Assembly (NCBI RefSeq): GCF_002093975.1
Contig: NZ_KZ084326.1
Span: 124,001 to 188,000 of the forward strand
Direction of reading: 5' to 3'
Length of the DNA: 64,000 nucleotides
Source: Thermoactinospora rubra
GTDB lineage: Bacteria > Actinomycetota > Actinomycetes > Streptosporangiales > Streptosporangiaceae
A program made the translations under genes and the position numbers. The notes under the pieces were generated by a model that saw only the letters and a program-made list of their open reading frames with translations, was not told the DNA's origin and did not search any database. Positions 1 to 64,000 of this stretch are shown here, in pieces (positions within the stretch are counted from its first letter, which is position 1; every line of letters begins with the position of its first letter).

Positions 1-1216
1 CAACCAGACCAAGTACATCAGCCACTTCCCCGAGACGCGCGAGATCTGGTCGTTCGGCTCCGGTTACGGCGGCAACGCGCTGCTCGGCAAGAAGTGCTAC
101 GCGCTGCGCATCGCCAGCGTCATGGCCCGCGACGAGGGCTGGCTGGCCGAGCACATGCTCATCCTCAAGCTCACCCCGCCGGACGGCGAGCCGCGCTACA
201 TCGCCGCCGCCTTCCCCAGCGCCTGCGGCAAGACCAACCTCGCCATGCTGCAGCCGACCATCCCCGGCTGGAAGGTCGAGACGGTCGGCGACGACATCGC
301 CTGGATGCGCTTCGGCGAGGACGGCCGGCTGTACGCCATCAACCCGGAGGCGGGCTTCTTCGGCGTCGCGCCGGGCACCGGCGAGATCACCAACGCCAAC
401 GCCATCAAGACGCTGTGGGGCAACAGCATCTTCACCAACGTCGCCCTCACCGACGACGGCGACGTGTGGTGGGAGGGGCTGACCGACAAGCCGCCCGCGC
501 ACCTGACCGACTGGAAGGGCCGCGACTGGACGCCCGGCAGCGACGAGCCCGCCGCCCACCCCAACGCCCGCTTCACCACGCCCGCCGCCCAGTGCCCGAC
601 CATCGCGCCGGAGTGGCAGGACCCCAAGGGCGTGCCCATCTCGGCGATCCTGTTCGGCGGGCGCCGCGCCACCGCGGTGCCGCTGGTCACCGAGTCGCTG
701 AGCTGGCAGCACGGCGTCTTCCTCGGAGCCAACGTCGCCTCCGAGAAGACCGCCGCCGCCGAGGGCAAGGTCGGCGAGCTGCGCCACGACCCGTTCGCGA
801 TGCTGCCGTTCTGCGGCTACAACATGGGCGACTACTTCGCCCACTGGCTGAGGATCGGCAAGCGCGAAGGCGCCAAGCTGCCGCGCATCTACTACGTCAA
901 CTGGTTCCGCAAGGATGACGGCGGCCGGTTCCTGTGGCCGGGCTTCGGCGAGAACAGCCGCGTGCTGAAGTGGATCGTCGACCGGCTCAACGGCGAGGCC
1001 TCGGCCGTGCCCACCCCGATCGGCCTGGTGCCGAAGGAGCTCGACACCGAGGGACTGGAGATCTCCGAGGAGGACCTGCGCACGCTGCTGAGCGTCGACA
1101 AGGAGGTCTGGCGCGAGGAGGCCAAGCAGATCCCGCCGCACTTCGAGAAGTTCGGCGACCGCCTGCCCAAGGAGCTGTGGGAGGAGTACGAAGCCCTGCT
1201 CGACCGGCTCCGATAA
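1..1216 (+). CDS. pckG: Phosphoenolpyruvate carboxykinase (GTP), 3' part
   Basis: Cytosolic gluconeogenic enzyme converting oxaloacetate and GTP to PEP, CO2 and GDP. The reading frame is open from base 2 at the window edge, so the N-terminal third is missing. The GTP-type family signatures are visible: the segment [18 protein letters not shown] near the edge, the kinase-1a P-loop [12 protein letters not shown] (about bases 211-246), and the metal-binding [20 protein letters not shown] stretch. The C-terminus ends normally with TAA. It is not the ATP type, which lacks the FPSACGKTN loop. The next gene starts 67 bp downstream and looks unrelated. Identification is secure; regulation cannot be judged because the promoter lies outside the window. 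Confidence 0.97.
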
Positions 1217-1283
1217 CGGGGCTTCCCGGGAAGGCGCGGCTGGGCGACAATCGCTGGGGAAACGCGCCTTACGGGGGGTCTGC

Positions 1284-2189
1284 ATGGATCTGGCGTTATT
1301 GGCGATCGACGTGTCGATCATCGCCGGCTACGCCTACGCCGCCGGCGCGTGCCGGCGCCGGCAGCGTCGGGGCCGCTCGGTGCCCAATTCCTGGCACGGC
1401 GACCGGCTCGGGCCGTACGAGATCGCCTGCCTCGTGGGCGGACCCGACCATGTGGCCACGACGGCCGTCGTGCTGGCCACACGGAGCGGGCTGGTGCGTG
1501 CCGAACGCTCGGGCATCCTCCACCCCGTGGCGGGCGCGGCCTGCGATGATCCCGTCCGGCAGGCCGTCATCGACGCCGTCGCCGCCGTGCCCGGGGGCAG
1601 GCCGGTGGCGCAGGTCACCCGCGAGGTGGCCGCGGGACCCGCGGTGCAGAGGCTGCGCCACCAGCTGATCGGGCACGGCCTGCTCGTCCCCGACGGCGCC
1701 CTCGAACCGGCGCGCAGGGCGTGGGCGGCGCTGGTCGCCGTGACGGCGACCGTCGCCGCGTTCGCCGTCGCGTTCTCGGTGGCCCTCGTCGCCGGCCTGG
1801 TGACGTCGGCCGTCGACTCGCTGGCCACGGCGGTGATCGGCTGGGGTGTGGCCCTCCTCGGGACGCGCAGCTCACTGCGGTACGGCAGGGCGTTGCGGAG
1901 CGAGCTGAGCTGGCTGGGCCGCGACGAGCTGCGCATGCTCATGCGCGGCAAAGGCCGCCACCTGTCCGAGGAGGAGCGCGTGGCGCTCCACGGCGCGAAC
2001 GGCCTGCGGGACAGGGAGCTGCGCAGGGCGCTCAGGACCCGTAAGAGGGCCCGCAGATCCGTGGCCCGCACACGTGGAGCCTTGGCCCGCAGTTGCGGCA
2101 CCAGTAGCTGCGGCGGGGGCGGCTGCAGCAGCGGTTCTGGCGGGAGCAGCTGCGGTGGCGGCGGTGGCTGTGGTGGCGGCGGTGGCTGA
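1284..2189 (+). CDS. TIGR04222 domain membrane protein with Gly/Cys-rich C-terminal tail
   Basis: 301 residues. Residues 1-22 are a hydrophobic N-terminal segment. Residues about 40-70 carry the family motif GPYEIACLVGGPDHVATTAV typical of TIGR04222 proteins. Residues about 145-190 contain two further membrane helices, followed by an Arg-rich stretch. The last 32 residues (270-301) are nearly all Gly, Ser and Cys, with Cys at 271, 276, 281, 290 and 296 in CGGGG-type spacing. The start is ATG after a G-rich Shine-Dalgarno. The stop is 3 bp before a DUF692/MNIO gene, so the two are co-translated. Known MNIO enzymes oxidise Cys in peptide substrates; that this tail is the substrate is inference. 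Function of the TIGR04222 domain is not known to me. Confidence 0.85.
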   Translation: MDLALLAIDVSIIAGYAYAAGACRRRQRRGRSVPNSWHGDRLGPYEIACLVGGPDHVATTAVVLATRSGLVRAERSGILHPVAGAACDDPVRQAVIDAVAAVPGGRPVAQVTREVAAGPAVQRLRHQLIGHGLLVPDGALEPARRAWAALVAVTATVAAFAVAFSVALVAGLVTSAVDSLATAVIGWGVALLGTRSSLRYGRALRSELSWLGRDELRMLMRGKGRHLSEEERVALHGANGLRDRELRRALRTRKRARRSVARTRGALARSCGTSSCGGGGCSSGSGGSSCGGGGGCGGGGG

Positions 2190-2192
2190 GCC

Positions 2193-3017
2193 ATGGGAGC
2201 CGTCGGGACCGTGCCGCGGCTGGGCATCGGCATCGGCTGGCGCCCGGAGATCGACCTGACCGTCGAGCGCATGGCGGGCGTCGACTTCGTCGAGGTCATC
2301 GCGGAGAACGTCAGGCCGGACCGGCTGCCCGAGTCCCTGCGCGTGCTGCGCTCCCGCGGGATGCCGGTGATCCCGCACGGGGTGAGCCTGGGGATCGGCG
2401 GCGCCGACCTGCCCTCGCCCGAGCGCCTGGCCCGGCTGGCGGCCTGCGCGCGGGCGCTGGAGGCGCCGCTGGTGAGCGAGCACCTGGCGTTCGTCAGGGG
2501 CGGCGGCGTCGAGGCGGGCCACCTGCTGCCCGTGCCGCGCACCCGGGAGGCGCTGGACGTCGTCACCGAGAACGTCCGCCGTGCCCAGGAGCAGCTGCCG
2601 GTGCCGCTCGCGCTGGAGAACGTCGCCGCGCTCTTCGGCTGGCCGGACGACGAGCTGACCGACGCGGAGTTCCTGGGCGAGCTGGTCGAGCGGACCGGCG
2701 TGCTGCTGCTGGTGGACGTGGCGAACCTGTACACGAACCAGGTCAACCTCGGGCTGCCGGCCGTGGCGGCGCTCGACCGGCTGCCGCTGGAGCACCTGGC
2801 GTACGTCCACGTGGCCGGCGGGCACGAGCACGGCGGGATCTGGCACGACACGCACACCGCCGCGGTGCCGCCCGAGGTGCTGGAGCTGCTGGGCGAGCTG
2901 TGCGCGCGGGTGACGCCGCCCGGGGTGCTGCTGGAGTGGGACGACGACTACCCCGGCGACGCGGTCCTGGCCGGCCAGCTGGCGCGGGTCAGGGAGGTCG
3001 TCGCCGGTGGAGCGTGA
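2193..3017 (+). CDS. DUF692 family multinuclear non-haem iron oxidase (MNIO)
   Basis: 274-residue TIM-barrel protein of the DUF692/UPF0276 family. Characterised members (MbnB, TglH, ChrH) use two or three iron ions to oxidise cysteines in ribosomally made peptides. Candidate metal ligands are visible in the usual order: H62 in IPHGVSLG, E96-H97 in SEHLAF, E142 in LENVA, D175 in [11 protein letters not shown]206 and H211 in [10 protein letters not shown]219 and H221 in HDTHTAA, and E248 in LEWDDD. The length matches the family core. It sits 3 bp after the Cys-tailed membrane protein and overlaps the next gene by 11 bp, indicating one operon. The usual DUF2063 partner is absent and replaced by the small downstream protein. 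Confidence 0.9.
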
Positions 3018-3381
3018 CGAGGCGGCCAGGCGCCGCCTGGCGGAGGCGCAGGCGCGGCTGGTGGCGGCCCTCGTGGCGGGTGCCGAGGCTCCCGAGGGCT
3101 TCGACGCCGAGCGCCTTCGCGTCCAGGCGGCCAGCCTGATCGCCAAGCGGCGCGCCGTGGTCGCGCGCCTGCGGCCCGACGCGGCCGCGGCCGCCGGTCC
3201 CACCTTCGCCGCCGACTTCGCCGCCTACGCCGCCTCCCGCGCCACCCCGCCCGCCGGCTACCGCGCCGACGCCGCCGACTTCGCCGCCTGGCTGCAGGCC
3301 CAGGGCCGGATGCCGGACGCGCCCGCTCCGCGCGGGTGGCGGGCGGCGCTGGGCCGCTGGCGGGCGCGCTGGGGGCGGTGA
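3007..3381 (+). CDS. Small partner of the MNIO, SCO6045 C-terminal-like
   Basis: 124-residue soluble, Ala/Arg-rich helical protein starting at a GTG that overlaps the MNIO stop by 11 bp. It has an N-terminal coiled segment (residues 1-60) and a second block [20 protein letters not shown] followed by [14 protein letters not shown]. From memory this resembles the C-terminal extension found fused to DUF692 proteins such as S. coelicolor SCO6045; here it is a separate gene. Many MNIOs need a small partner protein that recruits the substrate, so a substrate-binding role is a reasonable inference. No catalytic residues are recognisable. Confidence 0.65.
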
Positions 3382-3428
3382 GGGCGAGGGTACGGCGCGC
3401 CGCAAGGGTGGCAACTGGGGGTTATGTC

Positions 3429-3455
3429 GGTTTAGCTGGGAAAAACCAGGAAACC
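3429..3455. promoter_or_regulatory. AT-richer interrupted palindrome, operator-like
   Basis: Symmetric arms GGTTT-N2-CTGG-N6-CCAG-N1-AAACC in the only A/T-rich stretch between the MNIO unit and the next gene. It ends about 10 bp before the likely start of the next gene, so it could be an operator or an RNA hairpin in its leader. Confidence 0.35.
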
Positions 3456-3464
3456 TTCAATGAC

Positions 3465-3977
3465 GTGGGAGGACTCCGGTGCGTCGACGGGTCATATCTG
3501 ACCGTGACGCCCGTGGCATGCCTGGACAGCGTCGGCGTGCCGTACGAGGTCACCCTCGAGCTCAGCAGGGACGGCTCGCCGTACGGGACGGTGGGGGAGC
3601 GGTGCGGCTGGTTCCTCGCGCGCCTGGCACGCGGCGTCGAGGACGCGCGCAGGCACGGGACCTGGCCGGACCCGGACGACAGGTTCCCCGAGGAGGGCTC
3701 CGACGGCGAGCTGTTCTGCTTGCGCTACCGCAGCCGCTCGGGCCGCATGGGCGGTGGCGAGCTGCGATGCCATCTGCGCACGATCCCCGTGTGGGTCCCG
3801 GCGGGGGAGTGGCGGCTGACCCGCAGGGCCTATCTGGAGGCCTGGGGCCCGCATGGCGCCGGCATGCGGGCCGTGCTGACCTCCGCCGAGCTGTCGGCCT
3901 TCCTCAGCGGCCTCGTCGAGGAGGCCGAGCTGTGCCTCGGCGGTAAGGATCTCGCGAGGGCCGCCTGGCCGAGCTGA
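3465..3977 (+). CDS. Hypothetical protein
   Basis: About 170 residues, unrecognised. The convincing part runs from VACLDSVGVPYEVTLELS to the end, with W/F/L-rich segments consistent with a folded cytoplasmic domain and no signal peptide or membrane helix. The start is uncertain. GTG at 3465 follows a weak AGGA; GTG at 3504 is also possible. A GGAGGA Shine-Dalgarno at 3468-3473 sits at the right distance from a GTG at 3479, but that GTG opens another frame whose product is a low-complexity Arg-rich peptide. The end overlaps a short tandem repeat. Separated from the MNIO genes by about 80 bp, so membership in that operon is doubtful. Confidence 0.5.
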   Translation: MGGLRCVDGSYLTVTPVACLDSVGVPYEVTLELSRDGSPYGTVGERCGWFLARLARGVEDARRHGTWPDPDDRFPEEGSDGELFCLRYRSRSGRMGGGELRCHLRTIPVWVPAGEWRLTRRAYLEAWGPHGAGMRAVLTSAELSAFLSGLVEEAELCLGGKDLARAAWPS

Positions 3978-4010
3978 TCCGGCCAGCCGAGCTGATCCGG
4001 CCGGCCGAGC
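3968..4010. repeat. 18-bp tandem repeat spanning a stop codon
   Basis: Two copies of GCCGAGCTGATCCGGCC (3968-3984 and 3986-4002) and a partial third copy (GCCGAGC, 4004-4010). The TGA of the hypothetical gene lies inside copy one, and copy two repeats the same TGA. Confidence 0.8.
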
Positions 4011-4099
4011 CACCCGGGCAAGCCGCGGTTACGGCGGCTGAAGGCGCCAGCGGCCGGAGATTACCCGCCCGAGGGGGACAGGATGCCGCGGAAGGCGGC

Positions 4100-4120
4100 G
4101 ATAATTGCCTGTTGAGGCAA
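4100..4120 (+). promoter_or_regulatory. Possible -10 box and hairpin before the cis-prenyltransferase
   Basis: GATAAT at 4100-4105 resembles a sigma-70-type -10 element. It runs into the perfect inverted repeat TTGCCT-GTTG-AGGCAA (4105-4120), about 22 bp before the GTG start. No good -35 is visible, so the promoter call is weak. Confidence 0.3.
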
Positions 4121-4142
4121 GACGACTCCCCGGGAGGGCTCC

Positions 4143-4904
4143 GTGGGCCTGCGCGATCTGGTCTACCGGCTGTATGAGCGCCGGCTCGAGGCCAAGCTGT
4201 CCAAAGACAGCATCCCGCGGCACGTGGGCGTGATCATCGACGGCAACCGCCGCTGGGCCAGGGCGATGGGCCTGGACGACGTCAGCCGCGGGCACCGCAA
4301 GGGTGCCGACAAGATCTCCGACCTGCTCACCTGGTGCAGCGAGGCGGGCGTGGAGGTGGTCACCGTCTGGATGCTCTCCAGCGACAACCTCAACCGCCCG
4401 AAGGAGGAGCTCGACGCGCTGCTGCGGATCATCGAGGACGTGGTGCAGGAGCTCGTCGAGGAGGGGTGGCGCATCAGCCCCGTGGGGGCGCTCGACCTGC
4501 TGCCGGCCAGGACGGCGAATGTCCTGAAAACCGCGAAAGAGGCCACATCAGACCGTCCAGGGCTGATTGTGAACGTTGCGGTTGGGTATGGTGGAAGGCG
4601 TGAGATTGCCGATGCGGTGCGCTCACTCCTGCAGGAGCACGCCAGCAAGGGGGCGACCATCGAGGACCTCGTCGAGGTTCTCGATGTGGAGCACATCGCG
4701 GAGCATCTCTACACTCGCGGTCAGCCGGACCCCGACTTGCTCATCCGCACCAGCGGAGAGCAGCGGTTGTCCGGCTTTTTGCTGTGGCAGAGCGCCCACT
4801 CGGAGTTCTACTTCCACGAGGCCTACTGGCCCGACTTCAGGAAGGTTGATTTCCTGCGAGCGCTGCGCGACTACGCCGCGAGGCACCGGCGTTACGGCGC
4901 CTGA
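4143..4904 (+). CDS. Isoprenyl transferase (cis-prenyltransferase, UppS family)
   Basis: 253-residue cytosolic enzyme that condenses isopentenyl diphosphate with an allylic diphosphate in cis configuration, feeding the lipid carrier for cell-wall synthesis. Family signatures are intact: IDGNRRWAR with catalytic D33, GHRKGADK, SSDNLNRPKEEL, VGYGGRREI, and the C-terminal PDLLIRTSGEQRLSGFLLWQ block with the acidic metal site near SEFYF. GTG start with GGGAGG 5-10 bp upstream. The sequence looks more like the Rv1086-type short-chain enzyme than a decaprenyl synthase, but product length cannot be read here. Proximity to a PhoH2-type gene recalls the Rv1086-Rv1095 region of mycobacteria. Confidence 0.93.
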   Translation: MGLRDLVYRLYERRLEAKLSKDSIPRHVGVIIDGNRRWARAMGLDDVSRGHRKGADKISDLLTWCSEAGVEVVTVWMLSSDNLNRPKEELDALLRIIEDVVQELVEEGWRISPVGALDLLPARTANVLKTAKEATSDRPGLIVNVAVGYGGRREIADAVRSLLQEHASKGATIEDLVEVLDVEHIAEHLYTRGQPDPDLLIRTSGEQRLSGFLLWQSAHSEFYFHEAYWPDFRKVDFLRALRDYAARHRRYGA

Positions 4905-4933
4905 AACTGGGTATTCAGGACCTAGCGTTGGAA

Positions 4934-4956
4934 GCGTCCGGCCACAGGCCGGGCGC
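4934..4956 (+). terminator. Hairpin after the cis-prenyltransferase
   Basis: Ten-pair stem GCGTCCGGCC-ACA-GGCCGGGCGC (one G-U pair), 29 bp after the stop. No T-run follows, as is common for actinobacterial terminators. Confidence 0.45.
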
Positions 4957-5075
4957 TACGGAGAGGGCCCGCCTTTGCGCATCGTCCTGCTGAGGGGGGC
5001 CGGCACCCGGCGCCTCGGCGCAGGCAGGCGGGAGGCACGGTCCGGTCCGATTCCCGGCTTTTCGCCTCGATTGCA

Positions 5076-5099
5076 GGGCGCCCATCCCTACGGGCGCCC
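5076..5099 (+). promoter_or_regulatory. Hairpin abutting the phoH Shine-Dalgarno
   Basis: Perfect 8-bp arms GGGCGCCC (5076-5083 and 5092-5099), ending one or two bases before the GGGGGAG ribosome site of the PIN-PhoH gene. The position suggests a translation-modulating leader structure. Confidence 0.4.
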
Positions 5100-5111
5100 G
5101 GGGGAGAATGC

Positions 5112-6413
5112 GTGGCAGCGAACCCTCGGTCCAAGCGCACCTACGTGCTGGACACCTCCGTCCTCCTGGCCGATCCGGCGGCGATGACTCGCTTCGCCGA
5201 GCACGACGTGGTCCTACCGATCGTGGTGATCACGGAGTTGGAGGGCAAAAGGCACCATCCCGAACTCGGCTACTTCGCCCGCAAGGCCCTGCGCTACCTG
5301 GATGACCTGCGCCTGCGGTACGGCAGGCTGGACGAGCCCATCCCCGTCGGGGAGGGCACGATCCGCGTGGAGCTCAACCACAGCGACCCGTCGGTGCTGC
5401 CGTCGGGGTTCCGCCTGGGCGACAACGACACCCGCATCCTGACGGTGGCGCGCTCGCTGGCCGCCGAGGGGTGCGACGTGGTGCTGGTCTCCAAGGACCT
5501 GCCGATGCGCGTCAAGGCGGCCTCGATCGGGCTGGCCGCCGAGGAGTACCGCGCGGAGCTGGTCATGGAGTCCGGCTGGACGGGCATGGCCGAGATCCAG
5601 GTCACCAGCGACGACGTGCAGGCGCTCTTCGAGAGCGGCACGGCCGACCTGGAGGAGGCGCGGGAGCTGCCCACGCACACCGGCCTGCGGCTGCTGTCGG
5701 CCAAGGGGTCGGCGCTGGGCCGCGTGCTGCCGGACAAGTCGGTCAAGCTGGTGCGGGGCGACCGGGAGGTGTTCGGCGTCCACGGCCGCTCCGCCGAGCA
5801 GCGCATCGCGCTCGACCTGCTGATGGATCCCGAGATCGGCATCGTGTCGCTGGGCGGCCGGGCCGGCACCGGCAAGTCGGCGCTGGCGCTGTGCGCGGGC
5901 CTGGAGGCGGTGCTGGAGCGCCGCCAGCACCGCAAGGTCATCGTCTTCCGCCCGCTGTACGCGGTCGGCGGCCAGGAGCTCGGCTACCTGCCCGGCACCG
6001 AGGGCGAGAAGATGGGCCCCTGGGCGCAGGCGGTCTACGACACGCTGGGCGCGGTCACCTCGCCGGAGGTGATCGAGGAGGTGCTCGACCGCGGCATGCT
6101 CGAGGTGCTGCCGCTGACCCACATCCGCGGCCGCTCGCTCCACGACGCGTTCGTCATCGTGGACGAGGCCCAGTCGCTGGAGCGCGGGGTGCTGCTGACG
6201 GTGCTGAGCCGCATCGGCGCCAACTCGCGGGTGGTGCTCACCCACGACATCGCCCAGCGCGACAACCTGCGGGTGGGCAGGCACGACGGCGTGGTGGCGG
6301 TGGTGGAGAAGCTGAAGGGCCACCCGCTGTTCGCGCACATCACGCTGACCAGGTCGGAGCGCTCGCCGATCGCCGCGCTGGTGACCGAGATGCTGGAGGA
6401 CATCACTCTTTGA
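5112..6413 (+). CDS. PIN domain-PhoH ATPase fusion protein (PhoH2 type)
   Basis: 433 residues. Residues 5-140 form a PIN nuclease domain, beginning [12 protein letters not shown], with further acidic residues in ITELEGK and GDNDTRIL. Residues about 210-430 form a PhoH P-loop ATPase with Walker [11 protein letters not shown] (near residue 250) and Walker B VIVDEAQS (near residue 350). Characterised mycobacterial PhoH2 is an RNA helicase/ribonuclease, so a sequence-guided RNase role is likely. GTG start after GGGGGAG. The mycobacterial phoAT antitoxin reading frame is not evident upstream. The gene ends convergently with the lipoprotein gene, overlapping by 11 bp. Confidence 0.93.
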
Positions 6414-6903
6414 CGACCTCGAGGCCGGGAGTGCAGCGGTAGCTCCCCTGCCGCACGCGATCGGCCTCACGCCAGATCTCCACCCTCTGGTAGTCGTCGT
6501 AGTTGCGCAGCGCCGTGCACACGATCTCGACGAGGGCCCTGTGCCCCAGCCTGCCGCGGTAGTCGAGGTACACCTGGAGCGTCGTCGGCCGCATGTCGGG
6601 GTCGCGGCGGGTGTAGGGCACCTGCAGCTCCAGGGCGCCGCGGTAGCCCACGCCGCGCAGCTGGGTGCCGCGGTCCTCGCGGAACAGCGCCTCGAACAGG
6701 CTGCGGAAGGAGTTCTCCCGCAGCCTGATCGGGGCGATGTACGGCTTGCCGTCCCGGTGCAGCACGAGGCTGTTGGCCGGGGCCGGGATGACGGCGTACG
6801 GCGGGCGGTCGCCGAGCTCGGTGACGCCGCCCGGCTCGATGCCGCACCCGGCCACGAGCAGGGCCAGCAGGAAGGCGCACAATCGCCTGGTCGCGCTCGT
6901 CAT
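6403..6903 (-). CDS. Lipoprotein of the two-component operon (AfsQ3-like position)
   Basis: 166 residues. A lipoprotein signal is clear: basic start, hydrophobic core LCAFLLALL, and lipobox VAGC with Cys at residue 20. The mature part is a small soluble domain ([20 protein letters not shown] onward) that I cannot assign to a catalytic family. ATGA overlap with the preceding sensor kinase gene indicates translational coupling. In Streptomyces the afsQ1-afsQ2-afsQ3 order (regulator, kinase, lipoprotein) is the same, so a role as extracytoplasmic accessory of the kinase is inferred. Confidence 0.8.
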
Positions 6904-8318
6904 GCCGGGGGGAACCTCACCGTGAACAGCGTGCCGGGCTGCTCCCGCCGTACCAGGATGGTGCCGCCGTGCAGCTTGGCGTTCTCGCGGGCGATGGCGA
7001 GCCCCAGCCCGCTGCCGTGGCTGCGGGCGCGTCCGGTCTCGGCCTTGTAGAACCGGTCGAAGACGTGGGGCAGCGCCTTGAGCGGGATGCCGGGGCCGTG
7101 GTCGCGCACCCGCACCTCCAGCCCCTGCTGCGTGGCCCGCGCGCTGACCACCACGGGCGGCAGGCCGTGCTTGAGCGCGTTGCCGACGAGGTTGGCCACG
7201 ATGACGTCGAAGCGCCGGGGGTCCAGGTTGAACGACAGGCCGGGCGGGACGTCGACCTCCACCTGGTCGCTCCAGCCGCGCACCTCCAGCGAGTCGCGGA
7301 CCGCGTCGGCCACGGTCACCGCCTCCAGGTGGAGCGTGGCGGTGCCCGCGTCGAAGCGGCTGACCTCGATGAGGTGGTCGACCAGCTCGCGTAGCCGGCT
7401 GACCTCGCGCAGCACCAGCCGTACGGCCTCCGCGGGCGCCCTGGGCAGCCGTTCTGCCTCGTCGGAGAGCATGTCGGCGACGGCCGTCATCGCGGTCAGC
7501 GGCGTGCGCAGCTCGTGGGAGACGTCGGCCACGAAGCGGCGGGACATGGCCTCCAGGGTGCGCAGCTCGGTGACGCTGGCCTCCAGGGCGGCCGCGGCGT
7601 CGTTGAACCTGGCCGTCAGCTCGGCCAGCTCGTCCCGCCCGCGCACCGGCAGCCGGGTGTCCAGGCGGCCCTTGCCGAGCGCCTCGGCGGCGGCGCTGAG
7701 CCGGCGCACGGGCAGCAGCACGCGCCGGGCCGAGGCCAGCGCGACGCTCAGCGCGATCAGCAGGGTGATGGCGCCGGCCTGCATGAGGGCCCGGCGCAGC
7801 GAGTCGAGCTGCTGCTGGTCGTCGTCGAGCGGCTGGAAGGTGAACGCCTGCAGGCCGGTGAGCTCCGGCACGCCGTACTCGTTGCTGCGGAGCACCTCGG
7901 TGCCGACGACCAGCCACAGGTGGCCGCGGATGAGCCGGATCTGGGCGGCGAACCCGCGCTGCGCCCTGGCCACGAGCTCGTGGGGCAGGTCGTCCTCGGT
8001 CATCACCCGCCCGTCGTCGCTGAAGGCGCGCGTGCCGTACACGACCACGGCGTGGCTGCCCGGGGTGTCCAGCCGGTTGGCCAGCTCCCGCAGGTCCTCG
8101 TCCAGCGGCTGGCTCTCGCCGGGGCGCAGCCTGCCGACGGGGAAGGTGATCTGCTCCAGCTCGCGGCGCATCAGCTCGACCGCGGTGCCCTCGGTGCGCT
8201 TGACCAGCGCGGTCTTGGCCAGCTCGAAGCCGATGCCGGCGACGAGCACCGACGCGGTCACCGCCACGACGGTGAACGTGATGACCAGCCGGGCCCGCAG
8301 GCCGATGGGTTTGAGCAT
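6900..8318 (-). CDS. Sensor histidine kinase (AfsQ2-like)
   Basis: 472-residue membrane kinase. Helix 1 spans about residues 11-34, an extracytoplasmic sensor loop about 35-175, and helix 2 about 178-199. HAMP is at about 200-253. The HisKA box DVSHELRTPLTAM has phospho-acceptor H268. The ATPase domain has NLVGNALKHG, DHGPGIP and GSGLGLAIARENAKLHGG. Start ATG at 8318 overlaps the TGA of the response regulator gene by one base, and its own stop overlaps the lipoprotein ATG. It phosphorylates the regulator encoded just upstream; the stimulus is unknown. Confidence 0.92.
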   Translation of the reverse strand: MLKPIGLRARLVITFTVVAVTASVLVAGIGFELAKTALVKRTEGTAVELMRRELEQITFPVGRLRPGESQPLDEDLRELANRLDTPGSHAVVVYGTRAFSDDGRVMTEDDLPHELVARAQRGFAAQIRLIRGHLWLVVGTEVLRSNEYGVPELTGLQAFTFQPLDDDQQQLDSLRRALMQAGAITLLIALSVALASARRVLLPVRRLSAAAEALGKGRLDTRLPVRGRDELAELTARFNDAAAALEASVTELRTLEAMSRRFVADVSHELRTPLTAMTAVADMLSDEAERLPRAPAEAVRLVLREVSRLRELVDHLIEVSRFDAGTATLHLEAVTVADAVRDSLEVRGWSDQVEVDVPPGLSFNLDPRRFDVIVANLVGNALKHGLPPVVVSARATQQGLEVRVRDHGPGIPLKALPHVFDRFYKAETGRARSHGSGLGLAIARENAKLHGGTILVRREQPGTLFTVRFPPA

Positions 8319-8998
8319 CACGGCGGGCTGAAGCGGTAGCCGAAGCCGCGGACCGTGTGGATGTAGGTCGGCTCGGCGGGGCGGGGCTCGATCTTGGCGC
8401 GCACGCGCTGGACGCAGGCGTCCACCAGGCGCGAGTCGGCGGCGTGGGTGTGGTCCCAGACCACGCGCAGCAGGTACCGGCGGTTGAGCACCTGGCCGGG
8501 GTGCCGCACCAGCTCCAGCAGCAGCCGCAGCTCGGTGGGCGTCAGGTGGATCTCCTTGCCGTTCAGCGTGACCTTCAGGGCGCCCCGGTCGATCGTCAGG
8601 TCGCCGAAGGAGATGCGGTCGGAGGCGGCCGACTCGGCCCGGCGCAGGACGGCGCGGATGCGGGCGTCCAGCACGCGCGGCTCGACCGGCTTGACCACGT
8701 AGTCGTCGGCGCCGGCCTCCAGGCCCACGACCACGTCCAGGTCGTCGCCGCGGGCGGTGAGCAGGATCACCGGCAGCTGGTCCAGGCGGCGGATGCGCCG
8801 GCACACCTCGACCCCGTCGATGCCGGGCAGCATGACGTCGAGGATCGCGATCTCGGGGCGGCGCGACCGGATGTGATCCAGCGCCTCCTCGCCGGTGGCG
8901 TAGGACGTCACGGAATGCCCCTGCCGGGTCAGCGCGAGCTCGAGCGCGGTCCGCACGGAGGGGTCGTCTTCGACCAGGAGGATGCCAGCCACGGCCAT
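8318..8998 (-). CDS. OmpR-family response regulator (AfsQ1-like)
   Basis: 226 residues. The receiver domain (1-120) has acidic pair D11-D12, phospho-acceptor D54 in AILDVMLPGIDG, the Thr in ILLTARGDD and Lys in YVVKP. The winged-helix DNA-binding domain (about 130-226) contains LTPTELRLLLELVRHPGQ and ends in YIHTVRGFGYRFSPP. Segment order and wording closely match Streptomyces AfsQ1, as I recall it. Start chosen at the ATG giving MAVAGILLVEDD; an ATG at 9019 would add seven residues. First gene of a three-gene operon with kinase and lipoprotein; divergent from the lytic transglycosylase. Confidence 0.9.
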   Translation of the reverse strand: MAVAGILLVEDDPSVRTALELALTRQGHSVTSYATGEEALDHIRSRRPEIAILDVMLPGIDGVEVCRRIRRLDQLPVILLTARGDDLDVVVGLEAGADDYVVKPVEPRVLDARIRAVLRRAESAASDRISFGDLTIDRGALKVTLNGKEIHLTPTELRLLLELVRHPGQVLNRRYLLRVVWDHTHAADSRLVDACVQRVRAKIEPRPAEPTYIHTVRGFGYRFSPP

Positions 8999-9138
8999 AC
9001 GATATCCGGGTTTTGTCATTGAACCGTGACATGTCGCACACAGGACCACAAAGAAGGCACGCGACGGTGGAAGCGTGGCTGTCCCCTCGGTACGGCGGCG
9101 CGAGGGGCGCAGCCACGGATTGGGACAAATGTGGCGGG

Positions 9139-9154
9139 TGTGACGCAAATCACA
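9139..9154. promoter_or_regulatory. Crp-like palindrome TGTGA-N6-TCACA
   Basis: Exact TGTGACGCAAATCACA, the consensus for Crp/GlxR-type regulators. It lies 40 bp upstream of the lytic transglycosylase start and 140 bp upstream of the divergent response regulator. In other actinobacteria Crp/GlxR sites control resuscitation and muralytic genes, which fits the downstream gene. Confidence 0.6.
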
Positions 9155-9193
9155 GTTTGGGTAGATCCCACGTCAATCAGCAGCTAAGGCGTT

Positions 9194-9916
9194 GTGAAGG
9201 CAACCGAATCTCAAGTTCCGGTTGCGGACCACCCCCCACCACAGGGCAAGCTCGGGGTCGTGTTGAAAGAGCGCCCCAAACCCCCCGCGGCCAAGAAGGC
9301 GATGGGCATCGGCGCCTCGGTGCTGCTCGTCCTCGGCGCAGGCGCCTACGTCGTCTACACGGCCCTCGACAACGCGAGCACCCCGGCCCGGCCGATCCAG
9401 CCCGAGGAGTTCACCGCGCTGGCCCAGGGCTACATTCCCGAGCCGGAGAACGACGAGCTGAAGGCGGCCGCGGTGCAGGCCTACAAGAAGGACCTGCTGG
9501 AGCGCAGGCGGGAGGGCGCCAACAAGACCCTCACCCCGGTCGAGGTGAAGGAGAAGGCACCCGGCGGCGACGGCTTCCCGCCGGTGAACTTCCCTCCGGG
9601 CAGCAACCCCGACCCGGGCAGCAACAAGGCCATCGCCAAGGAGATGCTGGCCTCCTTCGGCTTCGGCCCCGAGCAGTGGGGCTGCCTGGAGCGGCTGTGG
9701 CAGAAGGAGAGCGGCTGGAACGAGCGCGCCGCCAACCGCTACAGCGGCGCCTACGGCATCCCGCAGTCCCTGCCCGGCAGTAAGATGGCCAGCGCGGGCT
9801 CCGACTGGCAGACCAACCCCGCCACCCAGATCAAGTGGGGCCTGGGATACATCAAGGGCAGGTACGGCACGCCGTGCGCCGCCTGGGGCCACTCCCAGGC
9901 CAAGGGCTGGTACTGA
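9194..9916 (+). CDS. Membrane-anchored lytic transglycosylase (SLT/lysozyme-like)
   Basis: 240 residues. A short cytoplasmic N-terminus (1-35) is followed by one transmembrane helix (about 36-58), a linker rich in Glu/Lys/Pro, and a C-terminal goose-lysozyme-like domain from about 145. The catalytic Glu is in RLWQKESGW, followed by the family block NRYSGAYGIPQS and TNPATQIKWGLGYIKGRYG. It should cleave peptidoglycan glycan strands outside the membrane. GTG start with AAGG 5 bp upstream. Divergent from the two-component operon, with a Crp-like site between them. Confidence 0.88.
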   Translation: MKATESQVPVADHPPPQGKLGVVLKERPKPPAAKKAMGIGASVLLVLGAGAYVVYTALDNASTPARPIQPEEFTALAQGYIPEPENDELKAAAVQAYKKDLLERRREGANKTLTPVEVKEKAPGGDGFPPVNFPPGSNPDPGSNKAIAKEMLASFGFGPEQWGCLERLWQKESGWNERAANRYSGAYGIPQSLPGSKMASAGSDWQTNPATQIKWGLGYIKGRYGTPCAAWGHSQAKGWY

Positions 9917-9987
9917 CACCTTCCGCTCTCCTCCCGTTCTCGGCAAGCCTGCGCGTCCGGCTTGAAGCGGCGTCGCAGGCTTGGCAC

Positions 9988-11958
9988 ATGGGTGTGAAGG
10001 TCAGCGTGATCGTCGGTATCCACAACCCGGGGGACGGCGCCGACGCCTGCATCCGCTCGGTGCTGGAGCAGTCGATCGACGACTACGAGGTGATCTTCGT
10101 CGACGACGGCTCCACCGACGGCATCGCCGGACGCCTCGACGCGGTGGCGTCGGCGCGCGACAACGTCCGGGTGCTGCGCCTGCCGCACACCGGATCGCCG
10201 ATGCGGGGCAGGAACGTGGGGCTGGCCAGCGCGACCGGCGAGTACGTGTACCTGATGGACCAGACCGACCGGCTCGAACGCGACGCGCTGGAGCGCATGT
10301 ACGAGCGGGCGGTGGAGACCGAGGCCGACGTGCTGGTCGGCCACCTGGTGCGCGACGACGGCGTCCCGCTGCCGGCCTTCGAGGCCGACCGGGCGCGTGC
10401 CGACGTCCTGGCCGACCGGCTGCTCGGCCTGCTCACCCCGCACAAGCTCCTGCGCCGGGAGTTCCTGGAGCAGCACCGGCTGGGCTTCGCCGTCCCGGGA
10501 GGCGAGGTGGCCGAGCAGGCGTTCTCGGTGCGCGCCTACCTGCTGGCCAAGGTGATCGCGGTGCTGGCCCGCCCGGTCTGCTGCCGCCTGGGGCCGCGGC
10601 CCGAGCAGCAGGAGGACCCGAACGCCGTCGCCGCCGAGCTGCGGGCGCTGCTGGACTTCGTCGACGTGCACACCGACGTCCGCCAGCGCGACCGCATGTA
10701 CGCCCACTGGCTGCGCACCACCGTGCTGCGGCCGTTCCTCAGCGCCAGGTTCGCCTCCTCGTCCCTGGACCGCGGCACGCTCTACAGCGTCCACCGGGAG
10801 CTGCTGGCCGAGCGCTTCCCCGAGCGGCTGGACGAGCTCCTGCCCGGCCACCTGCGGGCCGTCGCGTGGCTGCTGCGCGGCGGCAGGCTGGACCAGCTGG
10901 TGAGCTTCGCCAACGCCGCACGCCGTACCGTGGTTCGCGTCGACCTGCGCGAGGTGCGATGGGACCGCGAGGTCCTGGCGCTGCGGCTGGCCGGGGAGCT
11001 GTTCTGCGGCAACCAGCCCCTGCGCTTCCGCGAGGACGGCGGCCGGCTGCTGTGGCGCCTGCCCGTGTCGCTGGACGGCGCCGGCGTGCCGGCGAGCGTC
11101 GGCGACGTCACCGCCGAGCTCCGCCACGCCGGGTTGGAGCTGTACCTGCGGCACGAGGAGACCGGCGTCTCCTACCCGGTGCCGGTGCGCCACGGGGTCG
11201 AGCGCGAGGGCCAGCGCCTGCGGCTGGCGGGGGAGGCCCGCGTGGACGTGGCGACCGCCGCCCTCGGCGAGCCGCTCATGTCGGGCCATTGGGAGGTCCA
11301 CGTCTGCATGTCGGGGCCCGTCTACTCCGCCAGGACGCGCGTGGCACGGCCCGAGGGCCCGCTGAACTGCCTTGGCGTGCTGGCCCAGACCCCGCGGCAG
11401 CGGCTGCTCGTGCCCTGCTGGAGCGACGCGGGCGAGCTGTGCCTGGCGGTGGAGCCGCGCTCGTTCCCCGAGTCGATCGCGCTGGTCTCGCCCGGGGCGA
11501 GCATCACCAGGCAGGACGACCACCTCTACGTCGTGGTGCCCGTGCCGTACGTGCCGCCGAGCGGCGGCCCGCCGCTGGAGCTGGTGCTGCGCAACACCAC
11601 GGGCCGGCCGCGCGAGGTCTCCGCGCCCGCCCTGGTGGAGCCGGGCGTGCCCGGCCGGCTGGCCGGGCAGCTGGTCGCCAAGGTGCCGGTCAAGCGGGTG
11701 CTGCCCGGCCGCGACACGCTCGGCCCCGGCGCCTGGCTGGCCTCGCTGCGCACCGAGGACGCCGAGGTCGGGCTGCGCTTCGGCCTGGAGATGCGGGGCG
11801 GCACGGTCCTGGTGCGCCCGGCCGCCGAGATCGACCCCGAGCGGCGCGCGCCCGACGAGCCCGACCCCGCGCTGTCGTGGCTGGCCCGCCACGTGCCGGG
11901 GGCGCGCCACCTGGCGCGGCTGGCACGGGCGGGCACGAACCGCTATCTCAAGGACTGA
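9988..11958 (+). CDS. GT2 family glycosyltransferase with long C-terminal domain
   Basis: 656 residues. A GT-A fold at about 1-230 starts VSVIVGIHNPGDGADACIRS, with VDDGSTDG for nucleotide-sugar binding and RGRNVGLASATGEYVYLMDQ where a DxD metal motif is usual (here MDQTD). The remaining roughly 400 residues are beta-rich and unassigned; similar tails occur on polymer-forming transferases of cell-wall glycopolymers, so teichoic-acid-type or exopolysaccharide synthesis is possible. No signal peptide. The ATG at 9988 is chosen because upstream sequence in frame is only a shadow of the preceding gene; no strong ribosome site is seen. Ends convergently with the hydrolase gene (11-bp overlap). Confidence 0.8.
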   Translation: MGVKVSVIVGIHNPGDGADACIRSVLEQSIDDYEVIFVDDGSTDGIAGRLDAVASARDNVRVLRLPHTGSPMRGRNVGLASATGEYVYLMDQTDRLERDALERMYERAVETEADVLVGHLVRDDGVPLPAFEADRARADVLADRLLGLLTPHKLLRREFLEQHRLGFAVPGGEVAEQAFSVRAYLLAKVIAVLARPVCCRLGPRPEQQEDPNAVAAELRALLDFVDVHTDVRQRDRMYAHWLRTTVLRPFLSARFASSSLDRGTLYSVHRELLAERFPERLDELLPGHLRAVAWLLRGGRLDQLVSFANAARRTVVRVDLREVRWDREVLALRLAGELFCGNQPLRFREDGGRLLWRLPVSLDGAGVPASVGDVTAELRHAGLELYLRHEETGVSYPVPVRHGVEREGQRLRLAGEARVDVATAALGEPLMSGHWEVHVCMSGPVYSARTRVARPEGPLNCLGVLAQTPRQRLLVPCWSDAGELCLAVEPRSFPESIALVSPGASITRQDDHLYVVVPVPYVPPSGGPPLELVLRNTTGRPREVSAPALVEPGVPGRLAGQLVAKVPVKRVLPGRDTLGPGAWLASLRTEDAEVGLRFGLEMRGGTVLVRPAAEIDPERRAPDEPDPALSWLARHVPGARHLARLARAGTNRYLKD

Positions 11959-13084
11959 TCCAGTCCTCCAGCTCCTCGAACGCGGCGCGGAACTCCGGCA
12001 GGATCGGCCGCAGCCGGTCGGGGTACACGTCGACGAGCGAGTCCAGGTGGTTGCCGCCCGCCACCCGGTGGTAGCGGAAGGGCCGGTGCGGCCCCACCAT
12101 CTCGGCGTAGACGTCGGAGCTGCGCGAGATCGGCAGCAGCGCGTCCAGCGTCCCGTGCAGCGTGACCAGCGGCTTGGTGATCCGGCCGGTGAGCGCGATC
12201 TTCGCCACCGCGGCGTACGGCCTGCGCTCGCCGTAGTCGTAGTCGGCCGGGGCGCCGGTGTAGGAGGGGTCGAGCTCCTGCTGGTAGAGCCGGGTGGTGA
12301 GCTCCCAGTAGTGCTGGCGGTGGAACGGCCACAGGAACTCCGACTCCGGCGGGAAGCCCGCCGCCTCCGGCGAGGTCTTCAACGCCTGGGGCAGGAACTC
12401 CAGCAGGTTGTCGCCCTTGGTCCGCCAGAGCGTGCCCTCCCAGTCCACGCCGCCGTCATACAGCCAGCCGCGGTTCTCCAGCTGCCAGCGCACCAGGTAG
12501 CCGCCGTTGGAGATGCCCGCCGCGATCGTCGTCCTGGGCGCCCTGCCGTACCTCTGCCTGACCACGGCCTTGGCGGCCACGGTCAGCTGCGTGAGGCGGT
12601 GGTTCCACTCGGCGATCGCGTCGCCGGGACGGCGGCCGTCCTGGTGGAAGTTCAGGCCGACGTTGCCCTTGTCGGTGGCGGCGAACGCATAGCCCTTGGC
12701 CAGCACCCAGTCGGAGATCGTGTAGTCGTTGGCGTACTGCTCGCGGTTGCCGGGCGTGCCCGAGACGACCAGGCCGCCGTTCCACTTGTCGGGCAGGCGG
12801 ATCACGAACTGGGAGTCGTGGTTCCAGCCGTGCGTGGTGTTGAAGGCGGAGGTGTCGGGGAAGTAGCCGTCGAGCTGGATGCCGGGCACCCCGGTCGGGT
12901 TGACCGTGGCCTTGGCGTGCAGGCCCGCCCAGTCGGCCGGGTCGGTGTGGCCGGTCGTGACCGTCCCGGCGGTGGTGAGGTCGGCGAGGCGGGCGCTGAC
13001 GACGTGCTCGGCGCCGGGGACGGCCGGCTCCTGGCTCGCGGGCGCCGTCAGCAGGCTCGCGACGAGCACGAGGGCGAGCTTCAT
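11948..13084 (-). CDS. Secreted alpha/beta hydrolase, possibly 3-hydroxybutyrate oligomer hydrolase
   Basis: 378 residues with a cleavable signal peptide (MKLALVLVASLLTAPA). The nucleophile elbow is GISNGG, a GxSxG motif, and the likely acid and His are in TLDALLPIS and GGNHLDSL. There is no lipobox. Its ATG overlaps the stop of the next hydrolase gene by ATGA. Three genes further up the same strand lies a 3-hydroxybutyrate dehydrogenase, with an organic-acid transporter and regulator between. That context suggests release of hydroxyacid monomers from an extracellular ester or oligomer. The substrate is inferred; a tannase/feruloyl-esterase-like activity is an alternative. Confidence 0.7.
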   Translation of the reverse strand: MKLALVLVASLLTAPASQEPAVPGAEHVVSARLADLTTAGTVTTGHTDPADWAGLHAKATVNPTGVPGIQLDGYFPDTSAFNTTHGWNHDSQFVIRLPDKWNGGLVVSGTPGNREQYANDYTISDWVLAKGYAFAATDKGNVGLNFHQDGRRPGDAIAEWNHRLTQLTVAAKAVVRQRYGRAPRTTIAAGISNGGYLVRWQLENRGWLYDGGVDWEGTLWRTKGDNLLEFLPQALKTSPEAAGFPPESEFLWPFHRQHYWELTTRLYQQELDPSYTGAPADYDYGERRPYAAVAKIALTGRITKPLVTLHGTLDALLPISRSSDVYAEMVGPHRPFRYHRVAGGNHLDSLVDVYPDRLRPILPEFRAAFEELEDWISP

Positions 13085-13974
13085 GCGACGTGCTCCCGCA
13101 GCAGGCGCAGGAACTCCTGCGGCCGCTCGATGTGCGGGCTGTGGCCGCAGTCCTCGATGACGGCCTCGCGGTAGTTCCCGTAGCGCTCCAGGACCGCCCT
13201 GGTCTGGGCGATCATGGGCTGCGCGGGCGTGCCGTCCCAGCCGGGCACCGCGCCGATCGCGCCCAGGTGGGCCAGGTCGAACATCGAGGCGTCGGAGACG
13301 ATCACGTCGTCGGCGCCCCTGATCCACAGGATCGGCGGCTTGGGGTCGACCTCGTGCAGGTCGTCGAGCCGGAAGTGGATCGGCGCCAGCGCGTTGAGCA
13401 CGCCGCGCGTGCCGGGCGCGGTGCCCGGCCAGTGGTCCGAGGGCCTGGCGTCGCCCGGGTAGTTGTCCTCGCCGGTGACCGTGGTGAGCATGGAGTCGAG
13501 GTAGCGGTCCTCGTTCTCGACGGGGTGCTTGACGTAGGCGAAGCGGAACACCTCGCGCATCTTCTCCCGGTCGCCCTTGCCGATCGCGGCCACGAACTCG
13601 GGGTTGGCCGTGCCCGCGCCCGACCCGGCGCCGTCGGGATGGGTGAGCCTGCCGTCCTCGCCCGTGGTGCCGCCGAAGCCGTACGGCGAGACCGGGTTGA
13701 CCAGCGTGAGGCTCCTGACCAGGCCGGGGTGGTCGCGCAGGAACTGCATGACCACGCCCCCGCCCATGCTCCAGCCCACCAGGTGGACCGGCTCGTCGAC
13801 CGCCTCGCGCAGGTCGTCGGCGAAGTCGCGCAGGCCCCGCGTCGCGTCCACCGGCCTTGGCGCGGCCGAGCCGAACCCGCGCAGGTCCACCGCCTTGGCG
13901 CCGGGGAACTCCTTGACCACGTCGTCCCAGAAGGCGCCGGAGGAGACGTTGCCGTGGACGAACACGACGCTCAT
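13081..13974 (-). CDS. Alpha/beta hydrolase
   Basis: 297-residue cytosolic alpha/beta hydrolase without signal peptide. It starts MSVVFVHGNVSSGAFWDDV with the oxyanion HGN motif. The nucleophile is in LVGWSMGGG, the acid in WIRGADDVIVSD, and the base His in EDCGHSPHIERP, giving a full Ser-Asp-His triad. ATGA overlaps on both sides couple it to the transporter gene upstream and the secreted hydrolase downstream. It may act on esters imported by the adjacent transporter. Exact substrate cannot be read from the sequence. Confidence 0.85.
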   Translation of the reverse strand: MSVVFVHGNVSSGAFWDDVVKEFPGAKAVDLRGFGSAAPRPVDATRGLRDFADDLREAVDEPVHLVGWSMGGGVVMQFLRDHPGLVRSLTLVNPVSPYGFGGTTGEDGRLTHPDGAGSGAGTANPEFVAAIGKGDREKMREVFRFAYVKHPVENEDRYLDSMLTTVTGEDNYPGDARPSDHWPGTAPGTRGVLNALAPIHFRLDDLHEVDPKPPILWIRGADDVIVSDASMFDLAHLGAIGAVPGWDGTPAQPMIAQTRAVLERYGNYREAVIEDCGHSPHIERPQEFLRLLREHVA

Positions 13975-15239
13975 ACCTGGACCCTTTCGCTGAGGTCGCG
14001 GCCCTGGGTCTCGCGGGCGGCGTAGACCGAGCCGAGGGTGATCAGGGCCGCCAGGGCCAGGTAGAGGGCGATCGGCAGGCTGCTGTCGTACCGCTGGAGC
14101 AGCGCCGTCGCGATGCTCGGGGCCAGCGCGCCGGCCACGATCGCCGACAGCTGGGCGCCGATCGACATGCCGGTGTAGCGCATCCTCGTGCCGAACAGCT
14201 CGGAGAAGAAGGCCGCCTGCGGGCCGTACATCATGCCGTGGAACAGCAGGCCGACCGTGACGGCCAGGGTGATGGCCAGGAAGTTGCCCGTGTCGATGAG
14301 CGGGAAGAACGCGAAGATCCACACGCCGACGCCGATGCTGCCGGCGATGTAGACGGGACGGCGGCCGACCCGGTCCGACAGCGCGCCCCACAGGGGGATG
14401 GTGAAGAAGTGGATGGCGCTCGCGATGAGGACCGCGTTGAGGACGACCTGCCGCGACAGCTCGGCCGCCGACGTGGCGTAGGTGATCACGAAGACGGTGA
14501 TCAGGTAGAACGAGATGTTCTCGGCCATCCGGGCGCCGATGGCGATCAGCACGTCCTTCTTGTGACGCTTCAGCACGCTGACGATCGGGGCCTTGTCCTC
14601 CGGCGGAGCCTGCAGGAACACCGGCGACTCGGCGATCGTCAGCCGGATCCACAGGCCGATGAAGACCAGGACGCCCGACAGCAGGAACGGCACGCGCCAG
14701 CCCCAGCTCAGGAACGTCTCGTCGGACTGCACCGCGGCCAGCAGCGCCAGCACCGCGGTCGCCAGCAGGTTGCCGGCCGGGGCGCCGGCCTGCGGCCAGG
14801 AGGCCCAGAAGCCGCGGCGGCTGGAGTCGCCGTGCTCGGAGACGATCAGGACCGCGCCGCCCCACTCGCCGCCCAGCGCGAAGCCCTGGACGAGGCGGAG
14901 CGCGGTCAGCAGCAGCGGCGCGGCGCTGCCGATGGCGGCGTGCGTGGGCAGGCAGCCGATCAGGAACGTCGCGAGGCCCATCAGCAGCAGGCTGAAGACG
15001 AGCAGGGTCTTGCGGCCGACCCGGTCGCCGAAGTGGCCGAAGACCAGGCCGCCCAGCGGGCGGGCCACGAAGCCCACCGCGTAGGTGAGGAAGGCCAGCA
15101 GCGTGCCGGTGAGCGGATCGGAGTCGGGGAAGAAGAGCTTGTTGAACACCAGCGCGGCGGCCGAGCCGTACAGGAAGAAGTCGTACCACTCGATCGTGGT
15201 GCCGATGAGGCTCGCGCCTACGATCTTCTTGATGGACAT
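13971..15239 (-). CDS. MHS-family MFS transporter (ProP/ShiA-like)
   Basis: 422-residue, 12-helix metabolite:H+ symporter. The family signature GTTIEWYDFFLYGSAAALVF is at the N-terminus, and the loop motif GHFGDRVGRKTLLV follows. R-x-x-Q-G-x-A-L-G-G-E-W-G-G is present. Members carry dicarboxylates, shikimate, betaine or small hydroxyacids. It heads the three-gene unit with two hydrolases and lies 100 bp downstream of the PucR regulator, so import of the product of the secreted hydrolase, perhaps 3-hydroxybutyrate, is the simplest reading. AGGA lies 10 bp before the ATG. Confidence 0.9.
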   Translation of the reverse strand: MSIKKIVGASLIGTTIEWYDFFLYGSAAALVFNKLFFPDSDPLTGTLLAFLTYAVGFVARPLGGLVFGHFGDRVGRKTLLVFSLLLMGLATFLIGCLPTHAAIGSAAPLLLTALRLVQGFALGGEWGGAVLIVSEHGDSSRRGFWASWPQAGAPAGNLLATAVLALLAAVQSDETFLSWGWRVPFLLSGVLVFIGLWIRLTIAESPVFLQAPPEDKAPIVSVLKRHKKDVLIAIGARMAENISFYLITVFVITYATSAAELSRQVVLNAVLIASAIHFFTIPLWGALSDRVGRRPVYIAGSIGVGVWIFAFFPLIDTGNFLAITLAVTVGLLFHGMMYGPQAAFFSELFGTRMRYTGMSIGAQLSAIVAGALAPSIATALLQRYDSSLPIALYLALAALITLGSVYAARETQGRDLSERVQV

Positions 15240-15277
15240 TTCACACCATTCCTGACGTGGGGAGTGAGTTCACGCTA

Positions 15278-15299
15278 AGGAGTGATCTCGGTCACTCCT
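15278..15299. promoter_or_regulatory. Perfect palindrome upstream of the transporter operon
   Basis: AGGAGTGA-N6-TCACTCCT, 8-bp perfect arms, 38 bp upstream of the MHS transporter start and just after the PucR gene. The core GTGATCTCGGTCAC also fits a Crp-like half-site pair. Likely operator for the adjacent regulator or for Crp. Confidence 0.55.
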
Positions 15300-15342
15300 A
15301 TGGGCGCGGACCCCACACTCGGGCGGTGGCTTATGTGCCCTG

Positions 15343-17193
15343 TCATGAGCTGAGCCTGTGCAGGCGCAGCGCCAGCTGGATCTCCAGCGCCCGCTCCGGC
15401 TCCTGCCAGTCCTCGCCGAGCAGGCTCGCGATGCGCTCCAGCCGCTGGGAGACCGTGTTGACGTGGATGTGCATGGCCTCGGCGGTACGGCTCGGCGAGC
15501 CGCCCGAGCGGAAGTAGGCGGCCAGCGTGCCGACGAGGTTGGTCCCGCGCCTGGCGTCGTAGTCGACGACCGAGCCGAGAGCGCTGCGGACGAACCCCGA
15601 AATGTCGCGATCCTGGCCGATGAGCAGCCCGACGAACCCCAGCTCCCCGGCGCTCGCCCCGTCGCCCGTCCGGCCCAGCGCCACGAGGGCGTCCGCGCAC
15701 CGCTGCGCCTCGTGGTAGGCCGCCCGCACCTGCGCAGCCGCCGTCACCGGCCCCGCGGCGCCCGCGGTCGCCGGCGCGCCCAGGGAGGCGCTCAGCTCCC
15801 TCGCCACGCGCCTGGCGTCCTGCTGCCCGGGGAGCAGCAGCACGACCTCCTCCGGCCGGCTCGCCGCCAGCCCGTGCGCCAGCGCCGCCTGCGACGACGC
15901 CCAGAACGCCGCCCGCTCCCGCTGCCCGCGATGCTTGGCCACGACGACCGTGTGCGGCTCGTCCAGGTCCACGCCCAGCCGCCTGGCCCGCTCGGTCAGC
16001 CCCTCGTCGTGCGGGCGGGCGATCAGGTCGTCGAGCAGCTCGCCGCGCACCCGGCCCTCCGCCTCGGCCACGCTGCGCTTGAACAGCAGCAGCAGGGCAC
16101 ACGCCAGCGCCGCCCGCTCCAGGATGCGCTCGTCGCTCTCCGGCGCCTCCCGCCGGGTGCCGTCGTCGCGCACGTGCTCCTGGATGAGCGTGCACAGCGG
16201 CTCGCCGCCGACGTCCACCGAGGCGATGAGCTGGTTGCCCCGCCGTACCGTCCGGCCCAGCGCCCGGGAGGCCTGCGCCGCCTCGAACAGGCCGGGATCG
16301 GGCTCGTGGAGGTCGCCCGTGAGCGGCTTGCCCAGGCCGTCCAGGACCGTCAGCCTGCCGCCCACGACGGCGGCGATGTCCTCGATGCCGCGGCCCTGCA
16401 GGACGAGCTGCATCATCCGGTCGTGCGCCTGCGCGGCCCTCTCGACCGCCTCGCCGTGCTCCCTGAGCCGCTTGTGGGCCGTGGACAGCTCCTCCAGCGC
16501 GTTGCGCGTCTCCTGCAGCAGCCGGGCGTTGTCGATCGCCACCGCGGCGTGCGCCGCCAGGCTCGACAGCAGCGCGACCTCCTCCTGCAGGAACGGCCGC
16601 GCGCTGCGGTTGGCCGCGAACAGCACGCCGATCACGCGCTGGCCCAGCTTGAGCGGCACACCCAGGATCGCGACCAGGCCCTCTTCCTTCACGGCGCTGT
16701 CGATGTGCGTCTTGTGCCGGAACCTGGCGTCGGCGAAGTAGTCGGCGGTGGAGTACGGCCTGGCCGTCTGCGCCACGAGGCCGCCCAGCCCCGCGCCCAT
16801 GTCCAGCCGCAGGTTCTGGAACGCGGCCGACACCGACCCGTCCGTGACCCGCATGTAGGTGTCGCCCCGGTCGGGGTCGTGCAGCGTCATGTAGGCGGTG
16901 TCGGTGCCCAGCAGCTGCCTGGCCCGGTGCACGATCGCCTCCAGCACCGCGTCCAGGTCGCGCAGCCCGGCCAGGTCGCCGGCCGTGTCGTACAGCGCCG
17001 ACAGCTCCGCCTCGCGCCTGGCCCGCCGCCTGAGCAGCTGCCTGACCTTCAGCGCCTCGACCTTGGCCTGCTCCAGCTCGGCGATCTCCCGGGGGCCGCG
17101 TCCGGCGGCCCGCGCCTCGATGATGGGCCCCTCGAACTCCACCGCGGAGGCTTCGCGGGCGAGCAGTTCGAGGAAGACGCGCATGCTGTTCAT
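15343..17193 (-). CDS. GAF-PucR transcriptional regulator
   Basis: 616 residues. N-terminal about 60 residues are helical. A GAF ligand-sensing domain follows (about 75-220; DAVLEAIVHRARQLLGTDTA to LLSSLAAHAAVAIDNARLL). The middle is a GGDEF-like/CdaR segment. The C-terminus holds the PucR helix-turn-helix around SPSRTAEAMHIHVNTVSQRLERI. PucR proteins respond to small metabolites and often activate neighbouring catabolic genes. It lies in line with the dehydrogenase gene (26-bp gap) and before the transporter operon, so it probably controls 3-hydroxybutyrate use. ATG at 17193 chosen, preceded by a GAGAG ribosome site. Confidence 0.88.
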   Translation of the reverse strand: MNSMRVFLELLAREASAVEFEGPIIEARAAGRGPREIAELEQAKVEALKVRQLLRRRARREAELSALYDTAGDLAGLRDLDAVLEAIVHRARQLLGTDTAYMTLHDPDRGDTYMRVTDGSVSAAFQNLRLDMGAGLGGLVAQTARPYSTADYFADARFRHKTHIDSAVKEEGLVAILGVPLKLGQRVIGVLFAANRSARPFLQEEVALLSSLAAHAAVAIDNARLLQETRNALEELSTAHKRLREHGEAVERAAQAHDRMMQLVLQGRGIEDIAAVVGGRLTVLDGLGKPLTGDLHEPDPGLFEAAQASRALGRTVRRGNQLIASVDVGGEPLCTLIQEHVRDDGTRREAPESDERILERAALACALLLLFKRSVAEAEGRVRGELLDDLIARPHDEGLTERARRLGVDLDEPHTVVVAKHRGQRERAAFWASSQAALAHGLAASRPEEVVLLLPGQQDARRVARELSASLGAPATAGAAGPVTAAAQVRAAYHEAQRCADALVALGRTGDGASAGELGFVGLLIGQDRDISGFVRSALGSVVDYDARRGTNLVGTLAAYFRSGGSPSRTAEAMHIHVNTVSQRLERIASLLGEDWQEPERALEIQLALRLHRLSS

Positions 17194-17219
17194 TCTGCTC
17201 TCGCCCGCCGTGGACGGCG

Positions 17220-17972
17220 CTAGCGGGCGGTCCAACCGCCGTCCATCGGCAGCGACACGCCGGTGATGAAGTCGCCCCGCGGCCCGCACAGGTACGCGAC
17301 CAGCTCGGCCACCTCCTCCGGCTCGATGAGCCGCTTGATGGCCGCGGGCCTGAGCATGATGTCCTCGACGACCCGCTCCCGCGCGATGCCGTGCGCCCTG
17401 GCCTGGTCGTCGATCTGGCTCTCCACCAGCTCGGTCCGCACGTAGCCGGGGCACACGCACGTCGAGGTCACGCCGTGCTCGGCGCCCTCCAGCGCGATCA
17501 CCTTGGACAGGCCCTCCAGGGCGTGCTTCGCCGCGACATACGCCGACTTGTACGGCGAAGCCCGCAGCCCGTGCACCGATGAGATATTCACGAACCGGCC
17601 CCATCGCCTGCCGTACATGCCCGGCAGGTAGCGCCTGGCGATGAGGAACGGCGCCTCGGCCATCACCTTCATGATCGCCCGGAACACCTCGGGCGGGAAG
17701 TCCTGGATCGGGGCCACGTGCTGGAACCCCGCGTTGTTCACCACGATGTCCACCGGCTCGTCCGGCAGCGCGTCCACGAAGCCGGGATCGCTCAGGTCGG
17801 CCACGACCGCGAGGCCCCCGGTCTCCGCCGCCACCTTGCCGGCCGTCTCCCCGTTGCGGTCCACGGCCAGCACCCTGGCCCCCGCGGCCGCCAGCCTTCG
17901 CGCGCAGGCCCGCCCGATCCCGCTGCCTGCCCCCGTCACCAGGGCCGTCCGCCCGGTCAGCTCCTCCGCCAT
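17220..17972 (-). CDS. 3-hydroxybutyrate dehydrogenase (SDR family)
   Basis: 250-residue short-chain dehydrogenase that should oxidise (R)-3-hydroxybutyrate to acetoacetate with NAD+. The cofactor loop is TGAGSGIG (about residues 14-21), NNAG is present, and the catalytic Ser, Tyr and Lys are in ISSVHG and YKSAYVAAKHALEG (YxxxK). The segments GFQHVAPIQDFPPE and CPGYVRTELVESQI are typical of 3-hydroxybutyrate dehydrogenases rather than of general SDRs. It is the first gene of the cluster that continues with the PucR regulator, transporter and hydrolases. Start ATG chosen to give MAEELTGRTALVTG. Confidence 0.85.
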   Translation of the reverse strand: MAEELTGRTALVTGAGSGIGRACARRLAAAGARVLAVDRNGETAGKVAAETGGLAVVADLSDPGFVDALPDEPVDIVVNNAGFQHVAPIQDFPPEVFRAIMKVMAEAPFLIARRYLPGMYGRRWGRFVNISSVHGLRASPYKSAYVAAKHALEGLSKVIALEGAEHGVTSTCVCPGYVRTELVESQIDDQARAHGIARERVVEDIMLRPAAIKRLIEPEEVAELVAYLCGPRGDFITGVSLPMDGGWTAR

Positions 17973-18335
17973 GCCTGGGACCTTAGACGCCCGGCCGGTC
18001 ACGGGACATGGAGGCTGGAGCCATACCTCGGTGCGGGGCTATGTGGGCTCGGGACTGTGAACGGCGTGGCCCTGCGGCCCACCGCCTCGCACTCTTGGGC
18101 GTGAATCCGCTTTTCAACAGGGCGCATCGTTGGACGCCTCCACACGGGTGGTGAAGCGGCTTGGGAGCGGGCTTCAAGGGCATGGGCTTCGCCTCATCGG
18201 CGCTTCGCGCTTGTCGAGGCTCAGGCTGTGTTTTGTGGGGGGAGTCCTTCGGCCCCCCCCACGCCCCCGGGTCGAGGGGGCCTTCCGGCCCCCCTCGAGC
18301 TCCCCCGGTTGTCGGCAGGGTTGGCCACAGCTCGA
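17973..18335. other. Intergenic stretch without a gene, G/C-run hairpins
   Basis: About 360 bp with no credible coding sequence on either strand. It holds G7/C8 homopolymer runs near 18240-18260 and the strong hairpin at 18272-18298. Probably a transcription boundary between the 3-hydroxybutyrate cluster and the accessory patch. Confidence 0.5.
18272..18298. terminator. GC-rich hairpin
   Basis: Arms TCGAGGGGGCC and GGCCCCCCTCGA around a TTCC loop, with one bulged base. No T-run. It would serve the minus-strand gene ending at 18336. Confidence 0.5.
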
Positions 18336-18725
18336 TCAACCGCGGTAGGGGCAAGGATAATCGACGTGCAGGTTTGGGCAGCAGATCATGCCGATGGTGA
18401 TGAAGCGGCCACCATGGAGCCATTCGCCCCACTGCACATCCACCCCGCGCGGCAGCAGATCGGCGGCCACGGCCAGCCGATGCCCCAGGGGGATGGTGTC
18501 GCTCTGCGGGCGCAGCGGCCTGTACTCCCCGGCCATCCACTCCACCGCCTTGGTCGCGTCGTCGAACGTCTCGGCGATGCGGTGAGGGGGCTTGGCCAGC
18601 CAGTCCCCGGTGCGCATGGGCGGCAGCGGCGAGGTGGCGAAGTCGGGTGAGTCCGGGCGGCGTTCGGCCTCGCGCTTGAGGTCGGGGCCGTGGCCGGTCC
18701 AGGTGTAGGCGTGCCAGTGCATCAT
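18336..18725 (-). CDS. Hypothetical protein
   Basis: 129 residues, not recognised. Trp- and His-rich N-terminus (MMHWHAYTWTGHGPDLKREA), a helical middle (RIAETFDDATKAVEWMAGEYR), then SDTIPLGHRLAVAADLLPRG and a C-terminus containing ICCPNLH. No signal peptide or membrane helix. It looks like the small proteins common in actinomycete accessory regions beside DUF397/XRE genes. Two ATGs occur in tandem at the start. Confidence 0.65.
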   Translation of the reverse strand: MMHWHAYTWTGHGPDLKREAERRPDSPDFATSPLPPMRTGDWLAKPPHRIAETFDDATKAVEWMAGEYRPLRPQSDTIPLGHRLAVAADLLPRGVDVQWGEWLHGGRFITIGMICCPNLHVDYPCPYRG

Positions 18726-18810
18726 GCCCCCGTGCAGGTCCGTATCGTCGCGGAAGGGGACGGCCCCTGCCGGATTCCGGCGGGCAGGGGCCGTCTTCGG
18801 GTGGCGGTTC

Positions 18811-19023
18811 CTAGATGGTCCTCATCCCGGCGGCGCGCAGCTCGTCACCGGTGAACCGGAGCGTCCCGGCCTGGGGGTTCTTGGAGTCGCGCAGGGCGAA
18901 GGCGTCGACCTCACCGGGAATCGGCGCGATCTCCACGCAGGACTCCATCTCCTCTTCCTGCTGGTTGCCGCCGCACAGGCGGCGGAAGGCCAGCGGGCCG
19001 AGATCCCTCGCATACAGGTCCAT
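18811..19023 (-). CDS. DUF397 domain protein
   Basis: 70 residues. The DUF397 signature is clear: CVEIAPIPGEVDAFALRDSKN followed by TLRFTGDELRAAG. Such proteins are small partners or antagonists of XRE-DUF5753 regulators in actinomycetes, and one such regulator lies 0.8 kb away on the same strand. ATG at 19023 is preceded by AAGGAGG. Upstream in-frame codons add only low-complexity sequence. Confidence 0.85.
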   Translation of the reverse strand: MDLYARDLGPLAFRRLCGGNQQEEEMESCVEIAPIPGEVDAFALRDSKNPQAGTLRFTGDELRAAGMRTI

Positions 19024-19150
19024 CTGGGGGTGCCCTCCTTTCTCGCTCGGGCCGGGGGTGGCCCGAGGTGGTGGCACGGCCGACAGCCGGGGTTCCCCTC
19101 GACCACGCCTTCACCGCCGGCCGTGCGCCTGTGGGCAGCGGCAGGCGCAT

Positions 19151-19344
19151 CTACAGGCGCGCCTGCCGCTCCAGCTGCGGGACCAGCCCGGCCAGGTCAC
19201 CGGCCAGCAGCACCAGAACCGTGCCGCGCCGGTAGTCCTCATCGGTCAGGGACCGCTGCCGCCGTACGGCGGCTACCCCGAGGCCATGCGCGGGAAGAAC
19301 TCCCAGACCCGCCCGTACTTCTCGTCAAGCTCGGCCGACGTCAT
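19151..19344 (-). pseudogene. Small hypothetical gene broken by a one-base deletion
   Basis: Starting at ATG 19344, which overlaps the TGA of the upstream gene (ATGA), the frame reads MTSAELDEKYGRVWEFFPRM then ASG and a stop. Adding one G to the GGGG run (19276-19279 on the plus strand, read as CCCC) restores a reading frame continuing VAAVRRQRSLTDEDYRRGTV, then LVLLAGDLAGLVPQLERQAR and a TAG at 19151. The product would be about 64 residues. Either a real frameshift or a homopolymer sequencing error. Confidence 0.6.
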
Positions 19345-19724
19345 CGCTCGTCTACCACCGACGGATCAGACAGCAGCCTCGCGACCAGGTCGGGCTGGTC
19401 GGCGGGCACCGGGTGAGCATTGGCAGCGTTGCCCGCCACCGACACCAGATACGCGCCCGACCGGGCTCCAACGGTCACCTCGGCCACCTTCGCGCCATGA
19501 GGCGCATACACGAGGAGTTCGGGAGCCTTACGCCGGACGACGCCGAAGGTGCCGCGCCGGCCGTCGAGACACAGGCCGATTCGTGACACCCGACACGTCA
19601 GGAACCCGCGAGCTCTCAGCAGCTCCCGCACCACGTCTAACGTCGCCTCGGCCTGGCCGGCCACGCGGTCGGAGAGGGGCTCGTCGCTGTCTACCTGCTG
19701 TGATGCCGTCTGTCCGGTCGCCAT
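19341..19724 (-). CDS. Hypothetical protein
   Basis: 127 residues, unrecognised. The N-terminus is polar, then a helix (SDRVAGQAEATLDVVRELLRA), then alternating beta-like segments RVSRIGLCLDGRRGTFGVV and ELLVYAPHGAKVAEVTVGAR, consistent with a small alpha/beta cytoplasmic protein. ATG 19724 chosen. Its stop overlaps the start of the frameshifted small gene, so the two form one operon. A pair of GAACTTG repeats lies about 40-55 bp upstream. Confidence 0.65.
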   Translation of the reverse strand: MATGQTASQQVDSDEPLSDRVAGQAEATLDVVRELLRARGFLTCRVSRIGLCLDGRRGTFGVVRRKAPELLVYAPHGAKVAEVTVGARSGAYLVSVAGNAANAHPVPADQPDLVARLLSDPSVVDER

Positions 19725-19761
19725 GCCTCGACGGTAGGAGAGGGCGTGTCCTGGCCTCAAC

Positions 19762-19778
19762 GAACTTGTATGAACTTG
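19762..19778. promoter_or_regulatory. Direct repeat GAACTTG-N3-GAACTTG
   Basis: Two GAACTTG copies (19762-19768, 19772-19778) exactly 10 bp apart, upstream of the minus-strand gene starting at 19724. The same heptamer occurs in the promoter region of the XRE operon at 21401-21407. Confidence 0.5.
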
Positions 19779-19783
19779 CGCGC

Positions 19784-20665
19784 TCAGCCCAGAGAAGCCA
19801 ACGCCGCCGCGATCAGTGCGCGTGCCTTGTTGCCGTACACCGCATGAGACGCCAGTTCGGCGAAGCCCTTGATATACAGTGCGATCTCGCGTGGCTGAGT
19901 GACCGTCACTCCCGCCGTGAGCAGTTCCACGAATACGCGCTTGTCGTCGTAGATGGAGAAAGTCTCCATAGTCCACAGCCTGCGCCGAGTGTCGGCAGGG
20001 ATGATTCCGAGAGACACGGACGGAAGAGACATGCCCTCCAGGAGCTGGCCGAGTTGCCCGGCCATGACGTCATCGTCAGCGACCCGATCGTGAAGGACGG
20101 ACTCCTCCATGACAATGGCGAAGCGGTGATCTCCCTCATACAACAAACGCAATCGCGCGGCGCGGGCGGCGATCGCCTCGTCGATGTCGCGAGGAGCGTC
20201 GTGGAACTCGGCGAAAGCCGACAAGACAGCCCGCATATAGCCGGGTGTCTGAAGTGGCCAAGGCATGAACTGTGAACAGTAGAAACGAAAGAGCCGGGTC
20301 TGCTCGTACAGCGAAACCCTGGTTTCCTGCAGGCGTTTCATGCCGCTACGCTGCAAGCGACGCCATTCCACGTACATGCTGTCGGCGTCACGGCTTGCCG
20401 CGATGAGATCGGGAATCTCGTCCTCGGCTCCGCAGATCCGGCACCAGATGCGAATGTCCTGATCGGATGGCAGCGTCCGGCCGTGGATGAGACGGGAGCA
20501 CTTGGACTCATCCCAACCAGCCGCCTGGGCGAGCGCCCTGGCTGTCATTCCCGAGTCTCGCAGGATCTCTCGGAGACGCTTGCCTACGGCCAGGCGGGCT
20601 TCGTGCGCGCTGGAGGACGGCGATGTCGACACGTCGGGACGCTCAGGCGGGCCGATACTCCGCAT
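19784..20665 (-). CDS. XRE-family regulator with DUF5753 domain
   Basis: 293 residues. An N-terminal helix-turn-helix (about 25-85; AVGKRLREILRDSGMTARAL followed by AAGWDESKCSRLIHGRTLP) precedes a DUF5753 domain (about 115-290) with QTRLFRFYCSQFMPWPLQTP near its start. These regulators often work with DUF397 proteins and control development or antibiotic genes in Streptomyces. ATG at 20665 overlaps the DUF6879 gene by 23 bp; a GTG at 20632 is a possible alternative. Base composition of this and the two upstream genes is less GC-rich than the core genes. Confidence 0.9.
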   Translation of the reverse strand: MRSIGPPERPDVSTSPSSSAHEARLAVGKRLREILRDSGMTARALAQAAGWDESKCSRLIHGRTLPSDQDIRIWCRICGAEDEIPDLIAASRDADSMYVEWRRLQRSGMKRLQETRVSLYEQTRLFRFYCSQFMPWPLQTPGYMRAVLSAFAEFHDAPRDIDEAIAARAARLRLLYEGDHRFAIVMEESVLHDRVADDDVMAGQLGQLLEGMSLPSVSLGIIPADTRRRLWTMETFSIYDDKRVFVELLTAGVTVTQPREIALYIKGFAELASHAVYGNKARALIAAALASLG

Positions 20666-21155
20666 GGTCGATCGCGCGTTCCCACACAGCCTCAAAGGCT
20701 GAGGCGCACAGTTTCACCACGGCCGGGTTCTCCGAGTCCTCACTGCCGGTTGCCTCTCCGTCGCCGGAGTGAAACCCGAAGCGTACGAGCCGACCGTCAA
20801 ACAACCAGAAGTCGTTGCCGGGCAGGGCCAGGTCTGAGGCCTTCTGGCGAGGCAGCCAACGAACCATCTCGCCTCCCGCGAGGTTCGCGAATGGCGTCGC
20901 GTAGTGCTCGTAGCGAATGTAGTCGCTGATGGGTTCTGAAACGATGCGGGCGCGGCGTACGACAACGCCCCTGCTCACCGTCTCCTTGATCAGGTTGACC
21001 CACGGCGCGTCGAAGGCCGTGCGGTCGAAGGGGACGCCATCTCGCCATGCGCGGTAGCCGGGGCTTGAGTAGCCGTAGGTATCCCGCATCTCCAGGTGCA
21101 TTGCTGAGCGCACACAGCGCTTCAGCAATTCATCCAACGTCGGGGTCTCGTTCAC
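20643..21155 (-). CDS. DUF6879 family protein
   Basis: 170 residues. The family hallmark is present: EPISDYIRYEHYAT, then GGEMVRWLPRQ and LALPGNDFWLFDGRLVRFGF. No membrane segment or signal. DUF6879 genes routinely sit beside XRE-DUF5753 regulators in actinomycetes; function is not established. It overlaps the downstream regulator by 23 bp and the upstream 80-residue gene by 26 bp, so all three are one translationally linked operon. Confidence 0.88.
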   Translation of the reverse strand: MNETPTLDELLKRCVRSAMHLEMRDTYGYSSPGYRAWRDGVPFDRTAFDAPWVNLIKETVSRGVVVRRARIVSEPISDYIRYEHYATPFANLAGGEMVRWLPRQKASDLALPGNDFWLFDGRLVRFGFHSGDGEATGSEDSENPAVVKLCASAFEAVWERAIDHAEYRPA

Positions 21156-21372
21156 AACATGCCTCCAGGAGGTAGCCGCGCATGTGTGCTGGAAGCCTAA
21201 CGATCATTTCGCCGGGTGCGAGCGGGCTGCGTGCGGCAACTTGATTCACCATGTCGGGGTCGGTGACGACGATTCCCTGGATCACGATACTGCCGTCCAT
21301 GTCGTCGACCCAGACGGAGGGGCATCCGCCGTGCTCGCTGGTGTTGTCGATGCCGATGAACCGTAGCGCCAT
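21130..21372 (-). CDS. Hypothetical protein, first gene of the XRE operon
   Basis: 80 residues, MALRFIGIDNTSEHGGCPSV onward, then GSIVIQGIVVTDPDMVNQVA and a C-terminus EMIVRLPAHMRGYLLEACC. Small soluble protein, unrecognised family. The second of two in-frame ATGs is chosen because GGAGG lies five bases before it. Overlap with DUF6879 by 26 bp indicates functional linkage with the regulator. Confidence 0.75.
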   Translation of the reverse strand: MALRFIGIDNTSEHGGCPSVWVDDMDGSIVIQGIVVTDPDMVNQVAARSPLAPGEMIVRLPAHMRGYLLEACCERDPDVG

Positions 21373-21752
21373 GATGGCCTCCACTGCTCTGGGTGTGCGT
21401 GAACTTGCACACAGCGAGCCTGACAGTTGACCAGAGAAGAGTCAATCACTTCAGTCAGATTGAGGTCATCCGAGAGTCAGCACCGGATCAGCCCGGCATG
21501 CGGACGACGGCGTCCAACCACGAACCGCAAGAAGCCTGTCCGTGGCCGTGCAAAGTAGCCGCCGGGTGCGGTGTGTGCTCAGTGTGACCGTAGGCATGAA
21601 GCCAGGGTCTGAACGCTTGCCGGCGTTCGGACTCGCTGGTGTGGGGCTGGGCATAAGACTCGGGGGCCGGGAGGCCACCCGGCAAGGGGGGCTCGGAGTC
21701 GGTGACGCGCGAAGCGCGGCCCAGGCGAAGGTCCATGCCGTACGGCCCGGGC
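21373..21752. other. Intergenic region with XRE-operon promoter
   Basis: 380 bp without a credible gene. The right part is noncoding 3' flank of fumC. The left part carries the GTGTGC...GCACAC palindrome and, on the minus strand, a -35-like TTGACT (21445-21440) that would drive the XRE operon. Confidence 0.4.
21393..21412. promoter_or_regulatory. Palindrome enclosing GAACTTG, likely XRE operator
   Basis: GTGTGC-GTGAACTT-GCACAC, 6-bp perfect arms, 21-40 bp upstream of the operon start at 21372. It contains the heptamer GAACTTG (21401-21407) that is repeated twice upstream of the operon at 19724. Confidence 0.55.
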
Positions 21753-23153
21753 CTACTCGGCACGCTCCGCGGGGCGCGTCATCGACAACACATCCAGGAC
21801 CGCGTCCAGCTGCTCCTCCGTGATCGTCCCGTTCGCGACGTGCCCGCGCTCGATCACGACCTGCCGGATGGTCTTGCGCTCCGCCAGCGCCTGCTTGGCG
21901 ATGCGTGCCGCCTCCTCGTAGCCGACGAAACGGTTCAACGGCGTGACGATGGACGGGGACGACTCGGCGTACTCCCGCATCCGCTCCTCGTTGGCCGTGA
22001 TGCCCGCGACGCACCGGTCGGCCAGGAGGCGCGAGACGTTCGCGAGCAGCCGTACCGACTCCAGGATGTTCCTCGCCATCACCGGCAGCTGGACGTTGAG
22101 CTCGAACGACCCGGAGGCGCCCGCGAAGGCGATGGCCGCGTCGTTGCCGATGACCTGCGAGCACACCATGCACACGGCCTCCGGGATGACCGGGTTGACC
22201 TTGCCCGGCATGATCGAGGAGCCGGGTTGCAGGTCGGGGAGGTTGATCTCCGCCAGGCCGGCGCGCGGGCCCGAGCCCATCCAGCGCAGGTCGTTGGCAA
22301 TCTTGTTCAGCGACACCGCGACGACCTTGAGCTGGCCGGACAGTTCCACGAGCGCGTCCTGCGAGCTCTGCGCCTCGAAGTGGTTGGGCGCCTCCACGAA
22401 GACGATGCCCGTCGCCTCGTTGAGCTTGACGATCACCTTCTCGGCGAAGCCAGGCGGCGTGTTGATGCCCGTGCCGACCGCCGTGCCGCCCAGCGGCAGC
22501 TCCACCACGCGGGCCATGGCCGCCTTGACGCGCTCGACGCCGTGCTCGATCTGCGCCGCGTACCCCGAGAACTCCTGCCCCAGCGTCACCGGCGTGGCGT
22601 CCATGAGGTGGGTCCGCCCCGCCTTGACCGCGGTCTTGAACTCCGTGGCCTTCTTGCGCAGTTCCCTGGCCAGGTGGTGGAGCGAGGGCAGCAGGTGGTA
22701 GGACACCTCGGTCGCCGCCGCGACCCTGATCGAGGTCGGGAAGACGTCGTTGGACGACTGCGAGGCGTTGACGTGGTCGTTGGGATGGACCGGACGGCCC
22801 AGCCGCGCCTCGGCCAGCGTCGCGATGACCTCGTTGGCGTTCATGTTGGAGGAGGTGCCCGAGCCGGTCTGGAACACGTCGATGGGGAAGTGCTCGTCGT
22901 GCTCGTTCTCGGCGACGTCGGCGGCGGCCTGCGCGATCGCCTCCGCCATGTCCTTGTCGATCACCCCGAGGTCGCCGTTGACCTCGGCGGCGACGGCCTT
23001 GATCAGGCCCAGCGCCGCGATGTGGGCGGCCTCGAGCCTGGTCCCCGAGATGGGGAAGTTCTCCACCGCCCGCTGGGTCTGCGCCCGCCACAGGGCCTTG
23101 GCCGGGACGCGGACCTCGCCCATCGAGTCATGTTCGATCCGGTGCTCGCTCAT
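21753..23153 (-). CDS. fumC: Fumarate hydratase, class II
   Basis: 466-residue cytosolic TCA-cycle enzyme interconverting fumarate and malate without an iron-sulfur cluster. Conserved regions: [14 protein letters not shown] (97-109), [18 protein letters not shown] (123-140), and the fumarase/aspartase signature [11 protein letters not shown] (311-321). Length is normal. It follows the kinase gene by 14 bp on the same strand and could be co-transcribed with it. A class I fumarase is also encoded 4.4 kb away. Confidence 0.97.
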
Positions 23154-23167
23154 GACTCCAGTCTGAC

Positions 23168-24610
23168 TCAGCTGGCCAGGGCCGCCATGATCAGGATGGC
23201 GACGACGACGGCGGCGGCCGCGGCGATCGCCATGAGGACCAGCATGCCGGTCCTGCCGGGCTTGTCCGGCGGCTCCTCGCGGCCCGCGATGGCGAACAGG
23301 TCGGTGCCCAGGCCCCGCTCGGACCGGCCGTCGAGGCCGGGGGAGTGGTCCGCGGCGTACGGCGGCGCGGGCGCCGGTCCGGGTGCCAGGGGTGTACGCG
23401 GGGCTTCCGGCACGCCGCCGGGGGAGGCGGGGGAGGGGCTGTCCGGCGCCGGGTACACCTGCCGCCCGGGCGGGTGCGGCAACACCACCCGCGTGGCCAT
23501 CGCGCCCTCGTCCACGGGCGGTTCCTTCTGCGCCTGCGGCTCGGGGAGCGGTGGCTTGGGCCGCTTGACGACGATCGTCCGGTCGGGGTCCTGTCCGTCG
23601 TCTTCCGGGTACGCCGAAGGCGCGTCCCCGGACGCCTTCTCACCGGGCCCTGGGCCCTCCGCGGACACCTCGTCCCCGGCCTCGTCACCCTTCGCGGGCC
23701 GCGGCGCCGCAGGAGCCGTCTCCGCGACGTCAGGCGCCGCCGTACCGCGGCCCCGCTCGGCCGGCAGGGCCGCGAACTCGTGGGTCGGCGTGTCCGCGAT
23801 CATCCGCAGCATGGTCTCCGCCTTGGCCGCCGTGAGCCGCTGCTTGTGGTTCTTGTGCAGCATGCCCTCCAGCACCGGCCGCAGCGGCCCGGCCTGCGTG
23901 GGCGGATCCACGTTCTCCGTCATCAGCGCCGCCAGCGTCTCGGAGATCGTCGCCCGCTCGTAGGCCGGCTTGCCCTCCACCGCGAAGTACAGCGTCGCCC
24001 CGAGCGACCAGACGTCCGACTCGGGCCCGGTGTACTCGCCCCTGGCCCGTTCCGGCGCCGTGTACCCCGGCGACCCGATGACCATGCCGGTCTTGGTGAG
24101 CTTGCTGTCGCCCTCCGCCTTGGCGATGCCGAAGTCGGTCAGCACGACCCGCCCGTGCTCGGTGATCAGCACGTTGCCCGGCTTGACGTCCCGGTGCGTG
24201 ATCCCCTGGGCGTGCGCCGCCCGGAGCGCTCCCAGCAGGTCCACCCCGAGTTCGGCGACCAGGCGGGGCGGCAGCGGCCCCTCCTCCTCGATGACCTCCT
24301 CCAGCGAGCGCCCCTCGACCAGCTCCATGATGATCCACGGGCTGCCGCCGGAGACGACGACGTCGTAGATGGCCGCGACGGCCGGGTGATTGATGCGCGA
24401 GGCGATGCGGCCCTCGCGCAGCATGCGTTCGCGCAGCTCGCCGAGCTGCTCGTCGGTCAGGCCGGGGTCCTGGCGGACCTCCTTGATCGCGACTTCACGG
24501 CCGAGTTCGCGGTCGTGTGCGCGCCAGACGGTGCCCATGGTGCCGCGGCCGAGCGGCGCGAGCAGCTCGTAGCGATTCACGAGGACCCGCGTGCTGTCTC
24601 CCCACCCCAA
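23168..24610 (-). CDS. Membrane Ser/Thr protein kinase (PknB/PASTA-less type)
   Basis: 480 residues. The N-terminal Hanks-type kinase domain (12-280) has GRGTMGTVW, Lys43 in [14 protein letters not shown] with catalytic D141, DFG at 159-161 and APE near 186. A Pro/Glu-rich disordered linker (about 285-455) leads to a C-terminal transmembrane helix (about 457-478) with a three-to-six residue tail, so no extracellular sensor domain. The start is a TTG at 24610 with AAGGAGG seven bases upstream; the first in-frame GTG would lose ten residues. Follows a second kinase gene after 55 bp. Confidence 0.93.
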
Positions 24611-24665
24611 GCCCCTGCCTCCTTCTCGACATGAGAAGAAGATACCGATTCAGGAGGGAAACGCT

Positions 24666-25721
24666 TTACCCCCGCTTGCGAAGTTCGCGGGGCCAGAACC
24701 GCCGCGGTAGGAACATCTTTATCATTCGCTGCACAAACCGGGCATAAGGCGACGGAGGGGGCGCCGAACGCCGGTGGGTCCGCCGCGGCGCCGGCACGAA
24801 CGTGGTGTCCGCGCGGTGCAGCCCCCGGTGCGCGGTGCGGCGGCCGAACGACGGAGCGCTGATCGGGTACCGGCGCCCGCTCTGGATGGGCTGCTCGGCC
24901 GAGCCGCCCGCCGCGACCCTGGCGAGCATGAGCGAGGCGCGCACCGAGTCGATCCGCTTCTCCGGGTCGATGCGCAGCAGCGCCTCCAGCACCGGCGCGA
25001 GGGGCCCGGCCTTGACCATGGGGATGGGCTCACCGCTGGTCAGCGCGGCCATCGCGGCGGCAGCCGTACGGCGGCCGTGCAGGCCGTGACCCTCGACGGC
25101 GGTGTAGAGGGTCGCGCCGAGCGACCACAGGTCGGCGGCGGGGCTGGCCTTGGCGCCCAGCACCCGCTCGGGCGCGATGTACCCGGCCGACCCCAGCACC
25201 ATGCCCACCTGGGTGATCGAGATCTCGCCCTCGAAGGCGGCCAGGCCGAAGTCGGTGAGCACCGCGCGCTCCTTGGTCACCAGCACGTTGCTGGGCTTGA
25301 CGTCGCGGTGCAGGATGCCCTTGGCGTGGACGGCGCGCAGGGCGCCGAGGATCTGCCGCCCGATCTCGGCGGCGTAGCGCGGGTCCAGCGGCCCGGTCTC
25401 CTGGATGAGCTGCTCCAGCGACTTGGCCTGGAGCAGCTCCATCACGATCCAGGGCCGGTCGTCCTCGGTGACCACGTCGTAGACGGTGATGACCGAGGGA
25501 TGGGCGACCATGGCGGTCGCGCGGCCCTCGCGCTCGGTGCGCGCGCACAGCTCGGCCCGCAGGTCCTCATCCAGGACGTTGGGCAGCCGCACTTCCTTGA
25601 CCGCGACGTCGCGGTCGAGCAGCTCGTCGTGCGCCCGCCAGACCGTGCCCATGCCGCCGCGGCCGACTGGCTCCACGAGCCGATAGCGCGCGGCAAGGAG
25701 GTAACCGGACGGCGCACGCAT
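24666..25721 (-). CDS. Soluble Ser/Thr protein kinase
   Basis: 351 residues. Kinase domain 10-270 with GRGGMGTVW, Lys42 in VAVKEV, HRDVKPSN with catalytic D140, DFG at 157-159 and APERVLG. All catalytic residues are present. The C-terminal 80 residues are Arg/Pro-rich and basic with no membrane helix, unlike its tandem neighbour, so it is probably cytosolic or nucleoid/membrane-surface associated. The two kinases share the overall layout and probably arose by duplication. Confidence 0.92.
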   Translation of the reverse strand: MRAPSGYLLAARYRLVEPVGRGGMGTVWRAHDELLDRDVAVKEVRLPNVLDEDLRAELCARTEREGRATAMVAHPSVITVYDVVTEDDRPWIVMELLQAKSLEQLIQETGPLDPRYAAEIGRQILGALRAVHAKGILHRDVKPSNVLVTKERAVLTDFGLAAFEGEISITQVGMVLGSAGYIAPERVLGAKASPAADLWSLGATLYTAVEGHGLHGRRTAAAAMAALTSGEPIPMVKAGPLAPVLEALLRIDPEKRIDSVRASLMLARVAAGGSAEQPIQSGRRYPISAPSFGRRTAHRGLHRADTTFVPAPRRTHRRSAPPPSPYARFVQRMIKMFLPRRFWPRELRKRG

Positions 25722-25791
25722 GGCAGGCAGCTTACCTATTTGCGGAAACCGACCAGTAGACGGCGTGCCGATAAATTGTTGCGAAGTTCGG

Positions 25792-26400
25792 TCAAGCCGG
25801 TTGACTTGTCGCGTCAGCGAAGCGGCGCTGGACGTCGGCCCAGTCCACCAGGTCCCACAGCCGCTCGACGTAGTCGGGGCGGACGTTGCGGTACTGCAGG
25901 TAGTAGGCGTGCTCCCAGGCGTCGAAGACCAGCAGCGGCGTGGTGTTCATGCCGACGTTGCCGTGGTGGTCGTAGACCTGCTCGACCACGAGGCGGCGGC
26001 CGAGCGGCTCCCAGGCCAGCACGCCCCAGCCCGAGCCCTGCACGCCGATCGTCGCGGCCGTCAGCTGCCGCCGGAAGGCCTCGAAGCCGCCGAAGTGCTC
26101 CTCGATCGTGTCGCGCAGCGCGCCGTCGGGGCGGTCGCCGCCGTCGGGGGAGAGGTTCTGCCAGAAGATGGTGTGGAGCACGTGGCCGGACAGGTTGAAC
26201 GCGAAGGTCTTCTCCAGGCCCACCAGGTTGCCGAACTCGCCCTTGTCGCGCGCCTCCGCCAGCCGTTCCAGCGTGTCGTTGGCCCCCTTGACGTAGGCGG
26301 CGTGGTGCTTGGCGTGGTGCAGCTCCAGGATCTCGCCGGTGATCGCGGGCTCCAGCGCCGCGTAGTCGTAGGGCAGGTCGGGAAGCGTGTAGATCCCCAT
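25792..26400 (-). CDS. Fe/Mn superoxide dismutase, probably Fe type (SodF)
   Basis: 202-residue enzyme converting superoxide to O2 and H2O2. Metal ligands fit the mycobacterial Fe-SOD numbering: H28 (LELHHAKHH), H76 (GHVLHTIFW), D160 and H164 (DAWEHAYY). His at 145 in VYDHHGNVG matches the residue that distinguishes the M. tuberculosis Fe enzyme. No signal peptide. A Nur-type box lies in the promoter region, as described for sodF in Streptomyces, supporting the Fe form and nickel-dependent repression. Confidence 0.93.
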
Positions 26401-26436
26401 CGCGGTCCTCTCGTCGATCTTTCCGCTCCGACACTA

Positions 26437-26453
26437 TTGCAAGATATTCGCAA
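26437..26453 (-). promoter_or_regulatory. Nur-box-like operator upstream of the superoxide dismutase
   Basis: TTGCAA-GATAT-TCGCAA, 37-53 bp upstream of the sod start. It matches the Streptomyces Nur box tTGCaa-N5-ttGCAA in all but one position. Nur represses sodF and nickel uptake genes when nickel is present. Confidence 0.7.
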
Positions 26454-26521
26454 CTGCATCAGACTTGCGACCTAGGACCACGGTTCTGCATCATGGCTGG
26501 TGTCCGATTGGTCCGCAGCGG

Positions 26522-26547
26522 GTCGCGGGCGGGCCACCGCCCGCGAC
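26522..26547 (+). promoter_or_regulatory. Hairpin in the leader of the GNAT gene
   Basis: Perfect 9-bp arms GTCGCGGGC and GCCCGCGAC around an 8-nt loop, ending 8 bp before the GGGGAG ribosome site. Confidence 0.35.
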
Positions 26548-26564
26548 GACCCCTGGGGAGTGGC

Positions 26565-27044
26565 ATGCGCCTGACGTCCGCCGCCGAGCCGGAGCTCATG
26601 CACCGGGTGTACGGCGCGGCCTTCGCCCAGCCGCCGTGGAGCGAGACCCCCGAGCAGATCGCGGCGTTCCCCGGCAAGTTGGCCGCCCACAGCGCCATGC
26701 CGGGCTTCCTCTGCCGGCTCGCGTGGGTGGACCGCGAGCTCGCGGGCTTCACGTACGGCTTCCGCAACCCCGAATGGCCCGACGAGCCCTTCTACCGGAA
26801 CCTCCGCGAGGCGGCCGGCGACCTGTCGCACCTGTTCGAGCTCGTCGAGGTCGCGGTGGACCCGCGCTTTTCCGGCCGGAGGATCGGCACGGCCATGCTC
26901 GGCTCCCTCATGGAGGAGGCCGGGCCGTCCTGGCTGCTGACCTCCCCGCGGGCCGTGGCCGCCGTCCGCCTGTACGGCAAGCTCGGCTGGCGCCACCACG
27001 CCGACGTCGGTGACCTGCGGGTCTACCTGTCTCCCTGCGCTTGA
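26565..27044 (+). CDS. GNAT family N-acetyltransferase
   Basis: 159 residues. GNAT fold with the acetyl-CoA binding motif ELVEVAVDPRFSGRRIGTAML (Q/R-x-x-G-x-G/A type) near residues 88-110, and a C-terminal VRLYGKLGWRHHADV strand-helix typical of the family. The acceptor substrate is unknown. ATG at 26565 is chosen because GGGGAG lies five bases upstream. Divergent from the superoxide dismutase gene. Confidence 0.88.
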   Translation: MRLTSAAEPELMHRVYGAAFAQPPWSETPEQIAAFPGKLAAHSAMPGFLCRLAWVDRELAGFTYGFRNPEWPDEPFYRNLREAAGDLSHLFELVEVAVDPRFSGRRIGTAMLGSLMEEAGPSWLLTSPRAVAAVRLYGKLGWRHHADVGDLRVYLSPCA

Positions 27045-27402
27045 CAGCCGCTTGCAGCACCCCTGACAGCCTTGCAGTACCCCTGACGGCGCCGTGATAG
27101 CCGCGTGAAGGCGCACGGAAAGCGACCTCGTGCATCCTCAAGACAACGAGGGCGGAATGCACGCAAAACTGTCGGTGCGAATCGTCAGACTGTAGGCAGA
27201 AACGCTCTCCCGGAACCCAGCCTCACGAGGCTTTCGTTAAGGGACGTGATGAGATGCGACAGACCCAGATCCGCAAGCGGCCGGCCAAACCGGCCAAGCC
27301 CGGACTCGACCTGCGCACCCCGTCAGGGCGATCGCTGCCCTACTGAGCGCCACGCCGCGCCGAAGGTTTTACCAGGAGCACGAAGAGACTAAGAAGGCCG
27401 TC
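27045..27402. other. Intergenic region with possible leader peptide
   Basis: 358 bp between the GNAT and DUF5999 genes. It contains near-repeats CTTGCAG(C/T)ACCCCTGACA in its first 50 bp, a small AGCCTC-AC-GAGGCT inverted repeat at 27219-27232, and one short open frame listed separately. No other coding signal is seen. Confidence 0.4.
27254..27346 (+). CDS. Possible 30-residue small protein
   Basis: ATG frame coding MRQTQIRKRPAKPAKPGLDL followed by RTPSGRSLPY and TGA. It is strongly basic in the first half and ends in an aromatic residue. TAAGGGA lies 10-16 bp upstream. No family is recognised. It could be a leader peptide, a small basic protein, or a chance frame. Confidence 0.3.
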   Translation: MRQTQIRKRPAKPAKPGLDLRTPSGRSLPY

Positions 27403-27591
27403 ATGTGCAACCATTACCCCACCTGCCCCTCAGCCGACTCCCTCGACCGCGAGGCGGCCCACGTGGTCCGCGCCCACCCGGATCAGGGGTGGAGCCTGCT
27501 GTGCAACGGCGTGATCCTGTTCGAGGACACCGGCCTGTTGTTGCCCGACGGACGTGTCGTGGCGCCGCACCGCGGCCTGGTCGCCGCCTGA
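27403..27591 (+). CDS. DUF5999 family small protein
   Basis: 62 residues with the complete family pattern: MCNHYPTCPSADSLDREAAH, then HPDQGWSLLCNGVILFEDTG and LLPDGRVVAPHR. Cys2, Cys8 and His4 at the N-terminus could bind metal. The family is widespread in Streptomyces-like genomes and has no known function. ATG start with AAGAAGG five bases upstream. Ends 4 bp before the convergent class I fumarase stop. Confidence 0.85.
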   Translation: MCNHYPTCPSADSLDREAAHVVRAHPDQGWSLLCNGVILFEDTGLLLPDGRVVAPHRGLVAA

Positions 27592-27595
27592 CGCG

Positions 27596-29251
<1,656 letters not shown>

Positions 29252-29274
29252 CTGCAGCAATCCTTTCGGTCCCC

Positions 29275-30177
29275 CTAGAGGGTACGGCTTGCGCCGCCCG
29301 CGGCGGGAACCGCCGGCCGTTCCGCGGGGGCCGCGGGGGCCTTCGGGGCGCTGAGCCCCACGACGATGCCCGCGACCACCAGCGCCGCGCCGGCGAGGTC
29401 GGGCACGGTGGGCAGCGCCACGCCCAGCGCCGCGCCGGTGACGATCGCCCCCACCGGGATCATCCCGGCGAACAGCCCGGCCCGTCCCGGCCCCAGCTTG
29501 GGCAGGGCCGAGTACCACAGGAAGAACGCCACCACGGTCACGATCGCGGCCAGGTAGACGTAGCCCAGCGCCTCGCTCAGGGTCGGCACGCGCAGCAGCT
29601 GCCCGCCCTCCATGACCAGGCCGACGCCGAACAGCATGGGCACCGCCAGCCCCGTGGAGTAGGCCGAGACCCCGATCGCCCCCAGCTTGGGCAGCAGCGG
29701 GATGGCCAGCATGGAGAAGCTCACCTCGCCGACCAGCGCGACCAGCGCCCACAGCAGGCCCGGCAGGGTGCCGCTGCCCAGGCCTGTCGCCAGGGTGGCC
29801 CCGGCGACCACCACGCCGGCGCCGATCAGCACGCGCGGCGCGGGACGCCCGCCGGCGAGCGCGAGGGCGAGGGGCACGGTGCCCAGCACGGTGCCGACCA
29901 GCGCCGGCCCGGAATGCCGCGTGGACTCGATCACCGCGACGTTGAAGACGACCAGGCCGAGCAGCGTCAGGGCGCCCAGGCACAGGGACTCCCGGAGCGT
30001 CAGGCGCACGAGCCGCACCTTGAGGACGCGGATGACGACGAGCCAGACGGCCGCCGCGACGAGGTAGCGCAGGGCCTGCCCGCCGTACACCGGATAGTCC
30101 TGGATGAGGCCCGACACCCCGGCAAGGGTTCCCACGAGGAACATGGCCGAGGTCGCGCCGATGACACCGTTTCGCAT
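29275..30177 (-). CDS. EamA/DMT family transporter
   Basis: 300-residue inner-membrane protein with ten predicted helices in two EamA repeats (about 5-135 and 150-285), ending in an Ala/Pro-rich cytoplasmic tail. DMT exporters carry amino acids, nucleosides or metabolites; the substrate cannot be told. ATG at 30177 chosen. It is divergent from a MocR-type regulator across 67 bp, an arrangement in which MocR proteins commonly control the transporter. Confidence 0.87.
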
Positions 30178-30244
30178 GAAATCTGATGCTAGAAAGGCAA
30201 TGGCTCGCTGACTGAGTCCAATCCGGCACGGAAAGAGTGGACCA

Positions 30245-31612
30245 TTGGCCGATCTCTTGATAACCATAAATCGCGACAAGGGCGGTATCGCCGCTCAGAT
30301 CGCCCACGAGCTTCGCGACTCCATCCGGCAGGGCCGCCTCGAGCCCGGCGTGCGCCTGCCGTCCTCCCGCGAGCTGGCCGCGGACCTGCGGGTCTCCCGC
30401 GGCGTCGTCGTCGAGGCCTACGAGCAGCTGGTGGCCGAGGGCTTCCTGCTCTCGCGCGTCGGCATGGGCACCACCGTGGCCCCGGCGGCCTCCCGCGAGC
30501 CCGCCCCGGAGGCCCACGACTTCCAGGGGACGGTGTGCGCGCCGTACTACGGCCACCGGCCCACCTCGCCCGACCTGGGCTGGTTCCCGCGCGAGCGCTG
30601 GCTGGCCTCCGTGCGCCACGTGCTGGCCGCGCTGCCGTCCGACGCCCTCGACTACGGCGACCCCGGCGGCGTGCCGGAGCTGCGGGAGGAGCTGGCGAGC
30701 TACCTGCGCCGCGTCCGCGCCGCCGACGTCGGGCCGGACAACCTGGTCATCGTCGGCGGGGTGGCCCAGGGTCTCAGCCTGACCCTGCACGTCCTGGGCG
30801 GGCTGCGGCTGGCCGTCGAGGACCCCACGAGCCAGCGCCAGATCCCGCTGCTCAGGAGGGCCGGCGCCGAGCTGGTGCCGGTCCCCGTCGACGACGAGGG
30901 CATCGACGTGGACGCGCTGCGGGCCGGCGGCGCCGATGCGGTGCTGGTCACGCCCGCCCACCAGTACCCGACCGGCGTGGTGCTCTCGCCCGCCCGGCGC
31001 GCGGCGCTGATCGAGTGGGGCGGGATCGTCATCGAGGACGACTACGACGCGGAGTTCCGCTTCGACCGCGACCCGGTCGGCTGCCTGCAGGGCCTGGCGT
31101 CCGACCGGGTGGTGCTGTCGGGCAGCGTCAGCAAGGCCATGGCGCCCGGGCTGCGGCTGGGCTGGGTGGCGGCCCCGCCGGAGGTCGCCGACCGGGTACG
31201 GCGGGCGCGCGGCGAGCTCGACCTCGGCTCGCCGGTCATCGAGCAGTACGCGCTGGCGCACTTCCTGCGCAGCGGCGCCTACGACCGCAACCTGCGGCGG
31301 ATGCGCCGGGAGTACCGGCGGCGCCGCGACGCCCTCGTGCGCGCCCTCGCCGAGGAGATGCCCGAGGTGTGCGTGGGGGGCATCGAGGCGGGGCTGCACG
31401 TCTACCTGACCCTGCCGCCGGACTGGGACGAGGAGCGGCTGGCGCGTGCCGCCCAGGACATCGGCCTGGCCGCCGAGCCCGTCGGGCCCATGCGCTTCAC
31501 GCCCGGCGGCCCGCCGGCCGTCGTGGTGGGCTTCGCCAGGCTGCCGGCGCATCGCGCGGCGGAAGCCGTAAGGGAACTAAAAGTCAGAATGTCAGGACAA
31601 AAGGTTGACTGA
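30245..31612 (+). CDS. MocR-type regulator (GntR wHTH fused to aminotransferase fold)
   Basis: 455 residues. An N-terminal GntR winged helix (about 1-75; [20 protein letters not shown]) is followed by a type I PLP fold (about 110-450). The PLP-binding Lys is in [17 protein letters not shown], and [11 protein letters not shown] carries the pyridine-N Asp. MocR proteins sense PLP or amino compounds and usually regulate divergent or adjacent genes. The start is TTG 30245 with GGAAAGAG nine bases before. The 67-bp divergent spacer contains CCAAT...ATTGG and GAGT direct repeats that could be its operator. It may control the EamA gene, the inositol-type genes, or both. Confidence 0.9.
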
Positions 31613-31640
31613 GGCTGGGCGTCTCTCCTAGAAAGGAGCC

Positions 31641-32717
31641 ATGCGTGTGGGACTCCTTGGGCTGGGACGGATCGGGGCATTCCACGCGGAGACGCTGGCT
31701 CCGCTGGTCGACGAGCTGATCGTCGCCGATCCGGTGCGCAGCTCGCCGTACGGCCGGCCGGGCGACCCCTTCGACGCCGACGCGCTGGTCATCGCCACCC
31801 CGACGGCGACGCACGCCGAGCTGCTGATGAAGGCGTGCCGCCTGGGCATCCCGGTCTTCTGCGAGAAGCCCGTGGCGCCCACGGTCGAGGAGACCGTCCA
31901 GGTGCTCAAGGCGCGCCGCGACACCGTCGTGCACATCGGGTTCCAGCGGCGCTTCGACCGCGGCTACGCGGCGGCGCGCGAGGCGCTCCGGGCGGGCGAG
32001 GTGGGGCGGCTGCACCGCGTGCACCTGCTCACCGCCGACCCGGCCCCGCCGCCGCCCGATTACATCCCGCTGTCGGGCGGCATCTACCGCGACTGCCACA
32101 TCCACGACTTCGACATCCTGCGCTGGGTCACCGGCCAGGAGGTGCGGACGGTCTACGCGACCGGCGCCAACCGGGGCGAGGAGTTCTTCGCCGCCGCCGG
32201 GGACGTCGACAACAGCGCCGCGCTGCTGACGCTGGAGGACGGCACGCTGGTGACGCTCCAGGGCTCCCGCTACAACGGCGCGGGCTACGACGTGCGCATG
32301 GAGCTCGCGGGCACGCGCGCCACGCTCGCGGTCGGCCTCGGCCCCCGCGCCCCCCTCACCAGCACCGAGCCCGACGCCACCTTCCTCACCTCCTCTTCCA
32401 CCCTCTCTCCCCGCGCGGAGTCCGGCTCCTCTCCCCTCACTTCCTCTCCCCTGTCCTCAGCCCGTGCGGACGGTGACCTGGGGAATGGCCCGCAGGGGCT
32501 ACGGCGAGCCGCCCCCGAAGGCCCCTGGCCCGACTTCGTCACCCGCTTCGCCGACGCCTACCGGGCCGAGATCCGCGCCTTCCTGGAGGCCGCGCGCGGC
32601 GAACGCGAGAGCCCCTGCACGATCGAGGACGCCCTGGCCGCCCTGTACGTGGCCGAGGCCGCCGAGCTGTCCCGCCGCGAGGGCCGGCCCGTGGACGTGG
32701 CGGAGGTGCGCCGATGA
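31641..32717 (+). CDS. Gfo/Idh/MocA oxidoreductase, inositol 2-dehydrogenase-like, with insert
   Basis: 358 residues. Rossmann NAD-binding start GLLGLGRIGAFHAETL, catalytic EKPVAPT (Lys in CEKP), then FQRRFDRGY and the C-terminal catalytic motif GGIYRDCHIHDFDILRWVTG with the His-x-x-x-Asp-x-x-x-Trp pattern of inositol dehydrogenases. Residues about 249-293 are an unusual Ser/Thr/Pro-rich insert coded by a C/T-rich tract (32385-32460) with no counterpart I know in IolG. ATGA overlap to the next gene; first of four co-directional inositol-type genes. Enzyme class is secure; the substrate is inferred from the IolC neighbour. Confidence 0.85.
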   Translation: MRVGLLGLGRIGAFHAETLAPLVDELIVADPVRSSPYGRPGDPFDADALVIATPTATHAELLMKACRLGIPVFCEKPVAPTVEETVQVLKARRDTVVHIGFQRRFDRGYAAAREALRAGEVGRLHRVHLLTADPAPPPPDYIPLSGGIYRDCHIHDFDILRWVTGQEVRTVYATGANRGEEFFAAAGDVDNSAALLTLEDGTLVTLQGSRYNGAGYDVRMELAGTRATLAVGLGPRAPLTSTEPDATFLTSSSTLSPRAESGSSPLTSSPLSSARADGDLGNGPQGLRRAAPEGPWPDFVTRFADAYRAEIRAFLEAARGERESPCTIEDALAALYVAEAAELSRREGRPVDVAEVRR

Positions 32718-33535
32718 GGATCGCCGGAGCCCCCATCTCCTGGGGCGTGTGCGAGGTGCCCGGCTGGGGCCACCAGCTGCCCCCCGGCCGCGTGCTGGCC
32801 GAGATGCGCAAGCTGGGCATCACCGCCACCGAGCTGGGCCCCGAGGGCTACCTGTCCCCCTCCGTGCTGACCGAGTACGGCCTGCGCGGCATCGGCGCGT
32901 TCCTCCCGGTCGTCCTGCACGACCCCGCCCACGACCCCTTGCCGGACCTGGAGCGCACCGCCCGCGAGTTCGCCGAGGCCGGGATCGAGGTCATGGTGCT
33001 GGCCGCGGCCACCGGCGCCGACGGCTACGACACCCGGCCCACGCTCGACGAGACCGGCTGGGCCACGCTCCTGCGCAACCTCGACCGCGCCATGGAGCTG
33101 GACCGCACGGTCACCCTGCACCCGCACGTCGGCACGATGGTCGAGACCCGCGAGGAGGTCATGCGGGTCCTGGAGGGCGGCTCGGCGCTGCTCTGCCTGG
33201 ACACCGGCCACCTGCTCATCGGCGGCACCGACCCGCTGGAGCTGGCCACGGCCGCCCCCGAGCGCGTCGCCCACGTCCACCTCAAGGACGTGGACGCCGG
33301 CCTGGCCGCCCGCGTGCCGGAGATCGGCTACACCCGGGCCGTGCGCGAGGGCGTCTACCGGCCGCTCGGCGAGGGGGACGTGGACGTGGCGGGCATCGTG
33401 TCCGCCCTCGGCAAGCACGGATACGCGGGGTGGTATGTGATGGAGCAAGACGTGGTCCTGTCGGGTCCGGAGGACGAGCCGGTGGAGAACGTGCGGCGCA
33501 GCCTCGCCTACCTGGAGGGGCTGCGGCGTGGTTGA
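32714..33535 (+). CDS. TIM-barrel sugar isomerase/dehydratase (IolE-like)
   Basis: 273 residues of the AP endonuclease 2/xylose isomerase-like TIM barrel family. The start APISWGVCEVPGWGHQLPP and TATELGPEGYLSP resembles inosose dehydratase IolE. Metal and substrate residues are in CLDTGHLLIGG, VHLKDVDAGL and YVMEQDVVLSG. ATGA overlap with the preceding dehydrogenase, and 8-bp overlap with the kinase after it. Most likely it processes the keto-inositol made by the dehydrogenase; IolH/IolI-type activity is possible. Confidence 0.82.
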   Translation: MRIAGAPISWGVCEVPGWGHQLPPGRVLAEMRKLGITATELGPEGYLSPSVLTEYGLRGIGAFLPVVLHDPAHDPLPDLERTAREFAEAGIEVMVLAAATGADGYDTRPTLDETGWATLLRNLDRAMELDRTVTLHPHVGTMVETREEVMRVLEGGSALLCLDTGHLLIGGTDPLELATAAPERVAHVHLKDVDAGLAARVPEIGYTRAVREGVYRPLGEGDVDVAGIVSALGKHGYAGWYVMEQDVVLSGPEDEPVENVRRSLAYLEGLRRG

Positions 33536-34460
33536 GGTCCTGACGATGGGCCGGGTCGGGGTGGACGTCTACCCGCTCCAGGTGGGGGTGTCCCTGCGGG
33601 AGGTGGAGACCTTCGGCAAGTACCTCGGCGGCAGCCCGACCAACGTGGCGGTGGCGGCAGCAAGGCTCGGCAGGTCGGCCGCGGTCGTCACCCGCACGGG
33701 AGCCGACCCGTTCGGCGAGTTCGTCCACGACGCCCTGCGCTCCTACGGGGTCGACGACTCCCATGTCACGGCGGTCGAGGGGCTGCCGACGCCGGTGACG
33801 TTCTGCGAGATCAGGCCGCCGGACGACTTCCCGCTGTACTTCTACCGCTACCCCAAGGCGCCCGATCTGGAGATCCGCCCGGAGGAGCTGGACCTGGCCG
33901 CCGTCGAGGGGGCCGAGCTGTTCTGGGCGACCGTGACCGGGCTGTCCCAGGAGCCCTCGCGGTCGGCGCACTTCCACGCCTGGCGGGCCCGCGGGCGCCG
34001 CCGGCACACCGTGCTCGACCTGGACTACCGGCCGATGTTCTGGGACTCGCCCGAGACCGCCCGCGAGCAGGTACGGCAGGCGCTGGACCACGTCACCGTG
34101 GCCGTCGGCAACCTGGAGGAGGCCGAGGTGGCCACCGGGCAGCGGGAGCCGGACAAGGCCGCGCGGGCGCTGCTGGAGGCGGGCGTGGAGCTGGCGATCG
34201 TCAAGCAGGGCGGCGCGGGTGTGCTGGGCATGACCAGGGACGAGACCGTGTCGGTGCCGCCGGTGCCGGTGGAGGTCGTCAACGGCCTGGGCGCGGGCGA
34301 CGCCTTCGGCGGCGCGCTGTGCCACGGGCTGCTGGCGGGCTGGCCGCTGGAGCGCGTGCTGCGCTTCGCCAACGCGGCCGGGGCCATCGTGGCGGGCCGT
34401 CTCGCGTGCGCTCCGGCCATGCCGACCGCCGCCGAGGTCGAGGAGGTGCTCGGTGGCTGA
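33528..34460 (+). CDS. iolC: 5-dehydro-2-deoxygluconokinase (PfkB family)
   Basis: 310-residue cytosolic sugar kinase. PfkB motifs: GGSPTNVAVAAARLG near the N-terminus (substrate site) and VNGLGAGDAFGGALCHGLL near the C-terminus (ATP/anion hole, catalytic Asp in GAGD). The MGRVGVDVYPLQ start and DLDYRPMFWDS stretch are typical of IolC. It phosphorylates 5-dehydro-2-deoxygluconate in myo-inositol catabolism. GTG start overlaps the upstream stop by 8 bp; its own stop is overlapped by the next gene by 8 bp. Confidence 0.88.
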   Translation: MVEVLTMGRVGVDVYPLQVGVSLREVETFGKYLGGSPTNVAVAAARLGRSAAVVTRTGADPFGEFVHDALRSYGVDDSHVTAVEGLPTPVTFCEIRPPDDFPLYFYRYPKAPDLEIRPEELDLAAVEGAELFWATVTGLSQEPSRSAHFHAWRARGRRRHTVLDLDYRPMFWDSPETAREQVRQALDHVTVAVGNLEEAEVATGQREPDKAARALLEAGVELAIVKQGGAGVLGMTRDETVSVPPVPVEVVNGLGAGDAFGGALCHGLLAGWPLERVLRFANAAGAIVAGRLACAPAMPTAAEVEEVLGG

Positions 34461-35331
34461 CCACGGCTCGGTGGCCGGGATCGCGGACCTGCGCGAGGTC
34501 AGGGCCCGGTATCCGGAGCGGATCGCCCAGGCGGCCCGGGAGCGGCGCCGCCGTACCCTCTCCGACTCGCCCCGGCAGCTGATGATCATCGCGGCCGACC
34601 ACCCGGCGCGGGGCGCCCTGGGCGTCGGGAGCCGGCCGCTGGCCATGGGCAGCCGCGTGGAGCTGCTGGAACGGCTGCTCACGGCGCTGTCGCGGCCCGG
34701 CGTCGACGGCCTGCTGGCCACCCCCGACGTCGTGGAGGACCTGCTGCTCCTCGGCGCGCTGCACGACAAGATCGTCATCGGGTCCATGAACCGCGGCGGT
34801 ATCCAGGGGGCGGTGTTCGAGTTCGACGACCGGTTCACCGCCTACGATCCCGCTGCCATCGCCAGGATGGGCCTGGACGGCGGCAAGATGCTGTGCCGGA
34901 TCGCGGTGGAGGAGCACGGCACGGCGGCCACGCTGGAGTCCTGCGCCAGGGCGGTGAGCGAGCTGGCCGAGCGCGGGCTGGTGGCGATGGTCGAGCCGTT
35001 CTGGTCGCACCGGTCCGGGCACGACCTGTCGCCGGAGGGCGTCATCAGGGCCGTCAACGTCGGCCAGGCGCTCGGCACGACCTCCGCGCGCACCTGGCTG
35101 AAGATCCCCGTGGTGCCCGACATGGAACGGGTCATGAACGCTACGACCCTGCCGACGCTGCTGCTCGGCGGCGACCCCGGCGACGCGCCCGACGTCGCCT
35201 ACGCGAACTGGCGCAAGGCGCTGGAACTGCCGGGCGTGCGCGGGCTCGTGGTGGGCCGGGCGCTGCTGTACCCGCCGGACGACGACGTGGCCGCGGCCGT
35301 CGACACGGCGGTGTCCATGCTTGCCCGCTGA
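34453..35331 (+). CDS. Cgl0159-like (beta/alpha)8 protein of the inositol cluster
   Basis: 292 residues. Aldolase-like barrel: MIIAADHPARGALGVG, then DGLLATPDVVEDLL, SMNRGGIQGAVFEFDDRFT, and LGGDPGDAPDVAYANWRKAL. This family is found next to iolC in corynebacteria and other actinobacteria, where it may do the aldolase step that IolJ does elsewhere. No catalytic mechanism is proven to my knowledge. GTG start overlapping iolC. Convergent with the MFS gene, with a 1-bp gap. iolA, iolB and iolD are not in the window. Confidence 0.8.
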   Translation: MADHGSVAGIADLREVRARYPERIAQAARERRRRTLSDSPRQLMIIAADHPARGALGVGSRPLAMGSRVELLERLLTALSRPGVDGLLATPDVVEDLLLLGALHDKIVIGSMNRGGIQGAVFEFDDRFTAYDPAAIARMGLDGGKMLCRIAVEEHGTAATLESCARAVSELAERGLVAMVEPFWSHRSGHDLSPEGVIRAVNVGQALGTTSARTWLKIPVVPDMERVMNATTLPTLLLGGDPGDAPDVAYANWRKALELPGVRGLVVGRALLYPPDDDVAAAVDTAVSMLAR

Positions 35332-35332
35332 C

Positions 35333-36487
35333 TCACACGGCGACCGCCCGGGGCGCGAAGCCCCGGGCGAGGGCGACGATCGCGGCGGCCAGCACCAGCG
35401 GTACGGCGAAGGCGGCCCGCATGTCGGCCACGCCCGCGACGCCGCCCACCATGGCGACCCCCACGACGAAGCCCACGTAGTTGAACAGGTTGACCCGGGC
35501 GATCGCGACACCCGTCCCGGCCGGGTCGAGCCGTCCCGCCGCCGAGAACGACTGCGGCGCGACGACCGCCAGCCCCACGCCGGTCAGCCCGAAGGCCACG
35601 ATCGCGAGCGGCTGGGTGGGCGCCAGCACGATCCCCGCGAAGCCCGCCGCGGCGATCGCGCCGCCCAGCCTGACGATCGCGGCCGGGCCGTATCGCCGCA
35701 CGGCCAGGTCGCCGCCGAGCCGTACCGCCAGGGTGGTCGCCTGGTAGGCGGCGTAGGCGAGCGGCACCACCGAGGGGGCGGCGGTGAGGATGTCCTCCAT
35801 GTAGACCGTGCTGAAGTTGGAGATCGCCGCGTCCCCGACGTACAGGAAGGCCATGGCCAGGCACAGCGGGACGATGGGACGCCAGCTCGGGCGCGGGGAG
35901 CCCGCGGGGCCGGCGGCCGCCACGCGCTCCTCCTCCGGCGCGCACAGCGACGGGCCGGCCGCCAGCGACCCCAGCACGGCCACGGCCATCGGGATCGTCA
36001 TCGTGAACGCCGGACCCCTGTCCGCCGTCGCGGACGCCCACAGCGCGCCCGCCACGCCGGCCAGGCTCCACAGGCAGTGGAAGCCGTTGAGCACGGCCTT
36101 GCCGTAGCGCCGCTCGACCGTCACCCCCTGCATGTTCATGCCCGCGTCCACCGCGCCGACGCCCAGGCCGAACAGCGCGAGCGCGGGCAGCAGCAGCGGC
36201 ACCGCGGGGGCCAGGGCGGCGCCGGCCACGCTCGCGGCCACGAGCGGCTGGGCGAGGCGCAGGACGGCCCTGCTGCCGAAGCGCGCGGCGAGCGACCCGG
36301 CCACCAGGCTGCCGACCCCGGCGATCACCGGCACCACGAGCATCAGGAGGGTCAGCTCGCCCTCGCTCAGGCCGTGCCTGTTCTGCAGCGCGGCCACCTG
36401 CGTCAGCAGCGTGGCGAAGGAAAGGCCTTGGACGGCGTAGACGGCGAAGACGGCGATCCGCGCCCGGCGGTCACGGGGGGTCGGCAC
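35333..36487 (-). CDS. MFS transporter
   Basis: 384-residue major facilitator with 12 predicted helices. GVGSLVAGSLAARFGSRAVL matches the loop 2-3 signature in relaxed form, and ALFGLGVGAVDAGMNMQGV is typical of the FucP/YbjJ-like branch. GTG at 36487 has GAGGAG seven bases upstream; an in-frame extension further upstream is low complexity. Divergent from a TetR gene across about 90 bp, so probably under its control; export of a toxic or signalling compound or sugar uptake are both possible. Confidence 0.87.
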   Translation of the reverse strand: MPTPRDRRARIAVFAVYAVQGLSFATLLTQVAALQNRHGLSEGELTLLMLVVPVIAGVGSLVAGSLAARFGSRAVLRLAQPLVAASVAGAALAPAVPLLLPALALFGLGVGAVDAGMNMQGVTVERRYGKAVLNGFHCLWSLAGVAGALWASATADRGPAFTMTIPMAVAVLGSLAAGPSLCAPEEERVAAAGPAGSPRPSWRPIVPLCLAMAFLYVGDAAISNFSTVYMEDILTAAPSVVPLAYAAYQATTLAVRLGGDLAVRRYGPAAIVRLGGAIAAAGFAGIVLAPTQPLAIVAFGLTGVGLAVVAPQSFSAAGRLDPAGTGVAIARVNLFNYVGFVVGVAMVGGVAGVADMRAAFAVPLVLAAAIVALARGFAPRAVAV

Positions 36488-36575
36488 GGCGGGCTCCTCG
36501 GGAGAGGGAACGTGAGCCCTCGTCAGGTTAGTGTCTGGGTCTCCCGCTTGACCAGGCCCTGTTAGGGTGACCGGC

Positions 36576-37160
36576 GTGAGCCACAGGGGGGACGCGCGAC
36601 GGGACCGCATCCTGGCCGTCGCGCTGCAGGAGTTCGCGGAGCACGGCTACCGCGGCGCCTCCCTGGCGCGCATCGCCGAGCGCGTGGAGCTGTCCCAGGC
36701 CGGGCTGCTGCACCACTTCAAGAGCAAGGAGCGGCTGCTCGTGGCGGTGCTGGAGTACCGCGACGAGGTGGACACGCGGCGCTTCGGCCTCGACTCGCTC
36801 GCCGGGCCGGCCGCGCTGCACCGCCTGGCCGAGGTGGTGGAGTACAACTCGCGCGTGCCCGGCCTGGTGCAGCTGTTCTCGGTCATCACCGGCGAGGCGG
36901 TCACCGCCGACCATCCCGCCCACGCCTGGGCCCGCGACCGCTACCGCCGCCTGCGCGAGGGCGTGGCGCGGGCGCTGCGCAAGGGGGCGGAGAGCGGCGA
37001 GTTCCGCGCCGACCTGGACGCCGAGGCGCACGCGGACCGGCTGATCGCGATGATGGACGGGCTGCAGACCCAGTGGCTGATCGACCCCGAGCGGGTCGAC
37101 ATGGCGGCCGTCTTCCGCGGCTACGTCGACGACCTCATCGCGATGCTGCGCCCCGCCTGA
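36576..37160 (+). CDS. TetR family regulator
   Basis: 194 residues. HTH at about 15-55: RILAVALQEFAEHGYRGASL then IAERVELSQAGLLHHFKSKE. The C-terminal ligand domain is typical of TetR_C_6. GTG 36576 is favoured (AGGG eight bases before); GTG 36567 would add three residues. Divergent from the MFS gene, the classical repressor-efflux arrangement. It ends convergently inside the DUF998 gene, overlapping by 40 bp. Confidence 0.88.
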   Translation: MSHRGDARRDRILAVALQEFAEHGYRGASLARIAERVELSQAGLLHHFKSKERLLVAVLEYRDEVDTRRFGLDSLAGPAALHRLAEVVEYNSRVPGLVQLFSVITGEAVTADHPAHAWARDRYRRLREGVARALRKGAESGEFRADLDAEAHADRLIAMMDGLQTQWLIDPERVDMAAVFRGYVDDLIAMLRPA

Positions 37161-37806
37161 GCGACCGGCCCGGCCGAAGAGGGCAGCGCCGCCCACACGC
37201 CCAAGGCGATCAGCGTGGCCACCTCGGTCACCGCCAGGCCGCGCTCGACCAGGCCGAGCGGCATCACCCGCCACCAGGCCAGGCCGTTCTGCTGGGCGAA
37301 GACGATCATCGAGGCGATGCCCGCCACCCACAGCAGCGACCCGACGCCGAGCGCGAAGGTGACCCTGGCCGGGCGGGCCGGGTGCCGCCACGGGCGGGCG
37401 ATGACCAGCGCGGCCAGCGGGAGGGCGAGGAAGGCCACGATGCTGCCCACCCGGTGGACGCTGCCGCTGAGGCTGGGCCCGACCGACCAGTCGTGCTTGG
37501 GGAAGACGGCCACGACGAACAGCCCGGCGCTCCAGGCCATCAGCGCCAGCGTGCCGACCACCCCGGCCAGCCGCCTGCGCGCCAAGGACAGGCCGATCGC
37601 CGCCGAACCGGCCGCCAGCAGCCCCACGGCCACCGCGAACAGCCAGCCCTGCGGGCCCGCCCGTGCTCGCTGATCGTCCGGCGGAGGGGATTGACCTCAT
37701 CCAGCCGCAGCAGGTCCAGGGCGGCCACCATGACGACGCCCACGCCCGCCGCCACCAGCCCGGCCAGTCCCGCTCGGTGCACAGTCGCCCCCTTCGTCCT
37801 GTTCAC
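37121..37806 (-). pseudogene. DUF998 membrane protein gene with a single-base frameshift
   Basis: The N-terminal frame from ATG 37806 reads a helix (GLAGLVAAGVGVVMVAALDL) and LRLDEVNPLRRTISEHG, typical of DUF998 proteins, then degenerates. The continuation GPQGWLF, AVAVGLLAAGSAAIGLSLAR and four more helices lies in another minus-strand frame down to 37121. One extra G in the GGG run (plus strand CCC, 37656-37658) would join the two into about 228 residues with six helices. Either a pseudogene or a sequencing indel. It overlaps the TetR gene end by 40 bp. Confidence 0.75.
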
Positions 37807-37871
37807 GCTGTTCAGGGCAACGGACGGCCATCGCCGGGGATTCCCGCGGAATGCTCAGGGTTCGCCGTGAG

Positions 37872-37894
37872 TTGAGCAGTGCTTGAGTGCTCAA
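37872..37894. promoter_or_regulatory. Overlapping TTGAG palindromes upstream of the aldo/keto reductase
   Basis: TTGAGCA (37872-37878) and TGCTCAA (37888-37894) form perfect 7-bp arms; inside lies the nested TTGAG-TG-CTCAA (37883-37894). It is 20 bp before the reductase start, so a repressor site is likely. No regulator gene is adjacent. Confidence 0.45.
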
Positions 37895-37913
37895 ATATCT
37901 TGAGGAGGCCATG

Positions 37914-38747
37914 ATGAAGTACTCCATCGGCGGCGACCTGCCCGTCACCCGCATCGGCTTCGGCGCCATGCGACTGGCCGACGCCGACATCTGGCACGGG
38001 CCCGCGGACCGGGCCGGCGCCGTCGCCGTCCTGCGCCGTGCCGTCGAGCTGGGCGCGAACGTGATCGACACGGCCGACGTCTACGCGCTCGGCGACAACG
38101 AGCGGCTCATCGCCGAGGCCCTGCACCCCTACGCCGACGGCCTCGTCATCGCAACCAAGGCCGGAGAGGTACGGCCGAGCCCCGCCGACTGGATCCCGCT
38201 CGGCCGGCCCGAGTACCTGCGCCAGCAGGCCGAGCTCAGCCTGCGCCGGCTGCGCCTGGAGCGGATCGCCCTGTTCTACCTCCACCGCGTCGACCCCGCC
38301 GTGCCGCTCGCCGACCAGGTCGGGGCGCTGAAGGAGCTCCAGGACGAGGGCAAGATCCGCCACATCGGCCTGTCGGAGGTCACCGTCGACCAGATCCGCG
38401 AAGCCCAGCGGGTCGCCCCCATCGCCGCCGTGCAGAACCACTACAACCTGGCCGAACGCCACCACGAGGCCGTCCTGGACTACGCCGAGGAGCAGGGGAT
38501 CGCGTTCTTCCCGTTCTTCCCGATCGCCATCGGCCGGCACGCGGCCGGCGAGGGCGTGCCGGCCGAGGTCGCCCGTGAGGTGGGCGCCACGCCGGCCCAG
38601 GTCGCGCTGGCCTGGCTGCTGCACCGCTCGAAGGTGATCGTCCCCATCCCCGGCACCTCCTCGATCGCCCACCTGGAGGAGAACATGCGCGCGCTGGACG
38701 TGCGGCTGAGCGAGGAACAGATCGAGCGGCTTGCGGGTACGGCGTAG
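37914..38747 (+). CDS. Aldo/keto reductase
   Basis: 277-residue NADPH-dependent (beta/alpha)8 oxidoreductase. Motifs: RIGFGAMRLAD, NVIDTADVYALGDNERL (catalytic Asp and Tyr), VIATKAGEV (Lys), and LFYLHRVDPAVPL where the usual His is followed by Arg-Val-Asp. The C-terminus has VIVPIPGTSSIAHLEEN for cofactor binding. The second of two tandem ATGs is chosen because GGAGG is five bases before it. Stands alone with an operator-like palindrome. Confidence 0.92.
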   Translation: MKYSIGGDLPVTRIGFGAMRLADADIWHGPADRAGAVAVLRRAVELGANVIDTADVYALGDNERLIAEALHPYADGLVIATKAGEVRPSPADWIPLGRPEYLRQQAELSLRRLRLERIALFYLHRVDPAVPLADQVGALKELQDEGKIRHIGLSEVTVDQIREAQRVAPIAAVQNHYNLAERHHEAVLDYAEEQGIAFFPFFPIAIGRHAAGEGVPAEVAREVGATPAQVALAWLLHRSKVIVPIPGTSSIAHLEENMRALDVRLSEEQIERLAGTA

Positions 38748-38793
38748 CCGTCAGATCGGCCGATTGGCCGCCATTACGGGTTATCGTCGAGTC

Positions 38794-39429
38794 GTGAACG
38801 ACTGGCTGCCACGCCTGTCCGAGGTCGGCGAACGGCTGGCTGAGGAGTGGATCTCCGTACGCAGGACCCACGACGGCACCCTGCCCCGGCCGCACGAGCT
38901 GCGCGCCTCCGACGCCGACCGCGAACGCATCGCGCAGGTGCTCCAGGAGGCGCACGCCGACGGCCGGCTCAGCCTGGAGGAGCTGGAAGAGCGCCTGGGA
39001 ACGCTCTACTCGGCGCGCACGCTCGGCGAGCTGGCCGGGCTCACCGCCGACCTGCTGCCGGCCGAGCAGCAGCCGCTGCGGCTCGACGGGCGCCCGGTGG
39101 CGGCCATCTTCAAGAAGGAGCAACGCGGCGGGCGCTGGGTGGTACCGGCGGAGCTGGGCGTCACCGCCATGTTCGGCACCACCAGGCTCGACTTCCGCGA
39201 CGCGATCCTGCAGAACCGGCGGATCGTGATCAGCGCCACGCTGGTGTGCGGGGGGCTGGAGATCCACGTGCCGGAGGGCGTCGAGGTGCTGCGGGTGGCC
39301 AAGGACAAGACGATCCGGCTCACCCGCCAGCCGACCGAGCCGGACGCCCCGGTGATCGAGGTGCGCACGACGAACTTCCTGGGCGAGATCAAGGTCAAGG
39401 AGCCGCCCCGGCGCCGCAGGCGCTGGTAG
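38794..39429 (+). CDS. DUF1707 (SHOCT-like) domain protein
   Basis: 211 residues. The DUF1707 domain (about 30-82) reads LRASDADRERIAQVLQEAHA followed by DGRLSLEELEERLGTLYSAR. The C-terminal half (about 110-195) is a beta-repeat like the cell-wall-active antibiotic response protein LiaF domain: VTAMFGTTRLDFRDAI and GGLEIHVPEGVEV. No signal peptide or TM helix, so probably cytosolic or peripheral. GTG start at 38794 without a clear ribosome site. Ends in a poly-Arg tail; convergent with glpX. Confidence 0.85.
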   Translation: MNDWLPRLSEVGERLAEEWISVRRTHDGTLPRPHELRASDADRERIAQVLQEAHADGRLSLEELEERLGTLYSARTLGELAGLTADLLPAEQQPLRLDGRPVAAIFKKEQRGGRWVVPAELGVTAMFGTTRLDFRDAILQNRRIVISATLVCGGLEIHVPEGVEVLRVAKDKTIRLTRQPTEPDAPVIEVRTTNFLGEIKVKEPPRRRRRW

Positions 39430-39433
39430 CGGG

Positions 39434-40468
39434 TCAGACCGCCGTGTCGAAGTTGATCGCGCTGTAGGCCCGCAGCTTCCACAGCTGGTGCTCGCTCTCC
39501 ACCTTCCGGATGGTGCCCGAGCGCCCCCGCATGACCAGCGAGTGCGTCACCGCGACCCCGCGGCGGAAGTGCACGCCGTCCATCAGCTGCCCCTGCGTGA
39601 TGCCGGTCGCGGCGAAGAACACGTCGTCCGACTTCACCAGGTCGTTCGTGGTCAGCACCCGGTCCAGGTCGTGCCCGGCCTCCAGCGCCTTGCGCCGCTC
39701 GGCGTCGTCGCGCGGCCACAGCTTGCCCTGGATCACCCCGCCGAGGCACTTGATCGCGCAGGCCGCGATGATGCCCTCCGGCGTGCCGCCGATGCCGAGC
39801 ATCAGGTCGATGCCCGTCCCCTCGCGGGCCGCCATGATCGCGCCCGCGACGTCGCCGTCGGTGATGAACTTGATCCGCGCCCCCGTCTCCCTGACCTCCT
39901 TGACGATCTGCTCGTGCCGCGGCCGGTCCAGGATGACCACCGTGACGTCGCTCGCCGAGCACTTCTTGGCCCTCGCCACCGCCTGGATGTTCGCCGCGAC
40001 CGGCGCGTTGATGTCCACCGCGTCCGCCGCGTCCGGCCCGGTGACCAGCTTCTCCATGTAGAACACCGCCGACGGGTCGTACATCGAGCCGCGCTCGCTC
40101 ACCGCGATCACCGAGATCGCGTCGGGCATGCCCATCGCGGTCAGCCGGGTGCCGTCGATCGGGTCGACCGCCACGTCGCACTCGGGACCGGTGCCGTCAC
40201 CGACCTCCTCGCCGTTGTAGAGCATCGGGGCGTGGTCCTTCTCGCCCTCGCCGATCACCACCACGCCCTTCATGGACACCGTGTTGATCAACTGCCGCAT
40301 GGCGTTCACGGCCGCGCCGTCCGCGCCGTTCTTGTCCCCACGGCCCACCCAGCGCGCCGCCGCCATCGCCGCCGCTTCGGTGACGCGCACCAGCTCCAGC
40401 GCGAGGTTGCGGTCCGGCGCGCTCTCGCTCGTGGCGAGCGGCGCGGGCACCGACGACTGCTCCGACAT
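39434..40468 (-). CDS. glpX: Class II fructose-1,6-bisphosphatase
   Basis: 344-residue gluconeogenic phosphatase hydrolysing fructose 1,6-bisphosphate to fructose 6-phosphate. Conserved segments: [17 protein letters not shown] (metal Asp), [17 protein letters not shown] (metal Glu), [15 protein letters not shown] (metal Asp) and [17 protein letters not shown]. Mg2+/Mn2+ enzyme, usually the only FBPase in actinobacteria. ATG with AGGAGG nine bases upstream. With the partial pckG at the left end, the window encodes two committed gluconeogenic enzymes. Confidence 0.96.
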
Positions 40469-40547
40469 GATGGCCCCCTCCTGTGGACGACTGTCTCGAT
40501 CGTAGTTGTCCCCCTTTCCCCGGTCAGCGGGGGATAATGTGCGTGCT

Positions 40548-41168
40548 ATGAGCAGCGATGTCGAGGCCCAGGCGACCTCACGCGGCGCGGCGACCCGCAC
40601 CGCCCTCCTGGTGGCGGCCCGCGAGGTCTTCGTCTCCAAGGGCTTCGCCGAGGCCGGCGTCACCGACGTCGTCCACCGGGCCGCGGCCAGCGTCGGCAGC
40701 CTCTACCACCACTTCTCCGGCAAGGCCGACCTCTACCTGACGCTGTTCGAGGAGTTCCAGTCCCGGCAGGCGCACCGCACCAAGCAGGCGGCCCGAGCCT
40801 GCCGCGAGGCGGGCGAGACCGACCCGATGCGGGTGTTCATCGCCGCCGCCCGCGCCTACCTCGACGGATGCCTGGAGGAGCGGGAGCTGGCCGCGCTGTT
40901 CCTGCGGGGCGACGGGCCGCCGGGGTTCGAGGTCGTCATGCGCGACAGGCTGCGCACGTGGGCCAAGCGCAACGCCGCACTGTTCGAGGGCGACGAGGGC
41001 GCGTTCGTGGTGGTGATCACCGGGGCGCTGGCGGCGGCCGTCAACGAGGTCGTGCGGACCGGCGACCGGCGGCTGGCCGAGGAGGCCCTGGAGATCATCG
41101 GGCGGATCCGCCCCGTCTCCCGGCCCGGCGACCCGGCCGCCGCGCGGACCGCCACGCCGAGCGGGTAA
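40548..41168 (+). CDS. TetR family regulator
   Basis: 206 residues. HTH at about 20-60: [20 protein letters not shown] then [20 protein letters not shown]. Ligand-binding C-terminal domain follows. ATG 40548 sits ten bases after GATAAT (40533-40538) with no ribosome site, so the transcript may be leaderless. Divergent from glpX across about 80 bp. It ends only 11 bp before the DUF4245 gene start. Confidence 0.85.
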
Positions 41169-41179
41169 CCTCGCCAGAC

Positions 41180-41719
41180 GTGCGACGGTTCACTGAGGGG
41201 TTCTACGGCTACGTCTTCGCCGTGCTGGTCTGCGTGGCGCTGGTTGGCGTGTGGTGGCTCGTCATCTCGCCCCGGGGCGGGGAGGAGCACATCCCGCGCC
41301 GCGACTACTCGATCACCGTCGCCAACTTCAGCCGCGCCGTGCCGTACCAGGTCTGGGCCCCCGCGCAGGACCCGAAGGGCTGGATCCCCAACAGCAACAA
41401 GATCGCCAAGGGGGTGGGCGGCGCGCAGGTCCTGCACCTCGGGTACGCCACGGCGTCCCGGCAGCACGCGATGCTCATCCAGAGCAACGAGCAGCCGCCG
41501 GCGGAGTTCGCCAACCGCATGACCAACACCAACCGCTCCGTCGGCGCCGAGCAGATCGGCGGCCAGACGTGGGAGCGGCGCTTCCGCGAGGACAAGAAGC
41601 AGCGCTCGCTGGTGCGGATGCTGCCCGACGTCACCCTGATCGTGACCGGCACCGCGGACTGGCCCGAGCTGGCCCAGCTGGCCGCGGCGCTGCAACAGCG
41701 GCCCAAGCCGGCCTCCTGA
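41180..41719 (+). CDS. DUF4245 family membrane protein
   Basis: 179 residues. Short N-terminal cytoplasmic tip, one transmembrane helix (about 10-28; YGYVFAVLVCVALVGVWWLV), then an extracytoplasmic domain with the DUF4245 features YSITVANFSRAVPYQVWAP, GWIPNSNK and LHLGYATASRQHAMLIQSNE. Function unknown. The family is regularly encoded beside glpX and xseAB in actinomycetes, as here. GTG start chosen. Confidence 0.85.
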   Translation: MRRFTEGFYGYVFAVLVCVALVGVWWLVISPRGGEEHIPRRDYSITVANFSRAVPYQVWAPAQDPKGWIPNSNKIAKGVGGAQVLHLGYATASRQHAMLIQSNEQPPAEFANRMTNTNRSVGAEQIGGQTWERRFREDKKQRSLVRMLPDVTLIVTGTADWPELAQLAAALQQRPKPAS

Positions 41720-41728
41720 GCCCGGCGC

Positions 41729-42310
41729 CTAGGCCGTCACGGCCTTGACCAGGCTCTCCAGCCCGGCCTTGATCCGCTCGTGGGTGTAGCCACGCCTGAA
41801 GATCAGGTTGGCGCTCAGCGGCGCCAGCAGGGCATCGGCGAGGAACATCGCGTCGGCCTGCGGCTTGACCTCGGCGATGAGGGCGGCCAGGTGGAGACGG
41901 TGGATCTGGTACGGCCCGCTGTCGCCCTTCCTGGAGGGATTGCGCTCCAGCAGCAGGAACAGGTTCTCCTGGGCGGCGATGCGGTCGACGAGCGCGTGGA
42001 GGAACGCCGTGATGCGCTCGACGGGCGGCGCGCCGGGGCCCAGCGGGGGCGGGCCGGACATGAACGCCTCCTGGAAGCGGCGCTCCCGCTCGTCGATGAG
42101 CGCGAACAGCAGGCCGGACCGGTCGCCGAAGCGCCGGTAGACCGTGCCCACGCCCACCCCCGCGGCACGTGCCACCTCATCCAGCGACAGGTGCTCGCCG
42201 CCGCACTCGGCCAGGAGCCGCGCGGCCGCGTCGAGGATCTTCTGCCGGTTGCGTGCCGCGTCGGCGCGTTCAGGCTGTGCCTGACCGAGGACTGGCAGCT
42301 GTGGGCGCAC
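41729..42310 (-). CDS. TetR family regulator
   Basis: 193 residues. HTH at about 22-65: KILDAAARLLAECGGEHLSL then DEVARAAGVGVGTVYRRFGD. The C-terminal part resembles the SbtR-like TetR_C_33 type. GTG start (VRPQLPVLG) with GGAGG 12 bases before. Divergent from an F420-type reductase gene; between them lie two CGGAGA...TCTCCG palindromes that are almost certainly its operators. Confidence 0.87.
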   Translation of the reverse strand: MRPQLPVLGQAQPERADAARNRQKILDAAARLLAECGGEHLSLDEVARAAGVGVGTVYRRFGDRSGLLFALIDERERRFQEAFMSGPPPLGPGAPPVERITAFLHALVDRIAAQENLFLLLERNPSRKGDSGPYQIHRLHLAALIAEVKPQADAMFLADALLAPLSANLIFRRGYTHERIKAGLESLVKAVTA

Positions 42311-42338
42311 GAGGGGAGCATACCTCCGGTCTTGCAAG

Positions 42339-42379
42339 CGGAGACATCTCCGGATAACGTCGAAACGGAGACTTTTCCG
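42339..42379. promoter_or_regulatory. Tandem TetR operators CGGAGA-N2-TCTCCG
   Basis: Site 1 CGGAGA-CA-TCTCCG (42339-42352) is a perfect palindrome; site 2 CGGAGA-CT-TTTCCG (42366-42379) has one mismatch. Centres are 27 bp apart, between the divergent TetR and reductase genes, 19-59 bp from the reductase start. Confidence 0.7.
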
Positions 42380-42397
42380 ATTACAGGAGGGACGGCG

Positions 42398-42814
42398 ATG
42401 AGCGACTTCAACGCGCAGGTGATCGAGGAGTTCCGCGCCAACGGCGGCAAAGTCGGCGGCTTCTTCGCCGGTTACGACCTGCTGCTGCTCACCACCACCG
42501 GCGCCAGGAGCGGCAGACGGGTCACCACGCCCGTCATGTACCTCCCGGACGGCGAGCGCCTGATCGTCATCGCGTCGAACGCCGGGGCCGACCACCACCC
42601 CGCGTGGTACCACAACCTGCGCGCCGACCCCGAGGCGACCGTCGAAGTGGGCGCCGAGGGGAGCGTCGAGAGCTTCCCGGTGAAGGCGGTCGAGGTCACC
42701 GGCGCGGAGCGCGACGAGCTCTACGCCCGGATGGCGGCCATCGCGCCGAACTTCGCGGAGTACGAGGCGAAGACCAGCCGGCGCATCCCCGTGCTGGCCC
42801 TGCACCGCCTCTGA
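42398..42814 (+). CDS. F420/deazaflavin-dependent nitroreductase family protein (DDN-like)
   Basis: 138 residues. Split beta-barrel fold with family motifs LLLLTTTGARSGRRVTTPVMYLPDG, then IASNAGADHHPAWYHNLRADPEATVEVG. The GARSGR and HPAWYHNL segments contact the deazaflavin cofactor F420 in characterised Ddn-type reductases. Probably reduces quinones or xenobiotics. ATG with AGGAGG nine bases upstream. Likely repressed by the divergent TetR protein. Confidence 0.9.
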   Translation: MSDFNAQVIEEFRANGGKVGGFFAGYDLLLLTTTGARSGRRVTTPVMYLPDGERLIVIASNAGADHHPAWYHNLRADPEATVEVGAEGSVESFPVKAVEVTGAERDELYARMAAIAPNFAEYEAKTSRRIPVLALHRL

Positions 42815-42831
42815 CCGTCAGGGCCCGGCCG

Positions 42832-43062
42832 TCAGAAGGGCGCGTCGGGGTCGGCACCCTGCTCGGACCTGCGCGCCATCGCGGCGGCCAGCTTGACCCG
42901 CGCGCCCTGCAGCCACTCCTCGCAGATCGCGGCCAGCTTCTCGCCGCGCTCCCACAGCTCGATGGACTGCTCAAGGGTCAGCCCGCCGGCCTCGAGCCGG
43001 CGCACGACCTCGGTCAGCTCCTCACGGGCCTGCTCGTATGACGGTGCCTTCTCCTCTGCCAC
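42832..43062 (-). CDS. xseB: Exodeoxyribonuclease VII small subunit
   Basis: 76-residue helical subunit: SYEQAREELTEVVRRLEAGG then LTLEQSIELWERGEKLAAIC and a basic tail. The coiled-coil hairpin pattern and the LExGxLxLxxSxxLxExG core are diagnostic. It binds the XseA large subunit for single-strand DNA degradation. GTG 43062 chosen; GGGAGG is very close, so a GTG nine bases upstream is possible. It is separated from xseA by ispH and another gene and lies on the opposite strand. Confidence 0.9.
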   Translation of the reverse strand: MAEEKAPSYEQAREELTEVVRRLEAGGLTLEQSIELWERGEKLAAICEEWLQGARVKLAAAMARRSEQGADPDAPF

Positions 43063-43114
43063 GCCTCCCACCCTAGAGCCGCGGACCGACACCCGCATGC
43101 CGGCCCGCCGCCGG

Positions 43115-44083
43115 TCAGGCCGAGCGCAGGTCCTTGCGCAGCTCGTGGGGGAGGGCGAAGCGCATGCTCTCCTGCACCGGCTCGACCTCCTCCACCTCAC
43201 CGAAGCCGCGCTCGGCCAGATACGCCAGCACCTCCTCCACCAGCTCCTCCGGCACGGAGGCGCCGCTGGTGAGGCCCACGGTGGTCACGCCGTCGAGCCA
43301 CTCGTCGCGGATGTAGGAGGCGTTGTCCACCAGGTAGGCCGCGTCGGCGCCGTAGTCCTTGGCCACCTCGACCAGGCGCTTGGAGTTGGAGGAGTTCTCG
43401 GAGCCGACCACGATGACCAGCTGGGAGCGGGCCGCGATCTCCTTGACCGCGGTCTGGCGGTTCTGCGTCGCGTAGCAGATGTCGTCACTCGGCGGGTCGA
43501 TCAGCGTGGGGAAGCGCTGCTTGAGCCGCCTGACGGTCTCGGTGGTCTCGTCCACCGACAGCGTGGTCTGCGACAGCCACACCAGCTTGTCGGGGTTCCT
43601 CACCTGGATCTTGTCGACCGCGTCGAGCCCGTCGACCAGCTGGATGTGGTCGGGAGCCTCGCCGGAGGTGCCCTCGACCTCCTCGTGCCCCTCGTGCCCG
43701 ATGAGCAGGATGTCGTAGTCCTGGCCGGCGAAGCGCCTGGCCTCGTTGTGGACCTTGGTGACCAGCGGGCACGTCGCGTCGATGGTGCGGAGCCCGCGCC
43801 GGGCGGCTTCGGCGTGGACGGCGGGGGAGACGCCGTGCGCGGAGAAGACGACGATCGCGCCCTCGGGGACCTCCTCGGTCTCCTCGACGAAGATCGCACC
43901 CTTGGCCTCGAGCGTCTTGACCACATGGGTGTTGTGCACGATCTGCTTGCGCACGTAGATCGGCGCGCCGTACTGCTCCAGGGCCTTCTCCACCGCCACC
44001 ACGGCGCGGTCGACTCCGGCGCAGTACCCCCGAGGCTTGGCTAGGAGGACGCTTCTGGTGGTAGTGGGGGTCTGAGGCTCCAT
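43115..44083 (-). CDS. ispH: 4-hydroxy-3-methylbut-2-enyl diphosphate reductase
   Basis: 322-residue [4Fe-4S] enzyme for the last step of the MEP pathway, producing IPP and DMAPP. Cluster ligands Cys21 (KPRGYCAGV), Cys105 ([11 protein letters not shown]) and Cys203 ([10 protein letters not shown]) are all present, with the catalytic Glu in [11 protein letters not shown]. Length is normal. It supplies the substrate for the cis-prenyltransferase encoded at 4.1 kb. Divergent from the lipid-droplet-type gene across 70 bp. Confidence 0.97.
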
Positions 44084-44153
44084 GTTTCCTATGCTACGTG
44101 GAGCCACACAGGCACCGCCTCGCGACCGCTCGGCGTGATCCCAGGGAGACGCC

Positions 44154-45020
44154 ATGTCCCTCAGTGACGTGATACGCAACATCACCAAGACCATCACCGA
44201 CAAGGACGAGCTGAAGAAGAAGGCCAAGGACCTTCCGCTCGTCGTCATCCAGTCCACGCTCAGCGCGGCCGGGCAGGCCCTGCTGTTCGCCGACCGGGTG
44301 AAGAACTCCATCAAGGGCCTGGCCGGCAAGGAGGAGGCCGAGGAGACCTCGCCGGCCGCGTCCGCCGAGGACAAGCCCGCCCGGCGCGAGCCCGTCATCT
44401 TCGCGCCGCGCCCCCCGGCGCCGGAGGCCGAGGCGAACGGCGAGGCCAAGACCCGCCCCGAGCCGGTCATCTTCGCCCCCAAGCCGAAGCCCGAGGCCGA
44501 GCCGGAGGCCGAGGTCAAGCCGGAAGCCGAGGTCAAGCCGGAGGCCGAGGTCAAGCCGGAGCCCGCCGACGTCAAGCCCGAGGCCGGCTCCGTCGCCGCC
44601 GAGCCCAAGACCACCGAGACCGAGGCGCGAACGGCCGCCGAGCCGCAGGTGCGGGCCAAACCCACGGTGGACGCGGGCACGGCCGAGCCGGCCCAGCAGG
44701 CCAAGCCCAAGCGCAGGACCGCCGGCCGTACCAAGGCGAAGGCCCAGGCCAAGCCCGAGGCGGCGGCGCAGGGCGAGGGAGCGCTGGCCGCGGCCGTCGA
44801 GGCCGAGCCGGTCGAGCAGCCCAAGCCGATCCCCACCGACCTGGTCGAGCCGATCCCCGGCTACAACGACCTCAGCGTCGCCTCGCTGCGGGCCAGGATG
44901 CGCGGCAAGTCCTCCGCCCAGCTGCGCGACATGCTCGCCTACGAGCAGGCCACGGTCGCCCGCCCCGAGGTGATCAGGATGTACGAGAACCGCCTGGCCA
45001 AGCTGGAAGGCGGCGAATAG
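44154..45020 (+). CDS. Lipid droplet-associated-type protein with Glu/Lys/Pro repeats
   Basis: 288 residues. N-terminal helical domain (1-60; [20 protein letters not shown], then [23 protein letters not shown]) that could lie on membranes. The middle (about 65-225) is low complexity, rich in Pro, Glu, Lys and Ala, with EAEVKP repeats. The C-terminal 60 residues carry the conserved block [20 protein letters not shown] and [23 protein letters not shown]. From memory this matches the actinobacterial lipid droplet-associated protein encoded between ispH and xseA. Function is otherwise unproven here. Confidence 0.75.
44511..44563 (+). repeat. In-frame 18-bp tandem repeat
   Basis: Three near-perfect copies of the unit GAGGTCAAGCCGGAGGCC, coding EVKPEA, at 44511-44528, 44529-44546 and 44547-44563 (partial). 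They lie in the disordered middle of the lipid-droplet-type protein and could change copy number without breaking the frame. Confidence 0.85.
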
Positions 45021-45078
45021 TCGGACCGCGGCCGTAGGCTGCCGCCATGATCCGCCCACGCGCCACGGAGGAGCACCG

Positions 45079-46368
45079 GTGACGTCCAAGAGCAGCCCGG
45101 AGTCCCCCCTCCCCATCCGGACTGTCCTGCAGATGGTCGCCGGCTGGATCGGCAAGCTGGGCACGGTCTGGGTGGAGGGCCAGATCACCGAGCTGACCGC
45201 CCGCGGCGGCACGGTGTTCCTGACCCTGCGCGACCCGGTCGCCAACGTCTCGGCCAGGGTGACGGCGCCGCGCGGCGTCTACGAGGCCGCCGTGCCGCGC
45301 CCGGTCGACGGCGCGCGCGTGCTCATGCTGGTCAAGCCCGACTTCTGGGTCAACAGGGGCTCCTTCGCGTTCACCGCGCTGGAGATCCGCCCGGTCGGCA
45401 TCGGCGACCTGCTGGCGAGGCTGGAGCGGCTGCGCCAGCTGCTGGCCGCCGAGGGGCTGTTCAACGCCGAGCGCAAGCGGCGCCTGCCGTTCCTGCCGGG
45501 GACCGTGGGCCTGATCTGCGGGCGCGACTCGGCGGCCGAGCGCGACGTGCTGGAGAACTCCCGGCGCAGGTGGCCGGCGGTGCGGTTCAAGGTCGAGCAG
45601 GTCGCGGTGCAGGGCCCGTACGCCGTGACCGAGGTCACCGAGGCCCTGCGGCGGCTCGACGCCGACGACTCGGTCGACGTCATCGTCATCGCCCGCGGCG
45701 GCGGCTCGCTGGAGGACCTGCTGCCCTTCTCCGACGAGTCGCTGGTGCGCGCGGTGGCGGCCTGCCGCACGCCGGTGGTCAGCGCGATCGGCCACGAGCA
45801 GGACACCCCGCTGCTCGACCTGGTGGCCGACGTGCGGGCCTCCACGCCCACCGACGCGGCCAAGAAGGTGGTGCCCGACGTCGGCGAGCAGCTGACGCTC
45901 ATCCGGCAGCTGCGCGACCGCGGCCGCCGCGTGCTGGGCGGCTGGGTGGAGCGTGAGCTGGCCTGGCTGGCCTCGGTCCGCACCCGGCCCTCGCTCGCCG
46001 ACCCGGTCCGCGACCTGGAGCGCCGGGCCGAGCAGGTCGACGCTCTGCGCGAGCGGGCTCGCCGCTGCCTGGGCGGCGGCCTGGACCGCGCCGAAGACTC
46101 CCTGACCCACCTGCGCGCCCGGCTGCTCGCCCTGTCGCCCGCCGCCACCCTCGAGCGGGGCTACGCCATCGTCCAGCGGCCTTCCGGCGAGGTCGTCCGG
46201 CAGGCCAAGAGCGTCGCCCCCGGCGAGTTGCTGACCGTACGGCTCACCGACGACCGGCTGACCGTGCGGGCCGAGCAGGCCGGGCCTGACGGCGCGGCCG
46301 GGACGGCGCAGCCCAAGCCCCGTGCCCGCAAGCCGCGGAAGGCCGCCGCGGACGGCGCCTCCTCGTGA
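45079..46368 (+). CDS. xseA: Exodeoxyribonuclease VII large subunit
   Basis: 429 residues. An OB-fold DNA-binding domain (about 10-110; [21 protein letters not shown]) is followed by the catalytic domain with [40 protein letters not shown] and [17 protein letters not shown], then the coiled-coil that binds XseB. It degrades single-stranded DNA to oligonucleotides. C-terminal tail is Lys/Arg/Ala-rich. GTG with GGAGGAG upstream. 58 bp after the lipid-droplet-type gene, probably co-transcribed. Confidence 0.96.
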
Positions 46369-46378
46369 GCGTCTTGGC

Positions 46379-46798
46379 TCAAGCCGGGGAGACGTACTGG
46401 TCGCGGTAGGCGCCGGCGGGCTCGATGGGCGTGATGACGTCGATCAGCACCCCGTTGGGGTCGGGCACGATGAAGTGCCGCTGCCCGAAGTCCTCGCTGC
46501 GCAGCTCCAGCTCGGGCCGCAGCCCCTCGCGGAGGACGAGCCGCTCCCACTCCGCGTCGACGTCCTCGACCTCGAAGTTCAGCAGCAGTCCCCGCGCGGG
46601 CTCCCGGTAGCCCTCGGGCAGCGTGGGATGGGTGTGGTCGAGCAGCGCCAGCTCGTACGCCGGCGGCCCCGGACGCCGCAGGCTCACGTACCAGTCCGCC
46701 TCGAAGGTGGTCTCGAAGCCCAGCAGCCGCGTGTAGAAGTCGTGCGACTCGCGCAGCCGCGAGGTGCACACGACGGGATAGAAGCTCGTCAACTCCAT
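46379..46798 (-). CDS. VOC family (glyoxalase-like) protein
   Basis: 139 residues. Two beta-alpha-beta-beta-beta repeats: [20 protein letters not shown] then [17 protein letters not shown] and [20 protein letters not shown]. Members bind divalent metals and act as dioxygenases, isomerases or drug-binding resistance proteins; no specific one is indicated. Divergent from a TetR gene with two tandem palindromic sites between, so likely repressed by that regulator and induced by its ligand. Confidence 0.88.
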
Positions 46799-46811
46799 GG
46801 GAGGCCCTTTC

Positions 46812-46859
46812 GCATACCATCGGTATGCCAGTCACGCTATTCGCGTACCATCGGTATGT
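46812..46859. promoter_or_regulatory. Tandem TetR operators sharing TACCATCGGTATG
   Basis: Site 1 GCATACC-ATC-GGTATGC (46812-46828) is a perfect palindrome; site 2 GCGTACC-ATC-GGTATGT (46843-46859) has imperfect ends. Centres are 31 bp apart, three helical turns, in the divergent promoter between the VOC and TetR genes. Confidence 0.8.
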
Positions 46860-46880
46860 CAACGAGGAAGACAGGGGACG

Positions 46881-47459
46881 ATGACCCGCGCCGAGCAACG
46901 AGAGCAGACCAGAAGGGCACTGATCCGCGAGGCCCGGCGGCTGTTCGCCACGCAGGGCTACGGCCGGGTCGGCCTGTCGGAGGTGGTCAAGGCGGCCGGG
47001 GTGACCAAGGGCGCGCTCTACCACCACTTCGCCGGCAAGGCCGAGCTGTTCCGCGCCGTCCTCCACGAGGTGATGCGGGAGGTGGCCGGGCGGGTGGCCG
47101 CCGCGGCCGAGGCGCACGACGATCCGTGGCGGCAGCTGACCGAGGGCTGCCGGGCCTTCCTCGCCGCCACCGCCGACCCCGAGGTGCAGCGGATCATGCT
47201 GCTGGACGGCCCGGCGGTCCTGGGGTGGAGCGAGTGGCGCGCGATGGACGAGGACACCTCGGCGCGCCACCTGGCCGAGGCGCTGGCCGGGCTCGTCGAG
47301 GCCGGTGACCTCGCGCGGCAGCCGGTCGAGCCGCTGACCCGGCTGCTGTCGGGCGCGATGAACGAGGCCGCGCTGTGGCTGGCCGCCTCTGGCAGGCCCG
47401 AGGACCTGGAGGACACGTGGTCGGCCCTGGCGCGGATGCTGGAGGGGCTGCGCCGCTAG
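46881..47459 (+). CDS. TetR family regulator
   Basis: 192 residues. HTH at about 12-55: ALIREARRLFATQGYGRVGL then SEVVKAAGVTKGALYHHFAG. The C-terminal domain resembles TetR_C_13-type ligand domains. ATG 46881 with AGGGGACG upstream. It lies beside its presumed operators and opposite the VOC gene. Its stop overlaps the convergent DUF6542 stop by 4 bp. Confidence 0.9.
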   Translation: MTRAEQREQTRRALIREARRLFATQGYGRVGLSEVVKAAGVTKGALYHHFAGKAELFRAVLHEVMREVAGRVAAAAEAHDDPWRQLTEGCRAFLAATADPEVQRIMLLDGPAVLGWSEWRAMDEDTSARHLAEALAGLVEAGDLARQPVEPLTRLLSGAMNEAALWLAASGRPEDLEDTWSALARMLEGLRR

Positions 47460-47971
47460 GCGCCGTCGCGCGGCGTGCCGTACACCCGGGGCTCGAAGTA
47501 GCCCTCCGGCTCGGGGGCGAAGACCTGCTCGCGGCGCGGCCTGGGCACCTCGGCCGCCGAGCGCAGCTCCTCGCGCAGGTCGCGCACGTTGTCGCGGAGC
47601 CCGCGGCGCATGGCCACCGCCAGCACGGCGGCCGAGCCCGCGAAGAGCCAGGGCGCGCCGGCCGACAGCGCCGTGAACAGCCCCACCAGCAGCGACTGGC
47701 CGATCGACGGCGAGCCGAGCGCGGTGCCCAGCTCGACGACCAGCGTGCCGCAGAAGAACACCAGCGGCGGCGTGACCACGACGGTCAGCAGCTCGCGCGG
47801 GTTGACCAGCGCCACGCCCAGCACGCTGCCCGTGAGGAAGACGACCCCGACGAGGGACGGCCATCCCGTGAGGGCGGCCAGCACATACCCGAGGAAAGTG
47901 GACAGCAGGGCGAGCGCGATGGCGCCACGGGCGGTCAGCTTGATCGACGAACGCCTGCCGGACTGACTCAC
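47456..47971 (-). CDS. DUF6542 family membrane protein
   Basis: 171 residues with four or five transmembrane helices between about 12 and 125 (TARGAIALALLSTFLGYVLA, GVVFLTGSVLGVALV, LLTVVVTPPLVFFCGTLVVE and FAGSAAVLAVAM) and a polar cytoplasmic C-terminus (RREQVFAPEPEGYFEPR). The family is widely encoded near xseA/ychF in actinomycetes; function unknown. GTG start. It follows rmuC by 12 bp on the same strand. Confidence 0.8.
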   Translation of the reverse strand: MSQSGRRSSIKLTARGAIALALLSTFLGYVLAALTGWPSLVGVVFLTGSVLGVALVNPRELLTVVVTPPLVFFCGTLVVELGTALGSPSIGQSLLVGLFTALSAGAPWLFAGSAAVLAVAMRRGLRDNVRDLREELRSAAEVPRPRREQVFAPEPEGYFEPRVYGTPRDGA

Positions 47972-47983
47972 CGCTCCACCCCC

Positions 47984-49219
47984 TTACTGAGCCAACTTAC
48001 CGTTCGCGTGGGAGATCAGAGTGGTGGTTTCCAGCAGTTCGGGAGAGGCGAGGGGCCTGGGCAGGTCGTCGAGGGTGGCCGGCTCCTCGAGGGCGCCGTC
48101 CACGACGCCCAGATCGTGCAGTTTGCGCGCCGTGACGAGGACCCGCGTCTCCAGCGACCCCACGGTCTTGTTGTAGGACTCCACCGCGCGGGTGAGGGCC
48201 TTGCCGAGCGCGTCGACGTTGCGTCCCAGCGACGACAGCCGCTCGTACAGCTCCTTGCCGAGCTCGAAGACCGCGCGGGCGTTCTCGCTGAGCGCGGCCT
48301 GCTGCCAGGCGTAGTGCGCCGTGCGCAGCATGCTGATGAGCGTGGTCGGCGTGGCGATGTGGACGCGCCGGGCCATGGCGTACTCCAGCAGCGAGGGGTC
48401 GCGCTCCAGGGCCGGGGCCAGGAACGCCTCGCCGGGGATGAACAGCACCACGAACTCCGGCGAGGGGTTGAAGCCCTGCCAGTAGGACTTGGCCGCCAGC
48501 CGGTCGACGTGCTCGCGCAGGTGGCGCGCGTGGGCGTCGAGCCGGGCCGAGGCGACGGCCTCGTCGTCGGCCGAGGCGGCCTCCAGGTAGGCGGCCAGGG
48601 AGACCTTGGAGTCGACGACGATGTTCTTGCCGCCCGCCAGCCGCACCACCATGTCGGGCCGCTGCCCGCCCTCGGTGACCTGCTCGTCGAAGTCGCAGTG
48701 GCGCTGCATGCCGGCGATCTCGGCGACCCGGCGCAGCTGCAGCTCGCCCCACCGGCCGCGGGCCTCGGGCCGCTGGAGGGCGCGCACCAGGGCGGTGGTC
48801 TGCGAGCGGAGCTGCTCGTTGCTCTGCCGTACCAGCTCCAGCTCGGCGCGGGCGGCGCGCTGGCCGGCCTGGGCCTCGCGCAGCTGGGCCTCCAGCCGCT
48901 CCAGCGCGGCGCGCAGCGGCTCGACCAGGTGCTCCACGGCCTGCTTGCGCTGCTCCAGCTCGCCGGAGGCCTCGGCGCGGGTGGCGGCCAGGCGCGTCTC
49001 GGCCAGCTCCAGGAAGCGCAGGTTGTTGACGTCGAGGGCCCGGGTGGACAGCGCCTGGAAGCGCTCGGCCAGCTGCTCCTCGACGTAGGCGAGCTTGTCG
49101 GCGGCGGCCTTGGCGCGGGCCCCGGCCTCGGCGATGCGAGCCGCCGAACGGGTCACGGCGACCAGGTAGCCGATGACGAGCCCGGCGGTCAGGCCGATGA
49201 GCAGGGAGACGACATCCAC
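47984..49219 (-). CDS. rmuC: DNA recombination protein RmuC
   Basis: 411 residues. N-terminal membrane helix (SLLIGLTAGLVIGYLVAV), long coiled coil (about 25-165) and a C-terminal RmuC nuclease-like domain with RGRWGELQLRRVAEIAGM, VVDSKVSLAAYLEAAS, EFVVLFIPGEAFLAPAL and PTTLISMLRTAHYAWQQ. It is thought to limit DNA inversions at repeats. GTG at 49219 is chosen; an in-frame ATG at 49276 would add 19 polar residues before the helix. Confidence 0.92.
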   Translation of the reverse strand: MDVVSLLIGLTAGLVIGYLVAVTRSAARIAEAGARAKAAADKLAYVEEQLAERFQALSTRALDVNNLRFLELAETRLAATRAEASGELEQRKQAVEHLVEPLRAALERLEAQLREAQAGQRAARAELELVRQSNEQLRSQTTALVRALQRPEARGRWGELQLRRVAEIAGMQRHCDFDEQVTEGGQRPDMVVRLAGGKNIVVDSKVSLAAYLEAASADDEAVASARLDAHARHLREHVDRLAAKSYWQGFNPSPEFVVLFIPGEAFLAPALERDPSLLEYAMARRVHIATPTTLISMLRTAHYAWQQAALSENARAVFELGKELYERLSSLGRNVDALGKALTRAVESYNKTVGSLETRVLVTARKLHDLGVVDGALEEPATLDDLPRPLASPELLETTTLISHANGKLAQ

Positions 49220-49317
49220 CCGATCGATGATTGCACCGCCGTCCCCACGGGGGTTCTTCCGACACGCCTTGCGCATTCCGCTTGTGCCGCCCCACTTGTG
49301 TCACTCACAGTACGCAT

Positions 49318-50052
49318 ATGGTTACGGGAGCGAAGCTCGTGGTGGCTGTGGCGGCGACGGTCGTGCTGGCCGCCGCGGTGGTCGCGGGGGTGGGGGCGAT
49401 CATCGCGGGAGGCGTCGAGGAACAGCCGCCCGCGCCCGTTCCGCAGATGACCCAGCAGACGACCCAGCAGGCGACGTTGCGCTGGGCGGTGGGCGCCTGC
49501 GTGGACCGGACGGGCTCCCGGTACGAGCTCGTGGCCTGCGACGCGGGCGACGCCGAGGTGGTCGCCGTCGCCGGGGCGCCCTACCGGTGCCCCGCGGCGA
49601 CCGACGAGCTGGCCGACATCGGGCTGGGCCGTACGGCATGCGTCCGCAACCGCCGCGCGCCGCACCCCGGGGAGCCGGGAGCGGGCGGCGGGGTGCTGCG
49701 CGCGGGGGACTGCCTCAGGCTGGACGGGCGCGAGGTGCCGTGCGCGGCCAAGGGCTGGTACGGCAGGGCCGCGGCCGTCACGGCGGGCGCGTGCCCGGCC
49801 AGGACGCGGGCGGTGTTCCGGTTCTCCTACGCCAACGTGTGCCTCGGACCGGCCGGCCGGGTGCCGCGCGAGGGCGCGTGCGTGGCCAGGCCGGACGGCG
49901 ACCGCCTCGTCCGCGTGGGCTGCGGCTCGCCGCGCGCCTGGGCCAGGGTGACGGGCTTCGCCGGATCGGCCCGTCGCTGCCCGGAGGGGTCCGACCGCTA
50001 CCTGCCCGGCGGCCACCGGTCCGTGACCTGCCTGCGCCTGGTGAACAAGTAG
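49318..50052 (+). CDS. Secreted or membrane-anchored protein with three Cys repeats (LppU/SCO3897-like)
   Basis: 244 residues. An N-terminal hydrophobic helix (about 5-32) without a clear lipobox, then a short Gln/Thr/Pro linker, then three tandem modules of about 50-60 residues, each with four Cys: VGACVDR...VACDAG...RCPAA...ACVRN, LRAGDCLRL...PCAAK...ACPAR...VCLGP, and REGACVARP...GCGSP...RCPEG...TCLRL. This matches the LppU/SCO3897-like pattern as I remember it, and suggests disulfides outside the membrane. Role unknown. ATG 49318 chosen. Confidence 0.75.
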   Translation: MVTGAKLVVAVAATVVLAAAVVAGVGAIIAGGVEEQPPAPVPQMTQQTTQQATLRWAVGACVDRTGSRYELVACDAGDAEVVAVAGAPYRCPAATDELADIGLGRTACVRNRRAPHPGEPGAGGGVLRAGDCLRLDGREVPCAAKGWYGRAAAVTAGACPARTRAVFRFSYANVCLGPAGRVPREGACVARPDGDRLVRVGCGSPRAWARVTGFAGSARRCPEGSDRYLPGGHRSVTCLRLVNK

Positions 50053-50063
50053 ACTCGAACCCC

Positions 50064-51140
50064 GTGAGTCTGAGTATCGGCATCGTCGGCCTGCCCAACG
50101 TCGGCAAGAGCACCCTGTTCAACGCGCTGACCAAGAGCGGCCACGCGCTGGCGGCCAACTACCCGTTCGCCACCATCGAGCCCAACGTGGGCGTCGTCGG
50201 CGTGCCGGACTCGCGCCTGCACAAGCTCGCCGAGATGTTCGGCTCCGCCAAGATCATTCCGGCCAAGGTGGAGTTCGTCGACATCGCGGGGCTGGTGCGC
50301 GGCGCGTCGGAGGGCGCGGGCCGGGGCAACCAGTTCCTCGCCAACATCCGCAACACCGACGCGATCTGCCAGGTCATCCGGGTCTTCTCCGACCCCGACG
50401 TGACGCACGTCGACGGGGAGATCTCCCCCAAGCGCGACATCGAGACGATCAACACGGAGCTGGTCTACGCCGACCTGCAGACGGTGGAGAAGGCGCTGCC
50501 CCGCCTGCAGAAGGAGGCGCGCGTCAACAAGGACAAGAAGGCCGCGCTGGAGGCCGTCGAGGCGGCCAAGGCCGTCCTGGAGACCGGTAAGACGATCTTC
50601 GAGAGCGGCCTGGACGACGAGCCGCTGCGCGAGCTGCACCTGCTGACCGCCAAGCCGTTCCTGTACGTCTTCAACCTCGACGCCGACGAGCTGGCCGACG
50701 CCGCGCTGCGCGAGCAGCTGGCCGCCCTCGTGGCGCCCGCCGAGGCGGTGTTCCTGGACGCCAAGATCGAGTCGGAGCTGGTCGAGCTGACCGACGAGGA
50801 GGCGCTGGAGCTGCTGCAGTCCATCGGCCAGGAGGAGTCGGGGCTCTCCCAGCTGGCCCGGGTCGGCTTCGAGACGCTCGGCCTGCAGACGTACCTGACC
50901 GCCGGGCCCAAGGAGGCCAGGGCCTGGACCATCCGCAAGGGCGCCACGGCCCCCGAGGCCGCCGGGGTCATCCACTCCGACTTCCAGCGCGGCTTCATCA
51001 AGGCCGAGGTCGTCTCCTTCGACGACCTGGTCGAGGCCGGATCCCTCGCCGCCGCCCGGGCCGCGGGCAAGGCCAGGATCGAGGGCAAGGACTACGTCAT
51101 GCGCGACGGCGACGTCGTCGAATTCCGCTTCAACGTTTAG
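50064..51140 (+). CDS. ychF: Redox-regulated ATPase YchF (OLA1 family)
   Basis: 358-residue cytosolic P-loop protein of the Obg-like family. G1 GIVGLPNVGKSTLFN, switch II DIAGLVRGASEGAGRGNQFL, the altered G4 NLDADE in place of NKxD (explaining ATP preference), and a C-terminal TGS domain ending KDYVMRDGDVVEFRFNV. It associates with ribosomes and modulates stress responses. GTG start with no ribosome site but TAGACT eight bases upstream, so the mRNA may be leaderless. Confidence 0.97.
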   Translation: MSLSIGIVGLPNVGKSTLFNALTKSGHALAANYPFATIEPNVGVVGVPDSRLHKLAEMFGSAKIIPAKVEFVDIAGLVRGASEGAGRGNQFLANIRNTDAICQVIRVFSDPDVTHVDGEISPKRDIETINTELVYADLQTVEKALPRLQKEARVNKDKKAALEAVEAAKAVLETGKTIFESGLDDEPLRELHLLTAKPFLYVFNLDADELADAALREQLAALVAPAEAVFLDAKIESELVELTDEEALELLQSIGQEESGLSQLARVGFETLGLQTYLTAGPKEARAWTIRKGATAPEAAGVIHSDFQRGFIKAEVVSFDDLVEAGSLAAARAAGKARIEGKDYVMRDGDVVEFRFNV

Positions 51141-51160
51141 GCGGCCCGCGTTCGGCCGCC
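51140..51160 (+). terminator. Hairpin after ychF
   Basis: GGCGGCC-CGCGTTC-GGCCGCC, perfect 7-bp stem starting at the last base of the ychF stop codon. No T-run. Confidence 0.5.
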
Positions 51161-51281
51161 CACACCGACGCCAGTAATGATCATATTGTCCGGCCGTCAC
51201 GCGGGCCGCGGGTCATACTTGAGGGACCGGCGAGAAACCGATCTTGAGGACCCGCTCCTCCCAACCGCACAGGACGCCACG

Positions 51282-52112
51282 ATGACGGACAACCCCGAGC
51301 AGTACCGGCAGTGGACCGCCTTAGGCATCGACATCACGGTGCCGCACTCGGCACGCATGTACGACTGGTGGCTGGGCGGCAAGGACAACTTCGAGCCCGA
51401 CCGGGCGCTGGGTGAGGCATTCATGGCCGCGATCCCCAACATCCGCGCCATGGCCCGGGAGAACCGCCGCTTCCTCGGCCGCGCCGTCCGCCACCTGGTG
51501 GCCGAGGCCGGTATCCGGCAGTTCCTCGACATCGGCACCGGCATCCCCACCGAGGGCAACGTGCACGAGGTGGCCCAGGCCCTGGCCCCCGAGTGCAACG
51601 TGGTCTACGTGGACAACGACCCCATCGTGCTCGCCCACGCCCGCGCTCTGCTGGTCAGCCAGCGTCCCGGCTCGACCGCCTACATCCACGCCGACCTGCG
51701 CGACCCGCACGCGATCCTCGCCGACCCTGCTCTGACCAAGACCCTGGATCTCGGCAAGCCGGTCGCCTTGATGATGGTGGCCGTCTTGATGCTGCTGGAC
51801 GATGACGAGGACCCGTGGGGCAAGGCCCGGGTGTTGATGGATGCGCTTCCCTCCGGCAGCTACCTGGCCTTGACCCACCCCGGCCAGGACTTCGACCCCG
51901 AGGCGATGGCCGCGATCAAGGAGCTGGCCGGGCGGGCCGGGCTGACCGTGGTACCGCGCGTCAAGGCCGACGTGGCGCGGTTCTTCGCCGACTGGGAGTT
52001 GATCGATCCCGGCGTCGTCCCGGTCAACGACTGGCGCCCCGGCTCCGAGACGGTCATGCTGTCCGACGAAGGGCCGGCCTACTACTGGGCGGGCATCGCG
52101 CGTAAGCCGTGA
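51282..52112 (+). CDS. DUF574 SAM-dependent methyltransferase
   Basis: 276 residues. Family start DITVPHSARMYDWWLGGKDNF (PHxARMYDxxLGGKDN is diagnostic). The SAM site is QFLDIGTGIPTEGNVHEVAQ, followed by VVYVDNDPIVLAHARALL and a Walker-like ALMMVAVLMLL. These proteins are numerous in Streptomyces-like genomes; substrate unknown. ATG 51282 chosen. The rho-independent terminator at 52223 follows. Confidence 0.92.
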   Translation: MTDNPEQYRQWTALGIDITVPHSARMYDWWLGGKDNFEPDRALGEAFMAAIPNIRAMARENRRFLGRAVRHLVAEAGIRQFLDIGTGIPTEGNVHEVAQALAPECNVVYVDNDPIVLAHARALLVSQRPGSTAYIHADLRDPHAILADPALTKTLDLGKPVALMMVAVLMLLDDDEDPWGKARVLMDALPSGSYLALTHPGQDFDPEAMAAIKELAGRAGLTVVPRVKADVARFFADWELIDPGVVPVNDWRPGSETVMLSDEGPAYYWAGIARKP

Positions 52113-52222
52113 CGCCGGATGCGGCGATCGGCGTGCGCGCGATGTGTAGCCTGATCGCAGGACTTGACCAGCCCCGATTGAGGCGCCGTAGGCGCTGGCC
52201 GTACGGCCAGGGGCACACGGAA

Positions 52223-52263
52223 GACCCCGGTCCTCCTCTGCGGAAGGCCGGGGGTCGCTTTTT
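52223..52263 (+). terminator. Rho-independent terminator
   Basis: Arms GACCCCGG and CCGGGGGTC (one bulge), with extra pairing of CCTCC and GGAAGG inside, followed by TTTTT at 52259-52263. The clearest intrinsic terminator in the window, 110 bp after the methyltransferase gene. Confidence 0.75.
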
Positions 52264-52280
52264 CGTGTTCTGCTTCGGCA

Positions 52281-52394
52281 TGTGGACGCGCCGGAGGGAC
52301 GGCTGTCCGTGCCGCCGCGTTCGCACAGGCTTCTCGCCGCGCGGAGACACGGCAGCGAGCGTCTGGGAGCGCTGACCGCTGCCGCGCCGGCTCA
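52281..52394 (-). repeat. 114-bp diverged repeat, copy A
   Basis: Aligns without gaps to 52643-52756 at about 71% identity (81 of 114 by eye), with 18 identical bases at 52301-52318. On the minus strand it begins exactly at the stop codon of the 73-residue gene. Confidence 0.75.
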
Positions 52395-52613
52395 TGCGGC
52401 CCACCGCCGGGTGAGCCGCTCCCACACCTCCCGCACCTGCCGATACGGCAGCCCGCGCCCGCACTCCTCATAGCCGCGGCCCGTGGCGTGGCGCAGGATG
52501 ATCGGCACTCCGCCGTCCATCGCCCACTCATACCGCCCGTACGGCGAGATCGCGGTGACCCGCAGCCGCACGCTGCGCGGGATGTGGGGCTCCCAGTGGA
52601 TCGGGTGCTTCAC
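52392..52613 (-). CDS. Small hypothetical protein
   Basis: 73 residues: KHPIHWEPHIPRSVRLRVTA, ISPYGRYEWAMDGGVPIILR, then GRGYEECGRGLPYRQVREVW and a basic end. Beta-rich and soluble, unrecognised. GTG start with AGGAGG seven bases upstream, a strong ribosome site. It follows the 131-residue gene on the same strand, and both genes end at the same position in copies of a diverged 114-bp repeat. Confidence 0.7.
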   Translation of the reverse strand: MKHPIHWEPHIPRSVRLRVTAISPYGRYEWAMDGGVPIILRHATGRGYEECGRGLPYRQVREVWERLTRRWAA

Positions 52614-52642
52614 CGGTCATCCTCCTGCCTTGACGGCGGCGG

Positions 52643-52756
52643 CACGGACGCACTGGAGGGATGGCTGTCCGTGCCGCCGCCCTCGCACGGCCCCACGTCC
52701 GTGCGGAGACGCGACGGCATGCGCCTGGGAAACGTCATCGCCGCCATGCCCGCTCA
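52643..52756 (-). repeat. 114-bp diverged repeat, copy B
   Basis: Partner of copy A at 52281-52394, offset 362 bp. On the minus strand it starts at the stop codon of the 131-residue gene and ends before the ribosome site of the next. Confidence 0.75.
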
Positions 52757-53149
52757 CGGCCGCGCCGCCTCGGCGTCGGCCAGCATGGCGCGCTGCTCCT
52801 GCTCGACGATCAGCGCGCGCACGTCCGACCACGAATGGTCATCCACCGTGCGGTGCGCTCCCGCCTCCTCAGCCGCGCGGGAGAACGGCACGGTGCGGGT
52901 GGCCCACCAGCGGCCCCGGTCGGATTGCCAGAGCCGCCACAGCGGCGCCGGTCCCGTGGTCAGGCTGGTGACGACGCCGTCCCAGAATGCCTCCTCCGCC
53001 TCGGCGGCCGTCGCGTAGGCGCGGCCCTGCGAGACCCGGGCGTTGATGAGGATCACGGTGGGCTCCGGCTCGTCGATCAGGTACCAGTGATCGCCGCCCC
53101 ATGCGTAGGTCAGCCGTGCCCGGTCGGCGGGATCGTGTGCGACGGTCAT
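52754..53149 (-). CDS. Hypothetical protein
   Basis: 131 residues, unrecognised. AHDPADRARLTYAWGGDHWY, LIDEPEPTVILINARVSQGR, then AEAEEAFWDGVVTSLTTGPA and WRLWQSDRGRWWATRTVPFS. Trp-rich, soluble, no signal. ATG 53149 chosen. It is divergent from a GntR regulator with three operator-like repeats between, so it is probably repressed by that protein together with the 73-residue gene behind it. Confidence 0.7.
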   Translation of the reverse strand: MTVAHDPADRARLTYAWGGDHWYLIDEPEPTVILINARVSQGRAYATAAEAEEAFWDGVVTSLTTGPAPLWRLWQSDRGRWWATRTVPFSRAAEEAGAHRTVDDHSWSDVRALIVEQEQRAMLADAEAARP

Positions 53150-53166
53150 CGGGGCTCCGAAGGAAT

Positions 53167-53217
53167 GTGTATGCGCTCGCCACAAGAGTGTATACGCACT
53201 TTGATGTGTGTGTACGC
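53167..53217. promoter_or_regulatory. Triple GntR/HutC-type operator
   Basis: Three direct copies: GTGTATGCGC (53167-53176), GTGTATACGC (53188-53197) and GTGTGTACGC (53208-53217), spaced 21 and 20 bp, two helical turns. The middle contains TGTATAC, like the HutC-subfamily GTMTAKAC site. Located between the divergent GntR and 131-residue genes. Confidence 0.7.
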
Positions 53218-53253
53218 TCCTGTCAAGGAGTCCGCGCCGGAGGGGAGGTCTTT

Positions 53254-54018
53254 GTGACCGACAGGGATGATCCCGCCTACCTCCGGATCGCGGATCATCT
53301 CCGCGAGCAGATCGTCACCGGGGGGCTACCGCCCGGCACCCGCCTGCCCTCGCAGCGGGACCTGGCTGCCGAGCACGGCGTCTCCCAGATCGTCATCCGG
53401 GCGGCGCTGACGCTGCTGCGTACCGAAGGGTTGATCGAGTCCCGCCACGGGTCGGGCACCTACGTACGGCAGCGCCCGTCCGTGCGGCGCATCTCCATGG
53501 ACCGCTACCGCGTCGACGCCGGCCCGCAGGACGAGCCGCGCACCAGCTTCACCTTCGACCAGGGCATCACGTGGAGCCAATACCGGCTGGACAAGGCCTA
53601 CCGGTGGATCGAGGCTGACGAGCGGCTGGCGGGCCTGTTCGGCGTCGAGGTGGGCACGCGGGTACTGGAGCGGCGGTTTGTGTTCTACGCCAAGGGAGCG
53701 CCGTCGCAGATGTCACGGCCGTGCCTGCTGGCCGCCGACGTGGAGGGGACCCCGGTCGCCGACCCCCGCTATGAGCCGTGGCCGGGCGGCACCATCGCCC
53801 AGCTGCGTACCCTCGGCATCGAGGTAGATGAGATCGAGGAGGAGACCGCCGTGCGGATGCCCACCCCGGAGGAGGCAGCCACGCTGGGGATCGGCGGCGG
53901 CGTGCCGGTGTTCTCGATCACGCGGCTGATGCGGTCGCGCGGCCGGGTGGTCGAGGTGGCCGACCCGATCGTGATCCCGGGCGACCGCGCCGTGCGGGTG
54001 GACCGCATCACGCTTTAG
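53254..54018 (+). CDS. GntR family regulator, HutC type (UTRA domain)
   Basis: 254 residues. Winged helix (about 5-75): YLRIADHLREQIVTGGLPPG, TRLPSQRDLAAEHGVSQIVI, RAALTLLRTEGLIESRHGSG and TYVRQRP. A UTRA ligand domain (about 95-250) follows with VLERRFVFYAKGAPSQMS and GVPVFSITRLMRSRGRVVEV. GTG start with GGAGGGGAGG upstream. Such regulators (KorSA/TraR type) often control mobile elements in actinomycetes, and this gene lies in an accessory stretch. Likely autoregulated through the triple repeat. Confidence 0.9.
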   Translation: MTDRDDPAYLRIADHLREQIVTGGLPPGTRLPSQRDLAAEHGVSQIVIRAALTLLRTEGLIESRHGSGTYVRQRPSVRRISMDRYRVDAGPQDEPRTSFTFDQGITWSQYRLDKAYRWIEADERLAGLFGVEVGTRVLERRFVFYAKGAPSQMSRPCLLAADVEGTPVADPRYEPWPGGTIAQLRTLGIEVDEIEEETAVRMPTPEEAATLGIGGGVPVFSITRLMRSRGRVVEVADPIVIPGDRAVRVDRITL

Positions 54019-54064
54019 GACCGCACGGCCGGTGTCTGGGACACGTGGTCCCGGCCGTACGGTC
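54019..54064 (+). terminator. Hairpin after the GntR gene
   Basis: ACGGCCGG (54025-54032) and CCGGCCGT (54051-54058), extended by GACCG and CGGTC outside. It starts right after the TAG. No T-run. Confidence 0.55.
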
Positions 54065-54178
54065 ACCCTCGCCTGCCGGACCGCCTCACTGACGAGATCA
54101 GCGGGGGCGTTCTGCGGACAGGTGATTTCAGCCATGGGGCGCGTCTCCGGTGCGATCAACCGGATCTAGCCAGGAACC

Positions 54179-54196
54179 CCGGTCCTTCAGGGCCGG
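54179..54196. repeat. Left-end hairpin of the IS605 element
   Basis: CCGGTCC-TTCA-GGGCCGG, seven pairs including one G-T, located 30 bp beyond the tnpA stop. Same loop as the right-end hairpin. Confidence 0.65.
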
Positions 54197-54226
54197 AGGA
54201 ATGGCTTCCCTTCCTGCGCCCGAACG

Positions 54227-54655
54227 CTAGTCCGGGCGTTTCTGGTTTTTGATGTACTCCCGGATGATCTCCAGTGGTGCTCCGCCGCAGGACGCCGCGA
54301 AGTAGGACGGCGACCACAGATGCCCGTGCATGATCGCTCGGTTGATGCGGCCGGTGAACTCCTTGCGTAGGTAGTGCGCTGAGACGCCTTTGAGGCGGTT
54401 GACCAGAGTCGAGATCGGCAGCTTCGGCGGGTAGTGCACGAGCAGGTGCACGTGGTCGTCTTCGCCGTTGAACTCGCGCAGCTCCGCCCCCATACGGGCG
54501 CACACGTCCCGCATGACCTGTTCGCATCTGGTGAGCATGGCGTTGTCGAGGACGTCACCCCGATACCTGGTGACGAAGACAAGATGGACGTGAAGGTTGT
54601 GGACGACGCTACGACCTCGGCGGATACTGGGATCTGATGCCCATCGTGGCGACAT
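54227..54655 (-). CDS. tnpA: IS200/IS605 transposase TnpA (Y1 HUH)
   Basis: 142 residues. Single-strand transposase. HUH motif HVHLLVHYPPK within EDDHVHLLVHYPP; N-terminal strand VHNLHVHLVFVTRYRGDVLD. The catalytic Tyr is likely in EIIREYIKNQK near the C-terminus. RLKGVSAHYLRKEF and HGHLWSPSYFAASCGG are family-typical. Length is normal, all key parts are present. ATG 54655, no ribosome site, and TACCAT on the minus strand seven bases before it, so probably leaderless. It shares the spacer promoter with tnpB. Confidence 0.93.
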   Translation of the reverse strand: MSPRWASDPSIRRGRSVVHNLHVHLVFVTRYRGDVLDNAMLTRCEQVMRDVCARMGAELREFNGEDDHVHLLVHYPPKLPISTLVNRLKGVSAHYLRKEFTGRINRAIMHGHLWSPSYFAASCGGAPLEIIREYIKNQKRPD

Positions 54656-54663
54656 AGACAAGA

Positions 54664-54680
54664 TGGTACCGTGGTACAAT
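54664..54680. promoter_or_regulatory. Back-to-back leaderless promoters for tnpA and tnpB
   Basis: TACAAT (54675-54680) is six bases before the tnpB ATG; on the other strand TACCAT (54669-54664) is eight bases from the tnpA ATG. The two overlap the palindrome GTACC-GT-GGTAC (54666-54677), a possible autoregulatory site. Confidence 0.6.
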
Positions 54681-54686
54681 CCTGGC

Positions 54687-55838
54687 ATGAAGCTGGTGGT
54701 GCAGGTCAAGCTGCTTCCCGACGCCGCCACGGAGGCGGCGTTGCGGGAGACGCTTGCCCTGTGCAACCGGGCCGCCAACCACGCCTCCCGCCGCGCCTTC
54801 GCTACCGGCGCCAAGGGCAAGACCTCCGTGCAGCGGCTCGTCTACGGCGAGCTGAAGGCGATGGGATTGTCGGCACAACCGGCCATCCATACGGCCCGCA
54901 AGGTCGCCGGGGCCTACGCCACATTGAAGGCGAACCTGAAGGCCGGTCACTACGGCCCGGAGGGATCCAAGCGCCGGGCCAAGGCCGAGAAAACCCCGGC
55001 CCGGTTCCGCAAGGACGCCGCACAGCCGTTCGACGACCGGTGCCTGTCCTGGCAGCTCGACGCCCAAACCGTGTCGATCTGGACGGCACGCGGCCGGTCC
55101 GGCCGTATCCCGTTCGCCTGTTCGCCCGCTCAGCTTGAGATGCTGCGCGCCTACCGGCGGGGCGAGTCCGACCTGGTGTTCCGGGGTGGGGCCTGGTACC
55201 TGTACGCCACCTGCGAGGTCCCCGAGCCCGAGGTCTACGAGCCGGACGGCTTCCTCGGCGCGGATCTGGGCATCGCCAACATCGCCACCACCAGTGACGG
55301 CGTCCGCCACGCGGGCAGGCAGTTGAACCAGGTACGGCACCGCAACCGCCGCCTGCGCTCCCGCCTCCAGGCCAAGGGCACCAAAAGCGCCAAGCGCCTG
55401 CTACGCAAACTCTCCGGCCGGGAAGCCCGCTTCGCGGCCGATGTCAACCACCGCATAGCGAAAAGCATCGTGACCGAGGCGCAACGCACCTGTCGCGGGA
55501 TCGCCCTGGAAGACCTGGGCGGTATCCGTGACAGGGTACGGCTCCGCAAGCCCCAGCGGGTCACCCTGCATTCGTGGAGCTTCCACCAGTTGGGGAGCTT
55601 TATCTCCTATAAGGCCCAACGCGCGGGCGTGCCGGTGGTGTACGTGGATGCGGCCTACACCTCCAAAGGGTGCTCGGCCTGCGGCCACATCTCGAAGAAG
55701 AACCGGCCCGACCAGGCCACCTTCGCCTGCACGTCGTGCGGCTTCGCTGAGCACGCCGACGTCAACGCAGCCCGCAACATCGCCGCGCGCGGTGTCGCGG
55801 GCTGGGCAGTGAGTCACGCTGCCGACGACGCGGCCTGA
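54687..55838 (+). CDS. tnpB: TnpB RNA-guided endonuclease (IS605 OrfB)
   Basis: 383 residues. N-terminal helical/WED-like part, then a RuvC nuclease split in the usual way: Asp in LGADLGIANIATTSDG, Glu in ALEDLGGI, and Asp in HADVNAARNIA. The zinc ribbon is CSACGHISKKNRP then FACTSCGFAEHAD (four Cys). Catalytic D, E and D are all present, so it should cut DNA guided by an RNA from its own 3' end. Length is typical of compact TnpB. ATG six bases after TACAAT. Ends 35 bp before the right-end hairpin. Confidence 0.95.
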   Translation: MKLVVQVKLLPDAATEAALRETLALCNRAANHASRRAFATGAKGKTSVQRLVYGELKAMGLSAQPAIHTARKVAGAYATLKANLKAGHYGPEGSKRRAKAEKTPARFRKDAAQPFDDRCLSWQLDAQTVSIWTARGRSGRIPFACSPAQLEMLRAYRRGESDLVFRGGAWYLYATCEVPEPEVYEPDGFLGADLGIANIATTSDGVRHAGRQLNQVRHRNRRLRSRLQAKGTKSAKRLLRKLSGREARFAADVNHRIAKSIVTEAQRTCRGIALEDLGGIRDRVRLRKPQRVTLHSWSFHQLGSFISYKAQRAGVPVVYVDAAYTSKGCSACGHISKKNRPDQATFACTSCGFAEHADVNAARNIAARGVAGWAVSHAADDAA

Positions 55839-55900
55839 CCCGTGCACCCCATGCACGGCGAGAAGCTGCAAGCTCGGCCCTTCAGGGCCGAGAAGCTGAC
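55750..55900 (+). ncRNA. Probable TnpB guide RNA (omega/reRNA) scaffold
   Basis: In IS605 elements the guide RNA overlaps the tnpB 3' end and runs to the right end. Here GAGAAGCTG occurs twice (55859-55867, 55890-55898) flanking the CTCGGCCC-TTCA-GGGCCGAG hairpin at 55873-55892. The 5' boundary is a guess; the guide would begin just after about 55900, in host sequence. Confidence 0.45.
55873..55892. repeat. Right-end hairpin of the IS605 element
   Basis: CTCGGCCC-TTCA-GGGCCGAG, a perfect 8-bp stem 35 bp after the tnpB stop. It serves as transposase substrate at the single-stranded right end and as part of the guide RNA. Confidence 0.75.
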
Positions 55901-56050
55901 CGTTTGACCATCTCGTCAACCTCCTGGGGCTCCCGGGCGTCGAATCGTCACGGTGCTAACGCATCCGTTCGCGCGCATCAGGAGGGCCGAGGAGGCGGAC
56001 CCGGCGCTCGCCGGGGAGGCGGACTCGGCCCCACACACCCGGAGGGCCCC

Positions 56051-56380
56051 ATGATCCGTCGCATCCTCGGCAAGCGCCGTCCCACGCTGGTGGGGATCAG
56101 CCTGGAGGAGGAGCTGGCGCTCCTCAGGGTCGAGCTCATGTACGGCCTGCGCGTGAACAGGGAGGCCTACCTCCGCCGCAAGGTGGAGGAGAGGGAGGAG
56201 CTCACCCGCAGGCTGCACGGGCGCGATCCGGCCGAGCTGCTCGCCGAGCTGCGAAGCTGCATGGAGCGCGTGGCGCCGCCCCGCCAGCCGGGCCGCCAGC
56301 CGGGCCGCCAGCCGGGTCGCGGCAAGGTCGTCGACCTGCGCGCCTGGCGGCACAACCACCAGGGGCCCGAGCCCGCCTGA
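56051..56380 (+). CDS. Hypothetical protein with PGRQ repeats
   Basis: 109 residues. IRRILGKRRPTLVGISLEEE, LALLRVELMYGLRVNREAYL, RRKVEEREELTRRLHGRDPA form a helical, basic N-terminal part. Then three PGRQ repeats and a short end VVDLRAWRHNHQGPEPA. Soluble, unrecognised. ATG with GGAGGG five bases upstream. It precedes the T4SS-like operon by 390 bp in the same direction and may be an accessory gene of it. Confidence 0.6.
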   Translation: MIRRILGKRRPTLVGISLEEELALLRVELMYGLRVNREAYLRRKVEEREELTRRLHGRDPAELLAELRSCMERVAPPRQPGRQPGRQPGRGKVVDLRAWRHNHQGPEPA

Positions 56381-56767
56381 CCTCGCGGCGCGGGCGGCGG
56401 GTTCCGGGCGGCGGGTTCCGTACGGCTCCCGCGGCCGCCGCTCCTGCGACACTCCCGGGACGGCGCCGTCTTCCCCTCCGTCTTGCCGGCGTGTGACCAG
56501 GAACGCTTTGCGAGCCGTCCGGACAGGATTCCGTAACGCCGAAGTAATGGGCTGATCGGCATCTGTCCTGGTCGAATGCCAATTCCACGGCAATGTGCCA
56601 GGAACCCGGACTCCGATGAGTCATGCACACTCGGTTTGCTCCCGCACGGCGATGCCTGCAGCATGGGCGTGGCTTTCCTGGAAGAATTACCGCGACCGGT
56701 AATCTGACATCTTCAGACCGCGCCGATCAGCAGGCATGCCTGTCGAGAGGCGCGAGCGGAGGCGTTG
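56381..56767. other. Promoter region of the transfer operon
   Basis: 387 bp without a gene. The first part has GGCGGGTTCCG(G/T) direct repeats. Base composition is more A/T-rich from 56500 on. The perfect palindrome ATTACCG-CGAC-CGGTAAT (56686-56703) lies 65 bp before the first operon gene and is a good operator candidate. Confidence 0.5.
56686..56703. promoter_or_regulatory. Palindromic operator candidate before the transfer operon
   Basis: ATTACCG-CGAC-CGGTAAT, perfect 7-bp arms. No such site is seen elsewhere in the window. Confidence 0.5.
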
Positions 56768-57775
56768 ATGGCTCGTAGGTCCACCGTCCAGGCCGATCCC
56801 CGGATCGCCGGCGACCTGGAGTCTTCGGCGCGCCCGGAAACCTCCGCGTTCGACGCGCGCAGGCCGCACCGCGGATGGCCGGGCTCCGGCGGGCGCTGGC
56901 TGGTGGCGACCGGGCGGGTGATTGTGTGGGCACTCATCCTGGTCGTCCTACTAAATGGCGTTATAGCGATAATTAGCCGGTTTAGGGAAGAAAGTGCCCC
57001 TTCGTCCGTTTCTCCGTCGGCGGGGGGCGTCACATTCCCGGCCGAGGAGGCCACCGCCTTCGCCGTTCAGTTCGCCAACCTCTATCTCGACCTGAACCCC
57101 GACGAGCTGGAGATCAGGGCCGCGCGGCTCAAGCCGTACCTTCCGCAGGACGCCGCCGACCAGTTCGGCTGGGACGGCTACGGCCGGATGCAGGCCGCCT
57201 ACATCCAGCCCTACCGGGTCGAGCACCTGCCGAACGATCCCGACGACGTGGTCGTCACCGTGTCGTTCCAGTCGGCCAGCCGCCGGTTCCTGCTGTCCGT
57301 GCCGGTCCACTGGGACGGCAACACCGCCTCGCCGAAGTTCGTCGTGTCGGGACGGCCCGGGCTGCTGCCGGCGCCGGGGGCGGCCGAGATCCCCGTCCTG
57401 GCCCAGCCCGAGGTCGACGAGGTCGCCACCGCCGAGCTGAGGCCGCAGCTGGCCGAGTTCTTCACCGCCTACGCCTCGGGCGTGCAGCTCAACCGCTACC
57501 TCGCGACCGGGACGAGCCTGCCCAGCCTCGGCGGGGCGTTCACGTTCGTCGAGCTCAAGAGCGTCGTGGTGCCTGTGGGGGGTGCCACGCGATGGATCCA
57601 GGCCGTGGTGGTCTGGGGCGTGCCGTCGGGGTCGGCGCCGACGGCCCAGCCGACTCCGACCGAGCCGAGCGCCGCCCCGGGTCGCCTGGAGCAGGCCTAC
57701 CGCCTCAACGTCGAGAAGCAGGGCGACAAGTGGTACGTCAAAGACATCCTCGGCGCCGGCCAGGCCGTTGGATAG
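56768..57775 (+). CDS. Conjugal transfer protein, TcpC/VirB8-like
   Basis: 335 residues. Polar N-terminus (1-45), one transmembrane helix (about 46-70; VIVWALILVVLLNGVIAI), then two NTF2-like domains outside the membrane: AEEATAFAVQFANLYLDLNP through SFQSASRRFLLSVPV, and ELRPQLAEFFTAYASGVQLN through VLNVEKQGDKWYVKDI. The double NTF2-like layout is that of TcpC of Clostridium plasmid pCW3. It should form the periplasmic-side scaffold of a type IV-like transfer channel. ATG with GGAGG five bases before. First gene of the operon. Confidence 0.85.
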   Translation: MARRSTVQADPRIAGDLESSARPETSAFDARRPHRGWPGSGGRWLVATGRVIVWALILVVLLNGVIAIISRFREESAPSSVSPSAGGVTFPAEEATAFAVQFANLYLDLNPDELEIRAARLKPYLPQDAADQFGWDGYGRMQAAYIQPYRVEHLPNDPDDVVVTVSFQSASRRFLLSVPVHWDGNTASPKFVVSGRPGLLPAPGAAEIPVLAQPEVDEVATAELRPQLAEFFTAYASGVQLNRYLATGTSLPSLGGAFTFVELKSVVVPVGGATRWIQAVVVWGVPSGSAPTAQPTPTEPSAAPGRLEQAYRLNVEKQGDKWYVKDILGAGQAVG

Positions 57776-57820
57776 GAGTGCGGTCGCCCTGCTGATCGGT
57801 ACCCCCCGGGAGGACGAGAA

Positions 57821-58105
57821 GTGATCCTGAAAGCCATATTCCTCACCATGATCGAGCTGGCGACGCCGACTCCCGCCCCCACAGGCGTGAACACGGCGGG
57901 GCTGGCCGACTTCCTGCGCTCGTTCTTCGCCCCGCTCTTCCTCGTCATCGTCTCCGTGGTCGCGCTGTTCTTCCTCTTCACCCGTGAGATCACCAGATTC
58001 GTGCAGTTCCTCATCCTCGCCGTGGCCATCGGCGTGATCTTCTACGTGCCCAACGTGATCGAGGTGACCGCCAAGGCGATCGCGGGCGCGCTGGGCATCA
58101 AGTAA
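57821..58105 (+). CDS. Small two-helix membrane protein of the transfer operon
   Basis: 94 residues. Two transmembrane helices (about 33-53 and 60-78; APLFLVIVSVVALFFLF and FVQFLILAVAIGVIFYVP) with a short polar loop, after a Thr/Pro segment. The size and topology recall VirB2/TrbC pilins or TcpD-like proteins; sequence does not decide which. GTG with GGGAGG eight bases before. It follows TcpC by 45 bp and precedes the TcpE fusion by 42 bp. Confidence 0.75.
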   Translation: MILKAIFLTMIELATPTPAPTGVNTAGLADFLRSFFAPLFLVIVSVVALFFLFTREITRFVQFLILAVAIGVIFYVPNVIEVTAKAIAGALGIK

Positions 58106-58147
58106 GCCCCCGGAGGACACCGGCGAGCGGGTGGAGAGGAGGAGCGC

Positions 58148-60856
58148 GTGGATCTGCCCACGTATACCAATATCTGGCGCATCGAGAAGCGGCTCTACAA
58201 GCTGTACGACCTACGGCTGCCGATGCCGCTCCCGATCGTCTGGATCGGCGTGTTCGTGGGCGTGCTGGCTCCCTGGTCGTTCCTGCTCTGGCTGGTGGGG
58301 ATCGACTTCGAGGCCCCCTGGCACGTGCTCTACCTCGTGCCGCCCGGCATCGTCACCTGGCTGTCCACCCGGCCGGTCATCGAGGGCAAGCGGCTGACCG
58401 AGCTGCTGCAGTCGCAGCTGCGCTACATCGGCGAGCCGCGTGTGTGGTGCCGTCTCGCGCCGTCCGCCGAGCCGGAGACCATCACGTTCACCGCGCGCGT
58501 GTGGCGCGCCCTGCCGCCCAAGCCGTCGCGCAAGGCGCTCAGGGCCGAGCGTGCCGCCCAGGCGGTCAAGCCGCGGGAGTCGGGGGAGAGCCGGGAGACG
58601 CGCAAGGCTCGCGAGGCGCGCAAGGCACGCGAGGTGCGTCCCGCCGTGGCCGCCGCGGCCGCGGCCGTCGCGCAGGCCCCCGTCACGTCGGGGACGGTCC
58701 GGCCCGCCTCGGGTTCCCGCCGTGGCGTGCCGCCCGCGCTGGGGGTGCCGGTGGTGGAGCAGGTCGCGGTACGGCCGGCGAACGGTTCGGCGTCCGAGCG
58801 GCCCTCCGGCGAGGCGGCGCGGCCTGAGACCTCCGGGAATGAGACACCGCGCAGCGACGCGGCACGCCCCGACGCCGCCCAGACGAAGCCGGCGGCCGGT
58901 CGCCCCTCGACTCACGAAACGCCCGTCGCGAAGCCGATCGACACGGAGGCGCTGCGCAGGTTGCGCAAGCTGGCGGCCAGCGCCCAGGTGGAGCCGTCGC
59001 GTCCGGAGCCGCCTCCGGCCGCCGCCCGCTCGGACGCGGAGGACCAGGCCAGGCTCCAGCACCGCCGGGGCCAGCCGCCCCGCCAGGTGCCGTCCGTCCG
59101 CCCGGTGCAGGCCCAGCCGGTCTGGCCGTCGCAGGAAAAGCCGGTCACCCGCCCGCTCACGCAACACGCCCCCGGCGACGTTCGCCCCCTCCGCGCCGTC
59201 CCCGACGCGCCCCCACCCGCAGCCGAGACCCAGCCACCGGCCACCCCGGATGCGGCTCCCGCACCGCAGCCGTCCGCCTCGGCCGGCACCGCGCAGGACC
59301 ACACGGCGGAGGAGCGTGCGCCGGACCTCGCGCAGGAGCGCGTGGCGCACGGTGCTCCCGAGCACGTGGCGGAGGCCGCGGAGCGGCACGCGCCGGGCAC
59401 TGCGCAGAGCGCCGCAGAGCGTGCGGAGGAGCCCGCGCCGGGCGTTGCCCAGGAGGCGTCGGACGCCGACCATGAACGCCTGGCGACGGCGGCGGAGCCC
59501 GGCACGCCGGTGGCTCAGCGCGGCGAAGCCGCGGGTCCGATGGTCCAGCGGGCCGAGGCGGCGGCTTGGGTGGCTCAGCCCGCCGAGGCGGCTTCGGTGT
59601 CCGCGCGTCCGCCGGTGGCCGAAGGCTCCGAAGCGAACGCCGCCAAGGCGGGGGAGACGAGCGGCGCCGGCGAGGATGCGGAGCACGGAGGGACGGAAGG
59701 TCCCGTCACGGAGCTGAAGGCGCCGCGGGACGAAGCCACGGCAGCAGCCCGTGCAGGAGCCCCCGCAGGCGAGAGCGCCGCGGAGGCCGACCAGCCCGCG
59801 CCCGCGCCCGCGCCTCAGGCCGACCGGCCCGCGCCCGTCCCCGCCCCCCAGGCCGATCGGCGCCCGCCCGTTCCCGGGCCCCGGGCCGGGGAGCCGAAGG
59901 TGCGCCGGGTCGAGTCGGTCGTCGGACGCGACACCTCGGGCGGATGGCGGCGGATCGCCCAGGTCGTCGTCGGCAACACCAACGTGCGAGGCGACGGTTC
60001 GGAGATCGACGAGGCACGCACGAGAGCGGTCTTCTCCGGCAGCCGCCGCATCGTGGTGCTGGGCTGCACCGGCGGCGCCGGCCAGAGCACGACCGCGCTC
60101 ATGCTCGGCCACACCCTGGCCGCCCATCGCGACGACCGCGTCCTGGCCGTGGACGCGAGCACCGGCGGCCAGACGCTGACCAGCCGCATCCAGGCCGAGT
60201 CCCCCGAGACGCTCACCTCGCTGCTGTCCGGCCTGGACGGCGTCACCGGCTACCTGACGATGCGCGCCTACACCACCCGCACCCCCTCCGGCCTGGAGGT
60301 GGTCTCCGCCGACTCCGACGCCGGGGCCGAGCAGCGCCTGGCCGACCGCACCCTGCTGTCGGACCACCGCCTCGGCCGCCTCATGGGCCTGCTCGACAGG
60401 CACTACAAGCTGACGGTCGTCGATCCCGCCCCGGCGCTGGCCGCGCGTGTCCTGCCGTACGCCGACCAGCTGGTCCTGGTGGTCCCGGCCAGCGAGGACG
60501 GCGCTGAGGCGGTGGGGATGACCTACGACTGGCTCGACGGGCACGGCTGCGCGGACCTGCGCAGGCGCGCGGTCATGGTGGTCAACGGGGTGAGCCGGCG
60601 CACCATGGACGACGTCGAGCAGGCCGAGGCGGTGGCCCGCGGCAGGTGCAGGGCCATCGTGCGGGTGCCGTGGGAGGACGAGCTGGCCGCCGGCGGCGAG
60701 CCGGTCGAGCCGGAGCGTTTGCGCACGGCGGGGCGCAGGGCCTACCTGGCCCTCGCCGGGGTCGTGGTCGCGGGTTTCGCCGCGGCGCAGACACCACCAT
60801 CGAGCGAGAGGGAGCTGGCAGGTGACCCCCCGGGGACGAGAATCGGTGAGCGCTAG
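58148..60856 (+). CDS. TcpE-like membrane protein fused to a MinD/ParA-like ATPase domain
   Basis: 902 residues. Residues 1-110 form a TcpE-like domain: YTNIWRIEKRLYKLYDLRLP, two membrane helices (about 27-70), and RPVIEGKRLTELLQSQLRYI. Residues about 120-590 are disordered, rich in Pro, Ala, Glu, Arg and Gln. Residues about 630-895 form a MinD/ParA-like P-loop fold. Its Walker A is GCTGGAGQSTTAL with Gln instead of the essential Lys, followed by DASTGGQTL and a VVDPAPAL Walker B. Arrangement suggests a channel subunit carrying a positioning domain. GTG start; the next gene begins one base after the stop. Confidence 0.85.
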   Translation: MDLPTYTNIWRIEKRLYKLYDLRLPMPLPIVWIGVFVGVLAPWSFLLWLVGIDFEAPWHVLYLVPPGIVTWLSTRPVIEGKRLTELLQSQLRYIGEPRVWCRLAPSAEPETITFTARVWRALPPKPSRKALRAERAAQAVKPRESGESRETRKAREARKAREVRPAVAAAAAAVAQAPVTSGTVRPASGSRRGVPPALGVPVVEQVAVRPANGSASERPSGEAARPETSGNETPRSDAARPDAAQTKPAAGRPSTHETPVAKPIDTEALRRLRKLAASAQVEPSRPEPPPAAARSDAEDQARLQHRRGQPPRQVPSVRPVQAQPVWPSQEKPVTRPLTQHAPGDVRPLRAVPDAPPPAAETQPPATPDAAPAPQPSASAGTAQDHTAEERAPDLAQERVAHGAPEHVAEAAERHAPGTAQSAAERAEEPAPGVAQEASDADHERLATAAEPGTPVAQRGEAAGPMVQRAEAAAWVAQPAEAASVSARPPVAEGSEANAAKAGETSGAGEDAEHGGTEGPVTELKAPRDEATAAARAGAPAGESAAEADQPAPAPAPQADRPAPVPAPQADRRPPVPGPRAGEPKVRRVESVVGRDTSGGWRRIAQVVVGNTNVRGDGSEIDEARTRAVFSGSRRIVVLGCTGGAGQSTTALMLGHTLAAHRDDRVLAVDASTGGQTLTSRIQAESPETLTSLLSGLDGVTGYLTMRAYTTRTPSGLEVVSADSDAGAEQRLADRTLLSDHRLGRLMGLLDRHYKLTVVDPAPALAARVLPYADQLVLVVPASEDGAEAVGMTYDWLDGHGCADLRRRAVMVVNGVSRRTMDDVEQAEAVARGRCRAIVRVPWEDELAAGGEPVEPERLRTAGRRAYLALAGVVVAGFAAAQTPPSSERELAGDPPGTRIGER

Positions 60857-63331
60857 GTGAGCAGGGCGTCCAAGGCGCACAGCCGCCTGGCTGTCCGCTA
60901 CTTCGACGACCGCGTCCTGCTCACCGACAGCTGCGCGTGGGCCTACTTCCGGCTGCCGACGGTGAGCTACGAGTTCGTCACGCCGGAGGAGCGGGAGGCG
61001 CTGGCGACCAACGTCACGATCGCGCTGGCGGCGATCAGGATGCCGGACGCGGAGGTGCACCTGCGGGTTGCGCACCGCGCCTATCCGGCGGCGGAGTGGG
61101 CGCTCGCGCTGGACAAGACCTCCGACGGCGGGCCCGGCTGGCGCGAGTACCTGGAGGAGATGTACGGCCACGTCTGGGCCAAGGACTTCTGGACCAAGGA
61201 GGTCTACCTGGGCGTACGGCTGGGCCCCCGGGGCCGCCAGCTCGGCCAGGGCGTGCTGTCGCAGCTGTTCGGCTTCTACCAGCGCAGCGAGAAGGCGCTG
61301 GGCCTGGAGGACGACCACGTCCCGGACAGCGAGATCGCCCGCTGGACCGAGCAGGCCGAACGGCTGGGCAGGGCGCTGGCCTCCAGTGCCCTGTACGCGC
61401 GGCACGCGACCTCCACTGAGGTTGCGTGGCTGTTCCAGCACGCGGCGGCCGGGTCGATCGGCGATCCGCCGCCGAGCGCGAGCCCGCGGCGGCGCTGGGG
61501 CAGGGGCGAGATCGAGACGCTGGTGGAGGGCCAGATCCACAACGGCAGGTCGCTGCTGCGCCTGGTGCAGCCGCAGGGCGAGTCCTATGTCGCCTACCTG
61601 TCCTTCGCCCGCTTCCCCGACTTCATGCCGTTCCCCGACGGCGAGCCGTGGCTGCACTTCGCCGACCAGCTGCCGTTCCCTGTGGAGATCTCCTCGCGGA
61701 TGCGGCTGATCCCGCCGGTCAAGGCGTCCAGGGACGTGGCGCGCAAGCTGGCGCACGCCCGCGACATGGACGCCCACATCCGGGAGGCCGGGGCGGAGGC
61801 GCCGATCGCGCTGGCCGAGCAGATCGACGCCGCGCGCATGCTGGAGCACGGCATCACCAAGGAGCGCCTGCCGTTCGTGTACGGCTGGCACCGTCTGATC
61901 GTGTCGGCCCCCACCGAGGCGTTGTGCGTGCAGCGGGTCGAGGCCGTCGTCGAGCACTACCGGGACATGCGCATCGACGTGGTGAACTCCACGGGCGACC
62001 AGTTCTCGCTGTTCCGCGAGTCGCTGCCGGGCGAGAAGGTGACGGTCAACGCCTACGCCCAGCGCCAGCCGCTGCGCACGATCGCGGGCGGCATGGCCAC
62101 CGCGACCGTGGAGCTGGGGGACAGGATCGACGAGGGCGGGCAGGGCTGGCTGGGGCCGTACATCGGGGAGACCATCGGCCGGGCGCGCAGCATCGTCCAC
62201 TTCGACCCGCTGGTGGCGGCCACCCGCAACCGGCCCACGGCCATCGCGGTCACCGGCGAGCCGGGTGGCGGCAAGACCACGCTCGCGCTGCTGATGATCT
62301 ACCAGATGGCGTTGCGGGGCGTCACGGTCGCCGTGATCGACCCCAAGGGCGACGCCGAATCACTGGTCCAGCTGCTGCAGAAGCGGGGGCGCAAGGCGCG
62401 GGTCATCCCGCTGGGCTCGGCCGCGCCCGGCCTGCTGGACCCGTTCTCCTTCGGCGACGACATCGCGGCGAAGAAGACCATGGCCACCGAGACGCTGCGG
62501 CTGCTGCTGCCCCGCATGTCGGAGGAGCGCGAGTCGGCGATGATCCAGGCGGTGGCGGCGGTGGCCAACGGCCCCGACCCGAGCCTGGGCAAGGTCGTGG
62601 ACTACCTGGAGCAGGCCGACGACGCCGCGTCCAAGAACCTGGGCGCGGTGCTGCGCTCGATGTCGGAGATGCACCTGGCCAGGCTGTGCTTCGACCCCTC
62701 GGGCGGCGAGCAGATCGACACCGAGGGCTGGACCACGGTCTTCACCCTGGCCGGGTTGACGCTGCCGGACGTGGCCACGGGCCGCGACGACTACTCCTAC
62801 GAGCAGCGGCTCAGCGTGGCCCTGCTGTACCTGGTCTCGCAGTTCGCGCGCCGCCTGATGAACGGCCTGGACCGCCGCGCGCCCAAGGCGATCTTCCTGG
62901 ACGAGGCGTGGGCGATCACCTCCACCCCGGAGGGGGCCAAGCTGGTGCCCGAGGTCAGCCGCATGGGCCGCTCACGCAACACGGCCCTGGTGCTGGTGTC
63001 GCAGAACGCCGGCGACCTGCTCAACGAGCAGGTGACCAACTGCCTGTCGTCGGTGTTCGCCTTCCGCTCCACCGAGCGGACCGAGGTCGACCACGTCATG
63101 TCGCTGCTCGGCGTGGACCCCTCGGAGGAGCACAAGGCGGTCCTGCGCTCGCTGGGCAACGGCGAATGCGTTTTCCGCGATCTGGATGGCAGAGCCGGGC
63201 GGATCGCGGTAGACCTGATCTCCGAAGAACTGCTCCGCTGGCTCGACACGAACCCTACGCACGACAAACCCAAGGACAACGGGCATGATCTTCAAGGGGG
63301 AGTGGGCAGAGCGCAGGAGGTGCGGTCATGA
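60857..63331 (+). CDS. VirB4-like conjugation ATPase
   Basis: 824 residues. N-terminal CagE/TrbE/VirB4-type domain (about 1-440), then a motor domain. Walker A GEPGGGKTTLALLMI is near residue 467, VAVIDPKGDAESLVQLL follows, and Walker B AIFLDEAWAI is near residue 680. The RMGRSRNTALVLVSQNAGDL stretch is typical of VirB4/TraC proteins. It drives pilus or channel assembly and substrate transfer. GTG start directly after the TcpE-fusion stop. ATGA overlap to the next gene. Confidence 0.92.
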   Translation: MSRASKAHSRLAVRYFDDRVLLTDSCAWAYFRLPTVSYEFVTPEEREALATNVTIALAAIRMPDAEVHLRVAHRAYPAAEWALALDKTSDGGPGWREYLEEMYGHVWAKDFWTKEVYLGVRLGPRGRQLGQGVLSQLFGFYQRSEKALGLEDDHVPDSEIARWTEQAERLGRALASSALYARHATSTEVAWLFQHAAAGSIGDPPPSASPRRRWGRGEIETLVEGQIHNGRSLLRLVQPQGESYVAYLSFARFPDFMPFPDGEPWLHFADQLPFPVEISSRMRLIPPVKASRDVARKLAHARDMDAHIREAGAEAPIALAEQIDAARMLEHGITKERLPFVYGWHRLIVSAPTEALCVQRVEAVVEHYRDMRIDVVNSTGDQFSLFRESLPGEKVTVNAYAQRQPLRTIAGGMATATVELGDRIDEGGQGWLGPYIGETIGRARSIVHFDPLVAATRNRPTAIAVTGEPGGGKTTLALLMIYQMALRGVTVAVIDPKGDAESLVQLLQKRGRKARVIPLGSAAPGLLDPFSFGDDIAAKKTMATETLRLLLPRMSEERESAMIQAVAAVANGPDPSLGKVVDYLEQADDAASKNLGAVLRSMSEMHLARLCFDPSGGEQIDTEGWTTVFTLAGLTLPDVATGRDDYSYEQRLSVALLYLVSQFARRLMNGLDRRAPKAIFLDEAWAITSTPEGAKLVPEVSRMGRSRNTALVLVSQNAGDLLNEQVTNCLSSVFAFRSTERTEVDHVMSLLGVDPSEEHKAVLRSLGNGECVFRDLDGRAGRIAVDLISEELLRWLDTNPTHDKPKDNGHDLQGGVGRAQEVRS

Positions 63332-64000
63332 GACGACGCAGGGGTGTGTCCCTGACCAGACGACGCCGGGTCGGGACCTTGGCGCTGCTCCTGCTTCTCG
63401 GCTTCCTCTTCTTGCCGGGGTCGGCGGCGGCCGACGGCCCGTGCGACCTGTCGCCCGACCTCACGCCCGAGGTGGTGGGCTCCAGCGTCGACGGGCTGCT
63501 CCAGCCGCCCGCGGCCGAGGGCGCCGCGCCCGCGGCGACCACGCACTACGCGCGGTTCGGCATGGCCGGGCAGTTCTGGCACACCCACGAGCTGGGCTGT
63601 TCCGACATCGCCGCCGTCTTCGGCAACTCGTGGGCCAACACGATCTTCCTGTGGGCCAAGTCCATCGACAAGCTGACGATCAGCACCTACCAGGCCGCCG
63701 CCAGCGAGGGGCCGCTCCAGTCGATCAAGGACGTGGTCGACGAGATCGTCACGAACCTGTCCAAGGCGCTGTACTGGCCCTACCTCACGCCGATCATCCT
63801 GCTCGGCGCGATCTGGCTGGCGTGGTACGGCCTGCTGCGCAAACGCGCCTCCATGAGCGTCGAGGGCGTGATCTGGATGGTGGTCGCCGTGACGGCGGCC
63901 ACCTGGTTCTTCGCCCGGCCGCAGGACTTCACGGGGCTCGGCAAGCTCGTCACGGACAAGACCGGCGAGGTGGTCAACTCGGCCTTCGCCGGGCTGCCCG
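63328..64000 (+). CDS. VirB6/TrbL-like membrane protein, 5' part
   Basis: 224 residues visible, open at the window edge. A signal peptide or first helix (about 15-35; VGTLALLLLLGFLFLPGSAAA) precedes an extracytoplasmic segment with two Cys (PCDLSP and LGCSDI) and then helices around residues 150-170 (YLTPIILLGAIWLAWYGLL) and 178-195 (GVIWMVVAVTAATWFFA). The pattern fits the polytopic TrbL/VirB6 channel protein. ATGA overlap with the VirB4 gene. No stop before base 64000. Confidence 0.8.
   Translation, partial: MRRRRGVSLTRRRRVGTLALLLLLGFLFLPGSAAADGPCDLSPDLTPEVVGSSVDGLLQPPAAEGAAPAATTHYARFGMAGQFWHTHELGCSDIAAVFGNSWANTIFLWAKSIDKLTISTYQAAASEGPLQSIKDVVDEIVTNLSKALYWPYLTPIILLGAIWLAWYGLLRKRASMSVEGVIWMVVAVTAATWFFARPQDFTGLGKLVTDKTGEVVNSAFAGLP

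Follow-up and report, generated by a model that had tools for sequence, protein, structure and literature searches.

A Cys-tailed TIGR04222 membrane protein as a candidate substrate of an adjacent MNIO and its small partner in Thermoactinospora rubra

MNIO enzymes, an iron-dependent family, are known as modifiers of Cys residues in peptides. In the 64,000-nt stretch of the Thermoactinospora rubra genome analyzed here (the window), a gene for such an enzyme directly follows the gene for a TIGR04222 membrane protein that ends in a tail of Gly, Ser, and Cys, raising the question of whether the enzyme acts on a tail that remains attached to a membrane protein and, if so, on which side of the membrane. 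A role for Cys-tailed TIGR04222 proteins as substrates of MNIOs is already a published prediction: in the accessible text of Antoine 2025 (PMC12452194), a subset of the family with a C-proximal Ser/Gly/Cys tail is proposed to be modified by MNIOs, with short PME-type 2 partners. The window locus, which combines a C-terminal Ser/Gly/Cys tail with an adjacent MNIO gene, fits this subset and is therefore one more member of the predicted kind. Like the TIGR04222/MNIO/PME-type 2 modules described there, which come mostly from Actinomycetota and whose membrane protein has no signal peptide, it comprises a tailed membrane protein, an adjacent MNIO, and a short non-DUF2063 partner. What is new here are the coupling counts, the single-frame arrangement of MNIO and partner in the genus g47, the joint absence from nine relatives, and the prediction of a cytoplasmic tail. 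The sequence-only reading of this DNA had named no characterized example of such a system, and this still holds, in that the literature searched, as far as its text was accessible, contains no experiment on any TIGR04222 protein.

The three-gene locus and its cysteine tail

The TIGR04222 ORF (positions 1284–2189, + strand) encodes a 301-aa membrane protein, the likely substrate, which matched the TIGR04222 profile at 76 bits (cut-off 43). Three base pairs (GCC) separate it from the ATG of the MNIO (DUF692) oxidase gene (2193–3017, +; 274 aa), and the GTG of the partner gene (3007–3381, +; 124 aa; PF26136 type) lies upstream of the MNIO stop, so that the two genes overlap by 11 bp. The layout described from the sequence alone was thus reproduced exactly with respect to gene positions, gap, overlap, and the number of tail Cys, and on ORF reading the spacing of the three genes leaves space for no additional gene between them. 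A search of the whole genome (8.2 Mb) returned one TIGR04222 match and one MNIO match. The locus occupies a slot that synteny shows to be bounded by two conserved + strand genes, one upstream (2–1216), which we take to encode phosphoenolpyruvate carboxykinase and which is a conserved neighbor outside the mechanism, and one downstream (4143–4904), presumably encoding an isoprenyl diphosphate synthase. Between the module and the latter gene sits a conserved ORF (3450–3977, +; start uncertain) with no family match in Pfam or NCBIfam; it is likely not part of the module, because four relatives from the same genus have kept it without the module.

The TIGR04222 protein contains Cys at residues 23, 49, and 87 and, in its tail, at residues 271, 276, 281, 290, and 296. 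The tail itself (residues 270–301; 2091–2186, +) consists only of Gly, Ser, and Cys, apart from one Thr, and is disordered in the AlphaFold2 model (pLDDT <50 at residues 270–296 and 298–301). A Pfam search with the protein gave no match, and hence no Buf1 (DUF2282) domain, and the motif EGKCG is absent from its sequence. In 94 of 99 MNIO-linked relatives, Cys accounted for 7.0% of residues in the tails versus 0.28% in the domains, figures that rest on the selection of these 94 for at least two tail Cys; at the domain rate, at least five Cys among 32 residues would be expected with p ~3e−8. The residue following a tail Cys in the same selected set was Gly in 407 cases, Ala in 43, and Ser in 25, and the most frequent Cys–Cys spacings were 4, 5, and 3 residues. 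At the DNA level, the Cys-Gly4 pattern occurs 73 times on both strands of the 8.2-Mb genome and the reversed pattern 188 times, which means that there is no enrichment of the pattern itself; when the whole-genome list was read, the window tail was the only site with three Cys-Gly4 matches inside 100 bp.

Coupling of enzyme, partner, and tail across genomes

In a census of 200 genomes of the window's order, TIGR04222 was present in 145 and an MNIO match in 90. Both were found in 87 genomes, MNIO only in 3, TIGR04222 only in 58, and neither in 52 (Fisher p = 1.7e−13, uncorrected for kinship). The 101 MNIO matches corresponded to 100 genes, one of which (in G055) was split into two pieces, and 91 genes were read; the nine excluded genes were six high-scoring ones (360–372 bits), one at a contig start (G136:C253), and two partial matches (G129:C4 and G172:C64). 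By Pfam search, one of the six high-scoring genes (L035) adjoins DUF2063. When a Cys-tailed neighbor was defined by two or more Cys among its 40 C-terminal residues, a distance of up to 3.5 kb, and the same strand, a Cys-tailed TIGR04222 and the partner were both present at 79 of the 91 MNIO genes and neither at nine. The three mixed loci all adjoin contig ends: in two, which had the partner without a Cys-tailed TIGR04222, the contig end lies 26 and 123 bases from the MNIO start, and in the third, which lacked the partner, it follows after 139 bases. The nine genes with no TIGR04222 or PF26136 partner nearby (L063, L065, L066, L069, L070, L078, L085, L120, and L139) are other MNIO systems. By these counts, the Cys-tailed membrane protein is tightly coupled to the enzyme and the partner in one module, as the sequence-only reading had supposed. 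The module lay between the window's two flanking genes in 55 of the 91 loci (summed synteny patterns).

The same reading had also proposed to check whether Cys-rich tails depend on the presence of the MNIO, and within the window's order this check passed: 93 of the 99 MNIO-linked TIGR04222 ORFs had at least two Cys in their last 40 residues, versus 2 of 17 ORFs from MNIO-free genomes among the matches listed. Five of the six exceptions were tail-less extra or half-length copies, and the sixth (L128) ended in a Gly/Ser tail that held only one Cys in this stretch. Among the matches listed, 11 of 27 unlinked TIGR04222 ORFs from genomes with an MNIO were Cys-tailed; since unlinked ORFs were drawn from these matches, weakly scoring ones are underrepresented, and at some fetched loci no ORF passed the threshold. 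Half-length TIGR04222 copies were also seen downstream of the MNIO at L077, L081, L092, L093, L105, and L132, those of L077 and L081 having a Cys tail of their own.

Outside the order, the association was only partly retained. MNIO was found in 15 of 296 phylum genomes (the window's own included), and ten loci beyond the order were read widely, seven from the genus g47 (L287–L293) and three others (L294, L295, and L296). Each of the latter three had a Cys-tailed neighbor and a separate partner-like frame. At the seven g47 loci, the TIGR04222 neighbor was Cys-tailed at one and tail-less at four, and there was no TIGR04222 within 14 kb at two; these loci are evidence against a strict MNIO–Cys-tail rule. 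A tree of 136 of the 143 domains, from which short ones had been dropped, gave on average approximately two contrasts for the link between MNIO and Cys tail, none against it, and four without difference, a result that is non-significant because the contrasts were too few.

The module is also absent as a unit. In the genus g1, 20 of the 25 genomes listed had both MNIO and TIGR04222 and five had neither. When ten relatives without either gene were searched for both flanking genes, tblastn of the slots of nine relatives revealed no TIGR04222, MNIO, or partner beyond chance-level matches (E ≥0.3, within a flanking gene), except that 20 residues resembling the partner remain in the slot of G009 (E = 4e−4); in G132, the flanking genes lie on separate contigs. 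By eye, the slot of four same-genus genomes contains a different sequence, with an amidohydrolase-like ORF.

Enzyme, partner, and predicted membrane topology

The assignment of the second gene as an MNIO was upheld. The protein matched PF05114 at 262.3 bits, well above the cut-off of 25, and reached the equivalog cut-off of none of the named NCBIfam subfamilies BufB, HvfB, ApyH, ChrH, and MbnB, the best being BufB (187.4 bits vs 310). Among structures, it matched 8hci/8hi7 (E = 4.6e−27) and 3BWW (E = 1.9e−20), and the H/D/E/N residues of the putative iron site were conserved in the alignment. In HvfB, the site-3 ligands are N175, D242, and H244, and variants of these are inactive, according to the accessible text of PMC13419390. 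Residues N178, D219, and H221 of the window protein align with these three ligands when mapped via the 8hci and 3BWW alignments, the 3BWW piece that holds the D and H being non-significant by itself, and all three are conserved at 99–100% in 80 sequences.

The small partner, for which an all-helical model was obtained, had no family match in the local copies of Pfam and NCBIfam; its protein database entry carries PF26136, “SCO6045-like C-terminal domain” protein is the name given there to several relatives, and its best database relatives are nearly all from Nonomuraea. As expected of a PME-type 2 partner, it is encoded downstream of the MNIO and has no DUF2063 signature, and a partner gene follows the MNIO in 81 of the 91 loci of the window's order. 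Comparison with four DUF2063-type frames by hhalign gave a probability of 32% over 46 columns, and fold searches with the partner returned no NGO1945/TglI-type chain. At all seven g47 loci, the MNIO and a PF26136-type domain occur in a single open frame. An artificial HvfB-HvfC fusion is reported in the accessible text of PMC13419390 to be an effective mimic of the HvfB-HvfC complex, and the natural MNIO-PF26136 fusion therefore fits an enzyme–partner pair. The near-universal presence of the partner in the window's order differs from the TIGR04222 clusters of Antoine 2025, in which, in the text available, PME-type 2 genes occur in at least 10% of clusters and many are partnerless (PMC12452194). 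A study of the genes under control of the HbpS-SenS-SenR redox system tabulates SCO6045, the namesake of the partner family (PMC4991794), which offers a lead on regulation.

The AlphaFold2 model of the TIGR04222 protein (mean pLDDT 84.0; alignment of 41 sequences) shows a helix at residues 2–30, a helical/wing domain at 44–134, helices at 137–169 and 176–205, and short helices up to residue 269. The N-terminus is a predicted transmembrane (TM) anchor (TM1, residues 3–22; 1290–1349, +; hydropathy 1.69), followed by Cys and the basic stretch RRRQRRGR. The soluble helical/wing domain (1413–1685, +) is predicted to be cytoplasmic from the model, the charge pattern, and the relation to DUF2207 proteins described below. 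It precedes a predicted TM2–TM3 hairpin (residues 145–196; 1716–1871, +) with hydropathies of 2.37 and 1.47 (family means 2.06 and 2.07), and a basic helical linker (residues 197–269; 1872–2090, +) with 22 Lys and Arg versus 8 Asp and Glu. Three TM helices would place the tail and the soluble domain on the same side of the membrane. Among 93 proteins, comprising the window protein and 92 linked proteins scoring >70, 82 had a net positive charge in the stretch behind TM1 and 76 in that behind TM3; for the TM2–TM3 loop, the charge was net positive in 17 and net negative in 25. The best structural matches of the model (m2d5dec2cdfa5), which were weak, were to GOLPH3 and, lower, Vps74.

Weak TIGR04222 matches in the phylum genomes include DUF2207 proteins. 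Three of these (L219, L220, and L223) have both DUF2207 domains by Pfam search and matched the TIGR04222 profile at 27–31 bits (E = 3.1e−6 to 2.5e−7), below the cut-off of 43. Read by eye, they run from a signal-peptide-like start through an N-terminal domain and a TM helix with basic residues to a soluble part, a TM hairpin, and a Gly/Ser tail, with one additional hydrophobic stretch flagged in L223. TIGR04222 therefore appears to be related to the C-terminal half of DUF2207 proteins, the similarity being significant although below the cut-off; the accessible parts of the literature examined do not state this relation, and those of Antoine 2025 (PMC12452194) do not mention DUF2207. Members of the DUF2207 family (PF09972/PF20990) such as SMU.243 share with the window protein the TM helix, soluble part, TM hairpin, and C-terminal Gly/Ser tail, and the Gly/Ser stretch of SMU.243 is predicted to lie inside the cell (PMC10457818, accessible text). 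They differ in having a large N-terminal domain behind the signal-peptide-like start, and the Gly/Ser tails of L219, L220, and L223 are Cys-free. We know of no MNIO link for DUF2207 proteins. On the basis of the charge pattern and this relation, the tail of the window protein is predicted to face the cytoplasm, contrary to the periplasmic position inferred in the available text of Antoine 2025 (PMC12452194). No export signal was found by eye in the MNIO or the partner, and the cytoplasmic side is thus where both would be.

Proposed tail modification and alternatives

Our main reading, to which we assign a probability of about 0.55, is that the MNIO and its partner oxidize Cys-Gly sites in the tail of the neighboring membrane protein, and that the tail stays attached and faces the cytoplasm. 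The active enzyme would consist of the MNIO and the PF26136 partner, and would meet the tail in the cytosol, the site of its synthesis and, according to the predicted topology, also its final location, so that export would be unnecessary before or after modification. Cys residues preceding Gly may be converted to 5-thiooxazole or a similar group, as in bufferins and captophorins, and, more speculatively, several such groups on a flexible tail might bind soft metal ions, e.g., copper, at the inner face. Both the 5-thiooxazole chemistry and copper are borrowed by analogy from these systems (PMC12668002, accessible text). Captophorins, bufferins, and oxazolin likewise involve an MNIO, a partner, and several Cys per chain (EGKCG repeats), and their 5-thiooxazoles bind copper (PMC12668002 and PMC13419390, as far as accessible). 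Bufferin and captophorin precursors carry a Sec signal peptide together with motifs such as EGKCG or DUF2282 (PMC12452194, accessible text), and their PME-type 1 partner, as described in the sources available, has DUF2063 and an RRE fold; the window tail instead belongs to a polytopic membrane protein. In TMcins, too, a membrane-embedded precursor undergoes RiPP biosynthesis, but these are antimicrobial peptides with a transmembrane helix that are processed by leader removal and disulfide formation, and no MNIO is named in the accessible text (PMC13252029).

Placement of the modified tail outside the membrane, as a tethered bufferin-like product of the kind proposed by Antoine 2025, is one alternative to this reading, and we regard it as unlikely. 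Besides the published periplasmic topology (PMC12452194, accessible text), it draws on the segment before the tail, which reaches a hydropathy of 1.5 in 32 of the 93 relatives and could form a fourth TM helix there, and on the stretch behind that segment, which is net negative in 83 of 91. The corresponding segment of the window protein, however, has a hydropathy of −0.64, its linker is strongly basic, and the model has three membrane-length helices; the apparent relation to DUF2207 proteins also argues against an external tail, and a polytopic protein would probably need to be modified ahead of tail export.

It is equally improbable, in our judgment, that the MNIO and partner act on a different target while the Cys tail serves as an unmodified thiol or metal ligand within the same membrane assembly. 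The tail-less TIGR04222 neighbors at four of the seven g47 loci would fit such an arrangement, as would L089 in the window's order, where a second TIGR04222 copy is tail-less. Against this, the genome has a single match for each family, the three genes leave no room for another gene between them, and the 79 loci with both components stand against nine with neither, the mixed cases occurring only at contig ends. Far less credible is the view that the Cys residues are a functionless by-product of drifting low-complexity sequence, even though the tail is encoded chiefly by GGC, AGC, GGT, and TGC codons, which are separated by one or two steps. Gly/Ser tails from MNIO-free genomes (only seven tails) contained 1.8% Cys and 11.4% Asp, versus 10% Cys and 4.6% Asp in the 94 linked tails selected for at least two Cys, and the unselected comparison given above (93 of 99 vs 2 of 17) points the same way. 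Moreover, the window domain forms a long branch with at most 39% identity to every other row of the tree, and yet the five tail Cys persist.

Within the preferred reading of a cytoplasmic, enzyme-modified tail, a more specific picture can be drawn, which is tentative and more doubtful than its parent. The tail would be a thiooxazole-bearing Cys-Gly brush, a membrane-tethered and never-released RiPP-type product on the cytoplasmic face, which would have arisen when a DUF2207-type membrane scaffold acquired MNIO sites in its Gly/Ser tail, and it might act as an inner-membrane copper trap or sensor. If a resident membrane protein does have its tail modified by an MNIO, many actinobacteria would use RiPP-type modification as a routine step of protein maturation, and the predicted inner-face topology would shift the plausible function from an exported chelator to a cytosolic metal trap.
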